64,000 nucleotides of DNA from positions 434,001-498,000 of the forward strand of contig NZ_CP102250.1 in assembly GCF_025144995.1 (NCBI RefSeq), given 5' to 3'. Each line of letters begins with the position of its first letter. Positions within the stretch are counted from its first letter, which is position 1. This DNA comes from Alistipes indistinctus YIT 12060 (GTDB lineage: Bacteria; Bacteroidota; Bacteroidia; Bacteroidales; Rikenellaceae). A model generated the notes under the pieces. It did not search any database and was not told where the DNA came from. It saw nothing but the letters and a program-made list of their open reading frames with translations. The position numbers and the translations under genes were made by a program. Positions 1-64,000 of this stretch are shown here, in pieces.

Positions 1-395
1 TGCGGGTCGGCACTCTGATTATGGTAATCGGGTTTGTGGTCTGCGAATTGTTCCCCGGGCTGCTGGTGAGCGCATTTACGTCCGATCCGGGTCTCAAATC
101 AATGGCTGTGAAAGGCATTCGGCTGGCATTCATCATGCTGCCGGTGGTCGGTTTCCAGATCATCATTTCCAATTTTTTCCAGTCGATCAGCAAAGCTCCC
201 AAGGCCATTTTTATGAGTTTGTCGCGCCAGGTAATTTTTCTAATTCCTTCGTTGTATCTCTTCTCCAAGTGGTTCGGGCTGACAGGGGTGTGGTTGTCCA
301 TTCCGTTTTCCGATCTGCTGGCCGCCTTAGTGGCTTTGATATTGATTTTAAGGGAAAAACGTTTTTTTTATCCTTCGCAGCAACAGCGGGCATAG
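1..395 (+). CDS. MATE-family multidrug/cation exporter, C-terminal part
   Basis: The gene is cut by the left edge: the frame is already open at base 3 and ends with TAG at 393-395. The visible 130 residues hold about four hydrophobic helices separated by short loops. These include a segment rich in Phe/Gln/Ser (VGFQIIISNFFQSISKA), of the kind found in the second half of MATE transporters, and a basic tail typical of their C-terminus. MATE proteins exchange Na+ or H+ for cationic drugs or metabolites across the inner membrane. The substrate cannot be told from this fragment. The family call is firm, the subfamily is not. Confidence 0.8.
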   Translation, partial: RVGTLIMVIGFVVCELFPGLLVSAFTSDPGLKSMAVKGIRLAFIMLPVVGFQIIISNFFQSISKAPKAIFMSLSRQVIFLIPSLYLFSKWFGLTGVWLSIPFSDLLAALVALILILREKRFFYPSQQQRA

Positions 396-443
396 TTTTT
401 GACCCTCGGTTTCATAGCGATAGTCCTTAAAACCAACAAGCTT

Positions 444-1193
444 ATGAAACCTCAAGTCGAACCGGGAACTACGGTCGCTCCCGAAAAATACCGCATCGTC
501 ATCGCAGACGGCGGTCCTTATCTGGTTTATGGCCAGCCGCCGCTGGTACAACAATTTATCATGCCCAACGGCGAAGGCGAAATCTGGTATTTCAAGGAGG
601 GAGCGCACTACTCCACCAAAGACGAACCCACAGCACTGTGTCGCTGCGGATATTCCCAAAACAAGCCTTATTGCGACGGTTCGCACGAACACGCCGACTG
701 GGACCCGGCCCTCACGGCCTCTACCCGTCCGCTTCTCGAGGATGCGGAACAGATCGACGGACCCGAAATCACGCTGACCGATAATGAGAAATATTGTGCG
801 TTCGCCCGCTTCTGCGACGCAAAGGGCCGCGTCTGGAATCTGGCCGAAGAGGAGGGACAGGAGGCTGCCGAACTGACTATCCGGGAAGCCAACCACTGTC
901 CGGCAGGACGCCTTTCCGCATGGAAAGACGACAAAGCCCCTGTCGAGCCGCATTTCGATCCGGGCCTCGGTTTGCTCGAAGATCCTCTGCTGCGCATAAG
1001 CAGTGCATTGTGGGTAAGAGGAGGTATCCCGGTACAGCGTCCGGACGGTTTCACGTATGAAATCCGCAACCGCGTTACCTTATGCCGTTGCGGACACTCC
1101 TCGAATAAACCTTTCTGCGACGGGACGCATGCATCGTTTAAATTCCGCGACGGGCTCCCCAACCGTCCCGATCCGAATGGCGAAGAGTATTGA
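444..1193 (+). CDS. Double CDGSH iron-sulfur domain protein with a central Fe-S-like domain
   Basis: The 249-residue protein carries two CDGSH motifs, near residues 66-81 (Cys66, Cys68, Cys77, His81) and 214-229 (Cys214, Cys216, Cys225, His229). Each would hold a 3Cys-1His [2Fe-2S] cluster. Between them is a segment with Cys118, Cys124 and Cys152-Pro that resembles a divergent 4Fe-4S mono-cluster (DUF1271-like) domain. CDGSH proteins act in redox or Fe-S handling in the cytosol; the partner here is unknown. The frame is open from a TTG at 399, but the ATG at 444 is the likely start because upstream residues match no family. There is no signal peptide. Confidence 0.85.
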   Translation: MKPQVEPGTTVAPEKYRIVIADGGPYLVYGQPPLVQQFIMPNGEGEIWYFKEGAHYSTKDEPTALCRCGYSQNKPYCDGSHEHADWDPALTASTRPLLEDAEQIDGPEITLTDNEKYCAFARFCDAKGRVWNLAEEEGQEAAELTIREANHCPAGRLSAWKDDKAPVEPHFDPGLGLLEDPLLRISSALWVRGGIPVQRPDGFTYEIRNRVTLCRCGHSSNKPFCDGTHASFKFRDGLPNRPDPNGEEY

Positions 1194-1258
1194 CCTTCCT
1201 TTTGCCGGCCCGTGGACCGGACATTTTCGAAAACCGCACAGGGTGGCAGAAAATTCAC

Positions 1259-1266
1259 TACCTTTA
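1259..1266 (+). promoter_or_regulatory. Putative Bacteroidetes-type -7 box
   Basis: TACCTTTA lies 40 bases before the GatB/YqeY start and fits the TAnnTTTG -7 element used by the Bacteroidetes primary sigma factor, with the last base off. No clear -33 TTTG is visible. Confidence 0.35.
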
Positions 1267-1306
1267 AGGCTGTCTAACGGATATAGCTTATTCAAATTTT
1301 CATACG

Positions 1307-1753
1307 ATGAATCTGGAAACCCAAATCAACGATGGCATCAAACAGGCCATGTTGTCCAAAGAAAAAGTGCGGCTCGCAGCATTGCGGGCTATCAAAGCCG
1401 AGATCCTTTTGGCTAAAACCGCTGACGGTTCGGATGAAATCAGCGATGCCGCTGTATTGAAAATCATTCAGAAATTGGTTAAACAACGCAAAGAGTCCGC
1501 AACTGTCTATGCCGAAAACAACCGGCCTGAATTAGCCGAGAACGAACTAGCCGAAGCCACTTGCCTGGAAGTTTTCCTTCCCAAGCAGATCGAAGGCGCG
1601 GAGTTGGAGACTGTTCTGCAGGAGATCATCACCCAGGCAGGGGCGAAGTCTGCGGCCGACCTGGGCAAAGTAATGGGTTTGGCCACGAAAAAACTGGCCG
1701 GACAAGCCGACGGACGACAGATTGCAGAGACTGTAAAGAGACTGCTACGATAA
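1307..1753 (+). CDS. GatB/YqeY domain-containing protein
   Basis: The 148-residue cytosolic protein matches the YqeY family over its whole length. It has an N-terminal helical part (LETQINDGIKQAMLSK, then RLAALRAIKAEI) and a C-terminal GatB-tail-like domain ending in ADGRQIAETVKRLL. The C-terminal fold is shared with the tRNA-binding tail of amidotransferase subunit GatB, so a role near tRNA or translation is usually suggested, but the molecular function is not established. The ATG at 1307 follows a probable -7 box. It is a single gene; the next gene starts over 100 bases downstream and is of unrelated type. Confidence 0.9.
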   Translation: MNLETQINDGIKQAMLSKEKVRLAALRAIKAEILLAKTADGSDEISDAAVLKIIQKLVKQRKESATVYAENNRPELAENELAEATCLEVFLPKQIEGAELETVLQEIITQAGAKSAADLGKVMGLATKKLAGQADGRQIAETVKRLLR

Positions 1754-1876
1754 AGCCGACGATTTAGAGGCGTCCATACCTTTGCCGATTAGTTGTGCAT
1801 GCCTATATTCTTTGCGTTCCATCTTTATTCAATGTCTCAACTTCAAAAATCAAACATCGCACTAAACCTCGAAGCC

Positions 1877-2374
1877 ATGAAAATAAAATCAGTCGTAGCG
1901 ATCGTATGTATATGGATGTGCGGAACCCTGAGCCTATCGGCCGCTAAACCTTCCGCAGCCGAGCGACAGCAAGCTGCGGCAACCATGAAAGCATTGGCCG
2001 AGAGCCGGGATTACACCGTGCGGATAGCCCAGGCTTTCCCGCTGAAAGGGGCCAGCGTGGCTACTCCTTTGGCTATCCTCAGGATCAACGGGAATGAGGC
2101 CTATTCAACACTACCCTATTGGGGCGGAGGTTACAACACTTTCGGCAACAGCGACGGGATGCGTTTCACCGGCATCGTTTCGGATTACACCGTAACGATC
2201 GATAAAAAGAATAAAGTACAAGTTGCATTTAAAGCAACTGCGAACACCGGCCGGATCTACCAATTCAAGATGGAGATTTTCTATAACGGTTCTACTTTCA
2301 TCAGTGCCCTTTGCTCTAGTATGGACCCCATGCGTTATGACGGCAAAATCGGCCCGAGCGATAAAACCGAATAG
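1877..2374 (+). CDS. DUF4251 secreted protein, copy 1 of 3
   Basis: The 165-residue protein starts at ATG 1877 with a signal peptide (basic KIK, hydrophobic core, cleavage after SLSAA). The mature part shares the DUF4251 pattern with the next two genes: VE/AESRxYTV near the start, a tract YSTLPYWGGGYN, then GMRFTGxxSDYTV, and a C-terminal FYNGSTFIS...MDPMRYDG. This family occurs in Bacteroidetes periplasm or envelope and has no known reaction. A TTG 84 bases upstream keeps the frame open but would mask the signal peptide. A hairpin terminator follows, so the copy is probably its own transcription unit. Confidence 0.85.
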   Translation: MKIKSVVAIVCIWMCGTLSLSAAKPSAAERQQAAATMKALAESRDYTVRIAQAFPLKGASVATPLAILRINGNEAYSTLPYWGGGYNTFGNSDGMRFTGIVSDYTVTIDKKNKVQVAFKATANTGRIYQFKMEIFYNGSTFISALCSSMDPMRYDGKIGPSDKTE

Positions 2375-2407
2375 GAAAGAGCTGTCTTTGTCCGTGTCAT
2401 TCCAGGT

Positions 2408-2435
2408 AGCCTTCTCAGTTGGGAAGGCTTTTTAT
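2408..2435 (+). terminator. Rho-independent terminator after DUF4251 copy 1
   Basis: A 7-bp stem, AGCCTTC (2408-2414) with GAAGGCT (2423-2429), is followed by a T run (2430-2433). It sits 34 bases after the stop codon of the first DUF4251 gene. Confidence 0.75.
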
Positions 2436-2544
2436 TAATTTTATTCTGCAATTTGGTTGTAATTCGTTAAAAAATCCTTAGCTTTATTGTAGCCCTCCCA
2501 GAGTCCAAAAGCATTTTCAAGTACTAACCTTAATTTATTGAGTC

Positions 2545-3051
2545 ATGAAAAGAAAATTGATTCTGGCGGCTGTTGCTTTGCTTATGGCCGGGAGTGCGGG
2601 TCTGTTTGCCGCAAAACCCTCTGTCGAACAACAACAACAACTTGCCGCTGCAATGAAAACCTTGGTCGAAAACCGCAATTATTCCGTCCGGGTACAACAA
2701 GCATCGGGAGTGAAAGGCGGCGGAATAGCCACCAACTCGTTACTGAAAGTCAATGGAGAAACGGCCTATTCGTCCATGCCGTATTGGGGCGGCGGATACA
2801 ACAATTTCGGCAATAACGACGGGATGCGCTTTAATGGCACCATCTCGGACTATACCGTAACGGTCGACAAAAAAAATAAAGTACGGGTAGCGTTCAAAGT
2901 AACCACCGACACGAAACGCGTGTATCAAATTCGGATGGAAATTTTCTACAACCGTAAAACGTTGATCAGTGCAAGTTGTCCGAGCTTGGATCCCATGCGT
3001 TATGACGGTGTGATCGGTATAAGCGACGGGGTAGACAACGAGGCCCATTAA
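2545..3051 (+). CDS. DUF4251 secreted protein, copy 2 of 3
   Basis: This 168-residue protein starts at ATG 2545 with a signal peptide (MKRKLILAAVALLMAG, probable cleavage after LFAA). The mature domain closely parallels copies 1 and 3: ENRNYSVRV, the aromatic-glycine tract SSMPYWGGGYNNFGNNDGMRF, DYTVTVDKKNKV, and a final PSLDPMRYDG. No enzyme motif is present. It is separated from its neighbours by about 150-170 bases, so the copies may be separately expressed rather than one operon. Function is unknown; envelope or surface localisation is inferred from the signal peptide. Confidence 0.85.
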   Translation: MKRKLILAAVALLMAGSAGLFAAKPSVEQQQQLAAAMKTLVENRNYSVRVQQASGVKGGGIATNSLLKVNGETAYSSMPYWGGGYNNFGNNDGMRFNGTISDYTVTVDKKNKVRVAFKVTTDTKRVYQIRMEIFYNRKTLISASCPSLDPMRYDGVIGISDGVDNEAH

Positions 3052-3202
3052 TAGGGTTCGACTGCACGTTTCGCATGAAAAATTCCGTTTCCCCAGCGCC
3101 TTTACACCGTATTTTTGGTCGTTTTGACAAATGTTTGCTATTTTTATAACAAAAGACTCTCCCAACAAACCAAAATAAACACGAACCTAAAACTTTTATG
3201 TT

Positions 3203-3712
3203 ATGAAAAGCAAATTGATTTTAGCGGCAATTTGTCTGTTGCTGGGTGGAAATGTACATGCATTTGCGGCAAAGCCACCGGCATTAAGCCAGGTAAAAGC
3301 GGCCGTAGCGATGAAAGCTTTGGCGGAAAGCCAAAATTACACGGTAAATGTATCGCAAGCCTATCCCATGGCAGGCTCAGGAGTAGCCGTCCCCAGTATG
3401 GTCAAGATTGAAGGAAACCAGATATATTCTACCTTGCCTTATATAGGCGGCGGATACAACACCTTCGGGAACAACGATGGGATGCGTTTTACCGGGACCA
3501 TCTCCGACTACAAAGTGGAAGCGGGCAAAAAGAACAAGGTGTACGTAAGTTTTACGGCCACTGCGACCACAGGCAGGGTATACCGCTTCAAAATAACCAT
3601 ATTTTATAACGGAGTCTCATACATCAGTACCTCCTGTAACAACCTGCAGGCAATGAGATATGACGGGACGATCGGCTTCAATGAGGCTGTCGACACAGAA
3701 GGAGCCCGTTAG
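3203..3712 (+). CDS. DUF4251 secreted protein, copy 3 of 3
   Basis: The 169-residue protein starts at ATG 3203 with a signal peptide (KSKLILAAICLLLGG, cleavage after AFAA). It keeps the family pattern: AESQNYTVNV, PYIGGGYNTFGNNDGMRF, SDYKV, and AMRYDGTIG near the end. It differs from the other two mainly in the DPMRYDG motif, here LQAMRYDG. A strong GC-rich terminator follows the gene. With copies 1 and 2 it forms a tandem family of similar length and layout, which points to local duplication. Confidence 0.85.
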   Translation: MKSKLILAAICLLLGGNVHAFAAKPPALSQVKAAVAMKALAESQNYTVNVSQAYPMAGSGVAVPSMVKIEGNQIYSTLPYIGGGYNTFGNNDGMRFTGTISDYKVEAGKKNKVYVSFTATATTGRVYRFKITIFYNGVSYISTSCNNLQAMRYDGTIGFNEAVDTEGAR

Positions 3713-3734
3713 ACCTCTTTCGGCCTGTTAAACA

Positions 3735-3768
3735 GAAAAAGCCGCCGCTTTCGCGGCGGCTTTTTTTG
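3735..3768 (+). terminator. Strong rho-independent terminator after DUF4251 copy 3
   Basis: An 8-bp all-GC stem, GCCGCCGC (3741-3748) and GCGGCGGC (3753-3760), closes a TTTC loop. It is preceded by five A and followed by seven T. Confidence 0.95.
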
Positions 3769-3849
3769 CATATACTTTGTGTATTCTTTCTACATATATC
3801 AAGCGCGACACACGATAAGTTTAATCTATTTCGATATAAATATTATCAA

Positions 3850-3881
3850 TTTGACTTATATTGATTTTTAATGTACATTTG
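3850..3881 (+). promoter_or_regulatory. Putative dps promoter (-33/-7)
   Basis: TTTG (3850-3853) and TACATTTG (3874-3881), 20 bases apart, match both halves of the Bacteroidetes consensus and lie 48 bases before the dps start. The surrounding DNA is AT-rich. I did not recognise an OxyR or PerR site. Confidence 0.6.
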
Positions 3882-3929
3882 TATCAAAGAAAAGATCAAA
3901 CAAAGTTTAACCAATAAAACACAGAGATT

Positions 3930-4406
3930 ATGAAAACCTTAGATTATCTCCAACTGAATGCATCCGCAACGGATAACGTAGTAAAATCGCTGCAACAACT
4001 TCTGGCTGACTTCCAGGTATATTATACAAACCTGCGCGGTTTCCACTGGAACATTCAAGGACCGGACTTCTTCGTACTGCACAGCAAATTCGAAGACCTA
4101 TACAACGATGCGGCGGACAAGATCGACGAAATAGCGGAACGCATTCTTACCCTCGGCGGTGTGCCTGCCAACAAGTTCAGCGATTATTTGAAAATCTCCA
4201 AGATCAAAGAGGTCGGTGAGGTCAATTGCGGCAGCGAGGCACTGAAGAACATCCTGGACAGCTACAAATACCTGATCGGCGAAGAGCGGACGATCCTGTC
4301 TCTGGCATCTGAAGCAGGCGATGAAGTGACCGTGGCGCTGTTAAGCGATTACCTCAAGGAACAAGAAAAACTGGTCTGGATGCTTTGCGCTTATTCGACC
4401 AAATAG
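3930..4406 (+). CDS. dps: Dps-family DNA-protecting ferritin-like protein
   Basis: The 158-residue protein has the usual Dps length and four-helix ferritin-like pattern. The ferroxidase residues expected at the subunit interface can be placed at His39 (in FHWN), His51, Asp66 and Glu70, with the standard spacing. Dps forms dodecamers that oxidise and store iron using H2O2 and shield DNA during oxidative stress or starvation. There is no signal peptide. The gene stands alone between two strong terminators, behind a well-formed promoter, which fits a stress-induced monocistronic unit. Confidence 0.92.
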   Translation: MKTLDYLQLNASATDNVVKSLQQLLADFQVYYTNLRGFHWNIQGPDFFVLHSKFEDLYNDAADKIDEIAERILTLGGVPANKFSDYLKISKIKEVGEVNCGSEALKNILDSYKYLIGEERTILSLASEAGDEVTVALLSDYLKEQEKLVWMLCAYSTK

Positions 4407-4416
4407 GAATCCACCT

Positions 4417-4458
4417 TCAATGAAAAAGAGGCCGCAATTGCAGCCTCTTTTTCATTGA
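4417..4458. terminator. Bidirectional terminator between dps and the convergent gene
   Basis: A perfect 16-bp inverted repeat (4417-4432 with 4443-4458) contains GAAAAAGAGGC and its complement. It therefore gives a GC-containing stem followed by T residues on either strand. It serves dps on the plus strand and probably the 4534-5049 gene on the minus strand. Confidence 0.85.
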
Positions 4459-4533
4459 ATATCGGTTATTACAACCATTTGACGATTTTTGCCGCATCCC
4501 TTGCATTTCGGGACGAAAGCAGTGTAACATCGA

Positions 4534-5049
4534 TTATTCCCCTTTAACCGGAGCCGTACTCAATGTCGAAAGTTGCTGCGTGATGGCTTTTACTAACGCG
4601 ACATTCTCTTCAACTGCGAGTTTAATGGCATTTTTTGTCGAGGCAATCGCTTTGGTAATTGCTATCGCTTTCAAGCCCAAGGGCACACTTTTCGCTGCTT
4701 TCTCAGCCAAAGCAGGCAGAGTCGCGGCAGCCTGTTGTTGTGCTTCAACCCTCTCGAACAGAGCTTTATACTCCGCTATTTTATGATTGATGGTCTCGTC
4801 GTTATTTTGCGCAATTTCAAGAGCCTCACCCACATTTAATGTCAAGGTGTCGATCGCTTCATACTGCTTGCGAATGTCCATAGCCTCCTGATACATATCC
4901 GCGCAGGCATCGATGTATTGATCCACGTCTGCTATACCGGTAGCGGCGGGACGATTCCATTCACCCAGTTTGGTGGGTTCGAGTGAGGTTTGGCTGAAGC
5001 CCTGAAAAGCAATTACCATAAAAGCTGCCAAAAGAATTAATTTCTTCAT
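4534..5049 (-). CDS. Secreted helical protein of unknown function
   Basis: The 171-residue protein starts with a clear signal peptide (KKLILLAAFMVIAFQGFSQ). The mature part is almost entirely Ala/Glu/Lys/Gln-rich helix, with long stretches without Pro or Gly, so a small helical bundle or coiled coil in the periplasm is likely. No catalytic motif or Cys is seen in the mature part. I do not recognise the family. It is monocistronic, converges with dps, and has a long leader of about 150 bases between a putative -7 box and the start. Confidence 0.7.
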   Translation of the reverse strand: MKKLILLAAFMVIAFQGFSQTSLEPTKLGEWNRPAATGIADVDQYIDACADMYQEAMDIRKQYEAIDTLTLNVGEALEIAQNNDETINHKIAEYKALFERVEAQQQAAATLPALAEKAAKSVPLGLKAIAITKAIASTKNAIKLAVEENVALVKAITQQLSTLSTAPVKGE

Positions 5050-5197
5050 TTTTAATGTTTGTTAGATTGAACTTGGGATAGTAAACTAGTAATTAGTCAT
5101 GCCGGATTTTCTCTTTCCAACTCATCGGCCGGAGATCGGTCGGCACCCAAAGGATGCCCCAGCATCCCGAACCTTCTTCTGCTTAACTCCACGGGGA

Positions 5198-5205
5198 CAA
5201 AGGTA
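5198..5205 (-). promoter_or_regulatory. Putative -7 box of the secreted helical protein gene
   Basis: On the minus strand this reads TACCTTTG, an exact TAnnTTTG match, about 150 bases before the start codon. No convincing -33 element is seen at the right distance. Confidence 0.4.
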
Positions 5206-5383
5206 GATTGCCTTCACTTTACGACACGTCATCAAAAGTGTCTTTTTAATCACTTTTTGTATCATATTAATCTTATTGACAGTAAATTACATATTAAAAG
5301 GCAGGATCGCGGCTTGGGGATATTCGAAAACGGCCACGAACGATCGGACGTTTCGGCATGCACCCAAACTCCGTTTTATTTCC

Positions 5384-5391
5384 TATCTTTA
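5384..5391 (+). promoter_or_regulatory. Putative -7 box of the small membrane protein gene
   Basis: TATCTTTA, one base off the TAnnTTTG consensus, lies 23 bases before the ATG at 5415. Confidence 0.35.
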
Positions 5392-5414
5392 ATGCTTAAA
5401 TAAAAATTGGAATT

Positions 5415-5831
5415 ATGCGTTGGAGAGTAAGCAGGCGGACCTTATTGCTGATTGCAGGCCTAGTATGGATCATCGCCGGAGCTAATATCCTGCGTATCGG
5501 CATTATTACATGGGTGGATGACCAACGGGAATGGTTGTTCAAAACAGGTGAAGCCATTGTCGTCTTCCTGCTTTTCTTCAGTTTGATTTTCAGGAGGCTA
5601 TACAACAAGCACACCGAAAGGATCGGACAGAAGGCAGACCGCAACTGCCCATTTTCATTCTTCGACGTAAAGGGCTGGCTCATCATGGGTTTCATGATTA
5701 CACTGGGGATTCTGGTACGCAAATTGCACCTTTTACCCACGTCATTCATTGCGGTCTTCTACACCGGGTTATCGTCCGCGCTGATCCTGACAGGTATCCT
5801 GTTTCTGGTTCAGTGGCAGAAAACCAAATAA
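5415..5831 (+). CDS. Small integral membrane protein, unknown function
   Basis: The 138-residue protein has four hydrophobic segments: about residues 8-30, 43-62, 84-102 and 108-130. The loop around residues 63-80 is basic and charged, which suggests it is cytoplasmic. No family motif was recognised. The start at ATG 5415 follows a -7 box by a short leader. The HdeD-like membrane protein gene follows 90 bases downstream with its own putative promoter, so the two may or may not be co-expressed. Confidence 0.7.
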   Translation: MRWRVSRRTLLLIAGLVWIIAGANILRIGIITWVDDQREWLFKTGEAIVVFLLFFSLIFRRLYNKHTERIGQKADRNCPFSFFDVKGWLIMGFMITLGILVRKLHLLPTSFIAVFYTGLSSALILTGILFLVQWQKTK

Positions 5832-5876
5832 TTCCCGGCGATCCGACAGCTGCACATGAGGACTCTCCCATCGCGG

Positions 5877-5884
5877 TATCTTTA
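5877..5884 (+). promoter_or_regulatory. Putative -7 box of the HdeD-like gene
   Basis: TATCTTTA lies 37 bases before the ATG at 5922 and is one base off TAnnTTTG. Confidence 0.4.
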
Positions 5885-5921
5885 CCAAGGGGGGATATTC
5901 TAACCTTAAAATTTTCAAATT

Positions 5922-6512
5922 ATGGAAAATTCATTTGCTGCTTTGATCGAAAACTCGAAACAAGCCGTTAAATACTGGTGGCTGCTGTTGCTGACCGGCA
6001 TCGCACTACTGGTAATCGGCATCGTCGTATTTGCTTTTCCTGCCCAAAGTTATATCGGCATGTCACTGATGTTCGGATGGTTGATCCTACTCTCGGGCAT
6101 CTTCCAGGTCATCCTTTCTACTGCCAACAAACACTACATTACAGGACGCGGCTGGATGTTGGCCGGCGGCATTATTGAAATCGTGCTCGGGGCGATCCTC
6201 GTTTGGAATGTAGCGCTTTCTGCTGCCACCCTGCCGATCTTCCTCGGCTTCTGGCTGATGTTCCGTGGATTCAGCGCCATCGGTCTGGGAGGAGACATGA
6301 GTTCGATGAACGTTCCCGGATCGGCATGGACCATCATCAGCGGCATCCTGCTATTGCTCTGTTCGCTGTGGGTTTTAATCCAACCGCTGGTATTCGGCAC
6401 TACGATGGTCGTTGTGTGGGTTGGTATCTCCCTGCTCTTCGCAGGCATTGCCGCCATTTCGTTGGCCATGCAGTTGAAATCTGCACACAAACATCTGCAA
6501 AAACTAGCATAA
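5922..6512 (+). CDS. HdeD-like DUF308 membrane protein
   Basis: The 196-residue protein has six hydrophobic helices in three pairs. The recurring pattern is G-x-x-x-I-x-x-G near helix ends (LLLLTGIALLVIGI, GWMLAGGIIEIVLG, AWTIISGILLLLCS). This internal repeat and length are characteristic of DUF308/HdeD proteins, named from the enterobacterial acid-resistance gene hdeD. Its role in Bacteroidetes is not established. The protein would lie in the inner membrane. It ends at a strong bidirectional terminator shared with purT. Confidence 0.85.
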   Translation: MENSFAALIENSKQAVKYWWLLLLTGIALLVIGIVVFAFPAQSYIGMSLMFGWLILLSGIFQVILSTANKHYITGRGWMLAGGIIEIVLGAILVWNVALSAATLPIFLGFWLMFRGFSAIGLGGDMSSMNVPGSAWTIISGILLLLCSLWVLIQPLVFGTTMVVVWVGISLLFAGIAAISLAMQLKSAHKHLQKLA

Positions 6513-6568
6513 TCCGGTGAAGATCAAAGGACATATTCCTTGAAACCGGAAACTTAAATTACTATACA

Positions 6569-6594
6569 AAAAGAGAGGCGATTGCCTCTCTTTT
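6569..6594. terminator. Bidirectional terminator between the HdeD-like gene and purT
   Basis: An 11-bp perfect stem (6569-6579 AAAAGAGAGGC with 6584-6594) encloses a GATT loop. T or A tracts on both sides make it work for both converging genes. Confidence 0.9.
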
Positions 6595-6657
6595 CCGTTT
6601 ATATATCTATATATCCTGATTTACTCGATATTCGCCGAGCCGACGCGTGCAGGGCAA

Positions 6658-7851
6658 CTACTCCCGGTCGTACACATTGATTTGCAGTTTGGCATAGGAA
6701 CGACCGGTCTTTTCGCGTGCTTCGGAAATATCTTTGCCCCGGGCAAGCAGTACGGCCATGCGGCGATGTCCTTTGACCTCCGGCTTACCGAAAATGCGCA
6801 TCTGCGTATCGGGTTCGGAGAGCACATTTTCGAGGTTGGCAAATTCGACACGGTCCGTATCCCCTTCCACTACAATGGCCCGTGAAGCCGACGGGCCGTG
6901 AAAAGCGACGTTGGGAATAGGCAATCCGAGAATCGCCCGGACATGCAGGGCAAATTGCGACAGGTCCTGGGAAATCATCGTCACCATACCCGTATCGTGC
7001 GGCCGTGGCGACACCTCGCTGAAAATCACCTGATCTCCCCGGATAAATAACTCCACGCCGAAAATTCCCCAACCGCCCAAAGCATCGGTTACCTTCCCGG
7101 CTATGAACTGTGCCTGTTCTTTCAATGCCGGAGTCATCGGCTGCGGCTGCCACGATTCGCGGTAGTCCCCGTCTTCCTGATAATGGCCGATCGGCTCCAG
7201 AAACGATGTTCCACCGGCATGCCGGACGGTCAGTTGGGTTATTTCATAATCGAACGGGACAAAACCTTCCACGATCACACGGCCGCTGCCGGTACGTCCT
7301 TCATGCTGAGAAACATACCATGCCCGCTCGACATCTTCCTCCGTGCGGATCACGCTTTGTCCGTGTCCCGAAGAGCTCATCACCGGTTTCACTACGCACG
7401 GAATGCCCACTTCGCGCACGGCTTCCGTAAATTCCGCACGGGTCGAGGCGAAACGATACGGCGAGGTCGGCAATCCCAACTCTTCCGCAGCCAGACGGCG
7501 GATACCTTCGCGGTTCATGGTCAATTTGGTTGCTTTGGCGGTAGGTACGACATGATAACCTTCAGCTTCCAGCTCTAACAGCGTATCGGTTGCAATAGCC
7601 TCGATCTCGGGAATAATGTAATCCGGTTTTTCCGCCTCGATAATCTCACGCAGCCGTTTACCGTCCAGCATCGACACTTCGTATGAGCGGTGTGCGACTT
7701 GCATGGCCGGAGCATCGCGATAGCGGTCCAATGCGACCACCTCGACCCCGTAACGTTGCAACTCAATGGCAATCTCCTTGCCCAGCTCTCCGGAACCGCA
7801 CAGCAAAGCCTTCTTGCCGATCGGAGAAAATACAGTTCCTATTTTGACCAT
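6658..7851 (-). CDS. purT: Formate-dependent phosphoribosylglycinamide formyltransferase
   Basis: The 397-residue protein has the ATP-grasp layout of PurT. An N-terminal pre-ATP-grasp domain ([19 protein letters not shown]) is followed by the ATP-binding core ([13 protein letters not shown]) and the metal-binding [12 protein letters not shown] motif near residue 290. PurT converts GAR, formate and ATP to formyl-GAR in purine synthesis, bypassing the folate-dependent PurN. Its length is normal for the family. The gene is alone on the minus strand, with a -7 box 33 bases before the start. Formate produced by fermentation is its likely source of one-carbon units. Confidence 0.95.
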
Positions 7852-7883
7852 AATTCTGTTTGTTGGAAAACTTGATAAGGAGA

Positions 7884-7891
7884 CAAAGATA
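7884..7891 (-). promoter_or_regulatory. Putative purT -7 box
   Basis: On the minus strand this reads TATCTTTG, an exact TAnnTTTG match, about 33 bases before the purT ATG. No purine riboswitch or PUR box was recognised in the leader. Confidence 0.45.
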
Positions 7892-7976
7892 GCCGAATCC
7901 GGCCGATTTTCTCTGCCGGGCCCTTAAAATTTTGATTCTGGTTTTGTAGCAGGATTGCCTATTGATCCATATATTG

Positions 7977-7984
7977 TATATTTG
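7977..7984 (+). promoter_or_regulatory. Putative -7 box of the DUF3575 gene
   Basis: TATATTTG lies 31 bases before the ATG at 8016, with an ATTG at the approximate -33 position (7954-7957). Confidence 0.5.
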
Positions 7985-8015
7985 CAGAATAATCAGCACT
8001 TCTAAACCGGCTTCG

Positions 8016-8648
8016 ATGAAAAATCTAGCGAAACTCCTGTTGCTTCTGGCATTGCTCGTGTGCGGCGCCCGGCAGACCCAGGCCCAAACCTATGCCAAGT
8101 TGAACGGCCTTTATGCACTGGTCGGAGTCATCAATCCGGCGTTCGAATTCACGCTCTCGCCCAAATCCACCTTCCAGACCGAACTGGTCATCTCACCGTG
8201 GAAAGAGGTCGGAAGCAACGGCAAACACATGTTGTTCGGGATTTTTATGAACGAATACCGCCGCTATTTCAGACAGCATAACGACGGTTGGTATCTGGCC
8301 GGGAACGTCGGCATGATGGCGTTTGATATGTCGAAACCCGAATTCCGGAGTGGCAAACTGAGGCTCGAAGACCGCTATTGCAAAGGCTACGGCATGATGT
8401 TCGGCCTGGCGTTCGGCTATGAATACAAATTCAAAGAGCGCTGGTTGCTGGACGCCTACCTCGGTTGGGCCTATATGGCAAGCTGGTATAACGGATACAG
8501 CTTGGACGGACAAATCGACATGAATCCGCACAGGCCGGTACCGCCCGAGCATCCCGATCCCTGGAACGGTTCAGCTGAGTGGCTGCCCAACAAGATCGGG
8601 CTGTCGATCGGATTGCTGATCTGCGATCCGCACCGTAAAAAGAAATAA
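8016..8648 (+). CDS. DUF3575-like outer-membrane/envelope protein
   Basis: The 210-residue protein starts at ATG 8016 with a signal peptide (KNLAKLLLLLALLVCG, cleavage after QTQA). The mature part alternates aromatic and polar residues in short strands (YALVGVINPAFEFTLSP, MFGLAFGYEYKF, WLLDAYLGWAYM), like a small outer-membrane beta-barrel of the DUF3575 type. An upstream in-frame start at 7962 would overlap the promoter and is rejected. It stands just upstream of the Wzz-like gene, so a surface role is plausible. The exact function is unknown. Confidence 0.75.
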   Translation: MKNLAKLLLLLALLVCGARQTQAQTYAKLNGLYALVGVINPAFEFTLSPKSTFQTELVISPWKEVGSNGKHMLFGIFMNEYRRYFRQHNDGWYLAGNVGMMAFDMSKPEFRSGKLRLEDRYCKGYGMMFGLAFGYEYKFKERWLLDAYLGWAYMASWYNGYSLDGQIDMNPHRPVPPEHPDPWNGSAEWLPNKIGLSIGLLICDPHRKKK

Positions 8649-8685
8649 TAATTGCTATATTTAATGTAATTAATGCCTCTAACAT

Positions 8686-9798
8686 ATGTCTGAAACACCT
8701 GTCAAGCCTGAAACCGAAGAGATCGACCTGCTGGAACTGGCCAAAAAAATCTGGGCGAAACGCCGTTTTATAATCAAATATGCGTTGATCGGCGCCGTTG
8801 CCGGCCTGGTGATCGGCTTCAGCCTCCCAAAAGAATACACTTCATCGGTGAAAATGGCACCCGAAGAGGGAAAATCCAATAAGACCAGCAATATGGCCGG
8901 CCCTGCCGCATTGGCCGGATTCGACCTCAGTGGTGCGGGAGGAGTAGACGGAATCAATCTGATGCTGTACCCTGACGTTGTTCAAAGTACGCCTTTCATC
9001 GTCGAATTGAGCCAGATTCCGGTTCAACCGAAAAAGAGCGGAAAACTGTCGCTTTACGATTACATCGGCACCGAACTCTCTTCCCCGTGGTGGGGTTATA
9101 TAATCAGCGCACCTGCAAAGGTAATCGGTTGGGTAATGTCTATCGGGCAAGAGAAGGAAGCAGTCGGCTCCGGGATCAACCCCAAAGCGCTGACCCACGA
9201 ACAGGCCCAGGTGCTGGAAAGTTTATCGAAACGCATCAACATTAGCGTGGACAAAAAGACAAGTGTGATTACCGCCTCGTCCACGATGCAGGATCCCGTG
9301 GTTGCAGCCGCTGTCACGGATTCGATGGTTCGTAAACTGGAAGAGTATATGGGTGATTACCGGACTGAAAAAGCAAAACGCGACCTGGCTTTCACCCAGG
9401 AGTCCTACCAGTCGGCCCGCGAGAGTTACCACGAAACCCAACGCCGCTATGCATCCTATATGGATGCTACCCAGAATGTAGCCCGCCAATCGGTAAGGGC
9501 CGAGCAGGAGCGGCTTCGCAACGAGCAGACCCTTGCTTACGGCGTATACAGCCAACTGGCCCAACAGCTCGAAATGGCCAAACTCAAAGTGCAGGAACAA
9601 ACCCCGTGCGTCACGATCATCGAACCGGCCGGAGTGCCGACCCGCAAATCGAACACCAGCAAAGCCGTTATTTTAATCGCGTTTACATTTTTGGGAGCTT
9701 TTGCCGCTTCCGGCATTGTGGTCGTAAAAGACCTGTTTTTCAAAAAGGAAAATCCGGATGAGGGAACAGGAATCGGCGATAATCCAAGCTTGTCTTAG
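8686..9798 (+). CDS. Wzz/chain-length determinant family protein
   Basis: The 370-residue protein has an N-terminal cytosolic tail (EEIDLLELAKKIW), a first transmembrane helix at about residues 30-50, a large periplasmic part with a coiled-coil stretch near 220-310, and a second transmembrane helix near 325-345. The Pro-containing context PTRKSNTSKA before the last helix fits the Wzz/PCP family. Such proteins set the length of O-antigen or other surface polysaccharide chains. No glycosyltransferase or Wzy gene lies beside it, so the polymer it serves is not known. The start lies 37 bases after the DUF3575 stop. Confidence 0.88.
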   Translation: MSETPVKPETEEIDLLELAKKIWAKRRFIIKYALIGAVAGLVIGFSLPKEYTSSVKMAPEEGKSNKTSNMAGPAALAGFDLSGAGGVDGINLMLYPDVVQSTPFIVELSQIPVQPKKSGKLSLYDYIGTELSSPWWGYIISAPAKVIGWVMSIGQEKEAVGSGINPKALTHEQAQVLESLSKRINISVDKKTSVITASSTMQDPVVAAAVTDSMVRKLEEYMGDYRTEKAKRDLAFTQESYQSARESYHETQRRYASYMDATQNVARQSVRAEQERLRNEQTLAYGVYSQLAQQLEMAKLKVQEQTPCVTIIEPAGVPTRKSNTSKAVILIAFTFLGAFAASGIVVVKDLFFKKENPDEGTGIGDNPSLS

Positions 9799-9858
9799 TA
9801 GGTAATCTCGAAACAACTACTGTAAATTTCACCATCGACAAAAAGGTTGTTGTTAATA

Positions 9859-9895
9859 AAAAAGGACTGGCATACATAGTATGCCAGTCCTTTTT
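9859..9895. terminator. Bidirectional terminator between the Wzz-like gene and glnN
   Basis: A perfect 16-bp inverted repeat (9859-9874 with 9880-9895) reads AAAAAGGACTGGCATA and its complement around a 5-base loop. T tracts follow on both strands. Confidence 0.92.
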
Positions 9896-9908
9896 CTGCC
9901 TTATAACA

Positions 9909-12101
9909 TTACCGGATAAACAGCAATTCCCTGTATTTGGGCAGCGGCCACTGTTCGTTGTCCACCACCTGCTCGAGTTTGTCGACATGGTAGCGAATTT
10001 CATCGAGGAGTCCGACGACCGTATCGTGATAAGCCACGGCTTTGGTTCGTTCGCAGTCGATTTTATTAGCCACCTTGCGTGCATCGACCATCCGGATCGT
10101 CAGGTTCTGGATCTCGGCGATATGGCCCGAAATATTCTCTACCAAAGCGATGTCCCGCGCCGATAGTTTTTTCCACTGATCGTCGGTAAAGAGCGATTGC
10201 AGTTTAAAAATTTTATCCAGCAACACGCTTTCGTAACCCGAAGCCACCGGCAGGATATGGTTCATCGCCATATCGCCCAGCACCCTCGCTTCGATCTGTA
10301 TCTTCTTGGTGTAGGTCTCCCACATGACTTCCACACGCGCCTCCAGCTCTTTTTTGCTCAGCACATGTGTCCGCTCGAACATCTCCACGCTTTCCGAAGC
10401 CAGGTAACGGTCGAACATCTCCGGTGCGGATACCGTGCAATCCAGTCCGCGCCGAGCCGCCTCCGCCTTCCACTCCTCGGTGTACCCGTTTCCATCGAAA
10501 TGAATCGCTTTGCATTCACGCACATACCCTTTGAGTACGGTATAAATGGCTTTCATCGCATCTTCGCCATTCCGGATACGCGCATCGACAGCTGTTTTGA
10601 ACTCGGTCAACTGATCGGCCACCGCCGCATTCAGCACGGTCATCGCTCCTGCACAGTTGGCCGACGACCCGACGGCGCGAAATTCAAAGCGGTTGCCGGT
10701 AAAGGCAAACGGAGAGGTACGGTTGCGGTCGGTATTGTCCAGCAACAATTCAGGAATATGTGGAATCCCTTCCATCTTGAAGCCGCTTTCGCCGTTAAAC
10801 ACAATCTCATCCTGACCCGTACAACTGGACATTTTGTCGAGCGCCTCCGAGAGCTGACGCCCCAGGAAAACCGAAATAATGGCAGGCGGTGCCTCGTTGG
10901 CCCCAAGGCGGTGCGCATTGGTCGCATTGACGATGCTCGCTTTCAGCAATCCGTTGTATTTATAAACCGCCATCATCACATTCACCAAAAATGTAATGAA
11001 CTGCAAATTGTTTTTCGGGGTCTTGCCGGGCGAGAGCAGGTTCACTCCGGTATCCGTCCCCAACGACCAGTTGCAGTGCTTGCCGGAGCCATTGATTCCC
11101 TTGAAGGGTTTCTCATGCAGCAGCGCCCGGAAACAGTGTTTGCGGCAGATGCGTTTGATTGTCGACATCAACAGCAGGTTGTGGTCGTTGGCAAGGTTCG
11201 CTTCTTCATATACCGGCGCCAATTCGAACTGGTTAGGCGCCACTTCGTTATGACGTGTCTTAACCGGAATCCCCAGCTTCCAGCATTCATATTCGAGCTC
11301 TTTCATGAAAGCCATCACTCGGGTCGGAATCGCCCCGAAATAATGATCTTCCAACTGCTGGTTTTTCGCACTCTCATGCCCGATCAGCGTGCGGCCGGTC
11401 AGCATCAGGTCGGGCCGGGCCGCCCACAGTCCTTCGTCCACCAAGAAATACTCCTGCTCCCAGCCTAAGTACGAATGCACCTTCCCTACGGTCGCATCGA
11501 AATATTGGCAGACCGCAACAGAGGCTTTGTCGACTGCCTCGAGGGAACGGAGCAACGGAACCTTGAAATCGAGCGCTTCGCCTGTATAGGCGATAAAAAT
11601 CGTCGGAACGCAAAGTGTCGTCCCCACGATAAATGCCGGAGAAGTGGCGTCCCAAGCCGAATATCCGCGCGCTTCAAACGTATTGCGAATCCCTCCGTTC
11701 GGGAAACTCGACGCATCAGGCTCTTGCTGGATTAGCAATTTGCCCGAAAATTCTTCGATTACCCCACCCTGTCCATCGGGTTCGATGAACGCATCGTGTT
11801 TCTCGGCCGTACCTCCGGTCAACGGCTGAAACCAATGAGTATAATGGGTCGCACCCATATCCATCGCCCATTGCCTCATTCCCGAAGCGACGCTGTCGGC
11901 CAGATCACGGGCCAGTGCCTTACCGTGCTTCATCGTCTCCAGCAAAGCCTCGTAGGTTTTCTGGGGCAGGTATTTGCGCATTTTCTCCTCATTGAATACG
12001 TACATGCCGTAATACTCTGAAGGACGTTTTTCCGGTGCCGGAACATCCAGCGCCTTGCGTTTGATTGCATCTTCCACCACTTTGAATCTCAGTGTTGCCA
12101 T
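9909..12101 (-). CDS. glnN: Type III glutamine synthetase
   Basis: The protein is 730 residues, the size of GSIII and much longer than GSI or GSII. It has the family N-terminus (ATLRFKVVEDAIKRKA) and the catalytic-core motifs NGSGKHCNWSLG and NRTSPFAFTGNRFEFR, with a C-terminal helical extension. GSIII makes glutamine from glutamate, ammonia and ATP, and works as a cytosolic dodecamer. It is the main ammonia-assimilating enzyme of many Bacteroidetes. The gene is monocistronic. Its 280-base upstream region is AT-rich and holds a near-match to the -7 box at 12157-12164, but no known nitrogen-control site was seen. Confidence 0.96.
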   Translation of the reverse strand: MATLRFKVVEDAIKRKALDVPAPEKRPSEYYGMYVFNEEKMRKYLPQKTYEALLETMKHGKALARDLADSVASGMRQWAMDMGATHYTHWFQPLTGGTAEKHDAFIEPDGQGGVIEEFSGKLLIQQEPDASSFPNGGIRNTFEARGYSAWDATSPAFIVGTTLCVPTIFIAYTGEALDFKVPLLRSLEAVDKASVAVCQYFDATVGKVHSYLGWEQEYFLVDEGLWAARPDLMLTGRTLIGHESAKNQQLEDHYFGAIPTRVMAFMKELEYECWKLGIPVKTRHNEVAPNQFELAPVYEEANLANDHNLLLMSTIKRICRKHCFRALLHEKPFKGINGSGKHCNWSLGTDTGVNLLSPGKTPKNNLQFITFLVNVMMAVYKYNGLLKASIVNATNAHRLGANEAPPAIISVFLGRQLSEALDKMSSCTGQDEIVFNGESGFKMEGIPHIPELLLDNTDRNRTSPFAFTGNRFEFRAVGSSANCAGAMTVLNAAVADQLTEFKTAVDARIRNGEDAMKAIYTVLKGYVRECKAIHFDGNGYTEEWKAEAARRGLDCTVSAPEMFDRYLASESVEMFERTHVLSKKELEARVEVMWETYTKKIQIEARVLGDMAMNHILPVASGYESVLLDKIFKLQSLFTDDQWKKLSARDIALVENISGHIAEIQNLTIRMVDARKVANKIDCERTKAVAYHDTVVGLLDEIRYHVDKLEQVVDNEQWPLPKYRELLFIR

Positions 12102-12312
12102 ATTCGGACAGGTTTAAGAATTATTTGGTATACTGGAATCGGATCCTAATCCGCCACAAATATCAAAATATTTTTCATTTCATGCAATTTTTCAGGGGCT
12201 ATATTCAAAAAATATGTATTTTATCAACATGACACCCCTAAAATAAGCATATATAAAACCGAAAATAATACTTCTTTCCCGAGCAACCCCCATTATTTAT
12301 CCGGCACAAGAA

Positions 12313-12348
12313 AGAAAAAAAATAGAGGGACTGTTCCATCCCTCTATT
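12313..12348 (-). terminator. Terminator of the aldehyde dehydrogenase gene
   Basis: A 10-bp stem (12321-12330 with 12339-12348) is followed on the minus strand by a run of eight T and further T-rich sequence. It starts about 35 bases after the aldehyde dehydrogenase stop. Confidence 0.88.
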
Positions 12349-12383
12349 CCATAATTTTCAGTCATCGTCCACTCCTGTACATC

Positions 12384-13766
12384 CTAAAACAATTTGCGTA
12401 TCATGCGAAATCCCTTATAAGGGGGATATTTCATCGCAAAATCCGACTTGCGCGGAGCTGTCAGCACGGAACGGGGACGGGAAAAGGTCTCAAAACTATA
12501 TCGACCGTGATACTGCCCCATCCCGCTCCCTCCTGCTCCGCCGAACGGCAGTGCAGGATTGGCCAGATGCAATACCACGTCGTTGACGCAGCCGCCGCCG
12601 GAATCGACCCGACCGAAAAGAGCTTCACCGGTACGCCGCTCTCCGAAATAATAAAGTGCCAACGGCTTTTCCCGTTCTGAAATAAAAGGAACCACCTCTG
12701 CCTCTAAATCATCGAATTCGAGGACGGGCAACAGAGGACCGAAAATTTCCTGTTGCATCAACGGACTGTCCGGCGCCACGTCCCGCAGCAGTGTCGGGGC
12801 GACATAGCGGGCTGCCGCATCGGTTTCGCCCCCGAAAACCACCTCTCCCGACTCCATCAATCGCCGCATCCGCTCAACTTCTTCATTTCCGACCAGACGT
12901 CCGTAATAAGGACTTTGCCGAGGGTCTGCGCCGAACATCCGACTGACCGACAACTTTATTTCGGCAGTCAATTCCGGCACGATCTCCCGATGCACCAACA
13001 GATAATCCGGCGCCACACACGTCTGTCCCGCATTGAGAAATTTTCCCCAGGCGATACGGCGTGCGGCAATTTTAACATCGGCCGTCCGGTCCACTACGCA
13101 CGGACTTTTCCCTCCGAGCTCCAATGTCAACGGGATTAACCGAGCGACCGCGGCAGTCATCACTTCGCGTCCCAGGGCCGGACTACCGGTAAAAAAGATA
13201 TAATCCAACCGTTGCTGCAGTAACGCACGGGCCGTCTCGGCACCTCCTTCCAAAAACGACACGTATTCCGGGGCAAAAACTTCCGAAATCAGCTTGCGCA
13301 TCACTTCGTTTACCGCAGGCGTACGGGGCGAGGGTTTCAGTACCGCGCAATTTCCGGCAGCCAATGCGCCGGCAAGCGGTGCAAACAACAATTGAAACGG
13401 ATAATTCCACGGGGAAAGGATCGCGACCACTCCGTATGGTTCCTGCCGGATACGGCTGCACGAACCGAACATAAACAGCGGCGTTGCCGCACGCCTGGTC
13501 GCACTCCAATGTTTCAGGTGCCGGATCAATCCTTTCGTTTCCGCCTTTACAAGAGCGATTTCGGTCAGGAACGCCTCCTCCCGGGACTTATGCAAATCCC
13601 GCCACAACGCTTCGCACAATTCAGCTTCATAACGCCCGATCGCTTTCAACAACAGCCGTAATTGCGTCCGGCGAAACTGCCAGATACGGGTTTGCCCGCT
13701 TTGGTAATATTCCCGGTGTGCCTGTACAATCCGCGCTGTCCTATCTTGTTGTGACTCCATTGCCAT
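12384..13766 (-). CDS. Aldehyde dehydrogenase, class 3-like
   Basis: The protein of about 460 residues has the NAD(P)-dependent ALDH motifs. The cofactor-binding region is SPWNYPFQLLFAPL, then FTGSPALGREV, the general-base Glu lies in LELGGKSP, and the catalytic Cys in NAGQTCVAPDY. The short length and the C-terminal FSRPRSVL segment with a final basic stretch resemble class 3 or fatty-aldehyde dehydrogenases. It oxidises aldehydes to carboxylates; the natural substrate is not evident. I chose ATG 13766; a second ATG two codons later (13760) is equally possible, and an upstream TTG is unlikely. It is divergent from the SLC13 permease. Confidence 0.92.
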   Translation of the reverse strand: MAMESQQDRTARIVQAHREYYQSGQTRIWQFRRTQLRLLLKAIGRYEAELCEALWRDLHKSREEAFLTEIALVKAETKGLIRHLKHWSATRRAATPLFMFGSCSRIRQEPYGVVAILSPWNYPFQLLFAPLAGALAAGNCAVLKPSPRTPAVNEVMRKLISEVFAPEYVSFLEGGAETARALLQQRLDYIFFTGSPALGREVMTAAVARLIPLTLELGGKSPCVVDRTADVKIAARRIAWGKFLNAGQTCVAPDYLLVHREIVPELTAEIKLSVSRMFGADPRQSPYYGRLVGNEEVERMRRLMESGEVVFGGETDAAARYVAPTLLRDVAPDSPLMQQEIFGPLLPVLEFDDLEAEVVPFISEREKPLALYYFGERRTGEALFGRVDSGGGCVNDVVLHLANPALPFGGAGGSGMGQYHGRYSFETFSRPRSVLTAPRKSDFAMKYPPYKGFRMIRKLF

Positions 13767-13800
13767 TCCAATTATATTTATATTTAGATTTACATGCAAT

Positions 13801-13808
13801 CAAATATA
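13801..13808 (-). promoter_or_regulatory. Putative -7 box of the aldehyde dehydrogenase gene
   Basis: On the minus strand this reads TATATTTG, 35 bases before the ATG at 13766. It lies back-to-back with the permease promoter. Confidence 0.45.
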
Positions 13809-13839
13809 GAGAGAATCCCGCAAAAACCGGGCAATCCGT

Positions 13840-13847
13840 TATCTTTG
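13840..13847 (+). promoter_or_regulatory. Putative -7 box of the SLC13 permease gene
   Basis: TATCTTTG, an exact TAnnTTTG match, lies 54 bases before the ATG at 13901. Confidence 0.5.
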
Positions 13848-13900
13848 CACGTTTTTTGTACCTATCGTTTAAATACTAATCCTAACCACTCTTTAGGTCG

Positions 13901-15763
13901 ATGCTTATCACCCTGATCATTCTGGTTCTTGCCGCTATTTTCTTCATGAACGGAAAAATCCGTTCAGACCTGGTCGCGCTTTGTGCGCTGATCCTGCTGC
14001 TCGTATTCCAAATTCTTACACCCGAAGAGGCTCTGTCCGGATTTTCGAATCCGATCGTAATTATGATGATCGGGCTGTTTGTGGTCGGCGGTGCAATCTT
14101 CCAGACCGGGCTGGCCAAAATGATCAGCAACAAAATGCTTAAATTGGCGGGAAAAAGCGAATTGCGGCTCTTCATCCTGCTTATGGCCGTCACCTCGGCT
14201 ATCGGGGCATTCGTCAGCAACACCGGCACCGTCGCACTGCTGCTGCCCATCGCAGTCAGCCTTGCCGCAAGTTTCCACATGAATCCGAGCCGCCTGCTGA
14301 TGCCGATCGCTTTCGCCAGCAGCATGGGCGGCATGATGACATTAATCGGCACACCCCCCAACCTCGTTATACAAAATACGCTGACCGAAGCCGGATTTCA
14401 ACCGCTCGAATTCTTCTCCTTTCTTCCGGTAGGTTTAATTTGTGTCGGGGTCGGAACCCTCGTACTGATTCCTCTGAGCAAATATTTTCTTTCGAAAACA
14501 GGGACAAAAGAGAAACAACGCGGTTACAAAAACAAATCGCTGAACGATCTGGCTGCGGAATATCAGTTGGGCGACCATCTTTTCCGGATGCACGTAGCAC
14601 CCCATTCCCCGCTGATTGGCAAAACAGCCGCAGAAGCCGACATCCGCAACCGCTACGACCTGAACATCCTCGAAATAAGAAGGATTACCGTTCCCCAGAG
14701 CCGTTTTTTCAAAACGATCAGCCAGCGAACAGCTCCGAATACTGTTTTACTGCCGGATGACCTCCTTTATGTGATGGGGGATTTCGACAAAGTGCAACAT
14801 TTCGCTGAAACCTACCGTTTGGAACTGCTGGACACACACATGCCCGAAGAGAGGTCCGCAATAAACCGCAATTCACTGGACTTTTACGACATCGGTATCG
14901 CAGAGATCGTCCTGATGCCTACTTCGGGCCTGATCAACCGTACCATAGGGGAATCGGGGTTCCGAGACAAATACCACGTCAACATCCTCGGCATTCGGCG
15001 TAAACGCGAATACATCCTCAATAACCTGAAAGGCGAGAAGATGCACAGCGGAGATGTGCTGCTGGTCCAGGGCAGCTGGAATGCCATCGGCCATTTGAGC
15101 CAGGAAAACTCGGACTGGGTCGTATTGGGACAACCGCTAAATGAAGCGGCCAAAGTCACCCTCGACTACAAAGCTCCATTAGCAGGTGTCATCATGCTCC
15201 TGATGATTATGGCGATGGTGTTCGACTTCATCCCGATCGCCCCGGTTACGGCGATTATGATCGCTGCGGTATTGATGGTACTGACGGGTTGTTTCCGCAA
15301 CGTGGAAGCTGCATACAAAACCATCAACTGGGAGAGTATCGTACTGATTGCGGCCATGCTGCCGATGTCGATGGCCCTGGAAAAGACCGGCGTATCCGAA
15401 TACATATCCAACAGTTTGGTCAGCGGCCTGGGCGTTTACGGCCCGATAGTCCTGTTGGCCGGCATCTATTTCACCACATCTTTACTGACCATGTTTATCA
15501 GCAATACCGCCACGGCCGTACTTCTGGCTCCCATAGCCCTGCAATCGGCAATACAAATCGGAACCAGCCCATATCCGTTCCTTTTTGCGGTAACCGTCGG
15601 AGCCAGCATGTGTTTTGCCTCGCCGTTCTCCACGCCGCCCAATGCACTGGTCATGCCGGCCGGACAATACACTTTCATGGATTACATCAAAGTCGGATTG
15701 CCATTGCAAATTCTGATCGGCATAGTGATGATACTGACACTTCCCCTGCTCTTCCCCTTTTAA
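13901..15763 (+). CDS. SLC13-family permease with two central TrkA-C domains
   Basis: The 620-residue inner-membrane protein has two halves of hydrophobic helices: residues 1 to about 200 and about 425 to 620. Each half carries an SNTGTVALLLP-type or SNTATAVLLAP motif, the paired Asn-Thr signatures of DASS/SLC13 transporters. Between them are two cytosolic TrkA-C (RCK-C-like) domains at about 225-305 and 315-400. This layout is common for uncharacterised bacterial permeases that take up sulfate, dicarboxylates or other anions with Na+. The substrate cannot be assigned. It ends before a perfect bidirectional terminator. Confidence 0.9.
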   Translation: MLITLIILVLAAIFFMNGKIRSDLVALCALILLLVFQILTPEEALSGFSNPIVIMMIGLFVVGGAIFQTGLAKMISNKMLKLAGKSELRLFILLMAVTSAIGAFVSNTGTVALLLPIAVSLAASFHMNPSRLLMPIAFASSMGGMMTLIGTPPNLVIQNTLTEAGFQPLEFFSFLPVGLICVGVGTLVLIPLSKYFLSKTGTKEKQRGYKNKSLNDLAAEYQLGDHLFRMHVAPHSPLIGKTAAEADIRNRYDLNILEIRRITVPQSRFFKTISQRTAPNTVLLPDDLLYVMGDFDKVQHFAETYRLELLDTHMPEERSAINRNSLDFYDIGIAEIVLMPTSGLINRTIGESGFRDKYHVNILGIRRKREYILNNLKGEKMHSGDVLLVQGSWNAIGHLSQENSDWVVLGQPLNEAAKVTLDYKAPLAGVIMLLMIMAMVFDFIPIAPVTAIMIAAVLMVLTGCFRNVEAAYKTINWESIVLIAAMLPMSMALEKTGVSEYISNSLVSGLGVYGPIVLLAGIYFTTSLLTMFISNTATAVLLAPIALQSAIQIGTSPYPFLFAVTVGASMCFASPFSTPPNALVMPAGQYTFMDYIKVGLPLQILIGIVMILTLPLLFPF

Positions 15764-15865
15764 CCGGCCCGGGCCGGTCATCCCTTGTCCGCTCCGAACA
15801 ACCGGCTTCGCTGCAAAGGATCGCTTTTATTACATACTGAAGCTTTCCACAAGAAACACAGCAAA

Positions 15866-15900
15866 CGAAATACCCGGCAGAGATACTGCCGGGTATTTCG
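15866..15900. terminator. Bidirectional terminator between the permease and corrinoid operon
   Basis: A perfect 15-bp inverted repeat, CGAAATACCCGGCAG (15866-15880) with its complement (15886-15900), closes a 5-base loop. The A/T part of the stem gives a short U tract on either strand. Confidence 0.85.
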
Positions 15901-15925
15901 TTGAGGTTCACTTCGTCCACAAGAA

Positions 15926-16939
15926 CTATGCACGTTTGGCGTTAAATTCGTCCAGCGCCTCGTAGAAAGCATCAATATTAGCCGCCGGAACTTCGGGGGG
16001 TGTATCGCATCCCGATGAAAGGATGAAGTTTTTGTAATCTTTTGTCCGTTCGAGCAGATCGGACACAGCCGTTTTCATCTCCTGTGCCGTGGCTACTTTG
16101 AACATGGCTACGGGATCGATATTCCCCATCGCCAACACGCCTTCCGGCGTATCCTCGAGAGCCTTGACCATATCGATCTTGTTACCGAAATGGAGTGCCC
16201 AGGCACCGGCAGCCGCCATCGACTGTGTACAGTGACCGGTATTACCGCAATTGTGCAGGACGACGATGAAATTTTCATCCTGAACCGCATCCACGATCTC
16301 TTTCAGGTACGGAGTCGCAAACTTCAGGCAGTCGTCATTCGACAACAGTCCTGCCGCCGGCTCGGCGAGCACTACACCGTTCGCTCCGACTTTCTTCAGC
16401 TCGAGGCAGTAGTTCTTGATGAATGCGGTACATTTCTTCAGCAACAACTCGATCGTATCCGGCTCTACGTAGCAGGCCATCATAATCTCGGTCATGTCGA
16501 ACAGGCGGCCCGCCAGCGAAAAAGGACCGATGCATCCGGCCAGAGTCGGCTTATCCGTGATGTTTTCGGCAGCCAGTTTATTGGCCAGGAGATATTGCTG
16601 TACACGTCCTTTGGTCAGATCGGGCACCTGCAACTTCTCCACGGAAGCGTAATCCGACACGAGACGGCCGATCACACTGGGCACTTCGTTTTTCGGGAAC
16701 GAAATTTCGCTGCCGAAAGCTTCGGCTTCGACCGTCAGGTCCATGATTACCGTCGCCGCAGCACTCTGCGGATAGGCTTCATTTACCGCCTTGATAGCCT
16801 CGTAATGCACCCGGCCATCGGTCACCGCATCGTATACCTCACGGCCGATCATCTCGATACCGGGATGGGTCATAATAGGCAAAACGCCCCGTTTTTTGCT
16901 ATCCATCAGGCCTTTGGCCCAATCCTGCATATTTCTCAT
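15926..16939 (-). CDS. UroD/MtaA-family methylcobamide methyltransferase-like protein
   Basis: The 337-residue protein has the uroporphyrinogen-decarboxylase TIM-barrel fold of MtaA/CmuA-type methyltransferases rather than true HemE. It keeps the zinc-site pattern His229-x-Cys231 (VLHNCG) and Cys311 (SSGCD) that activates a thiol acceptor. Such enzymes move a methyl group from a methylated corrinoid protein to a thiol or another acceptor. It is the last gene of a tight operon, 12 bases after the reactivation-domain gene, with the corrinoid-protein gene first. The acceptor is unknown: coenzyme M is unlikely in Bacteroidetes, and homocysteine or tetrahydrofolate are alternatives. Confidence 0.85.
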   Translation of the reverse strand: MRNMQDWAKGLMDSKKRGVLPIMTHPGIEMIGREVYDAVTDGRVHYEAIKAVNEAYPQSAAATVIMDLTVEAEAFGSEISFPKNEVPSVIGRLVSDYASVEKLQVPDLTKGRVQQYLLANKLAAENITDKPTLAGCIGPFSLAGRLFDMTEIMMACYVEPDTIELLLKKCTAFIKNYCLELKKVGANGVVLAEPAAGLLSNDDCLKFATPYLKEIVDAVQDENFIVVLHNCGNTGHCTQSMAAAGAWALHFGNKIDMVKALEDTPEGVLAMGNIDPVAMFKVATAQEMKTAVSDLLERTKDYKNFILSSGCDTPPEVPAANIDAFYEALDEFNAKRA

Positions 16940-16951
16940 AAAGGTTATCTG

Positions 16952-17647
16952 TTAAAGTAAGTTAGTTCGTTGTGATTCACCTGCCGAGGTGTGCCGTTTG
17001 AAACAGTTGACCATCGGGCACACATCACAGTTGTTCGCGATCTGCCGGACCCGCTCCCCAATACCGATAATTCCGCTTAGGGACTTGACCGGATACATCA
17101 GGAAACTATCCGAAAGCGTCACACCGCAAGGATTCTCCCCCATCAAGTGAAACAACTTCTGCTGATCGGCCACAGGCCAATTGCAATGTCCGGGACTCAA
17201 ATGGTGTGAAAACCTGACATGTCCCAACTTCCTTTCAAGTTGGGCCTCGACATACTCACCCATCCTGACCGCAATCGCCGAACCGATGGCATCCAGCGCA
17301 TATTCGCTGAGTATGTCTCCCTCGGCCTTCAATGCATCGCGGCGCTGTTCATAATCTTTTCCGGCAGTTGCAACGAAAACCGCAAAACGCTCGGCACCCC
17401 GCATTACTGCGGCTACCGTCGTTCCCGTATCGAACGTTTGTCCTCCCACTTCGATTGTTCTCTTGTCCGTTTTGCCATCGAACATACGAAAACAATACAA
17501 ATGTTCAGCGCTTTCGAAGCTGGGAATCAGCCGCGCGATCAACCGTTCCGTTTCCGCATCGGGCCGATTTTGCCCGTACCCCATCGCCTCGAATACATCG
17601 GCAGGAGTAATCCCCAATGCGGCAAAAGGAACCGAACAACTTTCCAT
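16952..17647 (-). CDS. Stand-alone B12-dependent methionine synthase activation-domain protein
   Basis: The 231-residue protein matches the C-terminal reactivation domain of MetH. It shows a SAM-binding segment (RFSHHLSPGHCNWPVADQQKLF, residues about 143-164) and SDSFLMYPVKSLSG. A C-terminal cluster CDVCPMVNC could hold metal or be structural. In MetH this domain re-methylates oxidised cob(II)alamin using SAM and an electron donor. As a separate protein between a corrinoid protein and a methyltransferase, it probably services that corrinoid protein. No ATP-dependent RamA-type activator is present nearby. Confidence 0.85.
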   Translation of the reverse strand: MESCSVPFAALGITPADVFEAMGYGQNRPDAETERLIARLIPSFESAEHLYCFRMFDGKTDKRTIEVGGQTFDTGTTVAAVMRGAERFAVFVATAGKDYEQRRDALKAEGDILSEYALDAIGSAIAVRMGEYVEAQLERKLGHVRFSHHLSPGHCNWPVADQQKLFHLMGENPCGVTLSDSFLMYPVKSLSGIIGIGERVRQIANNCDVCPMVNCFKRHTSAGESQRTNLL

Positions 17648-17668
17648 TCCTTCCCGGAATAAAAATCG

Positions 17669-18304
17669 TTAAGCGGAAACCAGTTTACGAGCCACGGCAA
17701 CTGCTTCACTCGCATCCTCGCTGTAACCATCGGCGCCGACCTGCTGTGCAAAAGCATTGGTCACAGGAGCCCCGCCGACCATCACTTTCACTTCGTCACG
17801 CATACCTGCGGCCTGCAAAGCGTCGATCACCTCTTTCATATAGTTCATCGTGGTGGTCAGCAGCGCCGAGAGACAGAGGATATCGGCCTTGTTTTCCTTG
17901 ACGGCTTCGATAAATTTCTCGCTCCCCACATCGACACCCAAATTAATCACCTCGAACCCGCAGCCTTCGAGCATCGAAGCGACCAGATTTTTGCCGATAT
18001 CATGCAGGTCGCCCTTTACGGTACCGATCACAACCTTACCCAAAGAGGTAGACGCATCGCCCTTCATGAGCGGTTTTAGAATATCCAGCGACCCTTTCAT
18101 CGCACGGGCTGCCATCAGCAGGTTCGGCACGAAAGCCTCGCCGCGCTGGAAGCGCTGCCCGACCTCTTCCATGGCCTTAATCATATATCCGTTAATAATC
18201 GCCTGCGGTTCAACACCCTCGGCAATCGCCTGATTGGTTACCTCTACGGACTGTTCCAGTTTACCGCCCAGGATCGCCTCATAAAGCAAATTCAAATCAA
18301 CCAT
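17669..18304 (-). CDS. Corrinoid (B12-binding) methyltransferase protein, MtaC/MtbC-like
   Basis: The 211-residue protein has an N-terminal helical cap (about residues 1-85) and a Rossmann-like B12 domain. The cobalt-ligand motif is D-x-H-x-x-G, here GDLHDIGKN with His101, and the second-half motif is MVGGAPVTNAF. It would carry the methyl group between two methyltransferases. It is first in an operon with the reactivation-domain and UroD-type genes. No substrate-specific methyltransferase (MtaB/MtgB type) lies beside it, so the methyl donor is not evident. I looked for a cobalamin riboswitch upstream and did not find a convincing one. Confidence 0.9.
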   Translation of the reverse strand: MVDLNLLYEAILGGKLEQSVEVTNQAIAEGVEPQAIINGYMIKAMEEVGQRFQRGEAFVPNLLMAARAMKGSLDILKPLMKGDASTSLGKVVIGTVKGDLHDIGKNLVASMLEGCGFEVINLGVDVGSEKFIEAVKENKADILCLSALLTTTMNYMKEVIDALQAAGMRDEVKVMVGGAPVTNAFAQQVGADGYSEDASEAVAVARKLVSA

Positions 18305-18540
18305 AATAAATAAAAGTTCAAGTTTGGTGGTTATAAAAAGTCAATGGGATAAAGGTAGTAATTATTTTGAATATCCAGAGGGAAAAACCGCTCATTTCCT
18401 TGCCTGGAGTACAATTTCAACCGTTTTTATCATTTTCGCCGGACCTGCACGCCAGACCTAAAACGGCAAAGGGCCGAAGTCGGAAGTTTTACAGAAACGG
18501 TATGTTTTTTGACTGCTTGCAAAACCAAACACTTGACTCT

Positions 18541-19656
18541 ATGAAAACACTTCGACTCCACATGCTGTTGATTACAGCCCTCGGCGGAACTTTGTTTTAC
18601 GGATGCCGTTCATCACAAAAACCGGCTGCAGGTCCCGTCAGGCTTCCGGTCGCAGAAGTGGCCGTGCAGGATGTTCCGGTACGCAAGAGTTTCGTCGGTC
18701 AGATCAACGGTTACCGTGACATCACAATCCAACCCCGCGCGGACGGGTACCTGAGAAGCATTCATTTCCGGGAAGGAAGTTTCGTAAAGAAAGGCACGCT
18801 CCTGTATACGATCGAAACAGCGCCTTATGCGGCGCAAACGGCACAAAGCGAGGCATCGGTCAGCCGTGCCGAAGCCCAGTTGGCCGATGCTCGCCAGACC
18901 TATGAACGCACCAAGGCTATGGCTGCGATCAATGCGGCCAGCCGGAGCGACCTGGACAACGCCACCGCCCAATTGCTGGCGGCACAGGCTTCCTTGCGGG
19001 CTGCAAAAGCTGCCCTCACTTCAGCCCGGATCGAACAGGGTTATACGCGCATCACTTCGCCCGTGGACGGTATCATCGGCCGGACGCTGGCCCAGGTGGG
19101 CGATTTTGTCGGGTTAAATTCCAAATACAACTCCCTGAATACCGTTTCGCAGGTGGACAGCGTCAAGGTGCTCTTTTTTATTCCGGAACAAAGCTATGCC
19201 GTATTGATGCAGCAGGGCGGCCAACTATATGACCTGACGCTGTCACTTTCAGACAATTCGGTTTACCCCGAACGGGGCCGTTTCGATTTCATCGGCCGGG
19301 CCGTCGAACAATCGACCGGATCGCTCGATGCCCAGGCGACGTTCGCCAATCCGGACACGTTGTTGCGCCCGGGCCAGTTCGCACAGGTCAGCGCCGTTAC
19401 CGACACGCTCCGCAACGCATTGTTAATCCCTCAGGTCGCCGTCAATCAGACACAAGGCGTTTACAGTGTTTATGTCCTCGGACCCGATAACAGAGCCGAG
19501 CAGCGGATCGTTACGCTAGGCCAGACTGTCGGGCCGATGTGGGTGGTCGATTCCGGCCTCCAACCCGGTGAGCAGGTTATTACCGACGGCTTCCACAAAC
19601 TGCGCGCCGGCGTGAGTGTCGAACCGCAAACCAACGAACCGAGCGCAAAAAAGTAA
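18541..19656 (+). CDS. RND efflux periplasmic adaptor (membrane fusion lipoprotein)
   Basis: The 371-residue protein starts at ATG 18541 with a lipoprotein signal ending LFYGC, so Cys22 is the lipidation site. It has the adaptor layout: a first lipoyl half (RADGYLRSIHFREGSFVKKG), a helical hairpin rich in Ala/Arg/Gln (about residues 100-155), a second lipoyl half (ITSPVDGIIGR), a beta-barrel domain, and a membrane-proximal domain. It links the inner-membrane pump to the outer-membrane channel. It is first in the three-gene operon and 6 bases from the pump gene. An open frame upstream from a TTG is rejected because it would hide the lipobox. Confidence 0.95.
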   Translation: MKTLRLHMLLITALGGTLFYGCRSSQKPAAGPVRLPVAEVAVQDVPVRKSFVGQINGYRDITIQPRADGYLRSIHFREGSFVKKGTLLYTIETAPYAAQTAQSEASVSRAEAQLADARQTYERTKAMAAINAASRSDLDNATAQLLAAQASLRAAKAALTSARIEQGYTRITSPVDGIIGRTLAQVGDFVGLNSKYNSLNTVSQVDSVKVLFFIPEQSYAVLMQQGGQLYDLTLSLSDNSVYPERGRFDFIGRAVEQSTGSLDAQATFANPDTLLRPGQFAQVSAVTDTLRNALLIPQVAVNQTQGVYSVYVLGPDNRAEQRIVTLGQTVGPMWVVDSGLQPGEQVITDGFHKLRAGVSVEPQTNEPSAKK

Positions 19657-19662
19657 AACGTT

Positions 19663-22600
19663 ATGGGAAATATCTTCATTCGGCGCCCGATCTTCGCCAT
19701 GGTGATCGCCATCATGATCGTAGTATTGGGACTCATCGGCATACAGAACACTCCGATCGAACAATATCCCGACATCACTCCGCCCATGGTACAGGTCTCG
19801 GCCGATTACCAGGGCGCGGATGCGCTGACGGTCGAGCAGAGCATCGCCACACCGATCGAGGAGAGTGTCAACGGTGTGAGTGACATGCTCTATATGCAGT
19901 CGACAAATTCGAACGACGGCAGTATGAGCCTACAGGTAACCTTCGGCGTAGGTTCGAACCCCGACATGAACACCATATATACACAAAACCGTGTAGCGTC
20001 GGCTACCCCCCAGCTTCCTGCGGCAGTCATCACACAGGGGGTAACGACGCAGAAGACCACGACCAGTTACATCATGGTACTGTCGCTTTTTTCCGCCGAC
20101 GGCCGCTACGATGAAACGTTCCTGTCTAACTACGCGATGCTCAACATCAAAGACCGTATCGCCCGGATTAACGGCGTGGGCCAGGTACAGGTACTCGGCA
20201 GCGGCGCGTACGCGATGCGGGTATGGATCAAACCCGACAAGATGGATTATCTGGGCCTGACGGTCGCCGATATCGCCGGGGCGATTACCTCGCAGAGCGA
20301 AGTCGTTCCCGGCGGCCAGCTCGGCGCCGAACCGACCGCAGAAAAACCGGATTTCACCTATACGGTCCGGATGCCTTCGCCCTACAATACGGCCGAACAA
20401 TTCGGCAACGTAATTGTACGTGCCAATCCGGACGGCTCGCTGGTGCGGCTTCACGACGTGGCGACCATCGAATTAGGAACGCAGAGTTATTCGGTCAGCT
20501 CGACCTACCAAGGGCACGATGCGGTCCTGATGATTATCAACCAATCCCCGGGAAGCAACGCGGTACAGGTGGGCAAGGAGGTAAAAGCGCTGCTCAGCGA
20601 AATGTCGCAATCGTTTCCGGAAGGAATCACCTACGACACGCTGGTCGACTCGACCAAAACCATCACCTCGGGGATTCAAGATATCGTCACGACCCTGCTG
20701 ATCGCACTGCTGTTGGTCATTGCGGTCATCTACCTCTTCCTGCAGGATTTCCGGGCGACTTTCGTTCCATTGATCGTGATTCCTGTGGCATTGATCGGCG
20801 CTTTCATGCTTTTCCCGCTGTTCGGATTTTCTGTCAATGTGTTCTCCCTGCTGGGTCTTGTGTTGGCCATCGGACTGGTCGTCGACGATGCCATCGTCGT
20901 CGTGGAAGCGGTACAGGTCAACCTGGAACAAGGCATGAAAGCCAAAGAGGCGACACAGGCGGCGATGAAAAGCGTATCGTCGTCGATCGTCGCGATGACT
21001 ACCGTCCTGATGGCCGTCTTCCTACCCGTCGGACTGATGCCGGGAGCCGCCGGAAAACTGTACCAGCAATTCGCGATCACGATTGCCATTACGGTTTGCA
21101 TCTCCGGGATCAACGCACTGTCGTTGACACCGGCCCTCTGTTCCCTGTTGCTCCGTCCGAAACGGCAAGCCGAGCGAAAAGGCTTTCTCGGCTGGTTCAA
21201 CCGGACTTTTAAAAAGAGTGTCGACGATTACCTGAAAACCAGCAACGTCATTATCCGGCACAGCGCCCGTACGCTGGTCTTGATCGGCATCGTCGTCGCG
21301 GTCGTCCTGCTGTTCGTCAAAACAGTGCCGACAGGATTTCTCCCCGATGAAGACCAGGGTTACCTGATGGCCGATATCCAACTGCCGAACGCCGCTTCGC
21401 TGGGACGCACGCAGGAAGTGATCGACCAGCTTCAGGAGGTGCTCAGCAAAAACGACAACATCCAGTCGGTGACGGCGGCGGCCGGTTTCAGCCTCCTGTC
21501 CGGAACCGAAGCACCCAACAGCGGATTGGTTTTCATCCGGCTCAAAGATTACAAACAGCGTAAAATGACAGCTGACGAAATTTCGGACATGCTGAACGGG
21601 GAACTGTACGAAGCGATCAATTCTGCGGAAGTGTTCACCTTCGGACCTCCTTCGATTCCCGGATTGGGTCCCGGTTCCGGCTTTACGATCATGATCCAGG
21701 ATAAAGGCGGCAACACGCCCCAATACCTGGCGCAATACACCGATAAATTTATCGAAGAAGCCCGGAAACGCCCGGAAATCGCATCCATCAGCACGCTTTA
21801 CCAGGCCGATATTCCGCAAAAGGCTATCCGGATCAACAACGAAAAAGTGCTCAAAGCCGGCGTATCGCTACAAGACCTGCACGAGAAAATATCGGCCTAC
21901 CTGGGCGGAAGCTATGTCAACAACTTCAACCGCTTCGGACGCATGTACCAAACCTATATACAGGCTGCCAGCGAGTACCGGCTCACGCAGTCCGACCTGG
22001 ATCTGTTCTACATCACGAACAACCGGGGAGAGAGCCTGCCCATCGCCTCGTTCATTACCGTCAAAGACACTACCGGCCCCCAATACACCAACCGCTTCAA
22101 CCTGTACCGAGCCGCTTCGGTGACCGGGCAGCCCGCCAAAGGCTATTCGACCGGCGAAACGATGCAGGCCCTCGAAGAGGTAGCCGCCCGGGTACTTCCC
22201 TCCGACATGGGGTACGCATGGAGCAACATGTCCTACCAGGACGCGCACACCACCGGCGAAGCCACGGTTTTCCTCTACGCCATAATTTTCATCTTCCTGA
22301 TTCTGGCCGCGCTTTACGAAAGCTGGTCGCTGCCGCTGAGCATTATTCTCGGCATTCCGTTCGCGGTTTTCGGCGCCATGTTGTTCATCTTCCTCGGCCA
22401 TTTGCTGAATCCGAAGTACATCAACGACATCTTCCTGCAGGTATCGCTGATCATGCTGATCGGGTTGGCCGCCAAGAATGCGATCCTGATCGTCGAATAT
22501 GCCAAAGCAAAATTCAACGAGGGTCTTTCGCTCAGGGATGCGGCGATCGAAGGCGCCCGTTTGCGGGTGCGCCCCGTCATTATGACGGCATTCGCCTTCC

Positions 22601-22815
22601 TGATGGGCGTAATTCCGCTGATCTTCGCTACGGGCAGCAATGCCGTCGCACGCAACGTCATGGGTCTCGGACTCTTCGGCGGTATGCTGATCGCCACGCT
22701 GATCGGCATATTCGCTTACCCGGCCCTGTTCGTATGGATCGGCAAGATCGGCAAATACGAACAGAAGCGAACGGCCAAACAACAAGAAATGACAAACAGC
22801 GAACACCATGAATAA
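19663..22815 (+). CDS. RND efflux pump, inner-membrane transporter (HAE1/AcrB family)
   Basis: The 1050-residue protein has the AcrB plan: an N-terminal membrane-entry helix (IFIRRPIFAMVIAIMIVV), two large periplasmic loops, and twelve helices in two sets. The proton-relay aspartates are visible as the Asp-Asp pair near residue 408 (LVVDDAIVVVEAV). The second-half motif GLAAKNAILIVEYAK is also typical. It exports hydrophobic or amphiphilic compounds using the proton gradient. It overlaps the outer-membrane gene by 8 bases, so translation is coupled. The drugs handled cannot be predicted. No TetR-type repressor gene lies next to the operon. Confidence 0.96.
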   Translation: MGNIFIRRPIFAMVIAIMIVVLGLIGIQNTPIEQYPDITPPMVQVSADYQGADALTVEQSIATPIEESVNGVSDMLYMQSTNSNDGSMSLQVTFGVGSNPDMNTIYTQNRVASATPQLPAAVITQGVTTQKTTTSYIMVLSLFSADGRYDETFLSNYAMLNIKDRIARINGVGQVQVLGSGAYAMRVWIKPDKMDYLGLTVADIAGAITSQSEVVPGGQLGAEPTAEKPDFTYTVRMPSPYNTAEQFGNVIVRANPDGSLVRLHDVATIELGTQSYSVSSTYQGHDAVLMIINQSPGSNAVQVGKEVKALLSEMSQSFPEGITYDTLVDSTKTITSGIQDIVTTLLIALLLVIAVIYLFLQDFRATFVPLIVIPVALIGAFMLFPLFGFSVNVFSLLGLVLAIGLVVDDAIVVVEAVQVNLEQGMKAKEATQAAMKSVSSSIVAMTTVLMAVFLPVGLMPGAAGKLYQQFAITIAITVCISGINALSLTPALCSLLLRPKRQAERKGFLGWFNRTFKKSVDDYLKTSNVIIRHSARTLVLIGIVVAVVLLFVKTVPTGFLPDEDQGYLMADIQLPNAASLGRTQEVIDQLQEVLSKNDNIQSVTAAAGFSLLSGTEAPNSGLVFIRLKDYKQRKMTADEISDMLNGELYEAINSAEVFTFGPPSIPGLGPGSGFTIMIQDKGGNTPQYLAQYTDKFIEEARKRPEIASISTLYQADIPQKAIRINNEKVLKAGVSLQDLHEKISAYLGGSYVNNFNRFGRMYQTYIQAASEYRLTQSDLDLFYITNNRGESLPIASFITVKDTTGPQYTNRFNLYRAASVTGQPAKGYSTGETMQALEEVAARVLPSDMGYAWSNMSYQDAHTTGEATVFLYAIIFIFLILAALYESWSLPLSIILGIPFAVFGAMLFIFLGHLLNPKYINDIFLQVSLIMLIGLAAKNAILIVEYAKAKFNEGLSLRDAAIEGARLRVRPVIMTAFAFLMGVIPLIFATGSNAVARNVMGLGLFGGMLIATLIGIFAYPALFVWIGKIGKYEQKRTAKQQEMTNSEHHE

Positions 22816-24229
22816 CAAACATATCCTTACATGGGCCGCAACCATCCTGTTCTTTGGAGGTTGCGCGGTCGGACCGAAATTTAAGGCTCCGGTCGTCGAA
22901 ACACCCCCGGAATATCTCGGGTCGGTCAACGATTCAACCGAAGACCTGCTCTGGTGGAAAATTTTTAACGACACCACGCTTTCGCGGCTCATCGACCGGG
23001 CCGTGCAGAACAACCGCAACGTCGGCATGGCCCTTTCGCGCGTAAAGCAGGCCCGGCTGAACCTGAAGGCCACCCAGAGCCAATATTGGCCATCGTTGCA
23101 GTATTCACTGCAAGCACAGTACGGCAACGAAACTTACATCGGAACAAAGAGCGACAAGCTGGAGCAATCTTATATTTTCCGTCCGACGCTTACCTGGGAA
23201 TTGGGCCTATTCGGCAAAGTCCGCCGGATGGCCGAAGCCGACCGCAACCAGCTTCTGGCCACGACGGAAGCCGCCCGCGGGGTCAAACTCGCCCTGATCG
23301 CCGAAGTAGCCACCACCTATTTCACGTACCTGCAATACGAATACGCGTTGCAAATTGCAGAATCGACCTATGCTTCGCGCAAAAGTTCCTATGAACTGAC
23401 CCGCCAGAGTTATGGGATCGGCACGGTTTCCGACCTGGATATGAAACAGGCCGAAAGTGCGCTGGCAGCCGCAGAAGCAGCCGTTCCGCAATACCGCCGG
23501 GGTAAACAGGAGGCCATGTATGCGCTCAGTTTGCTGATGGGTGAAAACCCCTCGAATCTATCCGGCACGCATGCTTCATTGATGCAGCAACACCTGCCGG
23601 GGGATATTCCTGCGGGATTGCCGTCCGACCTGCTGACCCGGCGGCCTGATATTATGGAGGCCTACTATCAGGTGGCCGCTTCGAATGCACAGATCGGCGT
23701 CGCGCAGGCGATGCGTTTTCCGTCCATTGCCATCACGGGAGCCGGCGGCCTGCTGAGCGAAGAGTTCAAAAAATTATTCGACAGCAAAGCCTGGATGTGG
23801 TCCGCAGCAGGTTCCCTCACCGGTCCGATTTTCAGTTTCGGAGCCAACAAGAGGCGGGTACAGGTGGCCCGTGAGAAGAACAAAGAGACGATCCTCAATT
23901 ATGAGCAGAGTTATCTGCAGGCCATGAACGACGTGGAAACCGCGTTGAGCGATGTGCAGAACTACCGTCAGCAAACCGTTGCGCTGAAGGCGACGATCGA
24001 CGCGGTGCAGCACAGCTACGATCTCTCGCAACAGCTTTACCGCCTGGGACAGGTAAGCTACCTGAACGTGCTGGACGCCGAGCGTACGCTGTTCGACGCA
24101 CAAATGAACTATGCCGCGACGCTGGGCGCCTATCTGGGCAGTTATGCGACACTATACAAAGCACTCGGGGGCGGCTGGACTACCCCCGAAGAGTTGTTAC
24201 AGGCCGAGCAGGCCCGGAATTCCGAGTAA
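22808..24229 (+). CDS. RND efflux outer-membrane factor (NodT/OprM-type lipoprotein)
   Basis: The 473-residue protein has a lipoprotein signal with lipobox ending FFGGC (Cys19), followed by the family start VGPKFKAPVVETPPEY. Two OEP repeats with long helices follow (ARLNLKATQSQYWPS and later the DAERTLFDAQMNY repeat), giving the TolC-like trimeric barrel and periplasmic tunnel. It completes the tripartite efflux system with the two genes before it. No terminator hairpin is visible in the 51 bases before the convergent C11 peptidase gene. Confidence 0.95.
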   Translation: MNNKHILTWAATILFFGGCAVGPKFKAPVVETPPEYLGSVNDSTEDLLWWKIFNDTTLSRLIDRAVQNNRNVGMALSRVKQARLNLKATQSQYWPSLQYSLQAQYGNETYIGTKSDKLEQSYIFRPTLTWELGLFGKVRRMAEADRNQLLATTEAARGVKLALIAEVATTYFTYLQYEYALQIAESTYASRKSSYELTRQSYGIGTVSDLDMKQAESALAAAEAAVPQYRRGKQEAMYALSLLMGENPSNLSGTHASLMQQHLPGDIPAGLPSDLLTRRPDIMEAYYQVAASNAQIGVAQAMRFPSIAITGAGGLLSEEFKKLFDSKAWMWSAAGSLTGPIFSFGANKRRVQVAREKNKETILNYEQSYLQAMNDVETALSDVQNYRQQTVALKATIDAVQHSYDLSQQLYRLGQVSYLNVLDAERTLFDAQMNYAATLGAYLGSYATLYKALGGGWTTPEELLQAEQARNSE

Positions 24230-24280
24230 TCGAACCCGGCTAAATCGTATAAGAATGTATTTGGATCAAATCATCCCGCA

Positions 24281-25528
24281 TTACTGGACAAGTCCTACTG
24301 CCTGAGCCCAAGCGGTTTGCAGGTGAGCAACGTTATAGCCCGGGAAATTCGTACGTGGAATATAGGTGGAGAGCCCGCAAAAACGGGTACACGGGAAGGC
24401 GTGAGTGCCGTTATACAAGCCAAATGCGCTGTAAATCCTGTCCGTATGATCCGTATAGACCACCGTTTGGGCCAATTGCCGCTGGAACGCTTCAAACTGT
24501 GAAGTGCCGGATGCAAACTGCGAAAGGTAATCCTCGAGATCGTAAAAAACGTGATTCGGCAGCAATTCCAGATATTGCACGCTACCGGCGTCGACCACAG
24601 GGGCCGGATTCAGCGCGAACACATCCCTGGCCGCGGAAGCCAGCGCATCCATTTCTGAGGTTTTAATCAGCGCGATCGATGCCGATCCGCCATTTTCCGG
24701 CGTCGTCAGGTTTCGGTAGTGATCGACAAAGGCGGAGCAGATCGCCTGCGGGTCGAGAGTTTCCCTGAAAAAGAGCGGGGCCACAGTACCGTAAGGGAAT
24801 CCGTCCCCCATAATTTCGGTGGGCGATGCAATGATGTACTGGGCTGCATGTCTCAAATCATAGGCGACTTCGACGCAGGACATGAAACATGCATCGAATA
24901 TCAGGAAATCCAGTTTACGATCCTTGGGCAGTATAGCCGCCATATCGGGAATTTCCATTTCGGACGAGCCGTCGGCTCCGAATGTTTTGGTCACCAAGGC
25001 ATCTTCCATCGGCCGCCACAACTCCTTTTCCGAGCCGCTCACGGCCGTCCCGGACACATCCCCGCTTTCCGGCCGGCTGCGCATTCCTTGTATATTCAGG
25101 TCCGAGGGCACCCACCCTTTGCCGTGCGACCACAGCACCAATCCGTACGATTTCGCCGGATACTTTTGCATGGAAGTATTCAACACGCGCTGCAACACTT
25201 CGGTAGAAGCGGAGTTTTCCACTCCGTACTTTTCGACAACGGTTTTCGTCTTTCCGTCTCCTTCGATCTTGTAGAGGGTAGCACCTTCGCTCGGAAGGTC
25301 GATATAGACAAGCATATTGCCCTTCAAACCGTCCATCGCACGTACGATCTGGCCCAGGTTTTTATTTCCGAAGTCGCCATTCCAGGTCAGGGAATTGTCA
25401 GCAGCCATATAGACCAACACCGTACGGTCGGCTGTTTGGGGGGGATCGGGCGTAGGATCGTTTTTACACGAGGCGAATCCCCCCAGCGACACGACGACCA
25501 AACACCAGTATATTAATCTCTGCTTCAT
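24281..25528 (-). CDS. Clostripain-family (C11) cysteine peptidase, lipoprotein
   Basis: The 415-residue protein has an N-terminal lipoprotein-type signal ending FASC (Cys21), then the C11 domain. The catalytic dyad can be placed at His135 (LWSHGKGW) and Cys214 (DACFMSCVE). The strand VLVYMAADNSL near residue 37 is also typical. C11 peptidases cut after basic residues, and gut Bacteroidetes carry several as secreted lipoproteins. Substrates may be host or dietary proteins, or a partner protein at the surface. It is the last gene of a possible minus-strand run after the TPM gene, 76 bases away. Confidence 0.9.
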   Translation of the reverse strand: MKQRLIYWCLVVVSLGGFASCKNDPTPDPPQTADRTVLVYMAADNSLTWNGDFGNKNLGQIVRAMDGLKGNMLVYIDLPSEGATLYKIEGDGKTKTVVEKYGVENSASTEVLQRVLNTSMQKYPAKSYGLVLWSHGKGWVPSDLNIQGMRSRPESGDVSGTAVSGSEKELWRPMEDALVTKTFGADGSSEMEIPDMAAILPKDRKLDFLIFDACFMSCVEVAYDLRHAAQYIIASPTEIMGDGFPYGTVAPLFFRETLDPQAICSAFVDHYRNLTTPENGGSASIALIKTSEMDALASAARDVFALNPAPVVDAGSVQYLELLPNHVFYDLEDYLSQFASGTSQFEAFQRQLAQTVVYTDHTDRIYSAFGLYNGTHAFPCTRFCGLSTYIPRTNFPGYNVAHLQTAWAQAVGLVQ

Positions 25529-25604
25529 CTCTGTTCATTTTCAATTCGATGATTCCGGAGACATTTCCAATCATTTCTCCGCCACGGAATCCATCGCAAA
25601 ATTC

Positions 25605-26396
25605 TTACCAGGAACGGCCGCCGCCGCCCCCGCCGGACATTCCTCCGCCAAAGCCGCCGAAACCACCACCTCCACTGAAACCGCCTCCACCGCGGCCGCC
25701 GATAATCACGGGCGGTATCCACATGCCCCGACGGCCGCCGCTATTGCCGGTGCCGTCGCCACCTTTACCCCGGCCGCCGCGCGAAAGCAGGGCAAATACG
25801 ATAAAGACGATGAACAGAATCAACCCACCGGTCAGGCCGGCCGGATCTCCCTGTTTGCCGTAGGCATCGGCCGTGAATTCGCCTTCGGTCAGTTTCATCA
25901 GCACGGTTGCGGCCCGGTCGATACCTGCATAATAATCTCCCTTGCGGAATTCGGGCAGCATCTCCGTGTCGATAATCCGTCCGGCGGTAATGTCGGGAAC
26001 CACACCCTCCAGACCGTATCCGACCGAAATGAACACCTGACCGTTCGAAGCGGCCGTCTTAGGCTTGACCAAAATTAAGATTCCGTTATCCTTACCCTTC
26101 CGGCCGATCCCCCATTTGTCATAAAGGCGCTGCGCATAGTCCCCCGGTGCATATCCGTCGAGGTCGTCCACCGCAACCACAGCAATCTGCGTGGATGTCT
26201 TGCGGTCGAATGCCTCCAACTTTTGTTCCAATGCATTTTGTTGCTCCGGAGTCAAAAGCCCGACAAAATCATTGACCAGCCGGGGCGGGGACATCGGTTC
26301 GGGCAGGTTTTGCCCGGCCGCCCCGACCACACCCAGCAGGCTCGCACATAGCAGTATGAAAAGCCGTTTCAGCATAACGGTCCGCTGTCGTGTCAT
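25605..26396 (-). CDS. TPM-domain (TLP18.3/Psb32/MOLO-1) membrane protein
   Basis: The protein has a signal peptide (LKRLFILLCASLLGVVGAAG), a TPM domain (about residues 35-170 of the product, with VNDFVGLLTPEQQ, DDLDGYAPGDYA and NGILILVKP), one transmembrane helix (LILFIVFIVFALL), and a Gly/Ser-rich C-terminal tail ending GGGGGGRSW. This tail is a hallmark of YgcG-like proteins. TPM proteins are often paired with LemA, as here, where LemA lies immediately upstream. I chose ATG 26396; the ATG at 26375 would give a shorter signal peptide and is equally possible. The biochemical role is unknown. Confidence 0.88.
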   Translation of the reverse strand: MTRQRTVMLKRLFILLCASLLGVVGAAGQNLPEPMSPPRLVNDFVGLLTPEQQNALEQKLEAFDRKTSTQIAVVAVDDLDGYAPGDYAQRLYDKWGIGRKGKDNGILILVKPKTAASNGQVFISVGYGLEGVVPDITAGRIIDTEMLPEFRKGDYYAGIDRAATVLMKLTEGEFTADAYGKQGDPAGLTGGLILFIVFIVFALLSRGGRGKGGDGTGNSGGRRGMWIPPVIIGGRGGGGFSGGGGFGGFGGGMSGGGGGGRSW

Positions 26397-26430
26397 GTTA
26401 TTCGTTCGTCCGATCACCGTTCTCCCTGCC

Positions 26431-27021
26431 TTACTCAAAACTTACCGCCGGAGCATTCTGTGCGCCTTCCTGGGCTTCGAAATAACCCATCGGAGCGAAA
26501 CCGAACATTCCGGAAAGCAGGTTACGCGGGAACATTTTAATATAAGTATTGAAATCACGGGCCGATTCGTTGTACTTGCGGCGCTCGACCGCGATCCGGT
26601 TCTCCGTCCCTTCGAGCTGCGTCTGCAAGTCGAGGAAATTCTGGTTCGCTTTCAGGTCGGGATAATTTTCGCTGATCGCCATCAGGCGGCTCAGTGCGGA
26701 AGAGAGTTCCCCCTGGGCCTGCACATACTTGGCCATAGCCGCGGCATCGTCGATATTGAGCTGTGTCTGTGTCGCCTTGGCACGTGCCTCCACCACCTGC
26801 GTAAAGGTCGACTCCTCATGCTTGGCATACCCTTTTACCGTATTGACCAAATTGGGGATCAGGTCGGCACGGCGCTGATACTGGTTCTCGATATTGCCCA
26901 ACTGAGCCTGTACCGCCTCGCTGCGGGTTACCATATCGTTGTAGGTGCCTTTGAACCATGAAAACAGCATCAGTACGACGACGACCACAACGGCCAGTAT
27001 AATCCATCCTTTCTTTTTCAT
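26431..27021 (-). CDS. lemA: LemA family protein
   Basis: The 196-residue protein has one N-terminal transmembrane helix (residues 5-22) with a short cytosolic KKK start, then the LemA helical domain. Signature stretches are YNDMVTRSEAVQAQLGNIENQYQ, RRADLIPNLVNTVKGYA, and a C-terminal RKYNESARDFNTYIKMFP. LemA proteins are membrane-anchored helical bundles of unknown action. They are commonly encoded beside TPM proteins, which follows 34 bases downstream here. The two are likely co-transcribed and may form a complex at the inner membrane. Confidence 0.94.
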   Translation of the reverse strand: MKKKGWIILAVVVVVVLMLFSWFKGTYNDMVTRSEAVQAQLGNIENQYQRRADLIPNLVNTVKGYAKHEESTFTQVVEARAKATQTQLNIDDAAAMAKYVQAQGELSSALSRLMAISENYPDLKANQNFLDLQTQLEGTENRIAVERRKYNESARDFNTYIKMFPRNLLSGMFGFAPMGYFEAQEGAQNAPAVSFE

Positions 27022-27082
27022 TTCGCTTTCTATCGTTTAATTTTTATGATTATCGATTCTCATTATGTATGCAAGTATTCCA

Positions 27083-27859
27083 TCAATGTACAGGGGTGAT
27101 CCGTTTTTTAATCGGAATCCCGTTGAATTCCCATCCGGTCGGCTTTTTCTGCGGCATTTTTTCGGGCCGGCGCCAGTACATCCGTTCAAAATTGAAGTAA
27201 TAGCCCTTCACGCCGCCCGGCTGCCGGACCAGCAACGGGACATACTCGGTCGTTCGGCTGACTACGCGCCGCGTACCGTAATCCTGTCCCAGGTAAGCCA
27301 TCATGTCGGTGGCATGCGCGAAGGTCAGTACATGCCACGGCGAGGTCTCTTTGAGGCCAGTACCCGACGACATAATCGTCTTGGCGATCATCTGCAAGCG
27401 GTGGTAATTGATCTGTTCCTGCACCTTGTTGCCGATCGCGCCGTACCCGTAAATCAGGAAATTGAGGTTGCCCGGACTGAACGGATCGAAGCGCATCACC
27501 TCGTTGGCATAATCGACGATCTGTTCGGCATTCTCGAGCGTCAGGCTATCTTTGGTCTGGGCGACCAACAACAACAGTTTATCCTTTACCTCCGGTTTAT
27601 CGAAAGGTTCGTATTCGGGCTGCCAGGCATAGCCGTAATAGAGATGCCGGTATTCGTCGAGCGTCAGCGTGGTATCGCCGGCCATGTAGCGCATAAACAA
27701 CGACGGATAGTAATTCGACGACTGGCCGTTCATGATATCTTTCAGGATAGCATCGTTATCGGGCGCCTGAGGTTCCGTCTCCTGGGCGGAAAGGGTTGCG
27801 GCGGAGCCTATCAGCAAAGAGGCCGCAAACAGGGCAAAAAGGTGGATTCTTCTGATCAT
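27083..27859 (-). CDS. DUF4919 secreted protein
   Basis: The 258-residue protein starts at ATG 27859 with a signal peptide (IRRIHLFALFAASLLIG, cleavage after LSA). The mature part has YPSLFMRYMAGDTTLTLDEYRHLYYGYAWQ, a tetratricopeptide-like helical stretch, and a C-terminal YYFNFERMYWR typical of DUF4919. The function is unknown, and a periplasmic or surface place follows from the signal. A TTG two codons earlier is possible but less likely. It lies 61 bases upstream of lemA and may lead that transcript. Confidence 0.85.
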   Translation of the reverse strand: MIRRIHLFALFAASLLIGSAATLSAQETEPQAPDNDAILKDIMNGQSSNYYPSLFMRYMAGDTTLTLDEYRHLYYGYAWQPEYEPFDKPEVKDKLLLLVAQTKDSLTLENAEQIVDYANEVMRFDPFSPGNLNFLIYGYGAIGNKVQEQINYHRLQMIAKTIMSSGTGLKETSPWHVLTFAHATDMMAYLGQDYGTRRVVSRTTEYVPLLVRQPGGVKGYYFNFERMYWRRPEKMPQKKPTGWEFNGIPIKKRITPVH

Positions 27860-27957
27860 ATGCAATATTTGTCCATACCGCTGTTATAACGGTAAAAGTA
27901 TAAATTTATTTGCAAACTCCTGCAAAAACCGGGCAATCCGTCTCCCGGGACGCAACA

Positions 27958-27985
27958 CGGGCGGAGAAAACCGTTTCTCCGCCCG
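27958..27985 (-). terminator. Stem-loop after the galactose mutarotase gene
   Basis: A 12-bp perfect stem (27958-27969 with 27974-27985) closes a 4-base loop, 70 bases downstream of the mutarotase stop. No T tract follows on either strand, so it may be a processing or attenuating hairpin rather than a classical terminator. Confidence 0.5.
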
Positions 27986-28054
27986 CCTGCCGCCGGATGG
28001 CAGCCAAATTCTGTGTAATTATCTAATGCAAAAATTCACAATCCGAACTAATTC

Positions 28055-29188
28055 CTAATCTGCCACTGAGAACTGGTAGATACACCGGCTCTGGTAAGGT
28101 TGTCCGGGATTGAGCAGCACGGACGGCCATGAGGGATGGTTCGGTGAATCGGGCGCATGCTGAGATTCGAGGCAGATCGCTCCGCGGTAGGGATAGGTAA
28201 TGCCTTTCTTCCCGACGTGAGTTCCATCCTGGTAATTACCCGAATAGACCTGCAGGCCGGGCTCCGTCGTGAATACCTCCAACACGATCCCCGTAGCGGG
28301 AGATATCAATCGGGCGGCAGGCTTAGTGATGTCACCTCCCGTGTTCAGCACCCAGTTGTGGTCGTAACCGATGCCGTTCCGGATTTGTACGCAATCGGTA
28401 CTGTCGAGCGCCTGCCCTACCGGTTTGGGCGACGTGAAATCGAACGGCGAGCCTTTCACCGCTATCGGATCGCCGATCGGAATAGCGAGCGAATCGATCG
28501 GAGTGATCGAATCGGCTGCGATCCACAAGGTATGGTCGGTAATCTTCGTCGACGGATCACCCGAAAGATTGAAATAGGAATGGTTCGTCAGGTTGATAAT
28601 GGTCTTCTGGTCCGTTGTAGCGGTATAACTGATATCCAGTGCATTGTCATCGGTTAATTTATACGTCACCTGGGCTTGGACAGTCCCCGGGAAGCAGGAT
28701 TCCCCGTCCGGAGAGACATAGGTCAGCACGAGGGTCGAAGAATCCGGCTGGACCGCATCGAATACCCGGTCGGCCCATCCACGCAGGCCTCCGTGCAGCG
28801 TGTTGCCGTGATCGTTGAGTTCGAGTTGAATCGTATCGTTATCGATTGCAAAGCGACCTTTCGCGATCCGGTTGGCATAACGCCCGATCGTCGCTCCATA
28901 ATTGCTCGGGTGCTTCAGGTAATCGGCAATGCTGTCGAAACCGAGTACGACATCGTACATCGCACCGCCTTTGCCGGGTGCCAGTACCGAAACCACACGC
29001 CCTCCGTAATTGGTCACGCAGACCTCCATACCGGAAGCGTTCGCCAACCGGTACAGATCGGTTTTCTTTCCGTCCACCTCGGCTTGGAAATCGCTTCGTT
29101 TCAGTCCGGATGCCGTTATCTCATCCTTCGGTTGCGGCGTGCAGGCCAACAAGCCGGCCACAGCCGCAAACAACATGATTCGCTTCAT
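28055..29188 (-). CDS. galM: Aldose 1-epimerase (galactose mutarotase), lipoprotein
   Basis: The 377-residue protein has a lipoprotein signal (LFAAVAGLLAC, lipidated Cys16), then the mutarotase domain. Landmarks are NYGATIGRYANRIAKGRF, the catalytic His in HGNTLHGG, NLTNHSYFNL, and the C-terminal ESQHAPDSPNHPSWP. The enzyme interconverts alpha and beta anomers of aldoses. An exported, lipid-anchored form is common in Bacteroidetes and probably works on sugars released in the periplasm. It lies 46 bases after dapA on the same strand, possibly co-transcribed although unrelated in function. Confidence 0.93.
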   Translation of the reverse strand: MKRIMLFAAVAGLLACTPQPKDEITASGLKRSDFQAEVDGKKTDLYRLANASGMEVCVTNYGGRVVSVLAPGKGGAMYDVVLGFDSIADYLKHPSNYGATIGRYANRIAKGRFAIDNDTIQLELNDHGNTLHGGLRGWADRVFDAVQPDSSTLVLTYVSPDGESCFPGTVQAQVTYKLTDDNALDISYTATTDQKTIINLTNHSYFNLSGDPSTKITDHTLWIAADSITPIDSLAIPIGDPIAVKGSPFDFTSPKPVGQALDSTDCVQIRNGIGYDHNWVLNTGGDITKPAARLISPATGIVLEVFTTEPGLQVYSGNYQDGTHVGKKGITYPYRGAICLESQHAPDSPNHPSWPSVLLNPGQPYQSRCIYQFSVAD

Positions 29189-29234
29189 AATATAGGTTTA
29201 AAGGTTAGGTGCAGATCACTCCGGCTATAAAACG

Positions 29235-30122
29235 TTATTTCAAATCATACCGCCCGATCAGTTCTTTAAGCCTTTCGTTCAGCACAGCACTCGACCGCAC
29301 CAGCGGCAAACGCAGGTTATTGCGAATCAGGCCGTAATAAGCCAAAGCGGCTTTGACACCGACGGGATTGCCTTCGGCAAACAGGGCGTCGGTCGCCTCC
29401 ATCATCTCCAGGTGCAAACCCGCAGCGGCAGCCGTGTCGCCCTGCTGCAACAGGTGTACCATGCGGCAGAATTTTCCGGGATAGGCATTCACGGCGACCG
29501 AAATCACGCCGTCCCCACCCATAGCCATCAGAGGCAGCGTTAAGTTGTCATCCCCCGAGATCACCAGAAAACCTTCGGGCCGGTCACGCAGAATATACGC
29601 CATTTGCGAAAGGTTACCCGATGCCTCTTTTACGGCAATGATATTTTTGCATTCGCGGGCCAGGCGCAACGTCGTCTCGGCAGTCATGTTCACGCCGGTG
29701 CGGCCCGGAATATTGTACATGACCACCGGACGTGGCGACACCCCGGCAATCGCCTTGTAATGCTGGTAAATTCCCTCCTGCGAAGGCTTGTTGTAGTATG
29801 GTGCAACGGATAAAACGGCATCGATACCGGTAAAATCGAAATGGCGGATATGGTCGACCACTTCGGCCGTACAGTTACCGCCGATCCCGATCACAACCGG
29901 CATCCGGCCTCCGTTTTTGCTTACGATGAATTTCGTTACAGCCTCTTTTTCTGCCGCGGAAAGCGTCGGAGTTTCGGCTGTCGTACCGAGCACGACCAAA
30001 TAATCCGCACCTCCTGCCGCCACCCGGTCCAGCAAGCGCTCCAGCGCTTCGAAATCCACGTCGCCGTTATCGTTGAACGGGGTGATCAATGCAACCCCTA
30101 CCCCTTTAATGTTCGTTTTCAT
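29235..30122 (-). CDS. dapA: 4-hydroxy-tetrahydrodipicolinate synthase
   Basis: The 295-residue protein is of normal DapA size. The substrate-binding GTTAETPTL lies at residues 46-54, the catalytic Tyr136 in VMYNIPGRTG, and the Schiff-base Lys165 in AVKEASGN. It condenses pyruvate and aspartate semialdehyde, the first step to diaminopimelate and lysine. The N-acetylneuraminate lyase branch of the family is less likely given the TTAE motif. It follows ligA on the same strand after 38 bases and has its own possible -7 box. Confidence 0.95.
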   Translation of the reverse strand: MKTNIKGVGVALITPFNDNGDVDFEALERLLDRVAAGGADYLVVLGTTAETPTLSAAEKEAVTKFIVSKNGGRMPVVIGIGGNCTAEVVDHIRHFDFTGIDAVLSVAPYYNKPSQEGIYQHYKAIAGVSPRPVVMYNIPGRTGVNMTAETTLRLARECKNIIAVKEASGNLSQMAYILRDRPEGFLVISGDDNLTLPLMAMGGDGVISVAVNAYPGKFCRMVHLLQQGDTAAAAGLHLEMMEATDALFAEGNPVGVKAALAYYGLIRNNLRLPLVRSSAVLNERLKELIGRYDLK

Positions 30123-30143
30123 CGCAAATTGTTAATTTTTATG

Positions 30144-30151
30144 CAAATTTA
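30144..30151 (-). promoter_or_regulatory. Putative dapA -7 box
   Basis: On the minus strand this reads TAAATTTG, 21 bases before the dapA ATG, in the short gap after ligA. Confidence 0.4.
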
Positions 30152-30160
30152 ACGTTTTTT

Positions 30161-32251
<2,091 letters not shown>

Positions 32252-32367
32252 TTAAAATAACAGAACCTTGTACCGCCATTCCAACTCAAAAGTAATGCCT
32301 CTGTAACTGCCTGAACAGCCGTCCGAGATTGGTTTAAACTATTTTCAAAAAAAAATATAGCGAACTT

Positions 32368-32396
32368 TTTGTATTACCAAATTTTGCTTATACTTG
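32368..32396 (+). promoter_or_regulatory. Putative promoter of the acidic small protein gene
   Basis: TTTG (32368-32371) and TATACTTG (32389-32396) are 17 bases apart and sit 20 bases before the ATG at 32417. The -7 box has one mismatch. Confidence 0.4.
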
Positions 32397-32416
32397 CAGA
32401 AAATTTTCGCAACCCT

Positions 32417-32728
32417 ATGACACAAGATAAGAAACAAAAGAAAAGAGTCGTCGTCAGTTACAAGAATCTTTCTCCCGAATTGCAGGAAGAGATCAAAAAG
32501 CAATATCCCAACGGGTATACGGACCGTATGCTGCGCATCGACAAGGGACCGGGAGATTTTTTCTATGCGATTATGCTTGAGACCGAAGATATCAGTTATC
32601 TGGTCAAAGTAGACGTCAAAGTGGACGAGCAGGTCGAGGAAGAGGAAGAGAAGGATTACTACAACGACGAGATCAAAGATTCTGACGAACAGCTGATTGA
32701 AGATACAGCTGACGACGAAGACGAGTAA
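32417..32728 (+). CDS. Small acidic protein of unknown function
   Basis: The 103-residue protein has a basic start (TQDKKQKKRVVVSYKNLSPELQEEI), a compact central part (GYTDRMLRIDKGPGDFFYAIMLETEDISYLVKVDVKV), and a strongly acidic tail rich in Glu and Asp (about residues 73-103). There is no signal peptide or Cys. The central segment suggests a small alpha/beta domain. I recall similar small proteins in Bacteroidetes genomes but cannot name a function. The start is ATG 32417, since an upstream TTG would run into the promoter. Confidence 0.75.
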   Translation: MTQDKKQKKRVVVSYKNLSPELQEEIKKQYPNGYTDRMLRIDKGPGDFFYAIMLETEDISYLVKVDVKVDEQVEEEEEKDYYNDEIKDSDEQLIEDTADDEDE

Positions 32729-32810
32729 ACGGCTGGCGTTATGCCGGACACTGTCTTTAGTCGGCAAACGCACAACACAACATCCATTCAATAACACAGC
32801 AGAAAAACAA

Positions 32811-32834
32811 AAGGGCAGCTTTCGGGCTGCCCTT
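32811..32834. terminator. Terminator between the small acidic protein gene and the PFK gene
   Basis: A 9-bp stem (32811-32819 with 32826-32834) has an A-rich stretch on its left side, giving U residues for the minus-strand transcript from the PFK gene. The plus-strand side has only CTTCTCG. Confidence 0.7.
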
Positions 32835-32854
32835 CTCGTGATCGGTTGCGACTG

Positions 32855-34084
32855 TTACCAGTTCAGGATTTTCTTGAAATCGTATTCCGCCGGATCGGCC
32901 ACATATTTCTTGGCTGCCTCGTAATCGGCCGGAGTGATGTAATTCAGGATATTTTCAACCACCTGCGTGAATTTATCCGATTTGATATCCACCAGACGGG
33001 GCGGAATCTTTCCGGTAGTGGGGTCTTGCAAATCCTTGAGGTAAAGCGGGGAAATCTGTCCTGCCGGGTCGACATACACCATGCAGCCGGTTTTGCCCTC
33101 GCTGAAGAGCTTATAGGTCCCCATGCCCAGCATCGAGCAGTAAACCAAGTCGAAAGCCACCGGAGTCTGGCAGCGTACCTCGTAACCGATCTCTACCGGA
33201 CGAGACTTCACCTTCTGGCCGATCTCCTTGAGCTTCTTCTCAAGCATTTCATTGAAAATATGAGCCTTGGAAACCTTGCCCAATTCGGGATGGCCGTGAT
33301 CGTCATACGAGAAGTGGATACCCGATTTCTGGATCTCTTCGTCGCTGAGCGAGTGGAAAACGCCCTCTGAAATCATCGCCACTCCGTAATCGATGCCCAT
33401 GATCTTGCGTTTGACGATTGACGAAACCACCAGGTTCACGATCTTGTCGACGGTGATCGTAGTCTTGTTGAACATCTCCGGGATCACGATCATCGGATAG
33501 TGGCACGCAGTACCGATACCGAACGCCAGGTGTCCGGCCGAACGGCCCATAGCCGCCACGACGAACCAGTTTCCGCTGGTCTTGGCATCCGTGGCAACGG
33601 TGCGGCCGATAATCGAGCCCATGTCCTTCGCAGACTGGTAGCCGAAGGTCGGCGAACCGGCCGGCAGCGGCAGGTCGTTGTCGATCGTTTTCGGAACATG
33701 AATGTTCGCGATCGGGTATTTCTTCTCTTCGAGGAATTTCGCGATCCGGTTGGCCGTAGAGGCGGTATCGTCGCCACCCACGGTCACGAGCAGTTTCACG
33801 TTATTTTTGACAAAGAAATCGAGGTTAAAATCCTCTTCGAAATTCTTGTCGGTCGGTTTGAAACGACTCATCGTCAGGTACGAGCCGCCGCGGTTGAAAA
33901 TATCGTCGGCCAGCAGGAAATCGATGTCAGTCGTTTTAGGATTCTTGTTGAACAGGCCCGAATAACCGCCGTGCAGGCCGATCACGCGAAAGCCTTTCTG
34001 CAGAAAAGTTTTGGCAACACTGCCCACTACGGTATTCATTCCGGGAGCGGGACCGCCGCCGGTCAAAATTGCAATTGATTCCAT
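32855..34084 (-). CDS. Pyrophosphate-dependent 6-phosphofructokinase
   Basis: The 409-residue protein has the PFK fold. The phosphoryl-donor site is GGDD at 103-106, and the catalytic motif is PKTIDND at 131-137. Asp in place of Gly in the GGDGS motif, and Lys in PKTIDND, are the accepted marks of PPi rather than ATP use. It phosphorylates fructose 6-phosphate reversibly at the expense of PPi, so it can serve both glycolysis and gluconeogenesis. It lies downstream of the class II aldolase gene on the same strand (156-base gap), placing two consecutive glycolytic steps together. Confidence 0.92.
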   Translation of the reverse strand: MESIAILTGGGPAPGMNTVVGSVAKTFLQKGFRVIGLHGGYSGLFNKNPKTTDIDFLLADDIFNRGGSYLTMSRFKPTDKNFEEDFNLDFFVKNNVKLLVTVGGDDTASTANRIAKFLEEKKYPIANIHVPKTIDNDLPLPAGSPTFGYQSAKDMGSIIGRTVATDAKTSGNWFVVAAMGRSAGHLAFGIGTACHYPMIVIPEMFNKTTITVDKIVNLVVSSIVKRKIMGIDYGVAMISEGVFHSLSDEEIQKSGIHFSYDDHGHPELGKVSKAHIFNEMLEKKLKEIGQKVKSRPVEIGYEVRCQTPVAFDLVYCSMLGMGTYKLFSEGKTGCMVYVDPAGQISPLYLKDLQDPTTGKIPPRLVDIKSDKFTQVVENILNYITPADYEAAKKYVADPAEYDFKKILNW

Positions 34085-34240
34085 TTCTTCGTAAATTATT
34101 ATAAGTTTCGGTTAAATGCTTCGTTTTCGGTATTCCGACTTCTTTGTCCGCGGGATTGCACCCGGTCGTCCCTCGCTTTTCAAAGCAACGATGAACAACG
34201 AACCCGATCGGTTCATTGCTCATCGCAGTGCTGTTTCAGT

Positions 34241-35308
34241 TTACAATACATCGATAGCGTTCAGGTTATCGAATGCGACCTTCAGCCGCTCGATGATCGA
34301 CAATTCACCCTTGCGCAACCAGGCACGCGGATCGTAGTATTTCTTGTTCGGTTTGTCCTCACCCTGCGGATTGCCGAGCTGGCCCTGCAGGTAAGCCTCG
34401 TTGGCCTTGTAATAATTCTTCACTCCGTCCCAGAAAGCCCATTGGATATCGGTGTCGAGATTCATCTTCACGACACCGTAGCGAATCGCCTCCTGAATCT
34501 TCTCGGGCTCCGACCCCGAACCACCGTGGAAGACAAAATTCACAGGCCGTTCGCCGGTACCCAGCTTTTTCTGGATATATTTTTGCGAAGCGTCGAGAAT
34601 CTCGGGACTCAGCACCACATTACCCGGTTTGTAAACGCCGTGGACGTTGCCGAACGATGCAGCGATCGTAAAATTCGGGCTGATCTTGCTCAGTTCCTCG
34701 TAGGCATAGCAAACATCCTCGGGTTCGGTATATAGTTTCGACGTGTGCACGTGCGTATTGTCCACCCCGTCCTCCTCTCCGCCGGTGATGCCGAGTTCGA
34801 TTTCGAGCGTCATATCGATCTTGCTCATCCGCTTGAGGTATTTCTTGCAGATTTCGATATTCTCCTTAAGCGGTTCGACCGACAGGTCGATCATGTGCGA
34901 ACTGAACAACGGTTTGCCGTGTTCCTTGTAATATTTTTCTCCGGCATCGAGCAGGCCGTCGATCCACGGCAGCAGTTTTTTGGCTGCATGGTCTGTATGC
35001 ATAACGACCGGAACCCCATACATCCCGGCCAGCAAATGAACATGCTGCGCAGCCGAAACGGCGCCTAAGACGGCCGCTTTCTCATTTTCGTTGGAAAGGC
35101 CTTTGCCGGCAAAAAAGATCGCTCCGCCGTTAGAGACCTGAATCATCACCGGCGCGTTGAAATCGCGCGCCGCCTCCATCACGGCATTCGTGTTATCGGT
35201 ACAGGTAACGTTGATCGCAGGAATGGCAAATCCTTTTTGTTTGGCATACGCCAGCAACTTTTGCAACTGGTCGCCGGAGAGTACTCCGGCAGGAAATTTT
35301 GCACTCAT
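34241..35308 (-). CDS. fbaA: Class II fructose-bisphosphate aldolase
   Basis: The 355-residue protein begins at ATG 35308 with SAKFPAGVLSGDQLQKLL. The frame is open further upstream, but those residues resemble no aldolase. Zinc-site motifs are visible: HTDHAAKK, a Glu-rich ELGITGGEEDG, ASFGNVHG and NFVFHGGSGS. Length and motifs fit the E. coli FbaA type. It cleaves fructose 1,6-bisphosphate into two triose phosphates in the cytosol. A -7 box precedes it, and the PPi-PFK gene follows on the same strand. Confidence 0.95.
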   Translation of the reverse strand: MSAKFPAGVLSGDQLQKLLAYAKQKGFAIPAINVTCTDNTNAVMEAARDFNAPVMIQVSNGGAIFFAGKGLSNENEKAAVLGAVSAAQHVHLLAGMYGVPVVMHTDHAAKKLLPWIDGLLDAGEKYYKEHGKPLFSSHMIDLSVEPLKENIEICKKYLKRMSKIDMTLEIELGITGGEEDGVDNTHVHTSKLYTEPEDVCYAYEELSKISPNFTIAASFGNVHGVYKPGNVVLSPEILDASQKYIQKKLGTGERPVNFVFHGGSGSEPEKIQEAIRYGVVKMNLDTDIQWAFWDGVKNYYKANEAYLQGQLGNPQGEDKPNKKYYDPRAWLRKGELSIIERLKVAFDNLNAIDVL

Positions 35309-35358
35309 AATTTTGACAATTAAATCCGTCGTTCGACCGGATTCTCCTGCAGCGGTCT

Positions 35359-35366
35359 CAAAAATA
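35359..35366 (-). promoter_or_regulatory. Putative aldolase -7 box
   Basis: On the minus strand this reads TATTTTTG, about 50 bases before the aldolase ATG, in an AT-rich stretch. Confidence 0.4.
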
Positions 35367-35433
35367 CGATTTATTTTTAATATTTTTAAGAAAAACCGCT
35401 TTATTTTCCGCTGCGAAGTTCCGTGAACCGACT

Positions 35434-36627
35434 TCAGTGCTGCAATTTGCCTGCCATTCCAGCCGCAAGCGCATCGCATGCGGCATACTTGTCGCATGCC
35501 GGACGCCCCATGATTTCAGCGGGCTCGGCCACCTGCTCCCAACCGATCTCATCGGCAAAGAGTTTCAGGTTTTTCACGCCGCCGCCGTTCCAGCTATAAG
35601 ATCCGAACAGTCCCAGATAACGGTTCTTAACGCCTATGTGTACCAACTCGCGGGTCAGCGACTCCATCAACGGGAACATTTGCGTATTGTAGGCGCAACT
35701 GCCCAGGACGACCCCCTTGAAGCGCCATATATCATTGATCAGGTAAGAGATATGCGTTTTCGACACATCGTGGACCCGGATTTGTTTCACTCCGGCATCC
35801 GCGATTTTATGGGCAATATAGTCGGCCATCTTCGCGGTATTGCCGTACATCGAGGCATACACCACCACGACACCGTCCTCGGCTTCATAGCTGCTCCACC
35901 GCTGGTAGAGTTCGATAGCCTTGCCCGGATTGCTGCGCCACACCAAACCGTGCAGCGGGCAGATCGTCCGGATATTTTCACCGGAGAGTTTCGCGAGCGC
36001 TTTCTGCACCATATTGCTGTACTTGCCGACGATATTCGAGTAATAGCGGCGCATCTCCGCCTCAAGATGCTCCGAGAAAACCACCTGATCGTCGAATACG
36101 CCGCCGTCGAGCGCGCCGAAACTGCCGAAAGCATCGCCGGTAAACAGGATTCCATCGGTCTGGTCGTAGGTCATCATCGTTTCGGGCCAGTGCACCCACG
36201 GAGTGAAAATAAATTTCAGCCGATGATGTCCCAAGTCGAGCGTATCGCCATCCTTCACCTCGACCAGGTTAGGCAACTGGCCGAGATACCCACACAACAC
36301 CTTGAAAGTTTTGATATTACCGACAATCTTCACATCGGGATAGCGCTGCAGCAGATTCTCTATTTCGCCGCTGTGATCGAGCTCCATGTGGTGAATAATC
36401 AGGTAATCGAGAGGCCTGTCTCCCAACACCGATCCGATCCAGTCGAGATAACCGCGGTCACTGCCCGCCTCCACCGTATCCATCAGCGCGCACTTTTGGT
36501 CACGAATCAAAAAAGAGTTATAAGAGACTCCGCCGGGTAACGGCCAGAGGTTTTCGAAAAGTTGTTTGCGGCGATCATTGACCCCCGTCCAAAAAAGCGT
36601 GTCGGTAATCTGTTGATTGCAATACAT
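35434..36627 (-). CDS. Flavodiiron protein (FprA-type A flavoprotein)
   Basis: The 397-residue protein has an N-terminal metallo-beta-lactamase-like diiron domain with H-x-E-x-D-H (His80, Glu82, Asp84, His85). A C-terminal flavodoxin domain begins near residue 250 (VVVYASMYGNTAKMADYI), ending with a Ser-Tyr-Ser-Trp-Asn-Gly-Gly flavin loop. Such proteins reduce O2 to water, or NO to N2O, protecting anaerobes. The length is the normal two-domain size, so rubredoxin or another donor must be separate. It is divergent from a DUF4294 gene across an unusual palindromic promoter. Confidence 0.94.
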   Translation of the reverse strand: MYCNQQITDTLFWTGVNDRRKQLFENLWPLPGGVSYNSFLIRDQKCALMDTVEAGSDRGYLDWIGSVLGDRPLDYLIIHHMELDHSGEIENLLQRYPDVKIVGNIKTFKVLCGYLGQLPNLVEVKDGDTLDLGHHRLKFIFTPWVHWPETMMTYDQTDGILFTGDAFGSFGALDGGVFDDQVVFSEHLEAEMRRYYSNIVGKYSNMVQKALAKLSGENIRTICPLHGLVWRSNPGKAIELYQRWSSYEAEDGVVVVYASMYGNTAKMADYIAHKIADAGVKQIRVHDVSKTHISYLINDIWRFKGVVLGSCAYNTQMFPLMESLTRELVHIGVKNRYLGLFGSYSWNGGGVKNLKLFADEIGWEQVAEPAEIMGRPACDKYAACDALAAGMAGKLQH

Positions 36628-36748
36628 ATCTTTATCGTCTTTATTCTATATTATCCTATTTATGTACATTTACCGGAGCTGCGTAACAAATCGTCGGCCA
36701 GAATCGTTTTAATTCCATATGAGAAGTAGCGACATACACCCTTTGTCA

Positions 36749-36766
36749 CTACCTTTGCAAAGGTAG
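36749..36766. promoter_or_regulatory. Palindromic bidirectional -7 element
   Basis: An 18-bp perfect palindrome, CTACCTTTG followed by CAAAGGTAG, places an exact TAnnTTTG box on each strand. The plus box (36750-36757) is 30 bases before the DUF4294 ATG; the minus box (36758-36765) is about 130 bases before the flavodiiron ATG. A shared promoter is inferred; a regulator site is an alternative. Confidence 0.5.
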
Positions 36767-36787
36767 GAATTATTTGGAAAATTCAGC

Positions 36788-37360
36788 ATGAAGCCACTTT
36801 TGGTCATTCTCTTTGCCTTGTCGTTGTCCGCCCCGGCATTACATGCCCAGGAGCGGGGTATTTATACGCGCATCACGCAAGAGGTCATCCACGGGGACAC
36901 CGTCACGGTGGCCGAGCTGATGCCTGTTTTCGTCTTCCCGCGCAAGATCGATACCCGCCGATTCGCCAAGTTGGTCGAAAACCTCAAGAAAGTCTACCCC
37001 ATTGCCAAAGAGGCCAATCGGTTGCTGCAGGAGATGGAGAAACACATGGGCACGCTCAAGACCAAACGTGAGCAACAACTCTTCACCAAAGCGATGGAGC
37101 GCAAACTCAAGGAGCAATACGCGCCGGTACTGCGCCGCATGACCTTCTCACAGGGCAAACTGCTGATCAAACTGATCGACCGTGAGACCGGGCAAACCTC
37201 CTATGCGCTGGTCAAGGAGCTCCGCAACGGATTCAGCGCATTCCTCTGGCAGGGAGTGGGCCGGTTGTTCGGCATGAACCTCAAGGACACCTACGACCCC
37301 ACCGGAGACGATGAATTTATCGAAATCCTGATCCGGCTCTACGAAGCGGGATATCTTTAG
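36788..37360 (+). CDS. DUF4294 secreted protein
   Basis: The 190-residue protein has a signal peptide (KPLLVILFALSLSAPALHA). The mature part matches DUF4294: GDTVTVAELMPVFVFPR, then VYPIAKEANRLLQEMEKHM, RMTFSQGKLLIKLIDRETGQTSYALVKELR, and a C-terminal IEILIRLYEAGYL. It is rich in basic helices and lacks catalytic motifs. This family is confined to Bacteroidetes and has no known function; a periplasmic site follows from the signal. The start is 30 bases after the palindromic promoter. Confidence 0.87.
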   Translation: MKPLLVILFALSLSAPALHAQERGIYTRITQEVIHGDTVTVAELMPVFVFPRKIDTRRFAKLVENLKKVYPIAKEANRLLQEMEKHMGTLKTKREQQLFTKAMERKLKEQYAPVLRRMTFSQGKLLIKLIDRETGQTSYALVKELRNGFSAFLWQGVGRLFGMNLKDTYDPTGDDEFIEILIRLYEAGYL

Positions 37361-37598
37361 ACGCGGGTTATTTTTCGGACTACTCTTAAGGGACGCCCGC
37401 ATCGGTTCACATGACTACTCCCATCCGACCGCATTAAACCGCTCCACTATCCCTGTGAATTTCGGGGCTTCAGATTTCAGGATATCCGGCATTCGCGGCG
37501 GCACTCAAATTGCAAAATCGGCGGAATACGATCTGTAAAATCAGTGGAAAAGGTTATACAATCCGGAATGCAGATAAGTACATCCGGGTCTTTCCCAT

Positions 37599-37606
37599 TA
37601 CCTTTG
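37599..37606 (+). promoter_or_regulatory. Putative -7 box of the MBL-fold hydrolase gene
   Basis: TACCTTTG, an exact TAnnTTTG match, lies 42 bases before the ATG at 37648. The rest of the 287-base gap from 37361 shows nothing recognisable. Confidence 0.45.
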
Positions 37607-37647
37607 TCCCTGTAACCGGCAACAGACAAACCAGCTGCATAAGAACC

Positions 37648-38730
37648 ATGAACAAGAACCGACGACGTATGGCTCTATATATTATTACAGGAATTATCAT
37701 AATAGCGGGTACAGCCGTGATGCTGTTCCTGCGCCAACCGGGTTTCGGCCGGCTGCCCAGCGGAGAACGCCTGGAGCGAATCAAACAGTCGCCCCACTAC
37801 CACGACGGAGCATTCCGGAATTTGCAACCTACGGAACTGATGACCTCGGAGAAGGGACGTTTGCGGGTCATGTGGGATTTTCTGTTCAACAAACCGGAAG
37901 GCATATATCCGGACAATCCGGTTCCCGCGATAAAAACGGATTTGCGGGAATTGCCCGCCAATTCGGACTGGATGGTCTGGTTCGGACATTCGTCCTACCT
38001 GCTCCAACTCTCCGGAAAACGTATTCTCGTTGATCCGGTATTTTGCACTGCGGCCCCGGTCTCTTTCATCAACAAGCCGTTCAAGGGAACCGACCTCTAC
38101 AAGCCGGAAGATATGCCCGGCATCGACCTACTCATCATCACGCACGACCATTGGGACCATCTGGATTATCAAACTGTAAAACGACTGAAAGGACGTATCG
38201 GCAAAGTAATTTGCCCTTTGGGAGTCGGAGAGCATTTTGAATCGTGGGGGTTCGGGAAAGAGGATATTACCGAACTGGACTGGCAGGAAAATACCATAAC
38301 AAGCGAAGGTCTTACCGTCCATTGCCTGCCCGCCCGCCATTTTTCCGGACGGGGAGTGACGTCCAATCAAACGTTGTGGGCCTCCTTCCTGCTGGAAACG
38401 CTTTCCGGGAATATTTATCTCGGAGGGGACGGCGGTTACGACAAACATTTCCTGAAAATCGGGGAAGACTATCCCCGGATAGACTTGGCAATACTGGAAA
38501 ACGGACAATACAGCGAAAACTGGAAACATATCCACACGATGCCCCAGGAACTGGGAAGCGTCGCCAAGGACTTGAAAGCCAAACGGGTCATTACCGTCCA
38601 CCACTCCAAATACGCGCTTTCCAAACACCCCTGGGACGAGCCGCTAAAAAACGAATCCGAAGCCGCCGCCAGGGATTCTCTGAACCTGATCGTTCCGGTT
38701 ATTGGACAGGTGATCGAGCTGGATTTCTAA
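37648..38730 (+). CDS. MBL-fold metallo-hydrolase, NAPE-PLD/UlaG-like, membrane-anchored
   Basis: The 360-residue protein starts at ATG 37648 with a basic stretch and one hydrophobic helix (residues 9-28), probably an uncleaved anchor. The beta-lactamase-fold metal motifs follow: HDHWDHLD (ITHDHWDH), PARHFSGRG, and GGDGGYDKHF, and a final VHHSKYAL. The first motif, with WFGHSSYLLQL upstream, is typical of the NAPE-PLD/UlaG branch. A phosphodiesterase or lactonase activity is possible; the substrate is unknown. An upstream TTG start is rejected. Confidence 0.88.
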   Translation: MNKNRRRMALYIITGIIIIAGTAVMLFLRQPGFGRLPSGERLERIKQSPHYHDGAFRNLQPTELMTSEKGRLRVMWDFLFNKPEGIYPDNPVPAIKTDLRELPANSDWMVWFGHSSYLLQLSGKRILVDPVFCTAAPVSFINKPFKGTDLYKPEDMPGIDLLIITHDHWDHLDYQTVKRLKGRIGKVICPLGVGEHFESWGFGKEDITELDWQENTITSEGLTVHCLPARHFSGRGVTSNQTLWASFLLETLSGNIYLGGDGGYDKHFLKIGEDYPRIDLAILENGQYSENWKHIHTMPQELGSVAKDLKAKRVITVHHSKYALSKHPWDEPLKNESEAAARDSLNLIVPVIGQVIELDF

Positions 38731-38748
38731 ACGTACATACGAGACGGA

Positions 38749-38786
38749 ATCATAAAAGGAGGGCTTTTAGTCCTCCTTTTATGATT
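38749..38786. terminator. Bidirectional terminator between the MBL-fold and glycosidase genes
   Basis: A perfect 15-bp inverted repeat (38749-38763 with 38772-38786) contains AAAAGGAGG and its complement, so stem and T-rich base read on both strands. Confidence 0.88.
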
Positions 38787-38849
38787 CAACGACCTTCTTT
38801 TCCCGACCTGCAAGCCATGCCTCGAAATCAAATTGAACCGCCCTCTTAT

Positions 38850-40508
38850 TTACCGCTGAAAAACTTCGGGATACTTATTGATAAAATAGACCGGCGTACA
38901 ACTCCATGCGTGACAGTAGCTGTTGATCGGGAAAAAACCGTAAGGCGATTTGAAATCGTCTTCCGGATCGTAAACCTCCCAAAACGTATCGGCCCCTTTG
39001 TGAACCATACCGCCCCAATAGTCGATCAGCGCGGTACGGGCCTGCTCTTCGAGGCCGCACTGAATCAACGCCTCGATAAAATAGTGATAGGCATACGGAG
39101 AGCCGATCCGGCAGGCATCGGGGCTCTCCATGATCGCACTCAGCGCCCGGGCGCCCTCTTTAACCGACAGCGTTCCGGAGAGTACCATCCAAACCTGCGA
39201 GAGATAAGACGCCTGTTTGTCCGGTCCGGAAAGCACCAGCCCCGATTTACGGTCGTAATAAGCATTACGGGCGGCCGATTTCATTCGTGCCGTCAGTTTG
39301 GGCCAGTCGCTCACCTCTTTCTCCGTTCCGAGCATCCGGGCCAGTTCATAACTCCGGTCGACGGCAAAGGTCATCAGGCCCTGAATCGAAGCGTCACGGT
39401 TCAGGTCGCTTTTCCAATCGAAAACCAGCCAACTCGGTTTCAATGCATTGTCGTAAATGCCAGCAGGATCGAGGGCTTCGCGGGCCACTTCCACCTGCCG
39501 TTTGACGACAGGCCACAGATCGCGCCCGGTCGCGGTATCCCCGCTGTACTTTACATAGTCTGCCAGCGCCACACCGTAAAGCAGGCTGTAATCCATACAA
39601 TGGGTTCCCTTACCCTGAATTTTCCATTCGGGCCTCTCGTACACCGTCGCGCTGACCCATCCGGTCGAATCGGCGAGCGACGCCAGCAGGTAGAGGCAAC
39701 GTTTGGTCAGGTCGTGATTCTTGAACGAATAGGAATTGGCAAGCGCTTCGAGATAGAGGTCGCCGATCCAAAGGCGCAAATCCCGTTTCGGCCCGTCTTC
39801 ATAAACGGTCTGCATACATTCGCCCAGCGTGGCAAGCCCGACAGCATTGATGCGACGAATCATTTCGGGCGTACCGGCGGCGAGCTCCATCGGAGTTCCG
39901 GACGCAGACGAAACGGCACGTACACGCATTCCGGTGAAATCGAATTGAAAGCTGCCCGACACACCCAGCAATTCGATTTTGACATAGCGGAAAGCCATGC
40001 GCCGGTCGATCGGCACGGTAATGTGTTCCGGACAAGTCATCACCGTCACGATCTCGTCCTGCAGCCACCCCCGGCTCAATCCTCCGGGATACGGATCGAA
40101 CGGAGTGGTGAGTTCGGCAGGCACCTCGCCGAAAGTGAACCGGAAACGGGTCGGGGCGTCCGACCAACCGTCGGTATGCAGCGAAAAAGAGAAATACCCC
40201 GTGACATGCCGGCCGAAATCGACGATTACCGACGGAGTACCCCGTTTGTAGGTCATGTCATAAAACTGCTGCATATCTCCGGCAGGTTCCATCCGCCACC
40301 CCTGAAAGGCCGACGAATCGCGCACCGGACGGACGAGCCCCACGGGTTCAACGACCGTCTGCTGCAACACGGGTTGAACCTCTTGCGCAATACAGAACCA
40401 CCGGGCACGCTCCGGACCGAATGCGATAGACGTATCTTGTGCCGAAACGGCATACGCCAGCAAAGAGAATAAACAAAAACAGGCGAAAGCACGATAAAGT
40501 CGCGTCAT
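38850..40508 (-). CDS. GH78-like (alpha-L-rhamnosidase family) six-hairpin glycosidase
   Basis: The 552-residue protein has a signal peptide (RLYRAFACFCLFSLLAYAVSA), a beta-rich N-terminal domain (FGRHVTGYFSFSLH...PAELTTPFDPYPGGLSRGWLQDE), and an (alpha/alpha)6 barrel. The catalytic-loop motif is EDGPKRDLRLWIGDL, matching the acidic GH78/GH106-type loop that carries the general acid. It would act in the periplasm or at the surface on rhamnose-containing or related glycans. It is shorter than typical GH78 enzymes, so accessory domains are absent. No SusCD pair is near, so it is not part of an evident PUL. Confidence 0.85.
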   Translation of the reverse strand: MTRLYRAFACFCLFSLLAYAVSAQDTSIAFGPERARWFCIAQEVQPVLQQTVVEPVGLVRPVRDSSAFQGWRMEPAGDMQQFYDMTYKRGTPSVIVDFGRHVTGYFSFSLHTDGWSDAPTRFRFTFGEVPAELTTPFDPYPGGLSRGWLQDEIVTVMTCPEHITVPIDRRMAFRYVKIELLGVSGSFQFDFTGMRVRAVSSASGTPMELAAGTPEMIRRINAVGLATLGECMQTVYEDGPKRDLRLWIGDLYLEALANSYSFKNHDLTKRCLYLLASLADSTGWVSATVYERPEWKIQGKGTHCMDYSLLYGVALADYVKYSGDTATGRDLWPVVKRQVEVAREALDPAGIYDNALKPSWLVFDWKSDLNRDASIQGLMTFAVDRSYELARMLGTEKEVSDWPKLTARMKSAARNAYYDRKSGLVLSGPDKQASYLSQVWMVLSGTLSVKEGARALSAIMESPDACRIGSPYAYHYFIEALIQCGLEEQARTALIDYWGGMVHKGADTFWEVYDPEDDFKSPYGFFPINSYCHAWSCTPVYFINKYPEVFQR

Positions 40509-40599
40509 AACAGTATGGTGTGTTTCGGATTATGCACTAACGAGTATAGCTCCTCGTCCGGACACCGGCAGGAAAACGCGCAAAACGCCTGCACGACGA

Positions 40600-42846
40600 T
40601 TAATAACCGATAGAACGGATGAACTCCAGCGCCTCGGAACTGAGCGGATCGTTACGGTCGAACCAGACATTCTCTTTGACCAGCTGCTCCCGCGCCAGGT
40701 TGATTTTTTGCGTGATCGGAAATTCGGGCCGGGGCAATTTGTCGTACTCATTCCGCTCCGAAGGCCGGAAAATGCGGTTGAAAACCTGCTCTTTCGACGG
40801 GCGGCGCTTACCCTCCCACACAAAACCGGGTAACGTCAACGGCTGGCTATCCGGAATTTTGTCCATCGGATAGATCGAGTAGACCGGCTTGCCCCGCCAA
40901 ACGATTTCGTCGACAGCCTGATCTTTGAAATAAAACGATATGTCGGCGCACTCCACGGTCATGAAACCGGAAATGTAGTTTCCCGTACTATCCTCCTCCA
41001 CCATAAAATAGTAGGTCTGTCCATTCCCGTTTACATCCGTGCGGTAAATGGCCCCATCGCGGAAGAATGACTCGATTACCTTGCCTTTGATCTGGTTGTA
41101 ATGCGACGTATCGACCTCTTGGCTCATAATCGGCTCACCGGTAAAAACGGCACGGTCGATCTTCTGGTTGAGCGTATAGATATCGACCACTTTCGAGGTT
41201 ACCTGATTGTTATCGTTCCATAACACCGGATCGACATACATATGCAGTGTGGAATCGAGCGAAAAACCGGTCATTGAATCGCATACCGCCTGAAAATCGT
41301 CCCGGAAAATCCGAACGTTGTGATAAGCGAACATCTTACGCACGAGCGAATCCTGTTCGCCCCCCACGCTATCAGCCGGAGCGGGCAACAGTGTATCCGC
41401 CTCTTGTTGCGCCAGCTTCGCAAGCGAATCCCGCTGTGCCTGCAGCAATTGAGCATGCGCAAGCGAGTCGGCGCGTGCGGCGGAATCGGCCTCAGCCCCA
41501 ACCCGAGCTCCCTTACGCCGGGACTCTCGCAACAACAGTCTCTCCTGCCGGGCTTTTTCTTTGGCCCGGCGCTGCTCATCCTTGGCTTTTCGCTCCAGTT
41601 CTTTGGCTTCACGCCTCTTTTCAGCGGCAAGCCGTTTCTGCTCTTTTTCCGACAAAACGGGTCCGGCCACCTCTTCCTCCGTCACCGCCTTTTCGGCCGC
41701 TTCAACATCCTCCGGTGACATCGGCGTCTCTGCAGGGGCAACCGGTTGCGGTTCACCTTCCGGAGACTGCGAAGCTGTGCCCGCCGTCGTTTCCCCTCCG
41801 TCGGCAGGTGTAAACTCATCGGATGCTGCCGATTCGAGAGCAGCCAAAGAGTCGCGCCGCAGGGAGTCCCTCAGCAATGAATCCCGGTTATAGGTAAAGA
41901 CAAACATCGAATCGGCCCGCATATACAGCGTATCCCGTTTGCTGCTGTCGCTTTCCTGGAACGAGGCCACGACCGGATCGCGGGTCAGCAGCGCTTTGCG
42001 TTCCTTGCCCCAATACTGGATCAGGTCACCGAAAGCCACTGCCTGCTGTTCGTCGTCGGCCACCTGCACGTTATTCACCAGCAGAGCGTCCTGCACGTTT
42101 TGTTTGTAAAGGATCGTATCTGCCCAAACCTCGCGGGTTTTGGTCAGGATATAGGACTGGTCGGTAAACGTATAGAGATCCGCCTTGCGGTCATAGGAAC
42201 CCTTCAGCGCGGTCAGGAATTCGTCATCCTTGTTCCAGATGTAGGAGCGGGTGTAGAATCGTGCGATCTCACTGTCTAAATTGTAGCTGACCGAATCCGA
42301 TTTAAGCTGGTAATCGGGATTTTTCATCTCCACGTCGTGCACCCCGATCAATTCACGGTTATCGGCATAATAATACCCGTCTCGCGATTCCAGCCGGTTC
42401 TCCTTTTGCAACATGGTCCCGCCGCCGGTATAATGGCCGATATTGTCGAGCGTATTGAACGAAAAGTTATAAGTGTACAGCGTCGCATCCTTGTCCACGA
42501 TCTTGACCAAGGGGGAAAAGACACGGGCCGTATTGAAATTCCCGTTATACTCGGCCCTGTCGCCGTAGATGAAGGTACTGTCCTTGTTGATAATGACATT
42601 GTTGTAACAATCCATCATCCGGTCGTTAAAACGAATCGCGCTGTCGCAGGTAATCACCGCTCCGTTGTGATAGAATACGACATGTCCCACCAGGCTGAGC
42701 GCCGACGAGTCGGCTATTTTCACCGGCCGCATGACATCGGCCGAAAAGTCGACCACTTTGGGAGCCGGTTCGGCTGCCAAAGCGACACCTGCGACGCCGG
42801 TTCCGCAGCACAACGTCCAACAAAGGAGATTCAGGAAACGCTTCAC
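40600..42846 (-). CDS. OstA-like (LptA/LptD-type) envelope protein with a long charged helix
   Basis: The 748-residue protein starts with GTG at 42846 and has a signal peptide (KRFLNLLCWTLCC...GVALA). The N-terminal half (about residues 30-320) has repeating beta strands, such as ALSLVGHVVFYHNGAVITCDSAIRF and KSDSVSYNLDSEIARFYTRS, as in OstA/LptA domains that bind LPS. A highly charged helix-forming stretch (about 380-490, Glu/Lys/Arg/Ala-rich) separates it from a second OstA-like part. It probably helps move or assemble lipooligosaccharide. It is 18 bases after the SurA-like gene. Confidence 0.85.
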   Translation of the reverse strand: MKRFLNLLCWTLCCGTGVAGVALAAEPAPKVVDFSADVMRPVKIADSSALSLVGHVVFYHNGAVITCDSAIRFNDRMMDCYNNVIINKDSTFIYGDRAEYNGNFNTARVFSPLVKIVDKDATLYTYNFSFNTLDNIGHYTGGGTMLQKENRLESRDGYYYADNRELIGVHDVEMKNPDYQLKSDSVSYNLDSEIARFYTRSYIWNKDDEFLTALKGSYDRKADLYTFTDQSYILTKTREVWADTILYKQNVQDALLVNNVQVADDEQQAVAFGDLIQYWGKERKALLTRDPVVASFQESDSSKRDTLYMRADSMFVFTYNRDSLLRDSLRRDSLAALESAASDEFTPADGGETTAGTASQSPEGEPQPVAPAETPMSPEDVEAAEKAVTEEEVAGPVLSEKEQKRLAAEKRREAKELERKAKDEQRRAKEKARQERLLLRESRRKGARVGAEADSAARADSLAHAQLLQAQRDSLAKLAQQEADTLLPAPADSVGGEQDSLVRKMFAYHNVRIFRDDFQAVCDSMTGFSLDSTLHMYVDPVLWNDNNQVTSKVVDIYTLNQKIDRAVFTGEPIMSQEVDTSHYNQIKGKVIESFFRDGAIYRTDVNGNGQTYYFMVEEDSTGNYISGFMTVECADISFYFKDQAVDEIVWRGKPVYSIYPMDKIPDSQPLTLPGFVWEGKRRPSKEQVFNRIFRPSERNEYDKLPRPEFPITQKINLAREQLVKENVWFDRNDPLSSEALEFIRSIGY

Positions 42847-42864
42847 GATCGGAACAGGTTAAAA

Positions 42865-44268
42865 CTATTTGAGCAGATAAGGCCTTTCGAACTGACAGCT
42901 ACGAAATTCGGAATCTACCCGGATAAACATGCCGGCCACTTTGTTTTTGAGCCACGTTTCAAAATCGGCATCCTGCTTCTTCTTCAACGCAATCTCCTCG
43001 ATTTTCAGGAAATCCTCCGAGAGGCTCGCCGTATGCGTGGGAATAATCTCGTCGAGACGTACGATTTTACCGAGGATATTACCCCGCATATCCTGCGACG
43101 CGAATGCATCCGAAATATCGCCAGGTTTCATATCTTTGAGCGCGTTATACACCTCCGGCGTCTGGCTCAGTTCCTCTTTCAGGAATTTGGTCGTAGCCGC
43201 GCGCGCATCGCCCTGATTCATCGCTTCGAGCAGTTCGATATTGGTCGCTACGCCGCCGTTGCGGTTGGAATACTTGTCTTCGGAATATTTCGCCACCGCA
43301 TCGGCAAACGTCAATTTACCGGCCAAAATCTCTTGTTTGAGGCTGTCGAGCGTCGTAAAAGCCGCTTTGATTTCTGAATCGGTGAACTGCGGCTTAAGCA
43401 GGATATGACGGCAGTGATAGAGGTTTCCCACCTGGTCGAGCAGCAGGATCAGGTGGTATCCGAATTCGGTTTCCACCACCTCTGAAATTTGACCCGGTTT
43501 AAGCTTGGCCAATGCGTCGGCAAACGGTTGCACGAAACTCTCCTTGGGCATCGGGTCCATCTCTCCTCCGCGGATGGCCGAGCCCGGATCTTCGGAATAC
43601 ATGCGGGCAAGCACCTCGAACTTCGTTCCGTTCATGATGCGCTCGCGCAGCTCCAGCATACGCTCGCGGGTGCGGAACTTGGCGTCCTCGGTGGACGGCG
43701 GATAGCGCACGATTTGGGAATAAACGTACTGCTCGGGAATAATCGGCAGCGAATCTTTCGGCAGGTGCTTGAAGAAACGCTCTACCTCCCCCGAGGTAAC
43801 TGAAGATTTGCTGCGGATCTCCTGCCGCATGCGACCGGCATAGCGCATCTCTTCATAACGCTCCTGAAGGTCGCTGCGGATATCGAAAATCGGTTTGTGG
43901 TAATACAATTCGACGGCCGCCTGGGACCCTTTCTCCGCAATCTCCTGCGAGAGCGTGTTTTCGACCATAATAGCGATATCGCCCGTATCGATATTGAGCG
44001 AATCTATCTGCGCCTGGTTATAGAGAATTTTCTGCTCGATCAGCGTCTCGAGCGCTTCGCACAACGGATCGCGGTCCGACGTATACCCCTGTTGGCGGCG
44101 CTGCTCGATCAGGCTTTTGCTCGTCTGCACCAGATCCGAATAGAGGATCATCGAATTGCCGACTACAGCGGCGACTTTGTCGGCCATCACCTGAGACTGT
44201 GCGGCAGCGCTGCCTGCAACCAGGCACAACAGGGCCGGAAGGGCGGAAAGCAAAAGTCCGGGTTTCAT
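42865..44268 (-). CDS. SurA-like periplasmic peptidyl-prolyl isomerase/chaperone
   Basis: The protein starts at ATG 44268 with a signal peptide (KPGLLLSALPALLCLVAGSAAA). The SurA N-terminal domain begins with MADKVAAVVGNSMILYSDL. Two parvulin domains follow: VYSQIVRYPPSTEDAKFRTRERML...EDPGSAIRGGEMD and ILLKPQFTDSEIKAAFTTLD...YSNRNGGVATN. The GGE and GGV sites are the parvulin signatures. SurA guides outer-membrane proteins through the periplasm. An upstream ATG at 44340 overlaps the previous gene and is rejected. It lies between two other envelope genes on one transcript. Confidence 0.9.
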   Translation of the reverse strand: MKPGLLLSALPALLCLVAGSAAAQSQVMADKVAAVVGNSMILYSDLVQTSKSLIEQRRQQGYTSDRDPLCEALETLIEQKILYNQAQIDSLNIDTGDIAIMVENTLSQEIAEKGSQAAVELYYHKPIFDIRSDLQERYEEMRYAGRMRQEIRSKSSVTSGEVERFFKHLPKDSLPIIPEQYVYSQIVRYPPSTEDAKFRTRERMLELRERIMNGTKFEVLARMYSEDPGSAIRGGEMDPMPKESFVQPFADALAKLKPGQISEVVETEFGYHLILLLDQVGNLYHCRHILLKPQFTDSEIKAAFTTLDSLKQEILAGKLTFADAVAKYSEDKYSNRNGGVATNIELLEAMNQGDARAATTKFLKEELSQTPEVYNALKDMKPGDISDAFASQDMRGNILGKIVRLDEIIPTHTASLSEDFLKIEEIALKKKQDADFETWLKNKVAGMFIRVDSEFRSCQFERPYLLK

Positions 44269-44278
44269 AGTAAAGCGT

Positions 44279-45139
44279 TTAATTGACATTGACAACGATT
44301 TTTTTCTCGGTAACGGCCTGCCGGTAAAGGCTGTCTTCATGGGCCTTGATAATATCCTGCTTGCGCTGGTTGAAAATCACACGCCGGATCACATCCGATA
44401 CGCTTTCGACAGGGGCATAATCCCCCACCCCGCGATGGTCTGTAACCCGGACGTAATAAGTATAACCTTGATCCTTGAATTCAAATATTTTCCCTTCGTT
44501 GAGCAAGTAACCGTAATCGGTGTTTTTCTTGGTCGGCAACAGCGACAAGAGCACGGGAAATTCCGTCCAGTTATTGACCTCGATCAGTTCGAAGCCGTTT
44601 TTCGTACAAATATCGACAAAATCCTGATAGGCGTCATTCCCTGACGAAAGCATCACCTCCTTGAGTTTCGCGATTTGCCGGTAGCTGTCCGGCACCTTTA
44701 CGACACGCGCTTTGAGTAAGTTCTTGTCCAGAATGAAATCGGGTTTATGCTCGAGATAATAGTCGGCAATCTGTTTATCGGTAAAGAGCGTATCCATCCG
44801 CTTGTCGACATAATACTGATCTACTTTATGGGTCATCAGCGAATTACGGTACTCTTCCACCATGCGGTCGATATCCTCCTGGCTGCTGCGGAACATCTCC
44901 TCGGCCTCCTGTATTTTCAACTGCTTCTTCACCCACTGATCGACATAGGATTTTTGGATTTTGATACTGTCCTCAGCCGTCATGTCCGGTGTGAAAATCG
45001 GGGCGATATCGTGCAGGTAGAGTTTCTCCCCGCCTACTTCGGCCAGTACTTTCTGATTGGCAAACGGATTGGGAAAGCGTTTACACGAGACGAAGCCCGC
45101 GACAACGGCCAGCGAAAATATCAAAAAGAGTCGATTCAT
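44279..45139 (-). CDS. PPIase-like lipoprotein (SurA_N/parvulin family member)
   Basis: The 286-residue protein starts at ATG 45139 (ATG 45148 also possible) and has a lipoprotein signal with lipobox ending FVSC. It shares the SurA N-terminal-like pattern (VLAEVGGEKLYLHDIAPIF...DQWVKKQLKIQEAEE). No clear catalytic parvulin GG motif is seen, so chaperone-like rather than isomerase activity is plausible. It is 11 bases upstream of the SurA-like gene, which fits one operon. The PPIase name rests on family resemblance. Confidence 0.75.
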   Translation of the reverse strand: MNRLFLIFSLAVVAGFVSCKRFPNPFANQKVLAEVGGEKLYLHDIAPIFTPDMTAEDSIKIQKSYVDQWVKKQLKIQEAEEMFRSSQEDIDRMVEEYRNSLMTHKVDQYYVDKRMDTLFTDKQIADYYLEHKPDFILDKNLLKARVVKVPDSYRQIAKLKEVMLSSGNDAYQDFVDICTKNGFELIEVNNWTEFPVLLSLLPTKKNTDYGYLLNEGKIFEFKDQGYTYYVRVTDHRGVGDYAPVESVSDVIRRVIFNQRKQDIIKAHEDSLYRQAVTEKKIVVNVN

Positions 45140-45173
45140 AGGCAACATGCGATTCGCTTTTCGTACTCAACGG

Positions 45174-46085
45174 CTAATCGGGCTGATTAGTATGGGCTTC
45201 GTCCGAAATTTTATCTCCCGAAGCGGTTTCTCCGTCCGGTTGCGACGTTGCAGCTTCCAACCGGGCCCGCTTCTCTTCCCGGCTGATCCGCAAGCCGATC
45301 GACACGAAACCGGCGATGAACAGTACGCAAGCCACCCCGTACACAATATAATAAAGCGTTTCATTTCCCAACTGTTCGCGTGTGGAAAGAATTTTTCCGC
45401 CGCCCAACATCCATGAGAAATAAGAGATGGCATTATTGATACAATGGATCAGAATCACCGGAAGCAACGATCCGGTACGGTAGTAGATATACCCCAACAC
45501 CAATCCCACCATAAATGCGTTGATCACCTGCTGCGGGATGAGGTGTACGATACCGAACACAGCCGCAGCGATCACCGCGCCGCGTAGTGCACCGTACTTC
45601 CGTGTCAGGGCGTCCTGTACGATTCCGCGGAATAGCATCTCTTCCATCACCGGGGCTATCACGATAGCCGTCAGCATCATCCATCCTCCGGTGCCCATCA
45701 GGGCATTGAGCCGGTCCATATACATATCCGGCAGTAACCCCAGCAAAGGCTCGATGACGATCCCGGTAGCCAACACCATGATAACCCCCCAGAGGATGAT
45801 GGTGAAATCTAGTTTTTTGAAACCGAATTTCAACAGGGTCGTTCCTTTCGGTGAACGGATTTTACGTTGGTACAGCCCGAAACCGATCGTCAGCGAGAAC
45901 TGGATCAAATACCCGAGAAAAGTGCCGAACCCCGGCGACACGTTGCCGATCTTCTGTAGGATACCTACGATAATCGATCCCAGTACGGTAGCCACGATAA
46001 ACACCCCCAACAGGGTCAGCAGATCGCCCCACGACGGATACCCCTGCTTGAGCAGCGCCCTACGTAACGCCTTTTCTGTCTGCAT
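45174..46085 (-). CDS. CPBP-family intramembrane metalloprotease
   Basis: The 303-residue protein has about eight hydrophobic helices. The CPBP (Abi/CAAX-like) signature is EEMLFRG, with Glu148 and Glu149 and Arg153, followed by a His in FGIVHLIPQQ and an Asn in HCINNAISYF. Such enzymes are membrane-embedded proteases or lipid-processing enzymes; bacterial roles include bacteriocin immunity. The substrate is unknown. It has a charged, probably disordered C-terminal tail. The gene sits 34 bases upstream of the PPIase-like lipoprotein gene. Confidence 0.9.
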   Translation of the reverse strand: MQTEKALRRALLKQGYPSWGDLLTLLGVFIVATVLGSIIVGILQKIGNVSPGFGTFLGYLIQFSLTIGFGLYQRKIRSPKGTTLLKFGFKKLDFTIILWGVIMVLATGIVIEPLLGLLPDMYMDRLNALMGTGGWMMLTAIVIAPVMEEMLFRGIVQDALTRKYGALRGAVIAAAVFGIVHLIPQQVINAFMVGLVLGYIYYRTGSLLPVILIHCINNAISYFSWMLGGGKILSTREQLGNETLYYIVYGVACVLFIAGFVSIGLRISREEKRARLEAATSQPDGETASGDKISDEAHTNQPD

Positions 46086-46115
46086 TTTTGTATCGGTTTA
46101 GGCTTTTTGCAAGCA

Positions 46116-47123
46116 TTAATACAAATCGTCGCCGAGCGTAGCGACCATAACAGCCTTGATCGTATGCATACGGTTCTCGGCCTCGTCGAATACGATCGAC
46201 GCCTCGGACTGGAATACCTCATCGGTCACCTCCATCTCGGAGATCGCGAATCTCTCGTAAATATCATTGCCCACCACCGTTTCCAGATCATGGAATGCCG
46301 GCAGGCAATGCATGAACTTGCAGTCGGGATTCCCGGTAGCCTTCATCACCGCACGGTTGACCTGATAGGGTTGCAGCAATTTGATCCGTTCACCCCACAC
46401 CTCGTCAGGTTCTCCCATCGACACCCAGACGTCGGTATAAACGAAATCGCAGCCGGCAACGCCTTCCGCAACATCTTCGGTCACCAGAATCTTCGCTCCG
46501 CTCTGCATCGACAACTGGCGGCACTGGTTGACCAGCGCTGCATCCGGAGCGCAAGCCCGGGGCGAAATCGCACGGTAATCCATGCCCATCTTCGCAGCCA
46601 TCACCATCAACGAGTTCGCCACATTGTTATGTGCGTCACCCAGGAAACAAAACTTGACTTCGGATAACGGTTTGGGGCAGTGTTCACGCATGGTCAGCAT
46701 ATCAGCCAACGCCTGCGTCGGATGAAATTCCGTGGTGAGGCCGTTCCAGACCGGAACGCCCGAAAACTCGGCCAACAGCCGTACAATCCGTTGCCCGTAA
46801 CCTCGATACTCGATTCCGTCATACATTCGTCCCAGCACACGGGCGGTATCCTTGACGGACTCTTTTTTGCCCATCTGCGAACCGGTCGGACCTAAGTAGG
46901 TCACCTGTGCGCCCTGATCATGGGCCGCCACCTCGAAAGCGCAACGGGTACGGGTCGAATCCTTCTCGAACAGCAGCACGATATTCTTACCTGTCAGCAG
47001 TTTCTTTTCCTTACCGAGATACTTGTCGGCCTTGAGCCGCGCGGCCAAATCCAGCATGTAGGTAATTTCATCGGCAGAGAAGTCGAGCAGCGTCAACAGG
47101 TTTCTTTTTCTCAAATCAATCAT
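46116..47123 (-). CDS. argF: Ornithine carbamoyltransferase
   Basis: The 335-residue protein has the true OTC motifs: carbamoyl-phosphate loop STRTR at 56-60, HPTQALAD, and ornithine-binding [11 protein letters not shown] near residue 275. It makes citrulline from ornithine and carbamoyl phosphate, or the reverse in the arginine deiminase route. Many Bacteroidetes instead use N-acetyl- or N-succinylornithine carbamoyltransferases, so this gene is notable. Its residues are closest to the enterobacterial ArgF/ArgI type. It is alone, with a -7 box 30 bases upstream. No arginine deiminase or carbamate kinase is in the window. Confidence 0.93.
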
Positions 47124-47152
47124 GGGGTCGTTGCAATCTGATTAAACTGCAC

Positions 47153-47160
47153 CAAAGATA
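47153..47160 (-). promoter_or_regulatory. Putative argF -7 box
   Basis: On the minus strand this reads TATCTTTG, an exact match to TAnnTTTG, 30 bases before the argF ATG. No ARG box was recognised. Confidence 0.5.
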
Positions 47161-47288
47161 TGGATTTTAATCGAGAAACCAACACGCTCCCGCGGCTTCG
47201 GACACACGGTTGCGGCCGGTTTGGTACGAGCATAACTGTTATCTCGAGAATTTTGATTAATATTGCATGATTATTCAACCGAAAAAGT

Positions 47289-48059
47289 ATGGGCAAGATA
47301 GTGGCGCTGGCCAACCAAAAAGGCGGTGTGGGCAAAACCACCACCGCGATCAATCTAGCTGCCAGCCTGGCGGTTATCGGCAAGAAAATCCTGCTGGTCG
47401 ACGCCGATCCGCAGGCGAATGCGACCTCGGGGCTGGGACTGGATATCAATCAGGTCAACATATACGACTGCATCACCGGGAACGCCTCGGCGGCAGACAT
47501 CATACAGCAGTGTCCCGAGATCAAAAAACTCGACGTGCTGCCTTCCAGCATCAACCTGGTGGGCGCCGAAACCGAGTTGCTCGAAATCGAGGACGGACAG
47601 AAACGGATGAAAGCCATTCTTGAACCGCTCAAACCCAGCTACGATTTTATCCTGATCGATTGTTCGCCGTCGCTGGGCCTCGTGACACTCAATGCCCTGG
47701 TCGCCGCCGACAGCGTACTGATTCCGGTCCAATGCGAATATTTCGCACTGGAAGGACTCGGCAAGCTGCTCAATACGATTAAAATGACCAAGTCGAAACT
47801 CAATCCTGAACTGGAAATAGAAGGATTCCTGCTGACCATGTACGATTCCCGGCTTCGGCTGGCCAACCAGGTGGCCACGGAAGTACGCGAGCATTTCGGC
47901 GCGCTGGCGTTCGACACGATCATTCAGCGCAACACCCGCCTGAGCGAGGCACCCAGCTACGGCAAGCCGGCACTGTTGTACGACGCCGCCTCGACGGGCA
48001 GCGTAAATTACCTGAACCTGGCTAAAGAGTTCATCAAGAAAAACAAAAAAACGGCATAA
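47289..48059 (+). CDS. parA: ParA chromosome-partitioning ATPase
   Basis: The 256-residue protein has a deviant Walker A motif (KGGVGKTT, residues 11-18), then LLVDADPQANATSGL, and ILIDCSPSLG. This is the chromosomal ParA/Soj type without an N-terminal HTH. It works with ParB to move and orient the replication origin region. The parB gene follows after 5 bases. No parS site (16-bp palindrome) was seen in the window. Confidence 0.95.
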   Translation: MGKIVALANQKGGVGKTTTAINLAASLAVIGKKILLVDADPQANATSGLGLDINQVNIYDCITGNASAADIIQQCPEIKKLDVLPSSINLVGAETELLEIEDGQKRMKAILEPLKPSYDFILIDCSPSLGLVTLNALVAADSVLIPVQCEYFALEGLGKLLNTIKMTKSKLNPELEIEGFLLTMYDSRLRLANQVATEVREHFGALAFDTIIQRNTRLSEAPSYGKPALLYDAASTGSVNYLNLAKEFIKKNKKTA

Positions 48060-48064
48060 GCGAT

Positions 48065-48943
48065 ATGAACCCGAAAAACAAAGGCTTGGGGCGTGGGTTG
48101 GGCGCCATATTCGAAATCGAAGGGAAAGACCTTCCGGCAAAAAAAAGCAACCATGCGTTCGAAGAGGTCGAGATCGCTTCGGTCGTCCCGAATCCGAAAC
48201 AACCCCGCACGCATTTCGACGAACAGGCCCTCGGCGAGCTGGCCGAGTCGATCCGTACGCTGGGCGTGATCCAACCGCTGACGGTTAAGAAAGAGGACGA
48301 CGGCAAATACACCATCATCAGCGGCGAACGCCGCTGGAGAGCTTCCCAATTGGCAGGTCTGGAGACCGTGCCGGTCTATATCCGCGAAGCGGACGACCAG
48401 CACGTGCTCGAAATGTCGATCGTGGAAAACATCCAACGCCAGGACCTCAATGCGATCGAGGTGGCGCTAAGCCTGCAGAGACTGGTTGACGAATGCAGCC
48501 TGACACAAGATTCGCTCGGTGAAAGGATAGGCAAAAAGCGCTCGACGGTAGCCAATTACATGCGCCTGCTTAAACTTCCGGTCGAGATTCAGCTTGCAAT
48601 CCGTGAAGAGCTGATTTCCATGGGTCATGCCCGGGCATTGATCACGGTCGAATCACCCGAATTGCAGGTGGCCCTGCTTAAAAAGATAATAAAAAAAGGG
48701 CTCTCCGTCCGTCAGGTCGAAGAGATGGTCAAAATGCTGAACACTCCAAAACCGACCAAGGAAGAGATCGAAGAGGAGTACCCGGAAGAGTACGTAAAAC
48801 TGGTCGAGCAGCTCGAGAAGGTTTTCACACAGGAGATCAGCATCAAAAAAAACAATAAGGGCGGCGGCAAAATCGTTATCGGTTTTGAATCCGACGAAGA
48901 CATCCGCGAATTTATCCGCAAATTCGACCGAGCTATCCGATAA
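48065..48943 (+). CDS. parB: ParB chromosome-partitioning DNA-binding protein
   Basis: The 292-residue protein has the N-terminal GLGRGLGAIF start, the CTP-binding ParB/Srx domain (NPKQPRTHFDEQALGELAESI, ISGERRWRAS and MSIVENIQRQDLN), and a central HTH (LGERIGKKRSTVANYMRLL). It binds parS sites and spreads on DNA. Its stop overlaps the next gene start by one base (TAATG), so the DUF5683 gene is translationally linked. Confidence 0.95.
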   Translation: MNPKNKGLGRGLGAIFEIEGKDLPAKKSNHAFEEVEIASVVPNPKQPRTHFDEQALGELAESIRTLGVIQPLTVKKEDDGKYTIISGERRWRASQLAGLETVPVYIREADDQHVLEMSIVENIQRQDLNAIEVALSLQRLVDECSLTQDSLGERIGKKRSTVANYMRLLKLPVEIQLAIREELISMGHARALITVESPELQVALLKKIIKKGLSVRQVEEMVKMLNTPKPTKEEIEEEYPEEYVKLVEQLEKVFTQEISIKKNNKGGGKIVIGFESDEDIREFIRKFDRAIR

Positions 48944-50238
48944 TGCCAGCTTTGCGCCCATACCTCCGCACGCTGACTGTTGCCCTCGCCTCGGCGCTGG
49001 CAGCAGTCGCCGTTTCTGCGCAAACGCCTCAGACCACTACTGCGGAACACCCCCAAACCCAATCCTCCGCGTCACGATCGGCTCAATCGATGGTCGTACC
49101 CGCAGATACGGTGCAAAAGAAAAAGGGCAAGACATCTAAAGAGAGCCGCAGTAACGACAAGAAAAAAAACGACACCACCGCCCAATCCCCGGCAGGAGGG
49201 GCACAGGAACCGGGATTGACCCCGCAGAAACGCTTTAAAGTAGAAGGCGGGGTGCTCAAAGAAATCGTGCCTACGGCAGTTGAAAAAATCCTGACGGACG
49301 ACAGTTCAAAATTGCATCAAACAGCCGTTTCCCCTGCTGACACCTCCCTCAAGCCGTTGAAAGGCGAATTGGCGGAAACGGTCGCGGCGGATTCCACGAA
49401 AGCAGGTAAACACAAACGCAGGGACGACACCTCTACCGTTCGTTACAGTGCGCTGTTCCGCGACACGATCCCGCTCTCGCGGATGACCGCCATCTCGCTG
49501 ATTGCACCGGGGTTCTCACAACTTTACAACAAACAGGCGTGGAAAATCCCGATCCTTTACGGGGTAACCGGAGGTTTGGCCTATCTGGGTTTTCAGCAAA
49601 GCAGCAAATACAAGGAGATCAAAAAAGAGTACAACTCACTGGTCAGCCAAAACGCCGCACAGGAGCAGCTCGACCCTGTCCAGTGCGAAATGATCCGGTA
49701 CAACACCCGGCGAACGGTATTTTTCGTCGGGGCGATCGCCTCTTACCTCTACTTCCTCTGTGACGGTGTGCTGAATTACAACGGTCCCGAAAATTCCGTC
49801 AAAAAGGCCACCACCCTATCGACGCTCTGCCCCGGAGCCGGACAACTTTACAACAGGAGTTACTGGAAAGTACCGATCGTCGTAGGTGCATTCGCTACGA
49901 TGGGTTATGTGATCGACTGGAACGCCCGCGGCTACAACCGGTACCGCAAAGCATACAACCAGGTCGTGAACGGCGAACCCGACGAATTCGAAGGACGTTA
50001 TTCGGCGGATTACCTCAAAAACATGAAGGATAACTTCCGCCGCAACCGCGACCTCTGCATTATCCTTACCGGAGCTCTCTACCTGCTCAATATCGTGGAC
50101 GCGCATGTCGACGCACACCTGAAAGATTACGACATCAGCGACGATTTGTCAGTACGGCTCGAACCGACCGTTTTTCAAAACTACACGATGACCCGTAGCA
50201 CCTACGGTGTCGGCATGTCCCTGAAAGTCGCATTTTAA
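48943..50238 (+). CDS. DUF5683 envelope protein
   Basis: The 431-residue protein has a signal peptide (ALRPYLRTLTVALASALAAVAVSA). A low-complexity, Ser/Thr/Lys-rich region covers about residues 25-165, and the DUF5683 domain about 165-370. It has hydrophobic segments (LIAPGFSQLYNKQAWKIPILYGVTGG, TVFFVGAIASYLYFLCDG), and a tail with EPTVFQNYTMTRSTYGVGMSLK. DUF5683 is regularly encoded directly after parAB in Bacteroidetes; its function is not established. Its first base overlaps the parB stop. Confidence 0.85.
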   Translation: MPALRPYLRTLTVALASALAAVAVSAQTPQTTTAEHPQTQSSASRSAQSMVVPADTVQKKKGKTSKESRSNDKKKNDTTAQSPAGGAQEPGLTPQKRFKVEGGVLKEIVPTAVEKILTDDSSKLHQTAVSPADTSLKPLKGELAETVAADSTKAGKHKRRDDTSTVRYSALFRDTIPLSRMTAISLIAPGFSQLYNKQAWKIPILYGVTGGLAYLGFQQSSKYKEIKKEYNSLVSQNAAQEQLDPVQCEMIRYNTRRTVFFVGAIASYLYFLCDGVLNYNGPENSVKKATTLSTLCPGAGQLYNRSYWKVPIVVGAFATMGYVIDWNARGYNRYRKAYNQVVNGEPDEFEGRYSADYLKNMKDNFRRNRDLCIILTGALYLLNIVDAHVDAHLKDYDISDDLSVRLEPTVFQNYTMTRSTYGVGMSLKVAF

Positions 50239-50257
50239 CCGCATAAATCTCCCGGAG

Positions 50258-51547
50258 ATGAAAGGACTGTTATACTCCATGCTCTCTCTGACCGGCTTGC
50301 TGATGCTGCCGGGCCCTCTCTCAGCGGGAGCCCCGTCGGACTCAATTCCCGCCGACGAGCGATTGAACATCCGGCACGATTGCACCATTTACGATTCGAT
50401 CATCGCTTCGTGGCGCGAAACCAACATGAACGATGCTTTCGAAAATTTCACGCAGGATTATATCAATCTCGACACGGCCAACTACATCGAAGCCGTCACT
50501 CCGTTTACAGACGCAGAATACCAGGCCCGGCTGCGGGGTATCGTATCCCCCATCCGCCTACCGTACAACCAGATCGTCCGCAAACATCTGGTCGCTTACG
50601 TCACCACGCACCGCGCACTGACACGCCGGATGCTGGGACAATCACAGTATTACTTTCCGCTGGTCGAGCGCGAGCTCGAGAAAGCCGGGCTACCGCTCGA
50701 GCTCAAATTCCTTCCCGTTATCGAATCGGCATTGCAACCCACCGCAACCTCGCCTTCCGGAGCGGTCGGCCTTTGGCAGTTCATGCTCAATACAGGCCGC
50801 CAGTACGGTTTGGAAATTTCATCGATGATAGATCAACGGCGCGATCCGGTTGCCTCCACCCGGGCCGCCTGCGCCTACCTGAAAGACCTGTACAAAATAT
50901 ACGGGGATTGGACCCTGGCCATCGCCTCTTACAATTATGGTCCGGGAAATGTGAACAAAGCGCTTAAACGGGCCGGCAGCAATGCCACTACCTATTGGGA
51001 CATCTACCCTTACCTGCCGACCGCCACGCGGGATTACATTCCGGCTTTCGTCGGCCTGACCTATGCCTACCATTATTACAAAGACCATCATATCCAACCC
51101 TACACCCCGTCGTTGCCACTGGCGACCGATACCGTTACCATCAAGCACAACCTGCATCTCGAGCAGGTAGCTGCAACGCTCGGCATCCCGATGGAGTTGT
51201 TGCAAGCCCTGAACCCGCAATACAAGCAGGATATCATCCCGGCCGCAGTACGCACCTATCCGCTGGTTTTACCCCAGCGGGAGATTTCACGCTTTCTGGA
51301 ACAGGAGCAGGCGATTTACGACAAAGACTCGATTTACCTGACCGACCACCTGAGCACAGCGGGCGAATCCAAACAACCCGTACCTGCGGTAGCGCAAACC
51401 ACTTCGTACAAAGTCCGCAAGGGCGATACACTTGGGGCAATTGCTGCGAAACACAGAGTCACGACGGCTCAGTTGATGAAATGGAACGGGCTGAAAAGTG
51501 CAAACCGCCTTCAAATCGGCCAAACATTAAAAATCACCCGACCATGA
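50258..51547 (+). CDS. Membrane-bound lytic transglycosylase with LysM domain (MltD-like)
   Basis: The 429-residue protein has a signal peptide, then an SLT domain with the catalytic Glu156 in LPVIESALQPTATSPSGAVGLWQFM and a second motif IASYNYGPGNVNKAL. Near the C-terminus is one clear LysM (YKVRKGDTLGAIAAKHRVT...LQIGQTLKI) and a weaker LysM-like stretch before it. It cleaves peptidoglycan in the periplasm. The ATG at 50258 follows a GGAG sequence. The stop overlaps the mnmE start (ATGA). Confidence 0.92.
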   Translation: MKGLLYSMLSLTGLLMLPGPLSAGAPSDSIPADERLNIRHDCTIYDSIIASWRETNMNDAFENFTQDYINLDTANYIEAVTPFTDAEYQARLRGIVSPIRLPYNQIVRKHLVAYVTTHRALTRRMLGQSQYYFPLVERELEKAGLPLELKFLPVIESALQPTATSPSGAVGLWQFMLNTGRQYGLEISSMIDQRRDPVASTRAACAYLKDLYKIYGDWTLAIASYNYGPGNVNKALKRAGSNATTYWDIYPYLPTATRDYIPAFVGLTYAYHYYKDHHIQPYTPSLPLATDTVTIKHNLHLEQVAATLGIPMELLQALNPQYKQDIIPAAVRTYPLVLPQREISRFLEQEQAIYDKDSIYLTDHLSTAGESKQPVPAVAQTTSYKVRKGDTLGAIAAKHRVTTAQLMKWNGLKSANRLQIGQTLKITRP

Positions 51548-52941
51548 CCGGAAAGCGGGATACTATCATCGCCGTCGCCTCCGGCACCGGAGGCGCGATT
51601 GCGCTGATCCGCCTGAGCGGTCCGACAGCCATCGCCATCGGCGACCGGATTTTCACCAGCGTGTCCGGCTCTCCTCTCAGCAGATCTAAAGGTTTTACCG
51701 TCCACTTCGGCCATATCCGCAACGAAGCGGATGAGATCATCGACGACGTTCTGGTGTCGCTCTTTCGCGCCCCCCGCTCCTATACCGGTGAGGACATGCT
51801 CGAAATCTCCTGCCACGGTTCGACCTTCATCCAACGAGAGATTTTACGTCTTTGCATCCGGGAAGGAGCCCGCATGGCGCAGGGAGGGGAATTCACACTC
51901 AAAGCCTTTTTAGCCGGGAAGATGGATTTATCCCAGGCAGAGGCGGTGGCCGATATCATCGCATCAGACAGTCGGGCCGCATTGACGCTGGCCACCCGCC
52001 AGATCCGCGGCGGTTATTCGAAAGAGTTTACAGACCTTCGCCAACAATTACTCGAATTGACCTCCCTGCTGGAGCTCGAGTTGGATTTCAGCGAAGAAGA
52101 CGTGGAGTTCGCTGACCGGACTCGTTTATCGGCGATGCTCACAGAAATAGAACACCGGATCAGCTCACTGAGCGACTCTTTCCGGTTGGGCAACATCCTG
52201 AAAAACGGCGTTCCCGTCGCCATTGTCGGCAGCCCGAACGTCGGCAAATCCACGCTGCTCAACGCCCTGCTCAATGAAGAACGGGCACTCGTATCGGATA
52301 TCGCAGGCACTACACGAGACCTGATCGAGGAGACGATCAACATCCAGGGTGTCACTTTCCGGTTTATCGATACGGCGGGCATCCGGGATACGGCCGACCC
52401 GTTGGAGCATATGGGCATCGAACGAACATTGCAGCGCGTACGACAGGCTGCAATTATCCTGCTGATGGTCGACGCCAACGATCCATCCGAGCAAATTGAA
52501 GCGCAACTACAATCTATACCGGTCGGGGAGGGGCAGCAAATCGCACTCATCCTGAATAAATCCGACAAAGCAACTGAGGAACAGATCGCGTTATCAAAGA
52601 AAACCTTACAGCAAAAAAACGCCATTCCTGTTTTGTCTATTTCAGCCAAGCAAAAAGGCAACTTACAAGCACTAACGTCATTGCTGTACGATTCCGTTCA
52701 TGCCGATGAGTCGCTCCGTTCCGGACAACTGATTGTTTCGAACGCCCGGCACCACGAAGCATTAGAAGCCGCACGCGGAGCCACGCACCGGGCTCAGAAT
52801 GGACTTGCAGGAGGCATTTCCGGAGACCTGCTCGCTCAGGACATCCGCGAAGTTCTGCACCATTTGGGCACCATTACCGGTGAAATCACGTCGCAGGACA
52901 TACTGAATTCCATCTTTTCCAAATTCTGCATCGGCAAATAG
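51544..52941 (+). CDS. mnmE: tRNA uridine-5-carboxymethylaminomethyl modification GTPase MnmE
   Basis: The 465-residue protein starts at ATG 51544, overlapping the previous stop by 4 bases; the frame is open far upstream but only as a shadow. It has the N-terminal folate-binding domain (TIIAVASGTGGAIALIRLSG), a G domain with G1 GSPNVGKST at 229-237, G3 DTAGIRD, and G4 NKSDKA, and a C-terminal helical part ending in the conserved FCIGK. With MnmG it modifies the wobble uridine of several tRNAs. The gene is intact to its last codon, and accessory DNA starts directly downstream. Confidence 0.97.
   Translation: MTGKRDTIIAVASGTGGAIALIRLSGPTAIAIGDRIFTSVSGSPLSRSKGFTVHFGHIRNEADEIIDDVLVSLFRAPRSYTGEDMLEISCHGSTFIQREILRLCIREGARMAQGGEFTLKAFLAGKMDLSQAEAVADIIASDSRAALTLATRQIRGGYSKEFTDLRQQLLELTSLLELELDFSEEDVEFADRTRLSAMLTEIEHRISSLSDSFRLGNILKNGVPVAIVGSPNVGKSTLLNALLNEERALVSDIAGTTRDLIEETINIQGVTFRFIDTAGIRDTADPLEHMGIERTLQRVRQAAIILLMVDANDPSEQIEAQLQSIPVGEGQQIALILNKSDKATEEQIALSKKTLQQKNAIPVLSISAKQKGNLQALTSLLYDSVHADESLRSGQLIVSNARHHEALEAARGATHRAQNGLAGGISGDLLAQDIREVLHHLGTITGEITSQDILNSIFSKFCIGK
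52924..52941 (+). other. Possible attachment-site core at the mnmE 3' end
   Basis: The last 18 bases of mnmE encode Phe-Cys-Ile-Gly-Lys-stop. In SGI1-type islands the equivalent 18 bases of trmE/thdF are the integration core. Here accessory genes begin right after. Only one copy is in the window, so this is inference. Confidence 0.4.
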
Positions 52942-52982
52942 GAGCCGGTAAACAACGATCAACAACACTCAGTAACGATTAC

Positions 52983-53007
52983 TTAGGCGCTCATTCAGAG
53001 CGCCTAA
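52983..53007. terminator. Hairpin 41 bases after mnmE
   Basis: A 10-bp perfect stem, TTAGGCGCTC (52983-52992) with GAGCGCCTAA (52998-53007), closes a 5-base loop. No T tract follows, so it may end the mnmE transcript inefficiently, or be a recombinase-arm structure. Confidence 0.45.
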
Positions 53008-53033
53008 CAGCGTTTGCACTTTATCGCCGCTGC

Positions 53034-53049
53034 GATTGCATATGCAATC
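53034..53049. repeat. Perfect 16-bp palindrome near the element end
   Basis: GATTGCAT followed by ATGCAATC has perfect dyad symmetry. It sits 160 bases before the five-repeat HTH gene, and is a candidate operator or excisionase site. It shares the TTGCAT half-site with the inverted repeat at 55408-55450. Confidence 0.6.
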
Positions 53050-53208
53050 TTGCGTACTTTTTTCACCCCCGTTTCTCCCCCGAGCCCCAATGTCTGCAGG
53101 GGTACTCGGTTCCGTCTCCAAGGTTCTGGAAAATTGAGACGAGCCGATACGAGGTGCGACGTAGAGGTCGGAGCAGCAACACAATCGGGAACCTTTATCG
53201 GAGCCATT

Positions 53209-54282
53209 ATGAGTAGTAACCTACGAATCGAGCGCATTTGCGAGTTCTGCGGCCGACGGTTTATCGCAAAGACCACTGTAACAAGATTTTGCTCCCACAC
53301 ATGTTCTCAGCGCCATTACAAGAGAGATCACCGCCGACGAGATATTGGGCAAAATCTCCCGGAGTTTGCCACCTCTCCGGCTCCCATACAACCTATTCTA
53401 ATGTCAAAAGAGTATATGGGCTGTCAGGAGGTCGCGAATATGATGGGAATAAGCCGAGCAACGGTTCATCGCTATTGCGCGACCGGAAAGTTCCGGTGTG
53501 TGCGGCTCAACCGGAAAATCTTTATCCGCAAAAAGGATATCGATGCCCTGTTCGACAATGCAGAACCATACGAAGTAATGCCTGCAAACAGAGCCCCGAT
53601 CACCGAATTTTATACGATGCAAGAAATTACGGAAAAATTCGAAGTATCCGAATCCACTGTATATAATATGGCAATTGCAAAACAAATTCCCAAGGTACTC
53701 AGCCAGGGAAAAACCATTTACAGCAAAAAGCATATCGACCGCCATTTTGCCCGCAAACTCCCCGATCCGCAGGTTGCCGAATGGTACACCGTGGAAGAGA
53801 TTCGGGAGAAATACAACATGAGCGTCTCAGCGGTCTACTCCTTCACCTCGGAGTACGGCATTCCCCGTAAGAAGAGCCGCGGCAAGACCTACTACTCGAA
53901 ATCACATACGGATCAGCACCTCAAAATGCGCCGTCCCGATCCCAAGATCAAAGAGTGGTACAGCATGAACGACATCGTGGCACTCTACAACTTCGCACCG
54001 GGTTATGTGTCGAATCTAATCTATAAAAATCCGATCCCGAAAATCCGGCGCGGCAACAAAGGCTATTACTCCAAGGAACATTTCGACCGGCTTGTCCGCG
54101 AGAAGCAGCTCGTGCCGGAGTACTACACCGTCGAGGAAGCCATGGCAAAATACAACCTGACGCGGGACACACTCTACCATCACATCCGGTATAACAACGT
54201 ACCGAAGATCAAAGATGGGCGCTACATCAAAATATCAAAGCCGGAACTGGACGCCATTTTCGAACAACCAATCACAATTTAA
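53209..54282 (+). CDS. Cys4-finger protein with five tandem excisionase-like HTH repeats
   Basis: The 357-residue protein begins with a Cys-rich finger (Cys11, Cys14, Cys28, Cys32: C-x2-C-x13-C-x3-C). Five HTH_17-like repeats follow, starting near residues 68, 133, 191, 249 and 304. Each opens with E-[WFY]-[YM]-[TSG]-x-x-E/D-[IV] and ends with a Lys/Tyr-rich wing of the type YYSKxHxD. Single repeats are the size of a MerR/Xis winged helix. It lies 12 bases before the integrase and is probably its excisionase or directionality partner. Multi-repeat forms are unusual. The ATG at 53209 follows no strong RBS. Confidence 0.75.
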   Translation: MSSNLRIERICEFCGRRFIAKTTVTRFCSHTCSQRHYKRDHRRRDIGQNLPEFATSPAPIQPILMSKEYMGCQEVANMMGISRATVHRYCATGKFRCVRLNRKIFIRKKDIDALFDNAEPYEVMPANRAPITEFYTMQEITEKFEVSESTVYNMAIAKQIPKVLSQGKTIYSKKHIDRHFARKLPDPQVAEWYTVEEIREKYNMSVSAVYSFTSEYGIPRKKSRGKTYYSKSHTDQHLKMRRPDPKIKEWYSMNDIVALYNFAPGYVSNLIYKNPIPKIRRGNKGYYSKEHFDRLVREKQLVPEYYTVEEAMAKYNLTRDTLYHHIRYNNVPKIKDGRYIKISKPELDAIFEQPITI

Positions 54283-54294
54283 TACATAAAAACG

Positions 54295-55392
54295 ATGGGA
54301 ACAAAAGTAACCTTACGTCACAAGCCGATCACCAACGGACGCGAATCGCTCTACCTCGATTTCTACCCGCCGATCCGCTGCAAAGCGACCATGAAACTCG
54401 TTCACAAGGAGTATTTAGGGATTTACATCTACCAGAATCCACAGAACGAAATTCAGCGCGACTACAACCGGGAAATGCTCTACAAAGCCGAAGCGATCCG
54501 ATCGGTGAGGGTGCAGTCGTGCATCAACGAAGAGTACGGTTTTCTGGACAAGCACAAACTCAAAGCCGACTTTCTCGATTTCTTCCGAAGCATCGCCCTA
54601 AAGAAAGACCCCAAATGGCGGATGGTCTACAAACATTTCGAAAAATTCTGTGGCGGCAAGTGTTCGTTCGGGGAGGTGACGGTCGATCTGTGCCGCCGCT
54701 TTCGCGACTACCTGATGACCACGCGCCAACTCAAATTCACCAACAAGAAGATGAAGTGCAATTCCGCCGCAGGATACTTCTCGACCTTTCGCGCCCTGCT
54801 GAAGATCGCCTACCGCGACAAGCTGATCCGCGAGAACGTCAACGATTTTCTTGAAAAAATCGAGTACGAGGACACCCGACGCGAGTTCCTGACACTGGAC
54901 GAACTGAAGCGGCTGGCCGATACGCCCTGCAACATTCCGGTTCTCCGACACGCGGCGATCTTCTCCTGCTTCACAGGGCTTCGGATCAGCGATATACTCC
55001 AACTCGAATGGAAACATATCTCTCAAGCTTCTGACGGCGGTTGGTGGATGCGCATCCGCACCGAAAAGACAGAAACCGAGGCGACGCTGCCCATCAGCGA
55101 CGAAGCGTTGGAATACTGCGGCCAACCAGGTACGGGCAAAGTATTTAAAGGGCTGGAACGTTCGATGACCCAACATCCACTACAGAAATGGATTCGCACA
55201 GCAGGGATAGAACGCAACATCACCTTCCATTGCTTCCGCCACACGTTCGCCACACTTCAGATAGCATTAGGCACGGACATCTTTACCGTCAGCAAAATGC
55301 TCACCCATAAAAATGTCTCGACGACGCAGATTTATGCAGAGCTGGTCAACGAAAAGAAGCGCGAGTCGGCGAATCGGATTTCACTGAAGTAA
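54295..55392 (+). CDS. Tyrosine site-specific integrase
   Basis: The 365-residue protein has an N-terminal arm-binding region (KVTLRHKPITNGRESLYLDFYPPIR), a core-binding SAM-like domain (about residues 90-190), and the catalytic domain with all expected residues: Arg230 (TGLRISD), His312-x-x-Arg315 (HCFRHTF), His338 (THKN), and nucleophile Tyr347 (TTQIYAEL). It is the likely integrase of the element and is cotranscribed with the five-repeat HTH gene, 12 bases upstream. It resembles the integrases of Bacteroidetes elements. A perfect inverted repeat follows. Confidence 0.93.
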   Translation: MGTKVTLRHKPITNGRESLYLDFYPPIRCKATMKLVHKEYLGIYIYQNPQNEIQRDYNREMLYKAEAIRSVRVQSCINEEYGFLDKHKLKADFLDFFRSIALKKDPKWRMVYKHFEKFCGGKCSFGEVTVDLCRRFRDYLMTTRQLKFTNKKMKCNSAAGYFSTFRALLKIAYRDKLIRENVNDFLEKIEYEDTRREFLTLDELKRLADTPCNIPVLRHAAIFSCFTGLRISDILQLEWKHISQASDGGWWMRIRTEKTETEATLPISDEALEYCGQPGTGKVFKGLERSMTQHPLQKWIRTAGIERNITFHCFRHTFATLQIALGTDIFTVSKMLTHKNVSTTQIYAELVNEKKRESANRISLK

Positions 55393-55407
55393 TTTGTTAT
55401 TATACGA

Positions 55408-55450
55408 ATTTTTGCATCGTTATAACACAATTGTATAACGATGCAAAAAT
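55408..55450. repeat. Perfect 17-bp inverted repeat downstream of the integrase
   Basis: Arms 55408-55424 and 55434-55450 are exact complements around a 9-base spacer and contain TTTTTGCATCG. The A/T runs lie inside the arms, and neither outer flank has the U tract of an intrinsic terminator. This favours a protein-binding or recombination site, though a transcript hairpin remains possible. Confidence 0.75.
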
Positions 55451-55513
55451 CGAATAAATGATTTTTGTAAACATTTCTGTAGCCGCCCTCTATTTGATTA
55501 TAAAGGGTTTTCT

Positions 55514-55876
55514 ATGGAACAGACGGTACTCACATTCGAAAAATTGCCCGAAGCGGTGGCTTATCTGGTTACTGAAGTTAACAACATTCGCAGGCTGTTA
55601 GAGCAGCAGCGACAGCCATTGCCATCCAAACGCCTCCCGGTCGGAATCGAAGATGCCTGCCGCGTGGTTATGAAAGCCCGGTCGACGGTTTACACCCTGG
55701 TTCGAAAAGGGCTAATCCCGTGCTGTAAAAATGGTAATCGACTCTATTTTTATGAAGATGAGCTGCTCGCATGGATCGCCAATGGCAAGAAGAAAAGTAT
55801 CGCCGAGACCAAAGCCGAGATCGAAGCACAAATGCAACAGTCGGTCCGGCATAAACCTGCTGGACGAAATTTTTGA
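55514..55876 (+). CDS. Small helix-turn-helix (excisionase/HTH_17-like) protein
   Basis: The 120-residue protein has an N-terminal helical, probably coiled-coil part (residues 1-40), then an HTH_17-type domain (about 43-92). The domain reads VGIEDACRVVMKARSTVYTLVRKGLIPCCKNGNRLYF with a wing and ELLAWI. It ends with a Lys/Glu-rich tail. Such proteins act as excisionases or regulators of mobile elements. It lies after the 17-bp inverted repeat and before the half-length recombinase, so it may control one of these. The specific target is unknown. Confidence 0.82.
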   Translation: MEQTVLTFEKLPEAVAYLVTEVNNIRRLLEQQRQPLPSKRLPVGIEDACRVVMKARSTVYTLVRKGLIPCCKNGNRLYFYEDELLAWIANGKKKSIAETKAEIEAQMQQSVRHKPAGRNF

Positions 55877-55931
55877 TTTTTTCCGATTCCATCACCCTTT
55901 TCTTGAAAAACGCCCTATTACTAATAAAGGT

Positions 55932-55955
55932 CTCTTTTCAAGAGGTCGAAAAGAG
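55932..55955. repeat. Short inverted repeat before the half-length recombinase
   Basis: CTCTTTTC (55932-55939) and GAAAAGAG (55948-55955) are complementary around an 8-base spacer, 27 bases before the ATG at 55982. It could be an operator or chance. Confidence 0.3.
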
Positions 55956-55981
55956 TACTCAAACATATAAACTTATTCCGT

Positions 55982-56623
55982 ATGAATAAAAATGCACTGC
56001 GGGAGATCGGCGAAGAAGCCGCTCCCGTAAATTTCGGGGATCCGTACACATTAATACCTTATTCCTGGATTATCCGCATCCGTGAAATGAACCGGAGCGA
56101 ACTCTCAAGCAAAGAACAACTATATCTCGACCTGTTCCTCTTCAGTACCTATACCGGAGGTACGACTATGACCGAAATGGCATTTCTGAAAAAAGATGCT
56201 ATCTCGAACAGGACGCTTATCTGTGACAGAATCATTACTTCAAAAACTGCAATTATTCCGCTGGTGGACCGAACGAAGGCAATTATTAAAAAATACCAAA
56301 TGAAATGTTTCGGGGAATATTTGCTTCCCGTTTTCACCCACAAGCACCAAACACCGGATCAGCAGGCCGGCAGGATCAAAAGGATATCAGAACAAACAAA
56401 CCGTACGCTTCGGAAAGTTTGCGCTCAATTGGGAATCGAAGCCGAAATTACACTGGGTTCCACTCGGAAGATTTTCATCACACACATGATTGATTCTCGT
56501 ATTCCATATGAACATATTGCCGAGTATGTGGGATGCACTATCGACACCGTCATTCGCCATCATGAACAATTCTACCAAGCAGTACAAGAAGCATGGATAC
56601 AATATTCTCCAGATAAGAAATGA
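55982..56623 (+). CDS. Half-length tyrosine-recombinase relative lacking catalytic Tyr
   Basis: The 213-residue protein aligns by eye with the catalytic half of the recombinase at 57027. Shared stretches are YLDLFLFS-x-Y-x-GG, GRIKRI-x-E/E-x-x-N-x-TL-x-K/R-x-C, and I-x-H/RMID. It has no arm-binding or core-binding domains. The usual first Arg is replaced (Gly59-Gly60), Arg162 is kept, and the Tyr position falls in IRHHEQF (191-197) with no Tyr. It is therefore probably not active alone. It may be a decayed recombinase or a regulatory subunit. The reading frame is intact. Confidence 0.7.
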   Translation: MNKNALREIGEEAAPVNFGDPYTLIPYSWIIRIREMNRSELSSKEQLYLDLFLFSTYTGGTTMTEMAFLKKDAISNRTLICDRIITSKTAIIPLVDRTKAIIKKYQMKCFGEYLLPVFTHKHQTPDQQAGRIKRISEQTNRTLRKVCAQLGIEAEITLGSTRKIFITHMIDSRIPYEHIAEYVGCTIDTVIRHHEQFYQAVQEAWIQYSPDKK

Positions 56624-57026
56624 AACTTTGATCGCATTCATTAATAATGAAATAGATAACATAAAAAAGAGGGTAGCCCGCGGAAAGGCTACCCTCTTTT
56701 ATCTGTATGTCGCTGCCGGTCAGATTGCATTGAAAATCCATCTTAAGCCAGTGACAATCAATTCCTTTAAAAAAGCTACCGCTTCCTGTACACATATATT
56801 TGTCCAATCCGACTAAAGATATTTATCAGTCGTATTAAGTATCAAGAACATATATAATAATATGATATAATTATAACAGTCAATTTCTATACAACCTGTC
56901 AAAGCGATCTCTGAAGCCCTGACAGAACTCCCGTGCGGCGTACCTTGATTCGGGAAGGGGCACGGTCTGTTTCCTGATCTGGAGAGCATAGCGTATTTTA
57001 AGCTAAAAAAACTTAAAGTACCAGTT
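56624..57026. other. Intergenic region between recombinase relatives
   Basis: The 403 bases contain a terminator (56665-56700), an AT-rich stretch (56817-56890), and a weak inverted repeat CTGTCA (56896-56901) with TGACAG (56920-56925). A 108-residue open frame crossing the terminator is considered spurious. Nothing else was recognised. Confidence 0.5.
56665..56700. terminator. Strong terminator after the half-length recombinase
   Basis: A perfect 14-bp stem, AAAAGAGGGTAGCC (56665-56678) with its complement (56687-56700), closes an 8-base loop with T residues on both strands. Confidence 0.88.
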
Positions 57027-58304
57027 ATGTTTACAGTCAACATCAAAGGACGGAGGGATCCGAGAAACATCGACCTCGTCAAACTCGATCTGATCTTTTA
57101 CAAGCGCGGTTATGCACGCGTTTCGAAAGTGCTCCACATTACAGGCCTATACCGGGAGTGGGACTCTAAGAGCCAATCTTTCACCGGCGCGGATACTTCC
57201 GAAAAGAACATGTTGCTCCGTCATGAGCGATTGAAATATCTGAAGGTCGCCGAAAAGTGGGAATATCAAGGTAAGGACTGGATTCCCGTCGAGTTGTCCC
57301 ACTATTACGACGACGATCCGAGGATTCGCAATCGTTATATCACCGTCGCGGAGATGCTCGACGCCCTAACGGAAAAGACCGCCACACGGGAGCGGTACAA
57401 AAACGGGCTGATACTTACCAGCGAACCGACTGCGAAGAAATACCGTTACCTGAAGAGTTCGCTCGAACGGTTTGTCCGGAGCAAGTATCGTCGGGATTTC
57501 TCGAAATATCGTTTCCGGGACATCACCGAACAGTTCCTGTTAGACTATACGCTATGGACGCAGCTTTGCGGAGGGAAGCAGGGAAACGAAGGCGGTATCC
57601 GGGAGAAACTGCGCAAACTGCGAGCGGTCTGTCTTTATGCCAAAGAGAACGGAGTCTACAACGTTAACCTGAACGCTTTCCGCCCCCTGCGCGAGAAACT
57701 CAAATCGCGGCTGGTCACGCCCAAAGGAGTATCGCCCGAAATCATCCGCATCATTGAGACCGTCGACCGGACGCTACTCGGCAAAAAAGAGTCGTTCTAC
57801 CTCGACCTATTTCTGTTCAGTTATTACGCCGGCGGAATGTCGGCCATCGACGTCTGCCTGCTGACACGCGATCGTATTAAAGGAGATATGATTATCTACG
57901 ACCGAACAAAGTTCGACAAGCAGGCACGGGTGATCCTGACAGACAAAGCAATCGAGATTATTGAGCGCTACCGTAACGAGGCCTATATGAATTATGTATT
58001 TCCAACGATCAAGCGCTGCAATCCGCCCCAGGCAAAACTCTACGGACGCATCAAGCGGATCAACGAGAAAGTCAACCAAACCCTGAAGAAGATTTGTAAA
58101 CTCTCCGACATCGACCAGCGAATTACCTGGAGTACAGCCCGCAGCAGTTACATCTCCCGCATGATCGACGAAGGATTCCATCCACTCCAAGTAGCTGAAC
58201 TCGCTGGTAATTCACCTCAAACAATTTACAGGCATTATTACACAATCTCCAATAAAGAGAAAATGAAAGAGAAGATGAATCAGGCGTTCAACTGTAATGG
58301 GTAA
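57027..58304 (+). CDS. Tyrosine recombinase lacking the canonical first Arg
   Basis: The 425-residue protein has an arm-DNA-binding domain (about residues 1-95), a SAM-like core-binding domain (about 105-215), and a catalytic domain (from about 240). At the usual Arg-I site it reads YYAGGMSAIDV (Gly269-Gly270), so Arg is missing. Arg372 (WSTARSS) and a Tyr401 (TIYRHYY) remain, and the second His is Asn395. IntDOT of CTnDOT also lacks Arg-I yet is active, so function is possible. It lies just before the RM operon and may be an invertase or integrase of the island. Confidence 0.82.
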   Translation: MFTVNIKGRRDPRNIDLVKLDLIFYKRGYARVSKVLHITGLYREWDSKSQSFTGADTSEKNMLLRHERLKYLKVAEKWEYQGKDWIPVELSHYYDDDPRIRNRYITVAEMLDALTEKTATRERYKNGLILTSEPTAKKYRYLKSSLERFVRSKYRRDFSKYRFRDITEQFLLDYTLWTQLCGGKQGNEGGIREKLRKLRAVCLYAKENGVYNVNLNAFRPLREKLKSRLVTPKGVSPEIIRIIETVDRTLLGKKESFYLDLFLFSYYAGGMSAIDVCLLTRDRIKGDMIIYDRTKFDKQARVILTDKAIEIIERYRNEAYMNYVFPTIKRCNPPQAKLYGRIKRINEKVNQTLKKICKLSDIDQRITWSTARSSYISRMIDEGFHPLQVAELAGNSPQTIYRHYYTISNKEKMKEKMNQAFNCNG

Positions 58305-58391
58305 TTATGCAATACACATTATTCGTATAGTATAATTTACAGTATGTGTTAAAAACTTGGTCACATCACATTTATATAGCAAAATATTTCA

Positions 58392-58399
58392 TATCTTTA
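58392..58399 (+). promoter_or_regulatory. Putative -7 box of the RM operon
   Basis: TATCTTTA lies 22 bases before the XRE gene ATG at 58422, one base off TAnnTTTG. Confidence 0.4.
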
Positions 58400-58421
58400 C
58401 AATACGAAAGGTTCCATCACA

Positions 58422-58631
58422 ATGCACAAAACCATGAACAGAATAAAGGAAGTGCTCGAAGAAAAAGGAATAAAACAGACGTGGCTCGCCGAAAAACTGG
58501 GAAAAAGCTTCAGTCAAACTAATGCCTATGTCTGCAATCGGCGCCAACCCAGCCTCGAATTACTATTCGAAATAGCCAAGATCCTTCAAGTAGATCCTAA
58601 AGAATTAATTGACAGCGAAGAGAAAAAATAG
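58422..58631 (+). CDS. XRE-family small HTH regulator
   Basis: The 69-residue protein is a single Cro/C1-type HTH: MNRIKEVLEEKGIKQTWLAEKLGKS, then RRQPSLELLFEIAKILQVDPKELID. It lies at the head of the RM operon, 2 bases before hsdM, as controller proteins of RM systems often do. It probably times or limits hsd expression. An ATG 4 codons later (58434) is an alternative start. It lacks any second domain. Confidence 0.88.
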   Translation: MHKTMNRIKEVLEEKGIKQTWLAEKLGKSFSQTNAYVCNRRQPSLELLFEIAKILQVDPKELIDSEEKK

Positions 58632-58633
58632 AT

Positions 58634-60463
58634 ATGAGTCAAGAACAACATAACCAACTAGTTTCTTTCATCTGGAATATCGCAAACGACGTATTGGTCA
58701 ATGATTATAACAAAGGCGAATACCGCAAAGTCATTCTACCAATGATGGTTATCCGGCGTTTGGATGCAGTGCTTGAGCCGACAAAGGAGGTGGTGATGGC
58801 AACAAAAGCTACATTGGACAAATCAGGAGTATTAGATCAAGATGTTGCTTTATGCAGTGCTGCTGGACAGGCATTTTGCAACAAATCCCCTTTCACCCTA
58901 AAACAATTGAAGGCTCGCACGAATCGCCAACAGCTTAAGCTGGATTTTACGGCTTATCTGGACGGATTCAGTAGTAATGTTCTTAAAATTATCGAACATT
59001 TTGAACTGCGTCCACAAATCGAAAAGCTTTCAAATCAAGGATTATTGGGTATGCTTATCGAGAAATTTGTTGACCCGAGAATCAACTTGAGCAACCAACC
59101 GATTTTGGATGATGAAGGCAATGTAAAACTCCCGGCTCTTGATAATCATTCGATGGGTACGGTCTTCGAAGAATTACTTCGAAGATTTAATGAGGAAAAT
59201 AATGTTACAGAGGCTGGAGAACACTTTACGCCTCGTGATATTGTGGAACTGATGGCAGACATAGCTTTCATCCCCGTTGCAGATAAAATCACTGATAACA
59301 CATACTTAATTTATGACGGAGCTTGTGGTACCGGTGGTATTTTAACGAAATCGGAAGAGAGAATTAATCAGTTGGCAAAGAAAGCCAATAAGAAAATCAA
59401 TACCCATATTTACGGACAAGAAAAGCAACCGGAAACCTTCGCAACCTGCCAGGCAGACCTTTTGATAAAAGGTGATGGCGAAGAAGCGCCACACATTGCT
59501 CTTGGCTCTACGATTTCCGAAGATGGGCATTCTTCTATGACTTTCGACTTTCTTATCTCCAATCCGCCATTTGGTACTCCATGGAAGAAAGACTTGGAGA
59601 ATTGGGGATATAAAGACAAAAAAGAGATTACCGATACACGCTTTATTACGACCTATAAGGAAGATACGGAATATTCCATGGTGCCTAATATCGGTGATCC
59701 GCAAATGCTGTTCCTAGCTAATAGCGTTAGCAAGATGAAGCATACTACTGAGTTCGGCAGTCGCATCGTCGAGGTGCATAACGGCTCTTCTCTTTTTACC
59801 GGAAATGCCGGAGGTGGAGAAAGCAACATTCGCCGATATATCATTGAGAACGATTTATTGGAAGCTATCGTTGCAATGCCTGAAAAGATGTTTTACAATA
59901 CGGGAATTGCAACTTTCCTGTGGATTGTAACGAATCGCAAAAGCAAAGAACGCGAAGGCAAAGTTCAGCTTATCGATGCTACAAAACTGAAATCTCCGCT
60001 TCGCAAGAACTTGGGCGAGAAAAACTGCGAATTCACAAAAGATATCCGCAAGCAAATTCTTAAAATCTACATGGATTTTAAGCCCTGCGAAGAGTGTAAG
60101 ATATTTGATAATGAGGAATTCGGCTATTGGGAGGTTGTTGTTGACAGGCCTTTACGCAATGAAGATGGAGATATTATAACGGATAAAAAAGGAAAACCGA
60201 AAACCGATAGTAAATTACGCGATAAGGAGCAGATTCCATTGACCTACGAGGGTGGTATCGAAGCTTTTCTCCAGAAAGAGGTTTACCCCTATGTCCCGGA
60301 TGCGATTATCGACATAGATAGCGCGGTCGTTGGGTATGAATTGAGCTTTACAAAATATTTCTACAGGCCAATCGAATTGCGTTCGATTGCGGAAATAAAA
60401 GCCGATATCGCTGCGATCGAGAGGGATACGGATGGACTATTGAACCTAATCCTTGGAGATTAA
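58634..60463 (+). CDS. hsdM: Type I restriction-modification methyltransferase subunit HsdM
   Basis: The 609-residue protein has an N-terminal helical domain (residues about 8-165) and the N6-adenine methyltransferase core. The SAM motif is DGACGTGG at 228-235, and the catalytic motif is NPPF at 310-313. It methylates adenine in the sequence recognised by HsdS, forming M2S. It is longer than E. coli HsdM (about 530). The C-terminal part (about 500-609) is similar to other long HsdM proteins. The next gene starts 2 bases after the stop. Confidence 0.95.
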   Translation: MSQEQHNQLVSFIWNIANDVLVNDYNKGEYRKVILPMMVIRRLDAVLEPTKEVVMATKATLDKSGVLDQDVALCSAAGQAFCNKSPFTLKQLKARTNRQQLKLDFTAYLDGFSSNVLKIIEHFELRPQIEKLSNQGLLGMLIEKFVDPRINLSNQPILDDEGNVKLPALDNHSMGTVFEELLRRFNEENNVTEAGEHFTPRDIVELMADIAFIPVADKITDNTYLIYDGACGTGGILTKSEERINQLAKKANKKINTHIYGQEKQPETFATCQADLLIKGDGEEAPHIALGSTISEDGHSSMTFDFLISNPPFGTPWKKDLENWGYKDKKEITDTRFITTYKEDTEYSMVPNIGDPQMLFLANSVSKMKHTTEFGSRIVEVHNGSSLFTGNAGGGESNIRRYIIENDLLEAIVAMPEKMFYNTGIATFLWIVTNRKSKEREGKVQLIDATKLKSPLRKNLGEKNCEFTKDIRKQILKIYMDFKPCEECKIFDNEEFGYWEVVVDRPLRNEDGDIITDKKGKPKTDSKLRDKEQIPLTYEGGIEAFLQKEVYPYVPDAIIDIDSAVVGYELSFTKYFYRPIELRSIAEIKADIAAIERDTDGLLNLILGD

Positions 60464-60465
60464 TT

Positions 60466-61062
60466 ATGGAAGTGACAAATATTATAATCAGTATATCGAT
60501 TTCGCTTGTAGTAGGCGGCGGAACCGGCATTTGTGTGTTCAAATGGTTCGGTAAGAGGTGGATTGGACATTGGTTTGACAAAGATCTGGAAAGATATAAA
60601 CAGCAGCTTGATCTGCTAAAAATGCAGAATTATCTGCAATTCAGTAAAGTTTACACGAAGCAAGCCGAGTACATTGAGGGGATTTACGAACGGCTGGCAA
60701 AAATAGACTTAGCCAATAATCTAATGAAGGCTGGGAAGTTCGCCGATAACGAAAAGCGGGAGGAAACTCTTCGAGAATATTCAGTGATGATTGGGGAATG
60801 CTCTATTTATGTATCTCTGCATGGTATTTTCCTCAGTGATTCCATGCGCAGCAAATTAGATATGCTGATTAATACATTGGCTAAAGAGGTTTGGCCTCAA
60901 CTCTCTGAATTGGAACAATTGGCTAACGATGAGTTTTTGCGTCGAGTAAAAGAGCTGCCCGAATACGATGCAAGGGCAATAATGGATGATTTACGCAAAG
61001 AATTCGAACTGGTGCTTGGAATCAACAAGCCTAATAAGTTAATCAATGAAACAATACGATAA
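60466..61062 (+). CDS. Membrane-anchored helical protein inside the hsd operon
   Basis: The 198-residue protein has one N-terminal hydrophobic helix (about residues 5-25, IIISISISLVVGGGTG), and then an almost wholly helical, charged cytosolic part (DKDLERYKQQLDLLKMQN...). Its tight coupling (2 bases after hsdM and a 17-base overlap into hsdS) shows it belongs to the transcription unit. No enzyme motif is seen. I do not recognise the family. A membrane-linked accessory of the RM or of another defence step is an inference. Confidence 0.75.
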   Translation: MEVTNIIISISISLVVGGGTGICVFKWFGKRWIGHWFDKDLERYKQQLDLLKMQNYLQFSKVYTKQAEYIEGIYERLAKIDLANNLMKAGKFADNEKREETLREYSVMIGECSIYVSLHGIFLSDSMRSKLDMLINTLAKEVWPQLSELEQLANDEFLRRVKELPEYDARAIMDDLRKEFELVLGINKPNKLINETIR

Positions 61063-62437
61063 ATATAAAGAAGCTGATATTGTATGGCTTGGGCGGATTC
61101 CAGACCATTGGTTTACATTACGGGCAAAGACAATGTTTGATAAGCAAAATAGAGATATTAAAGCTGATTATGATGTTGTTACTTGCTTCCGTGATGGAGT
61201 AGTTACGCTTCGAAAAAACAGAAGAACAACAGGCTTTACAGAGTCATTGAAAGAGTCCGGATATCAAGGTATTGCTAAAGGAGATTTGGTCATACATGTG
61301 ATGGATGCCTTTGCAGGAGCTGTCGGCGTTTCTGATTCAGAGGGGAAAGGAACCCCTGTATACAGTGTGTGCACAGCAAAAGGCGAATATAACCATTATT
61401 ACTATGCCCATATAATTCGAATAATGGCCCAAACAGGTTTTATTCAATCTTTGTATAGAGGCATACGAGAGCGGTCTTCGGATTTTAGGTTTGATGTATT
61501 TGGGAAACAATACTTACCTATACCATCAAAGGATGAACAAGATCAGATTGTGCGATATCTGGATTGGAAGGTGTCGCTCATCAACAAGTTTGTTAAGGCG
61601 AAGAAGCGCGAAGTCGCGTTATTGAAAGAGCTTAAAAATGCTGAAATCAATCATGCTGTAACCCGAGGGTTGAATCCTGAAGTTCCGCTCAATGATAGCG
61701 GTATTGAATGGATTGGGCAAGTGCCAGAAGATTGGGAGATAAAGAATTTCAGTCAATACTTTACGTTTGGGAAAGGGCTTCCAATAACTAAAGAAGATTT
61801 AAGGGAGAATGGTGTAGAGGTAATTAGCTATGGGCAAATCCACTCAAAACTTAATAATTCTATTGGACTAAATGAATCTCTGATAAAATATGTTAGTCCA
61901 TTTTATTTAGACACACATGCACAATCATTGCTTAACAGGGGGGATTTTGTCTTTGCAGACACATCTGAAGATATTGATGGTTCTGGTAATAACATTTTTA
62001 TAAATACGACACATCCTGTTTTTGCTGGTTATCATACATTAATTATCAGAGCGCAGAATCTTGAATGTCCTGAATATTATGCTTATCTTTTTTTATCAAT
62101 CAGGTGGAAGCGCCAGGTGCAAAGCCTTGTTAATGGGGTGAAAGTTTTTAGTATAAATAAAAGCATTCTTAAGAAAACAAAACTTCTCACTCCCCCTCTC
62201 TTTGAGCAAAGGGAAATCGTCAACTACATAGTTGATAAAGAACAAAAAATCAATAAAGCGATAAGCGATATCGAGCGTGAAATTGATCTTGTAAAGGAAT
62301 ATAAAGCACGACTTATCAGCGACGTTGTGACGGGCAAAGTGGATGTACGAGGGATCGTGGTCCCTGATTTCCAATCAGAATCAGAAGTCATCGAAGCGAC
62401 TGAAGAGGAGGCAGACGATCAAACAGAAATAAATTAA
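61046..62437 (+). CDS. hsdS: Type I restriction-modification specificity subunit HsdS
   Basis: The 463-residue protein has the HsdS two-TRD plan. TRD1 (about residues 8-165) is followed by a conserved helical spacer (PSKDEQDQIVRYLDWKVSLI...KELKNAEINHAVTRG), TRD2 (about 218-385), and a second helical spacer (PPLFEQREIVNYIVDKEQKINKAI...KARLISDVVTGKVDVRG). Each half opens with an IxWxGxxPxxW motif. The target sequence cannot be read from this. It overlaps the preceding gene by 17 bases. TRD2 is more AT-rich than TRD1, which could reflect exchange of specificity domains. Confidence 0.93.
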   Translation: MKQYDKYKEADIVWLGRIPDHWFTLRAKTMFDKQNRDIKADYDVVTCFRDGVVTLRKNRRTTGFTESLKESGYQGIAKGDLVIHVMDAFAGAVGVSDSEGKGTPVYSVCTAKGEYNHYYYAHIIRIMAQTGFIQSLYRGIRERSSDFRFDVFGKQYLPIPSKDEQDQIVRYLDWKVSLINKFVKAKKREVALLKELKNAEINHAVTRGLNPEVPLNDSGIEWIGQVPEDWEIKNFSQYFTFGKGLPITKEDLRENGVEVISYGQIHSKLNNSIGLNESLIKYVSPFYLDTHAQSLLNRGDFVFADTSEDIDGSGNNIFINTTHPVFAGYHTLIIRAQNLECPEYYAYLFLSIRWKRQVQSLVNGVKVFSINKSILKKTKLLTPPLFEQREIVNYIVDKEQKINKAISDIEREIDLVKEYKARLISDVVTGKVDVRGIVVPDFQSESEVIEATEEEADDQTEIN

Positions 62438-62447
62438 AACAAGAAAT

Positions 62448-64000
62448 ATGGCTCCGGTTACCAATACCAAAGAAAATGGATTCGAGAAGTTGATCGTCGA
62501 CTATCTCGTAGCTCATAATGGATTTGAACAGGGCTCGAATGAGGACTATTCAAAAGAGTATGCCATCGACGAAGTGCGATTATTTCGTTTTCTGCAAGCT
62601 ACCCAGCAAGAGAAACTCGATGCACTGCACATTACGGAGTCACTCCTTGAAAGAAAAAAATTCCTCAAAAAATTATGCGAGGAACTGGGCTCTACAGTCA
62701 AAGGTTCGGGAGGTGTTGTGAAATTAATGCGGGATGGCTTCCGATATCTCCACCTTACATTTGAACTTTATCATGCGCTGCCTACAGTCCAAAACAATAA
62801 AGCCAGTGAGATGTATGCACAAAACATCTTCAGTGTGACCCGGCAATTGAGGTATAGCCGGGAGTATCCTAACATGGCTTTGGATTTCGTTGTCTTTATC
62901 AATGGGTTACCCGTTGCTACATTTGAGTTGAAGAATCAACTTACCAAACAGAATGTTGATGATGCTGTACATCAATACCGCACAGACCGAGATCCGAAAG
63001 AGTTAATTTTTCATTTCAAACGATGCCTGGTCCATTTCGCTGTCGATGATGATCAGGTAAAGATGTGTACACGGTTAACTGGCAGGAGTTCATGGTTTTT
63101 ACCGTTCAACAAAGGCAATAATGACGGTGCGGGAAATCCCGTAAATCCGGACGGTATCAAAACCGACTACTTATGGAAAAACATACTGACGAAACATGAG
63201 TTGTCAAATATTATCGAAAACTTTGCCCAAGTAGTTGTAGAACGCGATGAAAAGACGCGGAAAATAATTAAAGAGACGCAAGTATTTCCGCGCTATCATC
63301 AACTTTCCGTTGTAAAAAAATTGTTGGCCGACACGTTAGCTTCCGGAGTGGGTAAACGTTACCTAATTCAGCACAGTGCCGGAAGTGGTAAATCGAACTC
63401 TATTGCTTGGCTTGCACATCAATTAGTAGTTTTACAAAACAACGGGAATGCGATTTTCGATTCAATCATTGTCGTTACAGACCGAATTAACCTCGATAAG
63501 CAAATTCGCAATACAATCCGTCAATTCATGCAGGAGAAAAGCACCGTAGGATGGGCGGAACATGCTGGCGATCTTAAAAAGCTAATAGCTTCTGGTAAAA
63601 AAATAATTATCACAACGGTTCATAAATTTCCGTTTATTCTCGACGACATTAGTACCGAAAACCGCAATCGCAATTTTGCGATCATTATCGATGAAGCGCA
63701 TTCCAGCCAGAACGGCAGTATGTCGGCCAAGATGAATATCATTTTGTCAGGCAATATTAGTGAAGAAAACGAATTGCTCGAAGATAAGATCAATGCCATT
63801 ATCGAAGGTCGAAAGATGTTACCGAATGCTAACTACTACGCATTTACGGCAACTCCGAAAAACAAGACGCTTCAAATGTTTGGCGTGCCATTCTCGAAGC
63901 CGGATGGCGAAATTGGGCATCGTCCATTTCACAACTATTCGATGAAGCAAGCAATAGAGGAAGAGTTTATTTTGGATGTTTTGAAGTATTACACGCCCAT
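62448..64000 (+). CDS. hsdR: Type I restriction endonuclease subunit HsdR, N-terminal part
   Basis: The reading frame starts at ATG 62448 and runs open to the window end (517 codons visible), so no stop is in view. A PD-ExK-like nuclease site is visible: Asp146 (LDFVV) and Glu160-x-Lys162 (FELKN). The helicase motifs follow: Walker A HSAGSGKSN (309-317), DEAH (415-418) and a TATP motif (near 465). HsdR translocates DNA using ATP and cuts when blocked. It starts 10 bases after hsdS, completing the RM operon order M-x-S-R. Confidence 0.95.
   Translation, partial: MAPVTNTKENGFEKLIVDYLVAHNGFEQGSNEDYSKEYAIDEVRLFRFLQATQQEKLDALHITESLLERKKFLKKLCEELGSTVKGSGGVVKLMRDGFRYLHLTFELYHALPTVQNNKASEMYAQNIFSVTRQLRYSREYPNMALDFVVFINGLPVATFELKNQLTKQNVDDAVHQYRTDRDPKELIFHFKRCLVHFAVDDDQVKMCTRLTGRSSWFLPFNKGNNDGAGNPVNPDGIKTDYLWKNILTKHELSNIIENFAQVVVERDEKTRKIIKETQVFPRYHQLSVVKKLLADTLASGVGKRYLIQHSAGSGKSNSIAWLAHQLVVLQNNGNAIFDSIIVVTDRINLDKQIRNTIRQFMQEKSTVGWAEHAGDLKKLIASGKKIIITTVHKFPFILDDISTENRNRNFAIIIDEAHSSQNGSMSAKMNIILSGNISEENELLEDKINAIIEGRKMLPNANYYAFTATPKNKTLQMFGVPFSKPDGEIGHRPFHNYSMKQAIEEEFILDVLKYYTP

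Follow-up and report, generated by a model that had tools for sequence, protein, structure and literature searches.

The gene at 53209-54282 of the window, that is, of the whole 64,000-nucleotide stretch of DNA analysed, encodes a TnpA-family protein composed of a Cys4 finger and five winged-helix units. Read from the sequences of this protein and its relatives, arrays of 10-bp repeats precede the genes, the repeats covary with the first unit of the protein, array and first unit are exchanged between elements as a cassette, and the island of the window sits at the 3' end of mnmE. The comparison indicates that only unit 1 matches the array repeats, apparently via a simple two-residue code. We consider it likely that TnpA has two parts, a unit 1 head that acts on a private array and a tail that acts on a shared target.

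The tnpA island

The features of the left end of the island are as follows.
52924..52941, + strand: att core and left island junction; 3' end of mnmE, encoding FCIGK-stop
52946..52985, + strand: second array with a 10-bp period, 4 x 10 bp, just inside the att core, from the period-10 signal
52986..53004, + strand: GC-rich hairpin adjoining the near-core array, from the sequence
53135..53184, + strand: predicted head-reading array of five 10-bp repeats, TGAGACGAGC / CGATACGAGG / TGCGACGTAG / AGGTCGGAGC / AGCAACACAA
53209..54282, + strand: TnpA-family protein with a Cys4 finger (residues 11-32), head unit 1 (68-117) and tail units 2-5
53455..53484, + strand: recognition helix of unit 1, residues 83-92, helix from the AlphaFold2 model
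54295..55392, + strand: tyrosine integrase with Arm-DNA-bind_5, SAM_5 and Phage_integrase domains
55514..55876, + strand: small HTH_17 protein (HTH_17 44.7 bits), candidate excisionase

On the evidence of its junction, the island is integrated at the 3' end of mnmE (also known as trmE). A copy in Alistipes montrealensis is 97.5% identical in DNA across 52911-55876, with 66% identity in the body of mnmE, and the integrase is 98.9% identical to a copy in locus L002. Copies of the att core with three mismatches each recur downstream of the window, at the places in its genome that correspond to window coordinates 66487 and 74587; the chance expectation for such matches is 0.07 per 64 kb. The cores at 52924 and at the equivalent of 66487 thus delimit a tnpA island of about 13.6 kb, which extends beyond the end of the window and contains, by eye, type I restriction-modification-like genes. 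Two more tyrosine recombinase reading frames, at 55982-56623 (without the N-terminal part) and 57027-58304, adjoin genes of this type and are possible hsdS inversion enzymes.

A second island with an mnmE-type core lies in tandem, at the own-genome positions equal to window 66487-74587 (L070:2487-10587). Its integrase is 36% identical to that of the first island, its relaxase-like and reverse-transcriptase-like reading frames were named by eye, and no tnpA match was found within it. At its end, a further imperfect copy of the att core stands directly behind the first. The genome as a whole contains no second tnpA match at E <= 0.001.

SGI1 and its relatives, which use the same site, are gammaproteobacterial, and we know of no multi-unit TnpA in them. 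They integrate at the 3' end of trmE (PMC8409611), and the SGI1-type integrase has been placed in the IntCTnDOT subgroup (PMC8138268).

The TnpA-family protein

The gene is intact and encodes 357 residues from an ATG start. The N-terminal finger has the spacing C11-x2-C14-x13-C28-x3-C32. Pfam HTH_17 exceeds its cutoff in five stretches of the protein (132 bits, E 8.8e-39), the TIGR01764 'excise' profile matches three stretches (58.1 bits, cutoff 28.8), and a purpose-built profile places the five units at residues 68-117, 133-181, 191-239, 249-297 and 304-352. The stop codon of tnpA ends at 54282 and the integrase ATG lies at 54295, with 12 bases between them. The reading frame, HTH_17 and the unit profile agree on a five-unit chain behind a C-x2-C-x13-C-x3-C finger, 12 bp before an integrase, as the initial annotation had described.

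The same annotation took the repeats for winged helices, and an AlphaFold2 model, run on an alignment of four sequences, predicts the finger and five winged helices of the order E-H-H-E-E-H (mean pLDDT 71.6). The pTM of 0.27 leaves the mutual placement of the units undefined. The five Foldseek matches with E < 0.001, to UFL1 complexes with TM of 0.11-0.15, are probably chance strings of winged helices.

A joint alignment was made with TnpA of Tn4555, which is 27.2% identical to the window protein over 84% of the query (E 3e-35) and is so annotated on two of the 14 matching plasmid records. This similarity assigns the window protein to the Tn4555 TnpA family. In both elements the TnpA gene lies directly upstream of a tyrosine integrase, and both proteins combine a Cys4 finger with HTH units. 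Tn4555 TnpA has four units, whereas the window protein has five, and the insertion site of Tn4555 differs from the mnmE 3' end used by the window island. The gene order in a Tn4555 copy (L065) is tnpA, integrase, tnpC, excisionase, ATPase. Unlike Tn4555, which carries tnpC between integrase and excisionase genes, the window has no reading frame of at least 60 residues on the + strand within 55392-55514.

The initial annotation called the repeats excisionase-like. The excisionase-type winged-helix units, recognised by TIGR01764, support that name, and direct repeats one turn apart, found before tnpA as described below, are typical of such factors in the published accounts consulted. An excisionase function is doubtful, since the prototype of the family, Tn4555 TnpA, is a targeting gene and a separate small HTH_17 gene exists in the window. 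The product of 55514-55876 shares 33.9% identity with the protein annotated as excisionase in the Tn4555 copy, which makes it improbable that TnpA is the excisionase. In addition, tnpA of Tn4555 affects target choice: according to a review, insertion of Tn4555 without tnpA, the gene upstream of its integrase, is essentially random. We therefore regard an excisionase role of TnpA as unlikely. The review's account of Tn4555 TnpA, in the portion consulted, makes no mention of an array or a code.

Relatives and their linkage to integrases

Of the genomes sampled, 83 of 393 from the order Bacteroidales and 65 of 268 from the family of the window contain matches at E <= 0.001, short or weak ones included. 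From 202 reading frames, 156 unique relatives were retained; those with an identical last 130 bp upstream, or with less than 130 bp upstream, were dropped. The relatives consist of a finger and one to seven units, a few being truncated by contig ends: 106 have four units, 16 three, ten two, ten one, eight five and six seven. In the records consulted, members of the family are annotated only as 'helix-turn-helix domain-containing protein', 'hypothetical protein' or TnpA. The viral_contigs set gave seven pattern matches, with no relative among them.

An integrase lies downstream of 131 of the 156; 22 others have less than 600 bp of downstream sequence, and three lack an integrase. The linkage to integrases assumed in the initial annotation thus extends to other genomes. 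An att core with at most two mismatches is found upstream of 136 of the 156. The gene mnmE is directly upstream of 113, another 24 have an mnmE-type core without adjoining mnmE, and 19 have neither; the last include the Tn4555 group, plasmid copies and a two-unit group. Loci L066, L067 and L017, which are related to mnmE-type elements, have their insertion outside mnmE, in two cases in a plasmid. The two plasmid copies have a degenerate core with four mismatches near the usual distance, which possibly marks secondary sites.

An array of 10-bp repeats before tnpA

An alignment of 19 left ends contains tandem repeats of 10 bp a short way upstream of tnpA, and their sequence differs from element to element. 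Over the final 130 bp upstream of the gene in the 136 relatives with at least three units, the best 30-bp self-match at a shift of 10 averages 19.4, compared with 11.8 (sd 2.0) in dinucleotide shuffles, and the self-matches at shifts 7-9 and 11-14 are 11.5-13.5. An earlier test, which used plain shuffles and the 300 bp upstream of 66 loci, gave 20.3 versus 13.2 (sd 1.7) at shift 10, and mixes both arrays of the left end, the best match often being the near-core one, as in the window. An array finder accepted an array before 132 of the 136 relatives and in 2.5% of dinucleotide shuffles; a score of 8 was reached by 125 of the relatives and 0.1% of the shuffles. The arrays mostly start 45-105 bp before the start codon. 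A direct-site array near the element end, as the initial annotation had anticipated, is therefore present at one-turn, 10-bp spacing both at 53135-53184 and before the 132 relatives.

The finder favours A at position 5, C or T at position 6 and likeness at positions 2-7, so that it builds in both the constancy of positions 5-6 and some of the likeness within arrays. Within-array likeness is absent at position 7, which is scored, and present at position 1, which is not. The search length was set by hand after the upstream sequences had been seen, at 130 bp for three to four units, 230 bp for five, and 200 bp for seven units and for nine named loci. The choice of arrays was blind to the protein sequence, of which only the number of units entered, via the search length. 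L115, L169, L198 and L199 did not pass the finder and were dropped; 129 arrays had a clean phase, and 85 or 71 elements were left after near-identical ones had been removed.

In the window, the finder took the first three repeats with a score of 7.4, and a strict counter likewise found three. Read by eye, position 2 is G in all five repeats, as the code described below predicts for Arg at column 20, and position 4 is G in only two of five, against the G predicted for Ala at column 16. The window array is worn at position 4. Its first 27 bases occur at a single place in the genome at up to three mismatches. Among nine scanned loci longer than 8 kb, six contain no array copies beyond their own, and in L065, L066 and L067 there are one or two additional, weak TTGAC matches.

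The two-unit proteins of L120, L121, L122, L124, L130 and L216, with Asp or Glu at column 16, have no evident array before the gene. In the seven-unit proteins of L116, L117 and L162-L165, the units are grouped 4+3 around a long linker, and the upstream repeats fall, by eye, into two spaced groups.

Covariation of unit 1 with the repeats

Across 85 non-redundant elements, the similarity of the repeats correlates with the identity of unit 1 (Mantel r = 0.305, p = 0.0005); for units 2, 3 and last the correlations are 0.04, 0.06 and 0.02 (p = 0.12, 0.06 and 0.27). The strongest mutual information, found in unit 1, links repeat position 2 to column 20 (z = 20.8) and position 4 to column 16 (z = 17.5). 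Units 2, 3 and last do not exceed z values of 5.3, 7.2 and 6.9, and the two pairings are outside the best twelve of each of these units. Because the sequences share ancestry, neither pair counts nor z values amount to independent tests; the shuffles ignore relatedness, which makes the other units, used here as the control, the fair yardstick.

Columns 16 and 20 correspond in the window protein to Ala84 and Arg88 of the unit 1 recognition helix, which the covariation marks as putative specificity residues. Among non-redundant cases, Arg20 occurs with G at position 2 in 31/31, Asn, Lys, Gly, Thr or Tyr20 with T in 46/47, and Asp20 with C in 2/2. At position 4, G accompanies Ala16 (13/13) and Gln16 (16/18), C accompanies Arg16 (11/12) and Lys16 (5/5), and T accompanies Pro16 (9/9) and Met16 (5/5); Thr16 is mixed (A 6, G 3, T 3), and other residues at column 16 are rare. 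Position 1 is T in 22 of 23 elements with Arg at column 20, versus 15 of 48 others.

In leave-one-out prediction on 71 heads, trained on heads at most 50% identical, position 2 was predicted in 61 of 62 cases (majority baseline 38) and position 4 in 52 of 63 (baseline 23), with nine and eight heads, respectively, lacking a rule. Shuffled arrays reached at most 0.69 and 0.49 at a 60% identity limit. When restricted to strong arrays (55 heads), the prediction was correct in 44/44 for position 2 (baseline 24) and 40/47 for position 4 (baseline 19). For one-unit proteins, several of which are near-duplicates, both predicted bases fit in 7/10 by script; in L209, L211, L033 and L035 the finder chose a shifted phase, and the other phase fits by eye and was not counted. 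The array of Tn4555 itself, GTTGACAAGG/GTTTACAACC/GTTTACGACA/AGCGACAATA, has T at position 2 in three of four repeats and G at position 4 in two of four; its consensus is TTGAC, as in other heads of type SRQYIYKL.

The initial annotation proposed that a single TnpA lays its five units along five sites, measuring and bending the element end. The window does have five units and five 10-bp blocks, and the seven-unit proteins, grouped 4+3, have their repeats by eye in two groups. Four-unit proteins have four repeats in 88 of 99 arrays, which, taken alone, would fit one unit per repeat and would mislead. Over 62 four-unit elements, every one of the four repeats covaries with unit 1 (z 8.9-15.9), whereas units 2-4 reach at most 3.8 and track none. 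Furthermore, tails that are 100% identical occur with unlike arrays, and repeat numbers depart from unit numbers: the arrays of one-unit relatives run to five or six repeats (the script counted six at most), and of the 16 three-unit relatives, two of which are truncated at a contig end, 11 have four repeats and 5 have five. A one-chain ruler is therefore very improbable. TALE-like readers, which this arrangement resembles, use one unit per repeat; such reading was rejected for the array just before tnpA, as only unit 1 covaries, and does so with all four repeats.

Exchange of head and array between elements

When tails are at least 80% and heads at most 60% identical, the array type (positions 2-4) differs in 229 of 231 pairs; in control pairs with both parts at least 80% identical, it is unlike in 22 of 166. 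Conversely, elements with identical head helices and tails at most 50% identical have a common array type in 46 of 52 pairs, and those with identical head helices and different unit numbers in 15 of 16. These pairs are not independent of one another. In L048 and L054, the tails are 100% identical (rounded, over the unit columns), the heads are 27% identical, and the arrays are of the TGAGAC and TTGAC types. In strong exchanges, the identity is 90% in the 110 bp upstream of the array, 67% in the finger and 37% in the linker that follows unit 1; these values come from the first 80 of the 91 pairs. From these segment identities we infer that array, finger and unit 1 move as one cassette.

The position of the array between att core and integrase operon is that expected of integrase arm sites, and an arm-site array unrelated to TnpA would explain its presence there. 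The elements L041 and L076 of one genome speak against this, as their integrases are 100% identical and their TnpA heads and arrays are unlike. The bases of the repeats are, moreover, predicted by unit 1 of TnpA, and arrays follow identical heads across unit numbers. We find the arm-site explanation scarcely credible.

Elements residing in the same genome do not avoid like arrays: among 17 pairs, from which identical upstream copies had been dropped beforehand, two are alike (11.8%), against a background of 10.3%. Selection for orthogonality is not visible in these 17 pairs, a sample too small to be informative.

The near-core array and the tail

The left end contains a second array, just inside the att core. 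The period-10 signal of near-core regions averages 13.98 of 25, compared with 9.18 (sd 2.24) after shuffling, and exceeds the shuffled mean by more than 2 sd in 71 of 113 relatives with at least three units and in two of ten with one unit. This array is co-inherited with the tail and integrase and not with unit 1. It correlates with units 2-4 (r about 0.6, 66 elements) and with the integrase (0.75, 40 elements). The tail units, the integrase or the small HTH protein could read it, and the correlations hardly separate tail from integrase. Unit-by-unit reading by the tail gave no clear mapping in corrected mutual information over 59 four-unit elements.

The hairpin at 52986-53004, which adjoins the near-core array, appears terminator-like from its sequence, and similar hairpins are found by eye at the equivalent place in many relatives. 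Between the near-core and head arrays, at 53065-53082, lie two C-rich direct repeats, CACCCCC and CTCCCCC, at a distance of 11 bp, which are possible arm sites of the integrase. Many relatives have, by eye, GTACC pairs at the equivalent place.

Resemblance to winged helices that bind DNA in series

The best overlay of unit 1 is with BldC (6ama_A, Z 8.2, rmsd 2.3; 6amk_B, Z 8.1, rmsd 1.0 over 50 residues), followed by Pukovnik Xis (Z 7.5; sequence match to 4j2n, E 6e-5). Z values near 8 can reflect a common arrangement, according to the warning of the tool; both BldC and Xis are winged helices that bind DNA serially. Lys26 and Arg30 of BldC, the second and sixth residues of its helix 25-34, make base contacts in the major groove, and Arg30 contacts the guanine within a 5'-YpG step (PMC5859096). 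In unit 1, columns 16 and 20 (residues 84 and 88) hold the equivalent second and sixth places of helix 83-92 and match Lys26 and Arg30; the offset of the overlay, with residue 68 of unit 1 on BldC residue 10, agrees. The T that precedes position 2 in 22 of the 23 elements with Arg at column 20 parallels the YpG step. BldC is described as binding head-to-tail on direct repeats.

BldC of Streptomyces differs from the window protein in being a single 68-residue winged-helix developmental regulator with neither finger nor tail, located off mobile elements. The free-standing winged helix of the BldC family is not found in the window protein, in which the finger and five units form one chain. Nor does it have the small single-domain build of Xis and other recombination directionality factors: Pukovnik Xis, Apl and RdfS have one winged helix each. 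In the published descriptions consulted, Apl recognises direct repeats spaced by one turn, and RdfS occupies DNA near att and at its own promoter with roughly one molecule every 10 bp; RdfS has no consensus motif, and Apl monomers are of low specificity. The TnpA heads, by their covariation, differ from RdfS and Apl in following a sharp code at two positions.

Proposed function of TnpA

In the two-part reading that we consider likely, the window protein would be a TnpA-type accessory protein of an integrative element that enters the 3' end of mnmE. The head, formed by the finger and winged helix 1, would bind the private 10-bp array that lies behind the att core and ahead of the start codon of its own gene. 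One head per repeat would bring about four to six TnpA molecules side by side, as in Xis and BldC, and two head residues one helix turn apart would determine which bases stand at positions 2 and 4 of the repeat. The tail, formed by units 2-5 and conserved with the integrase, probably acts on the near-core array, the mnmE att site or the integrase. Swapping of head and array as a cassette would give near-identical elements different DNA addresses. Binding of the head to its array may control integration, the tnpA-int operon, or both.

TnpA might instead act mainly as a repressor of its own tnpA-int operon, with the diversity of heads defining immunity groups, as in phage repressors. The arrays, lying between the core and the start codon, would be in the leader of the operon. 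Promoter-like TANNTTTG words number 22 in 71 elements against 12.4 expected, the promoters being predicted, and 16 of the 22 words lie 50-125 bp before the array start. The winged-helix factors RdfS and Apl are reported both to regulate promoters and to act in recombination. Against repression as the main role, the review reports that deletion of tnpA from Tn4555 alters target choice, and co-resident elements do not avoid like arrays. We regard this repressor function as a serious possibility, if somewhat short of probable; it is compatible with the two-part reading.

We propose, more tentatively than the two-part reading itself, that array, finger and unit 1 constitute a natural specificity cassette that elements with one att site and almost the same integrase exchange by recombination, so that each keeps a private address, and that defines a self-recognition or immunity group, while the tail acts on a common target and the code predicts the addresses. 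In the portions consulted of the literature on Tn4555 TnpA and its targeting, on attachment at mnmE and on recognition helices, we found no description of the array, the code or the exchange; an earlier report of a TnpA site is possible.

The logic of such a cassette is comparable to that of phage repressor and operator immunity, or to the exchange of target-recognition domains in restriction enzymes. If correct, the findings would provide a readable protein-DNA code for a widespread family annotated, in the records consulted, only generically or as TnpA, and would propose a recognition target on its own element for the targeting protein of the Tn4555 type. The two-residue code could predict the DNA address of any family member, and a specificity module of mobile elements would be exchanged as a cassette. 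Self-recognition between elements that share one att site would become directly testable.
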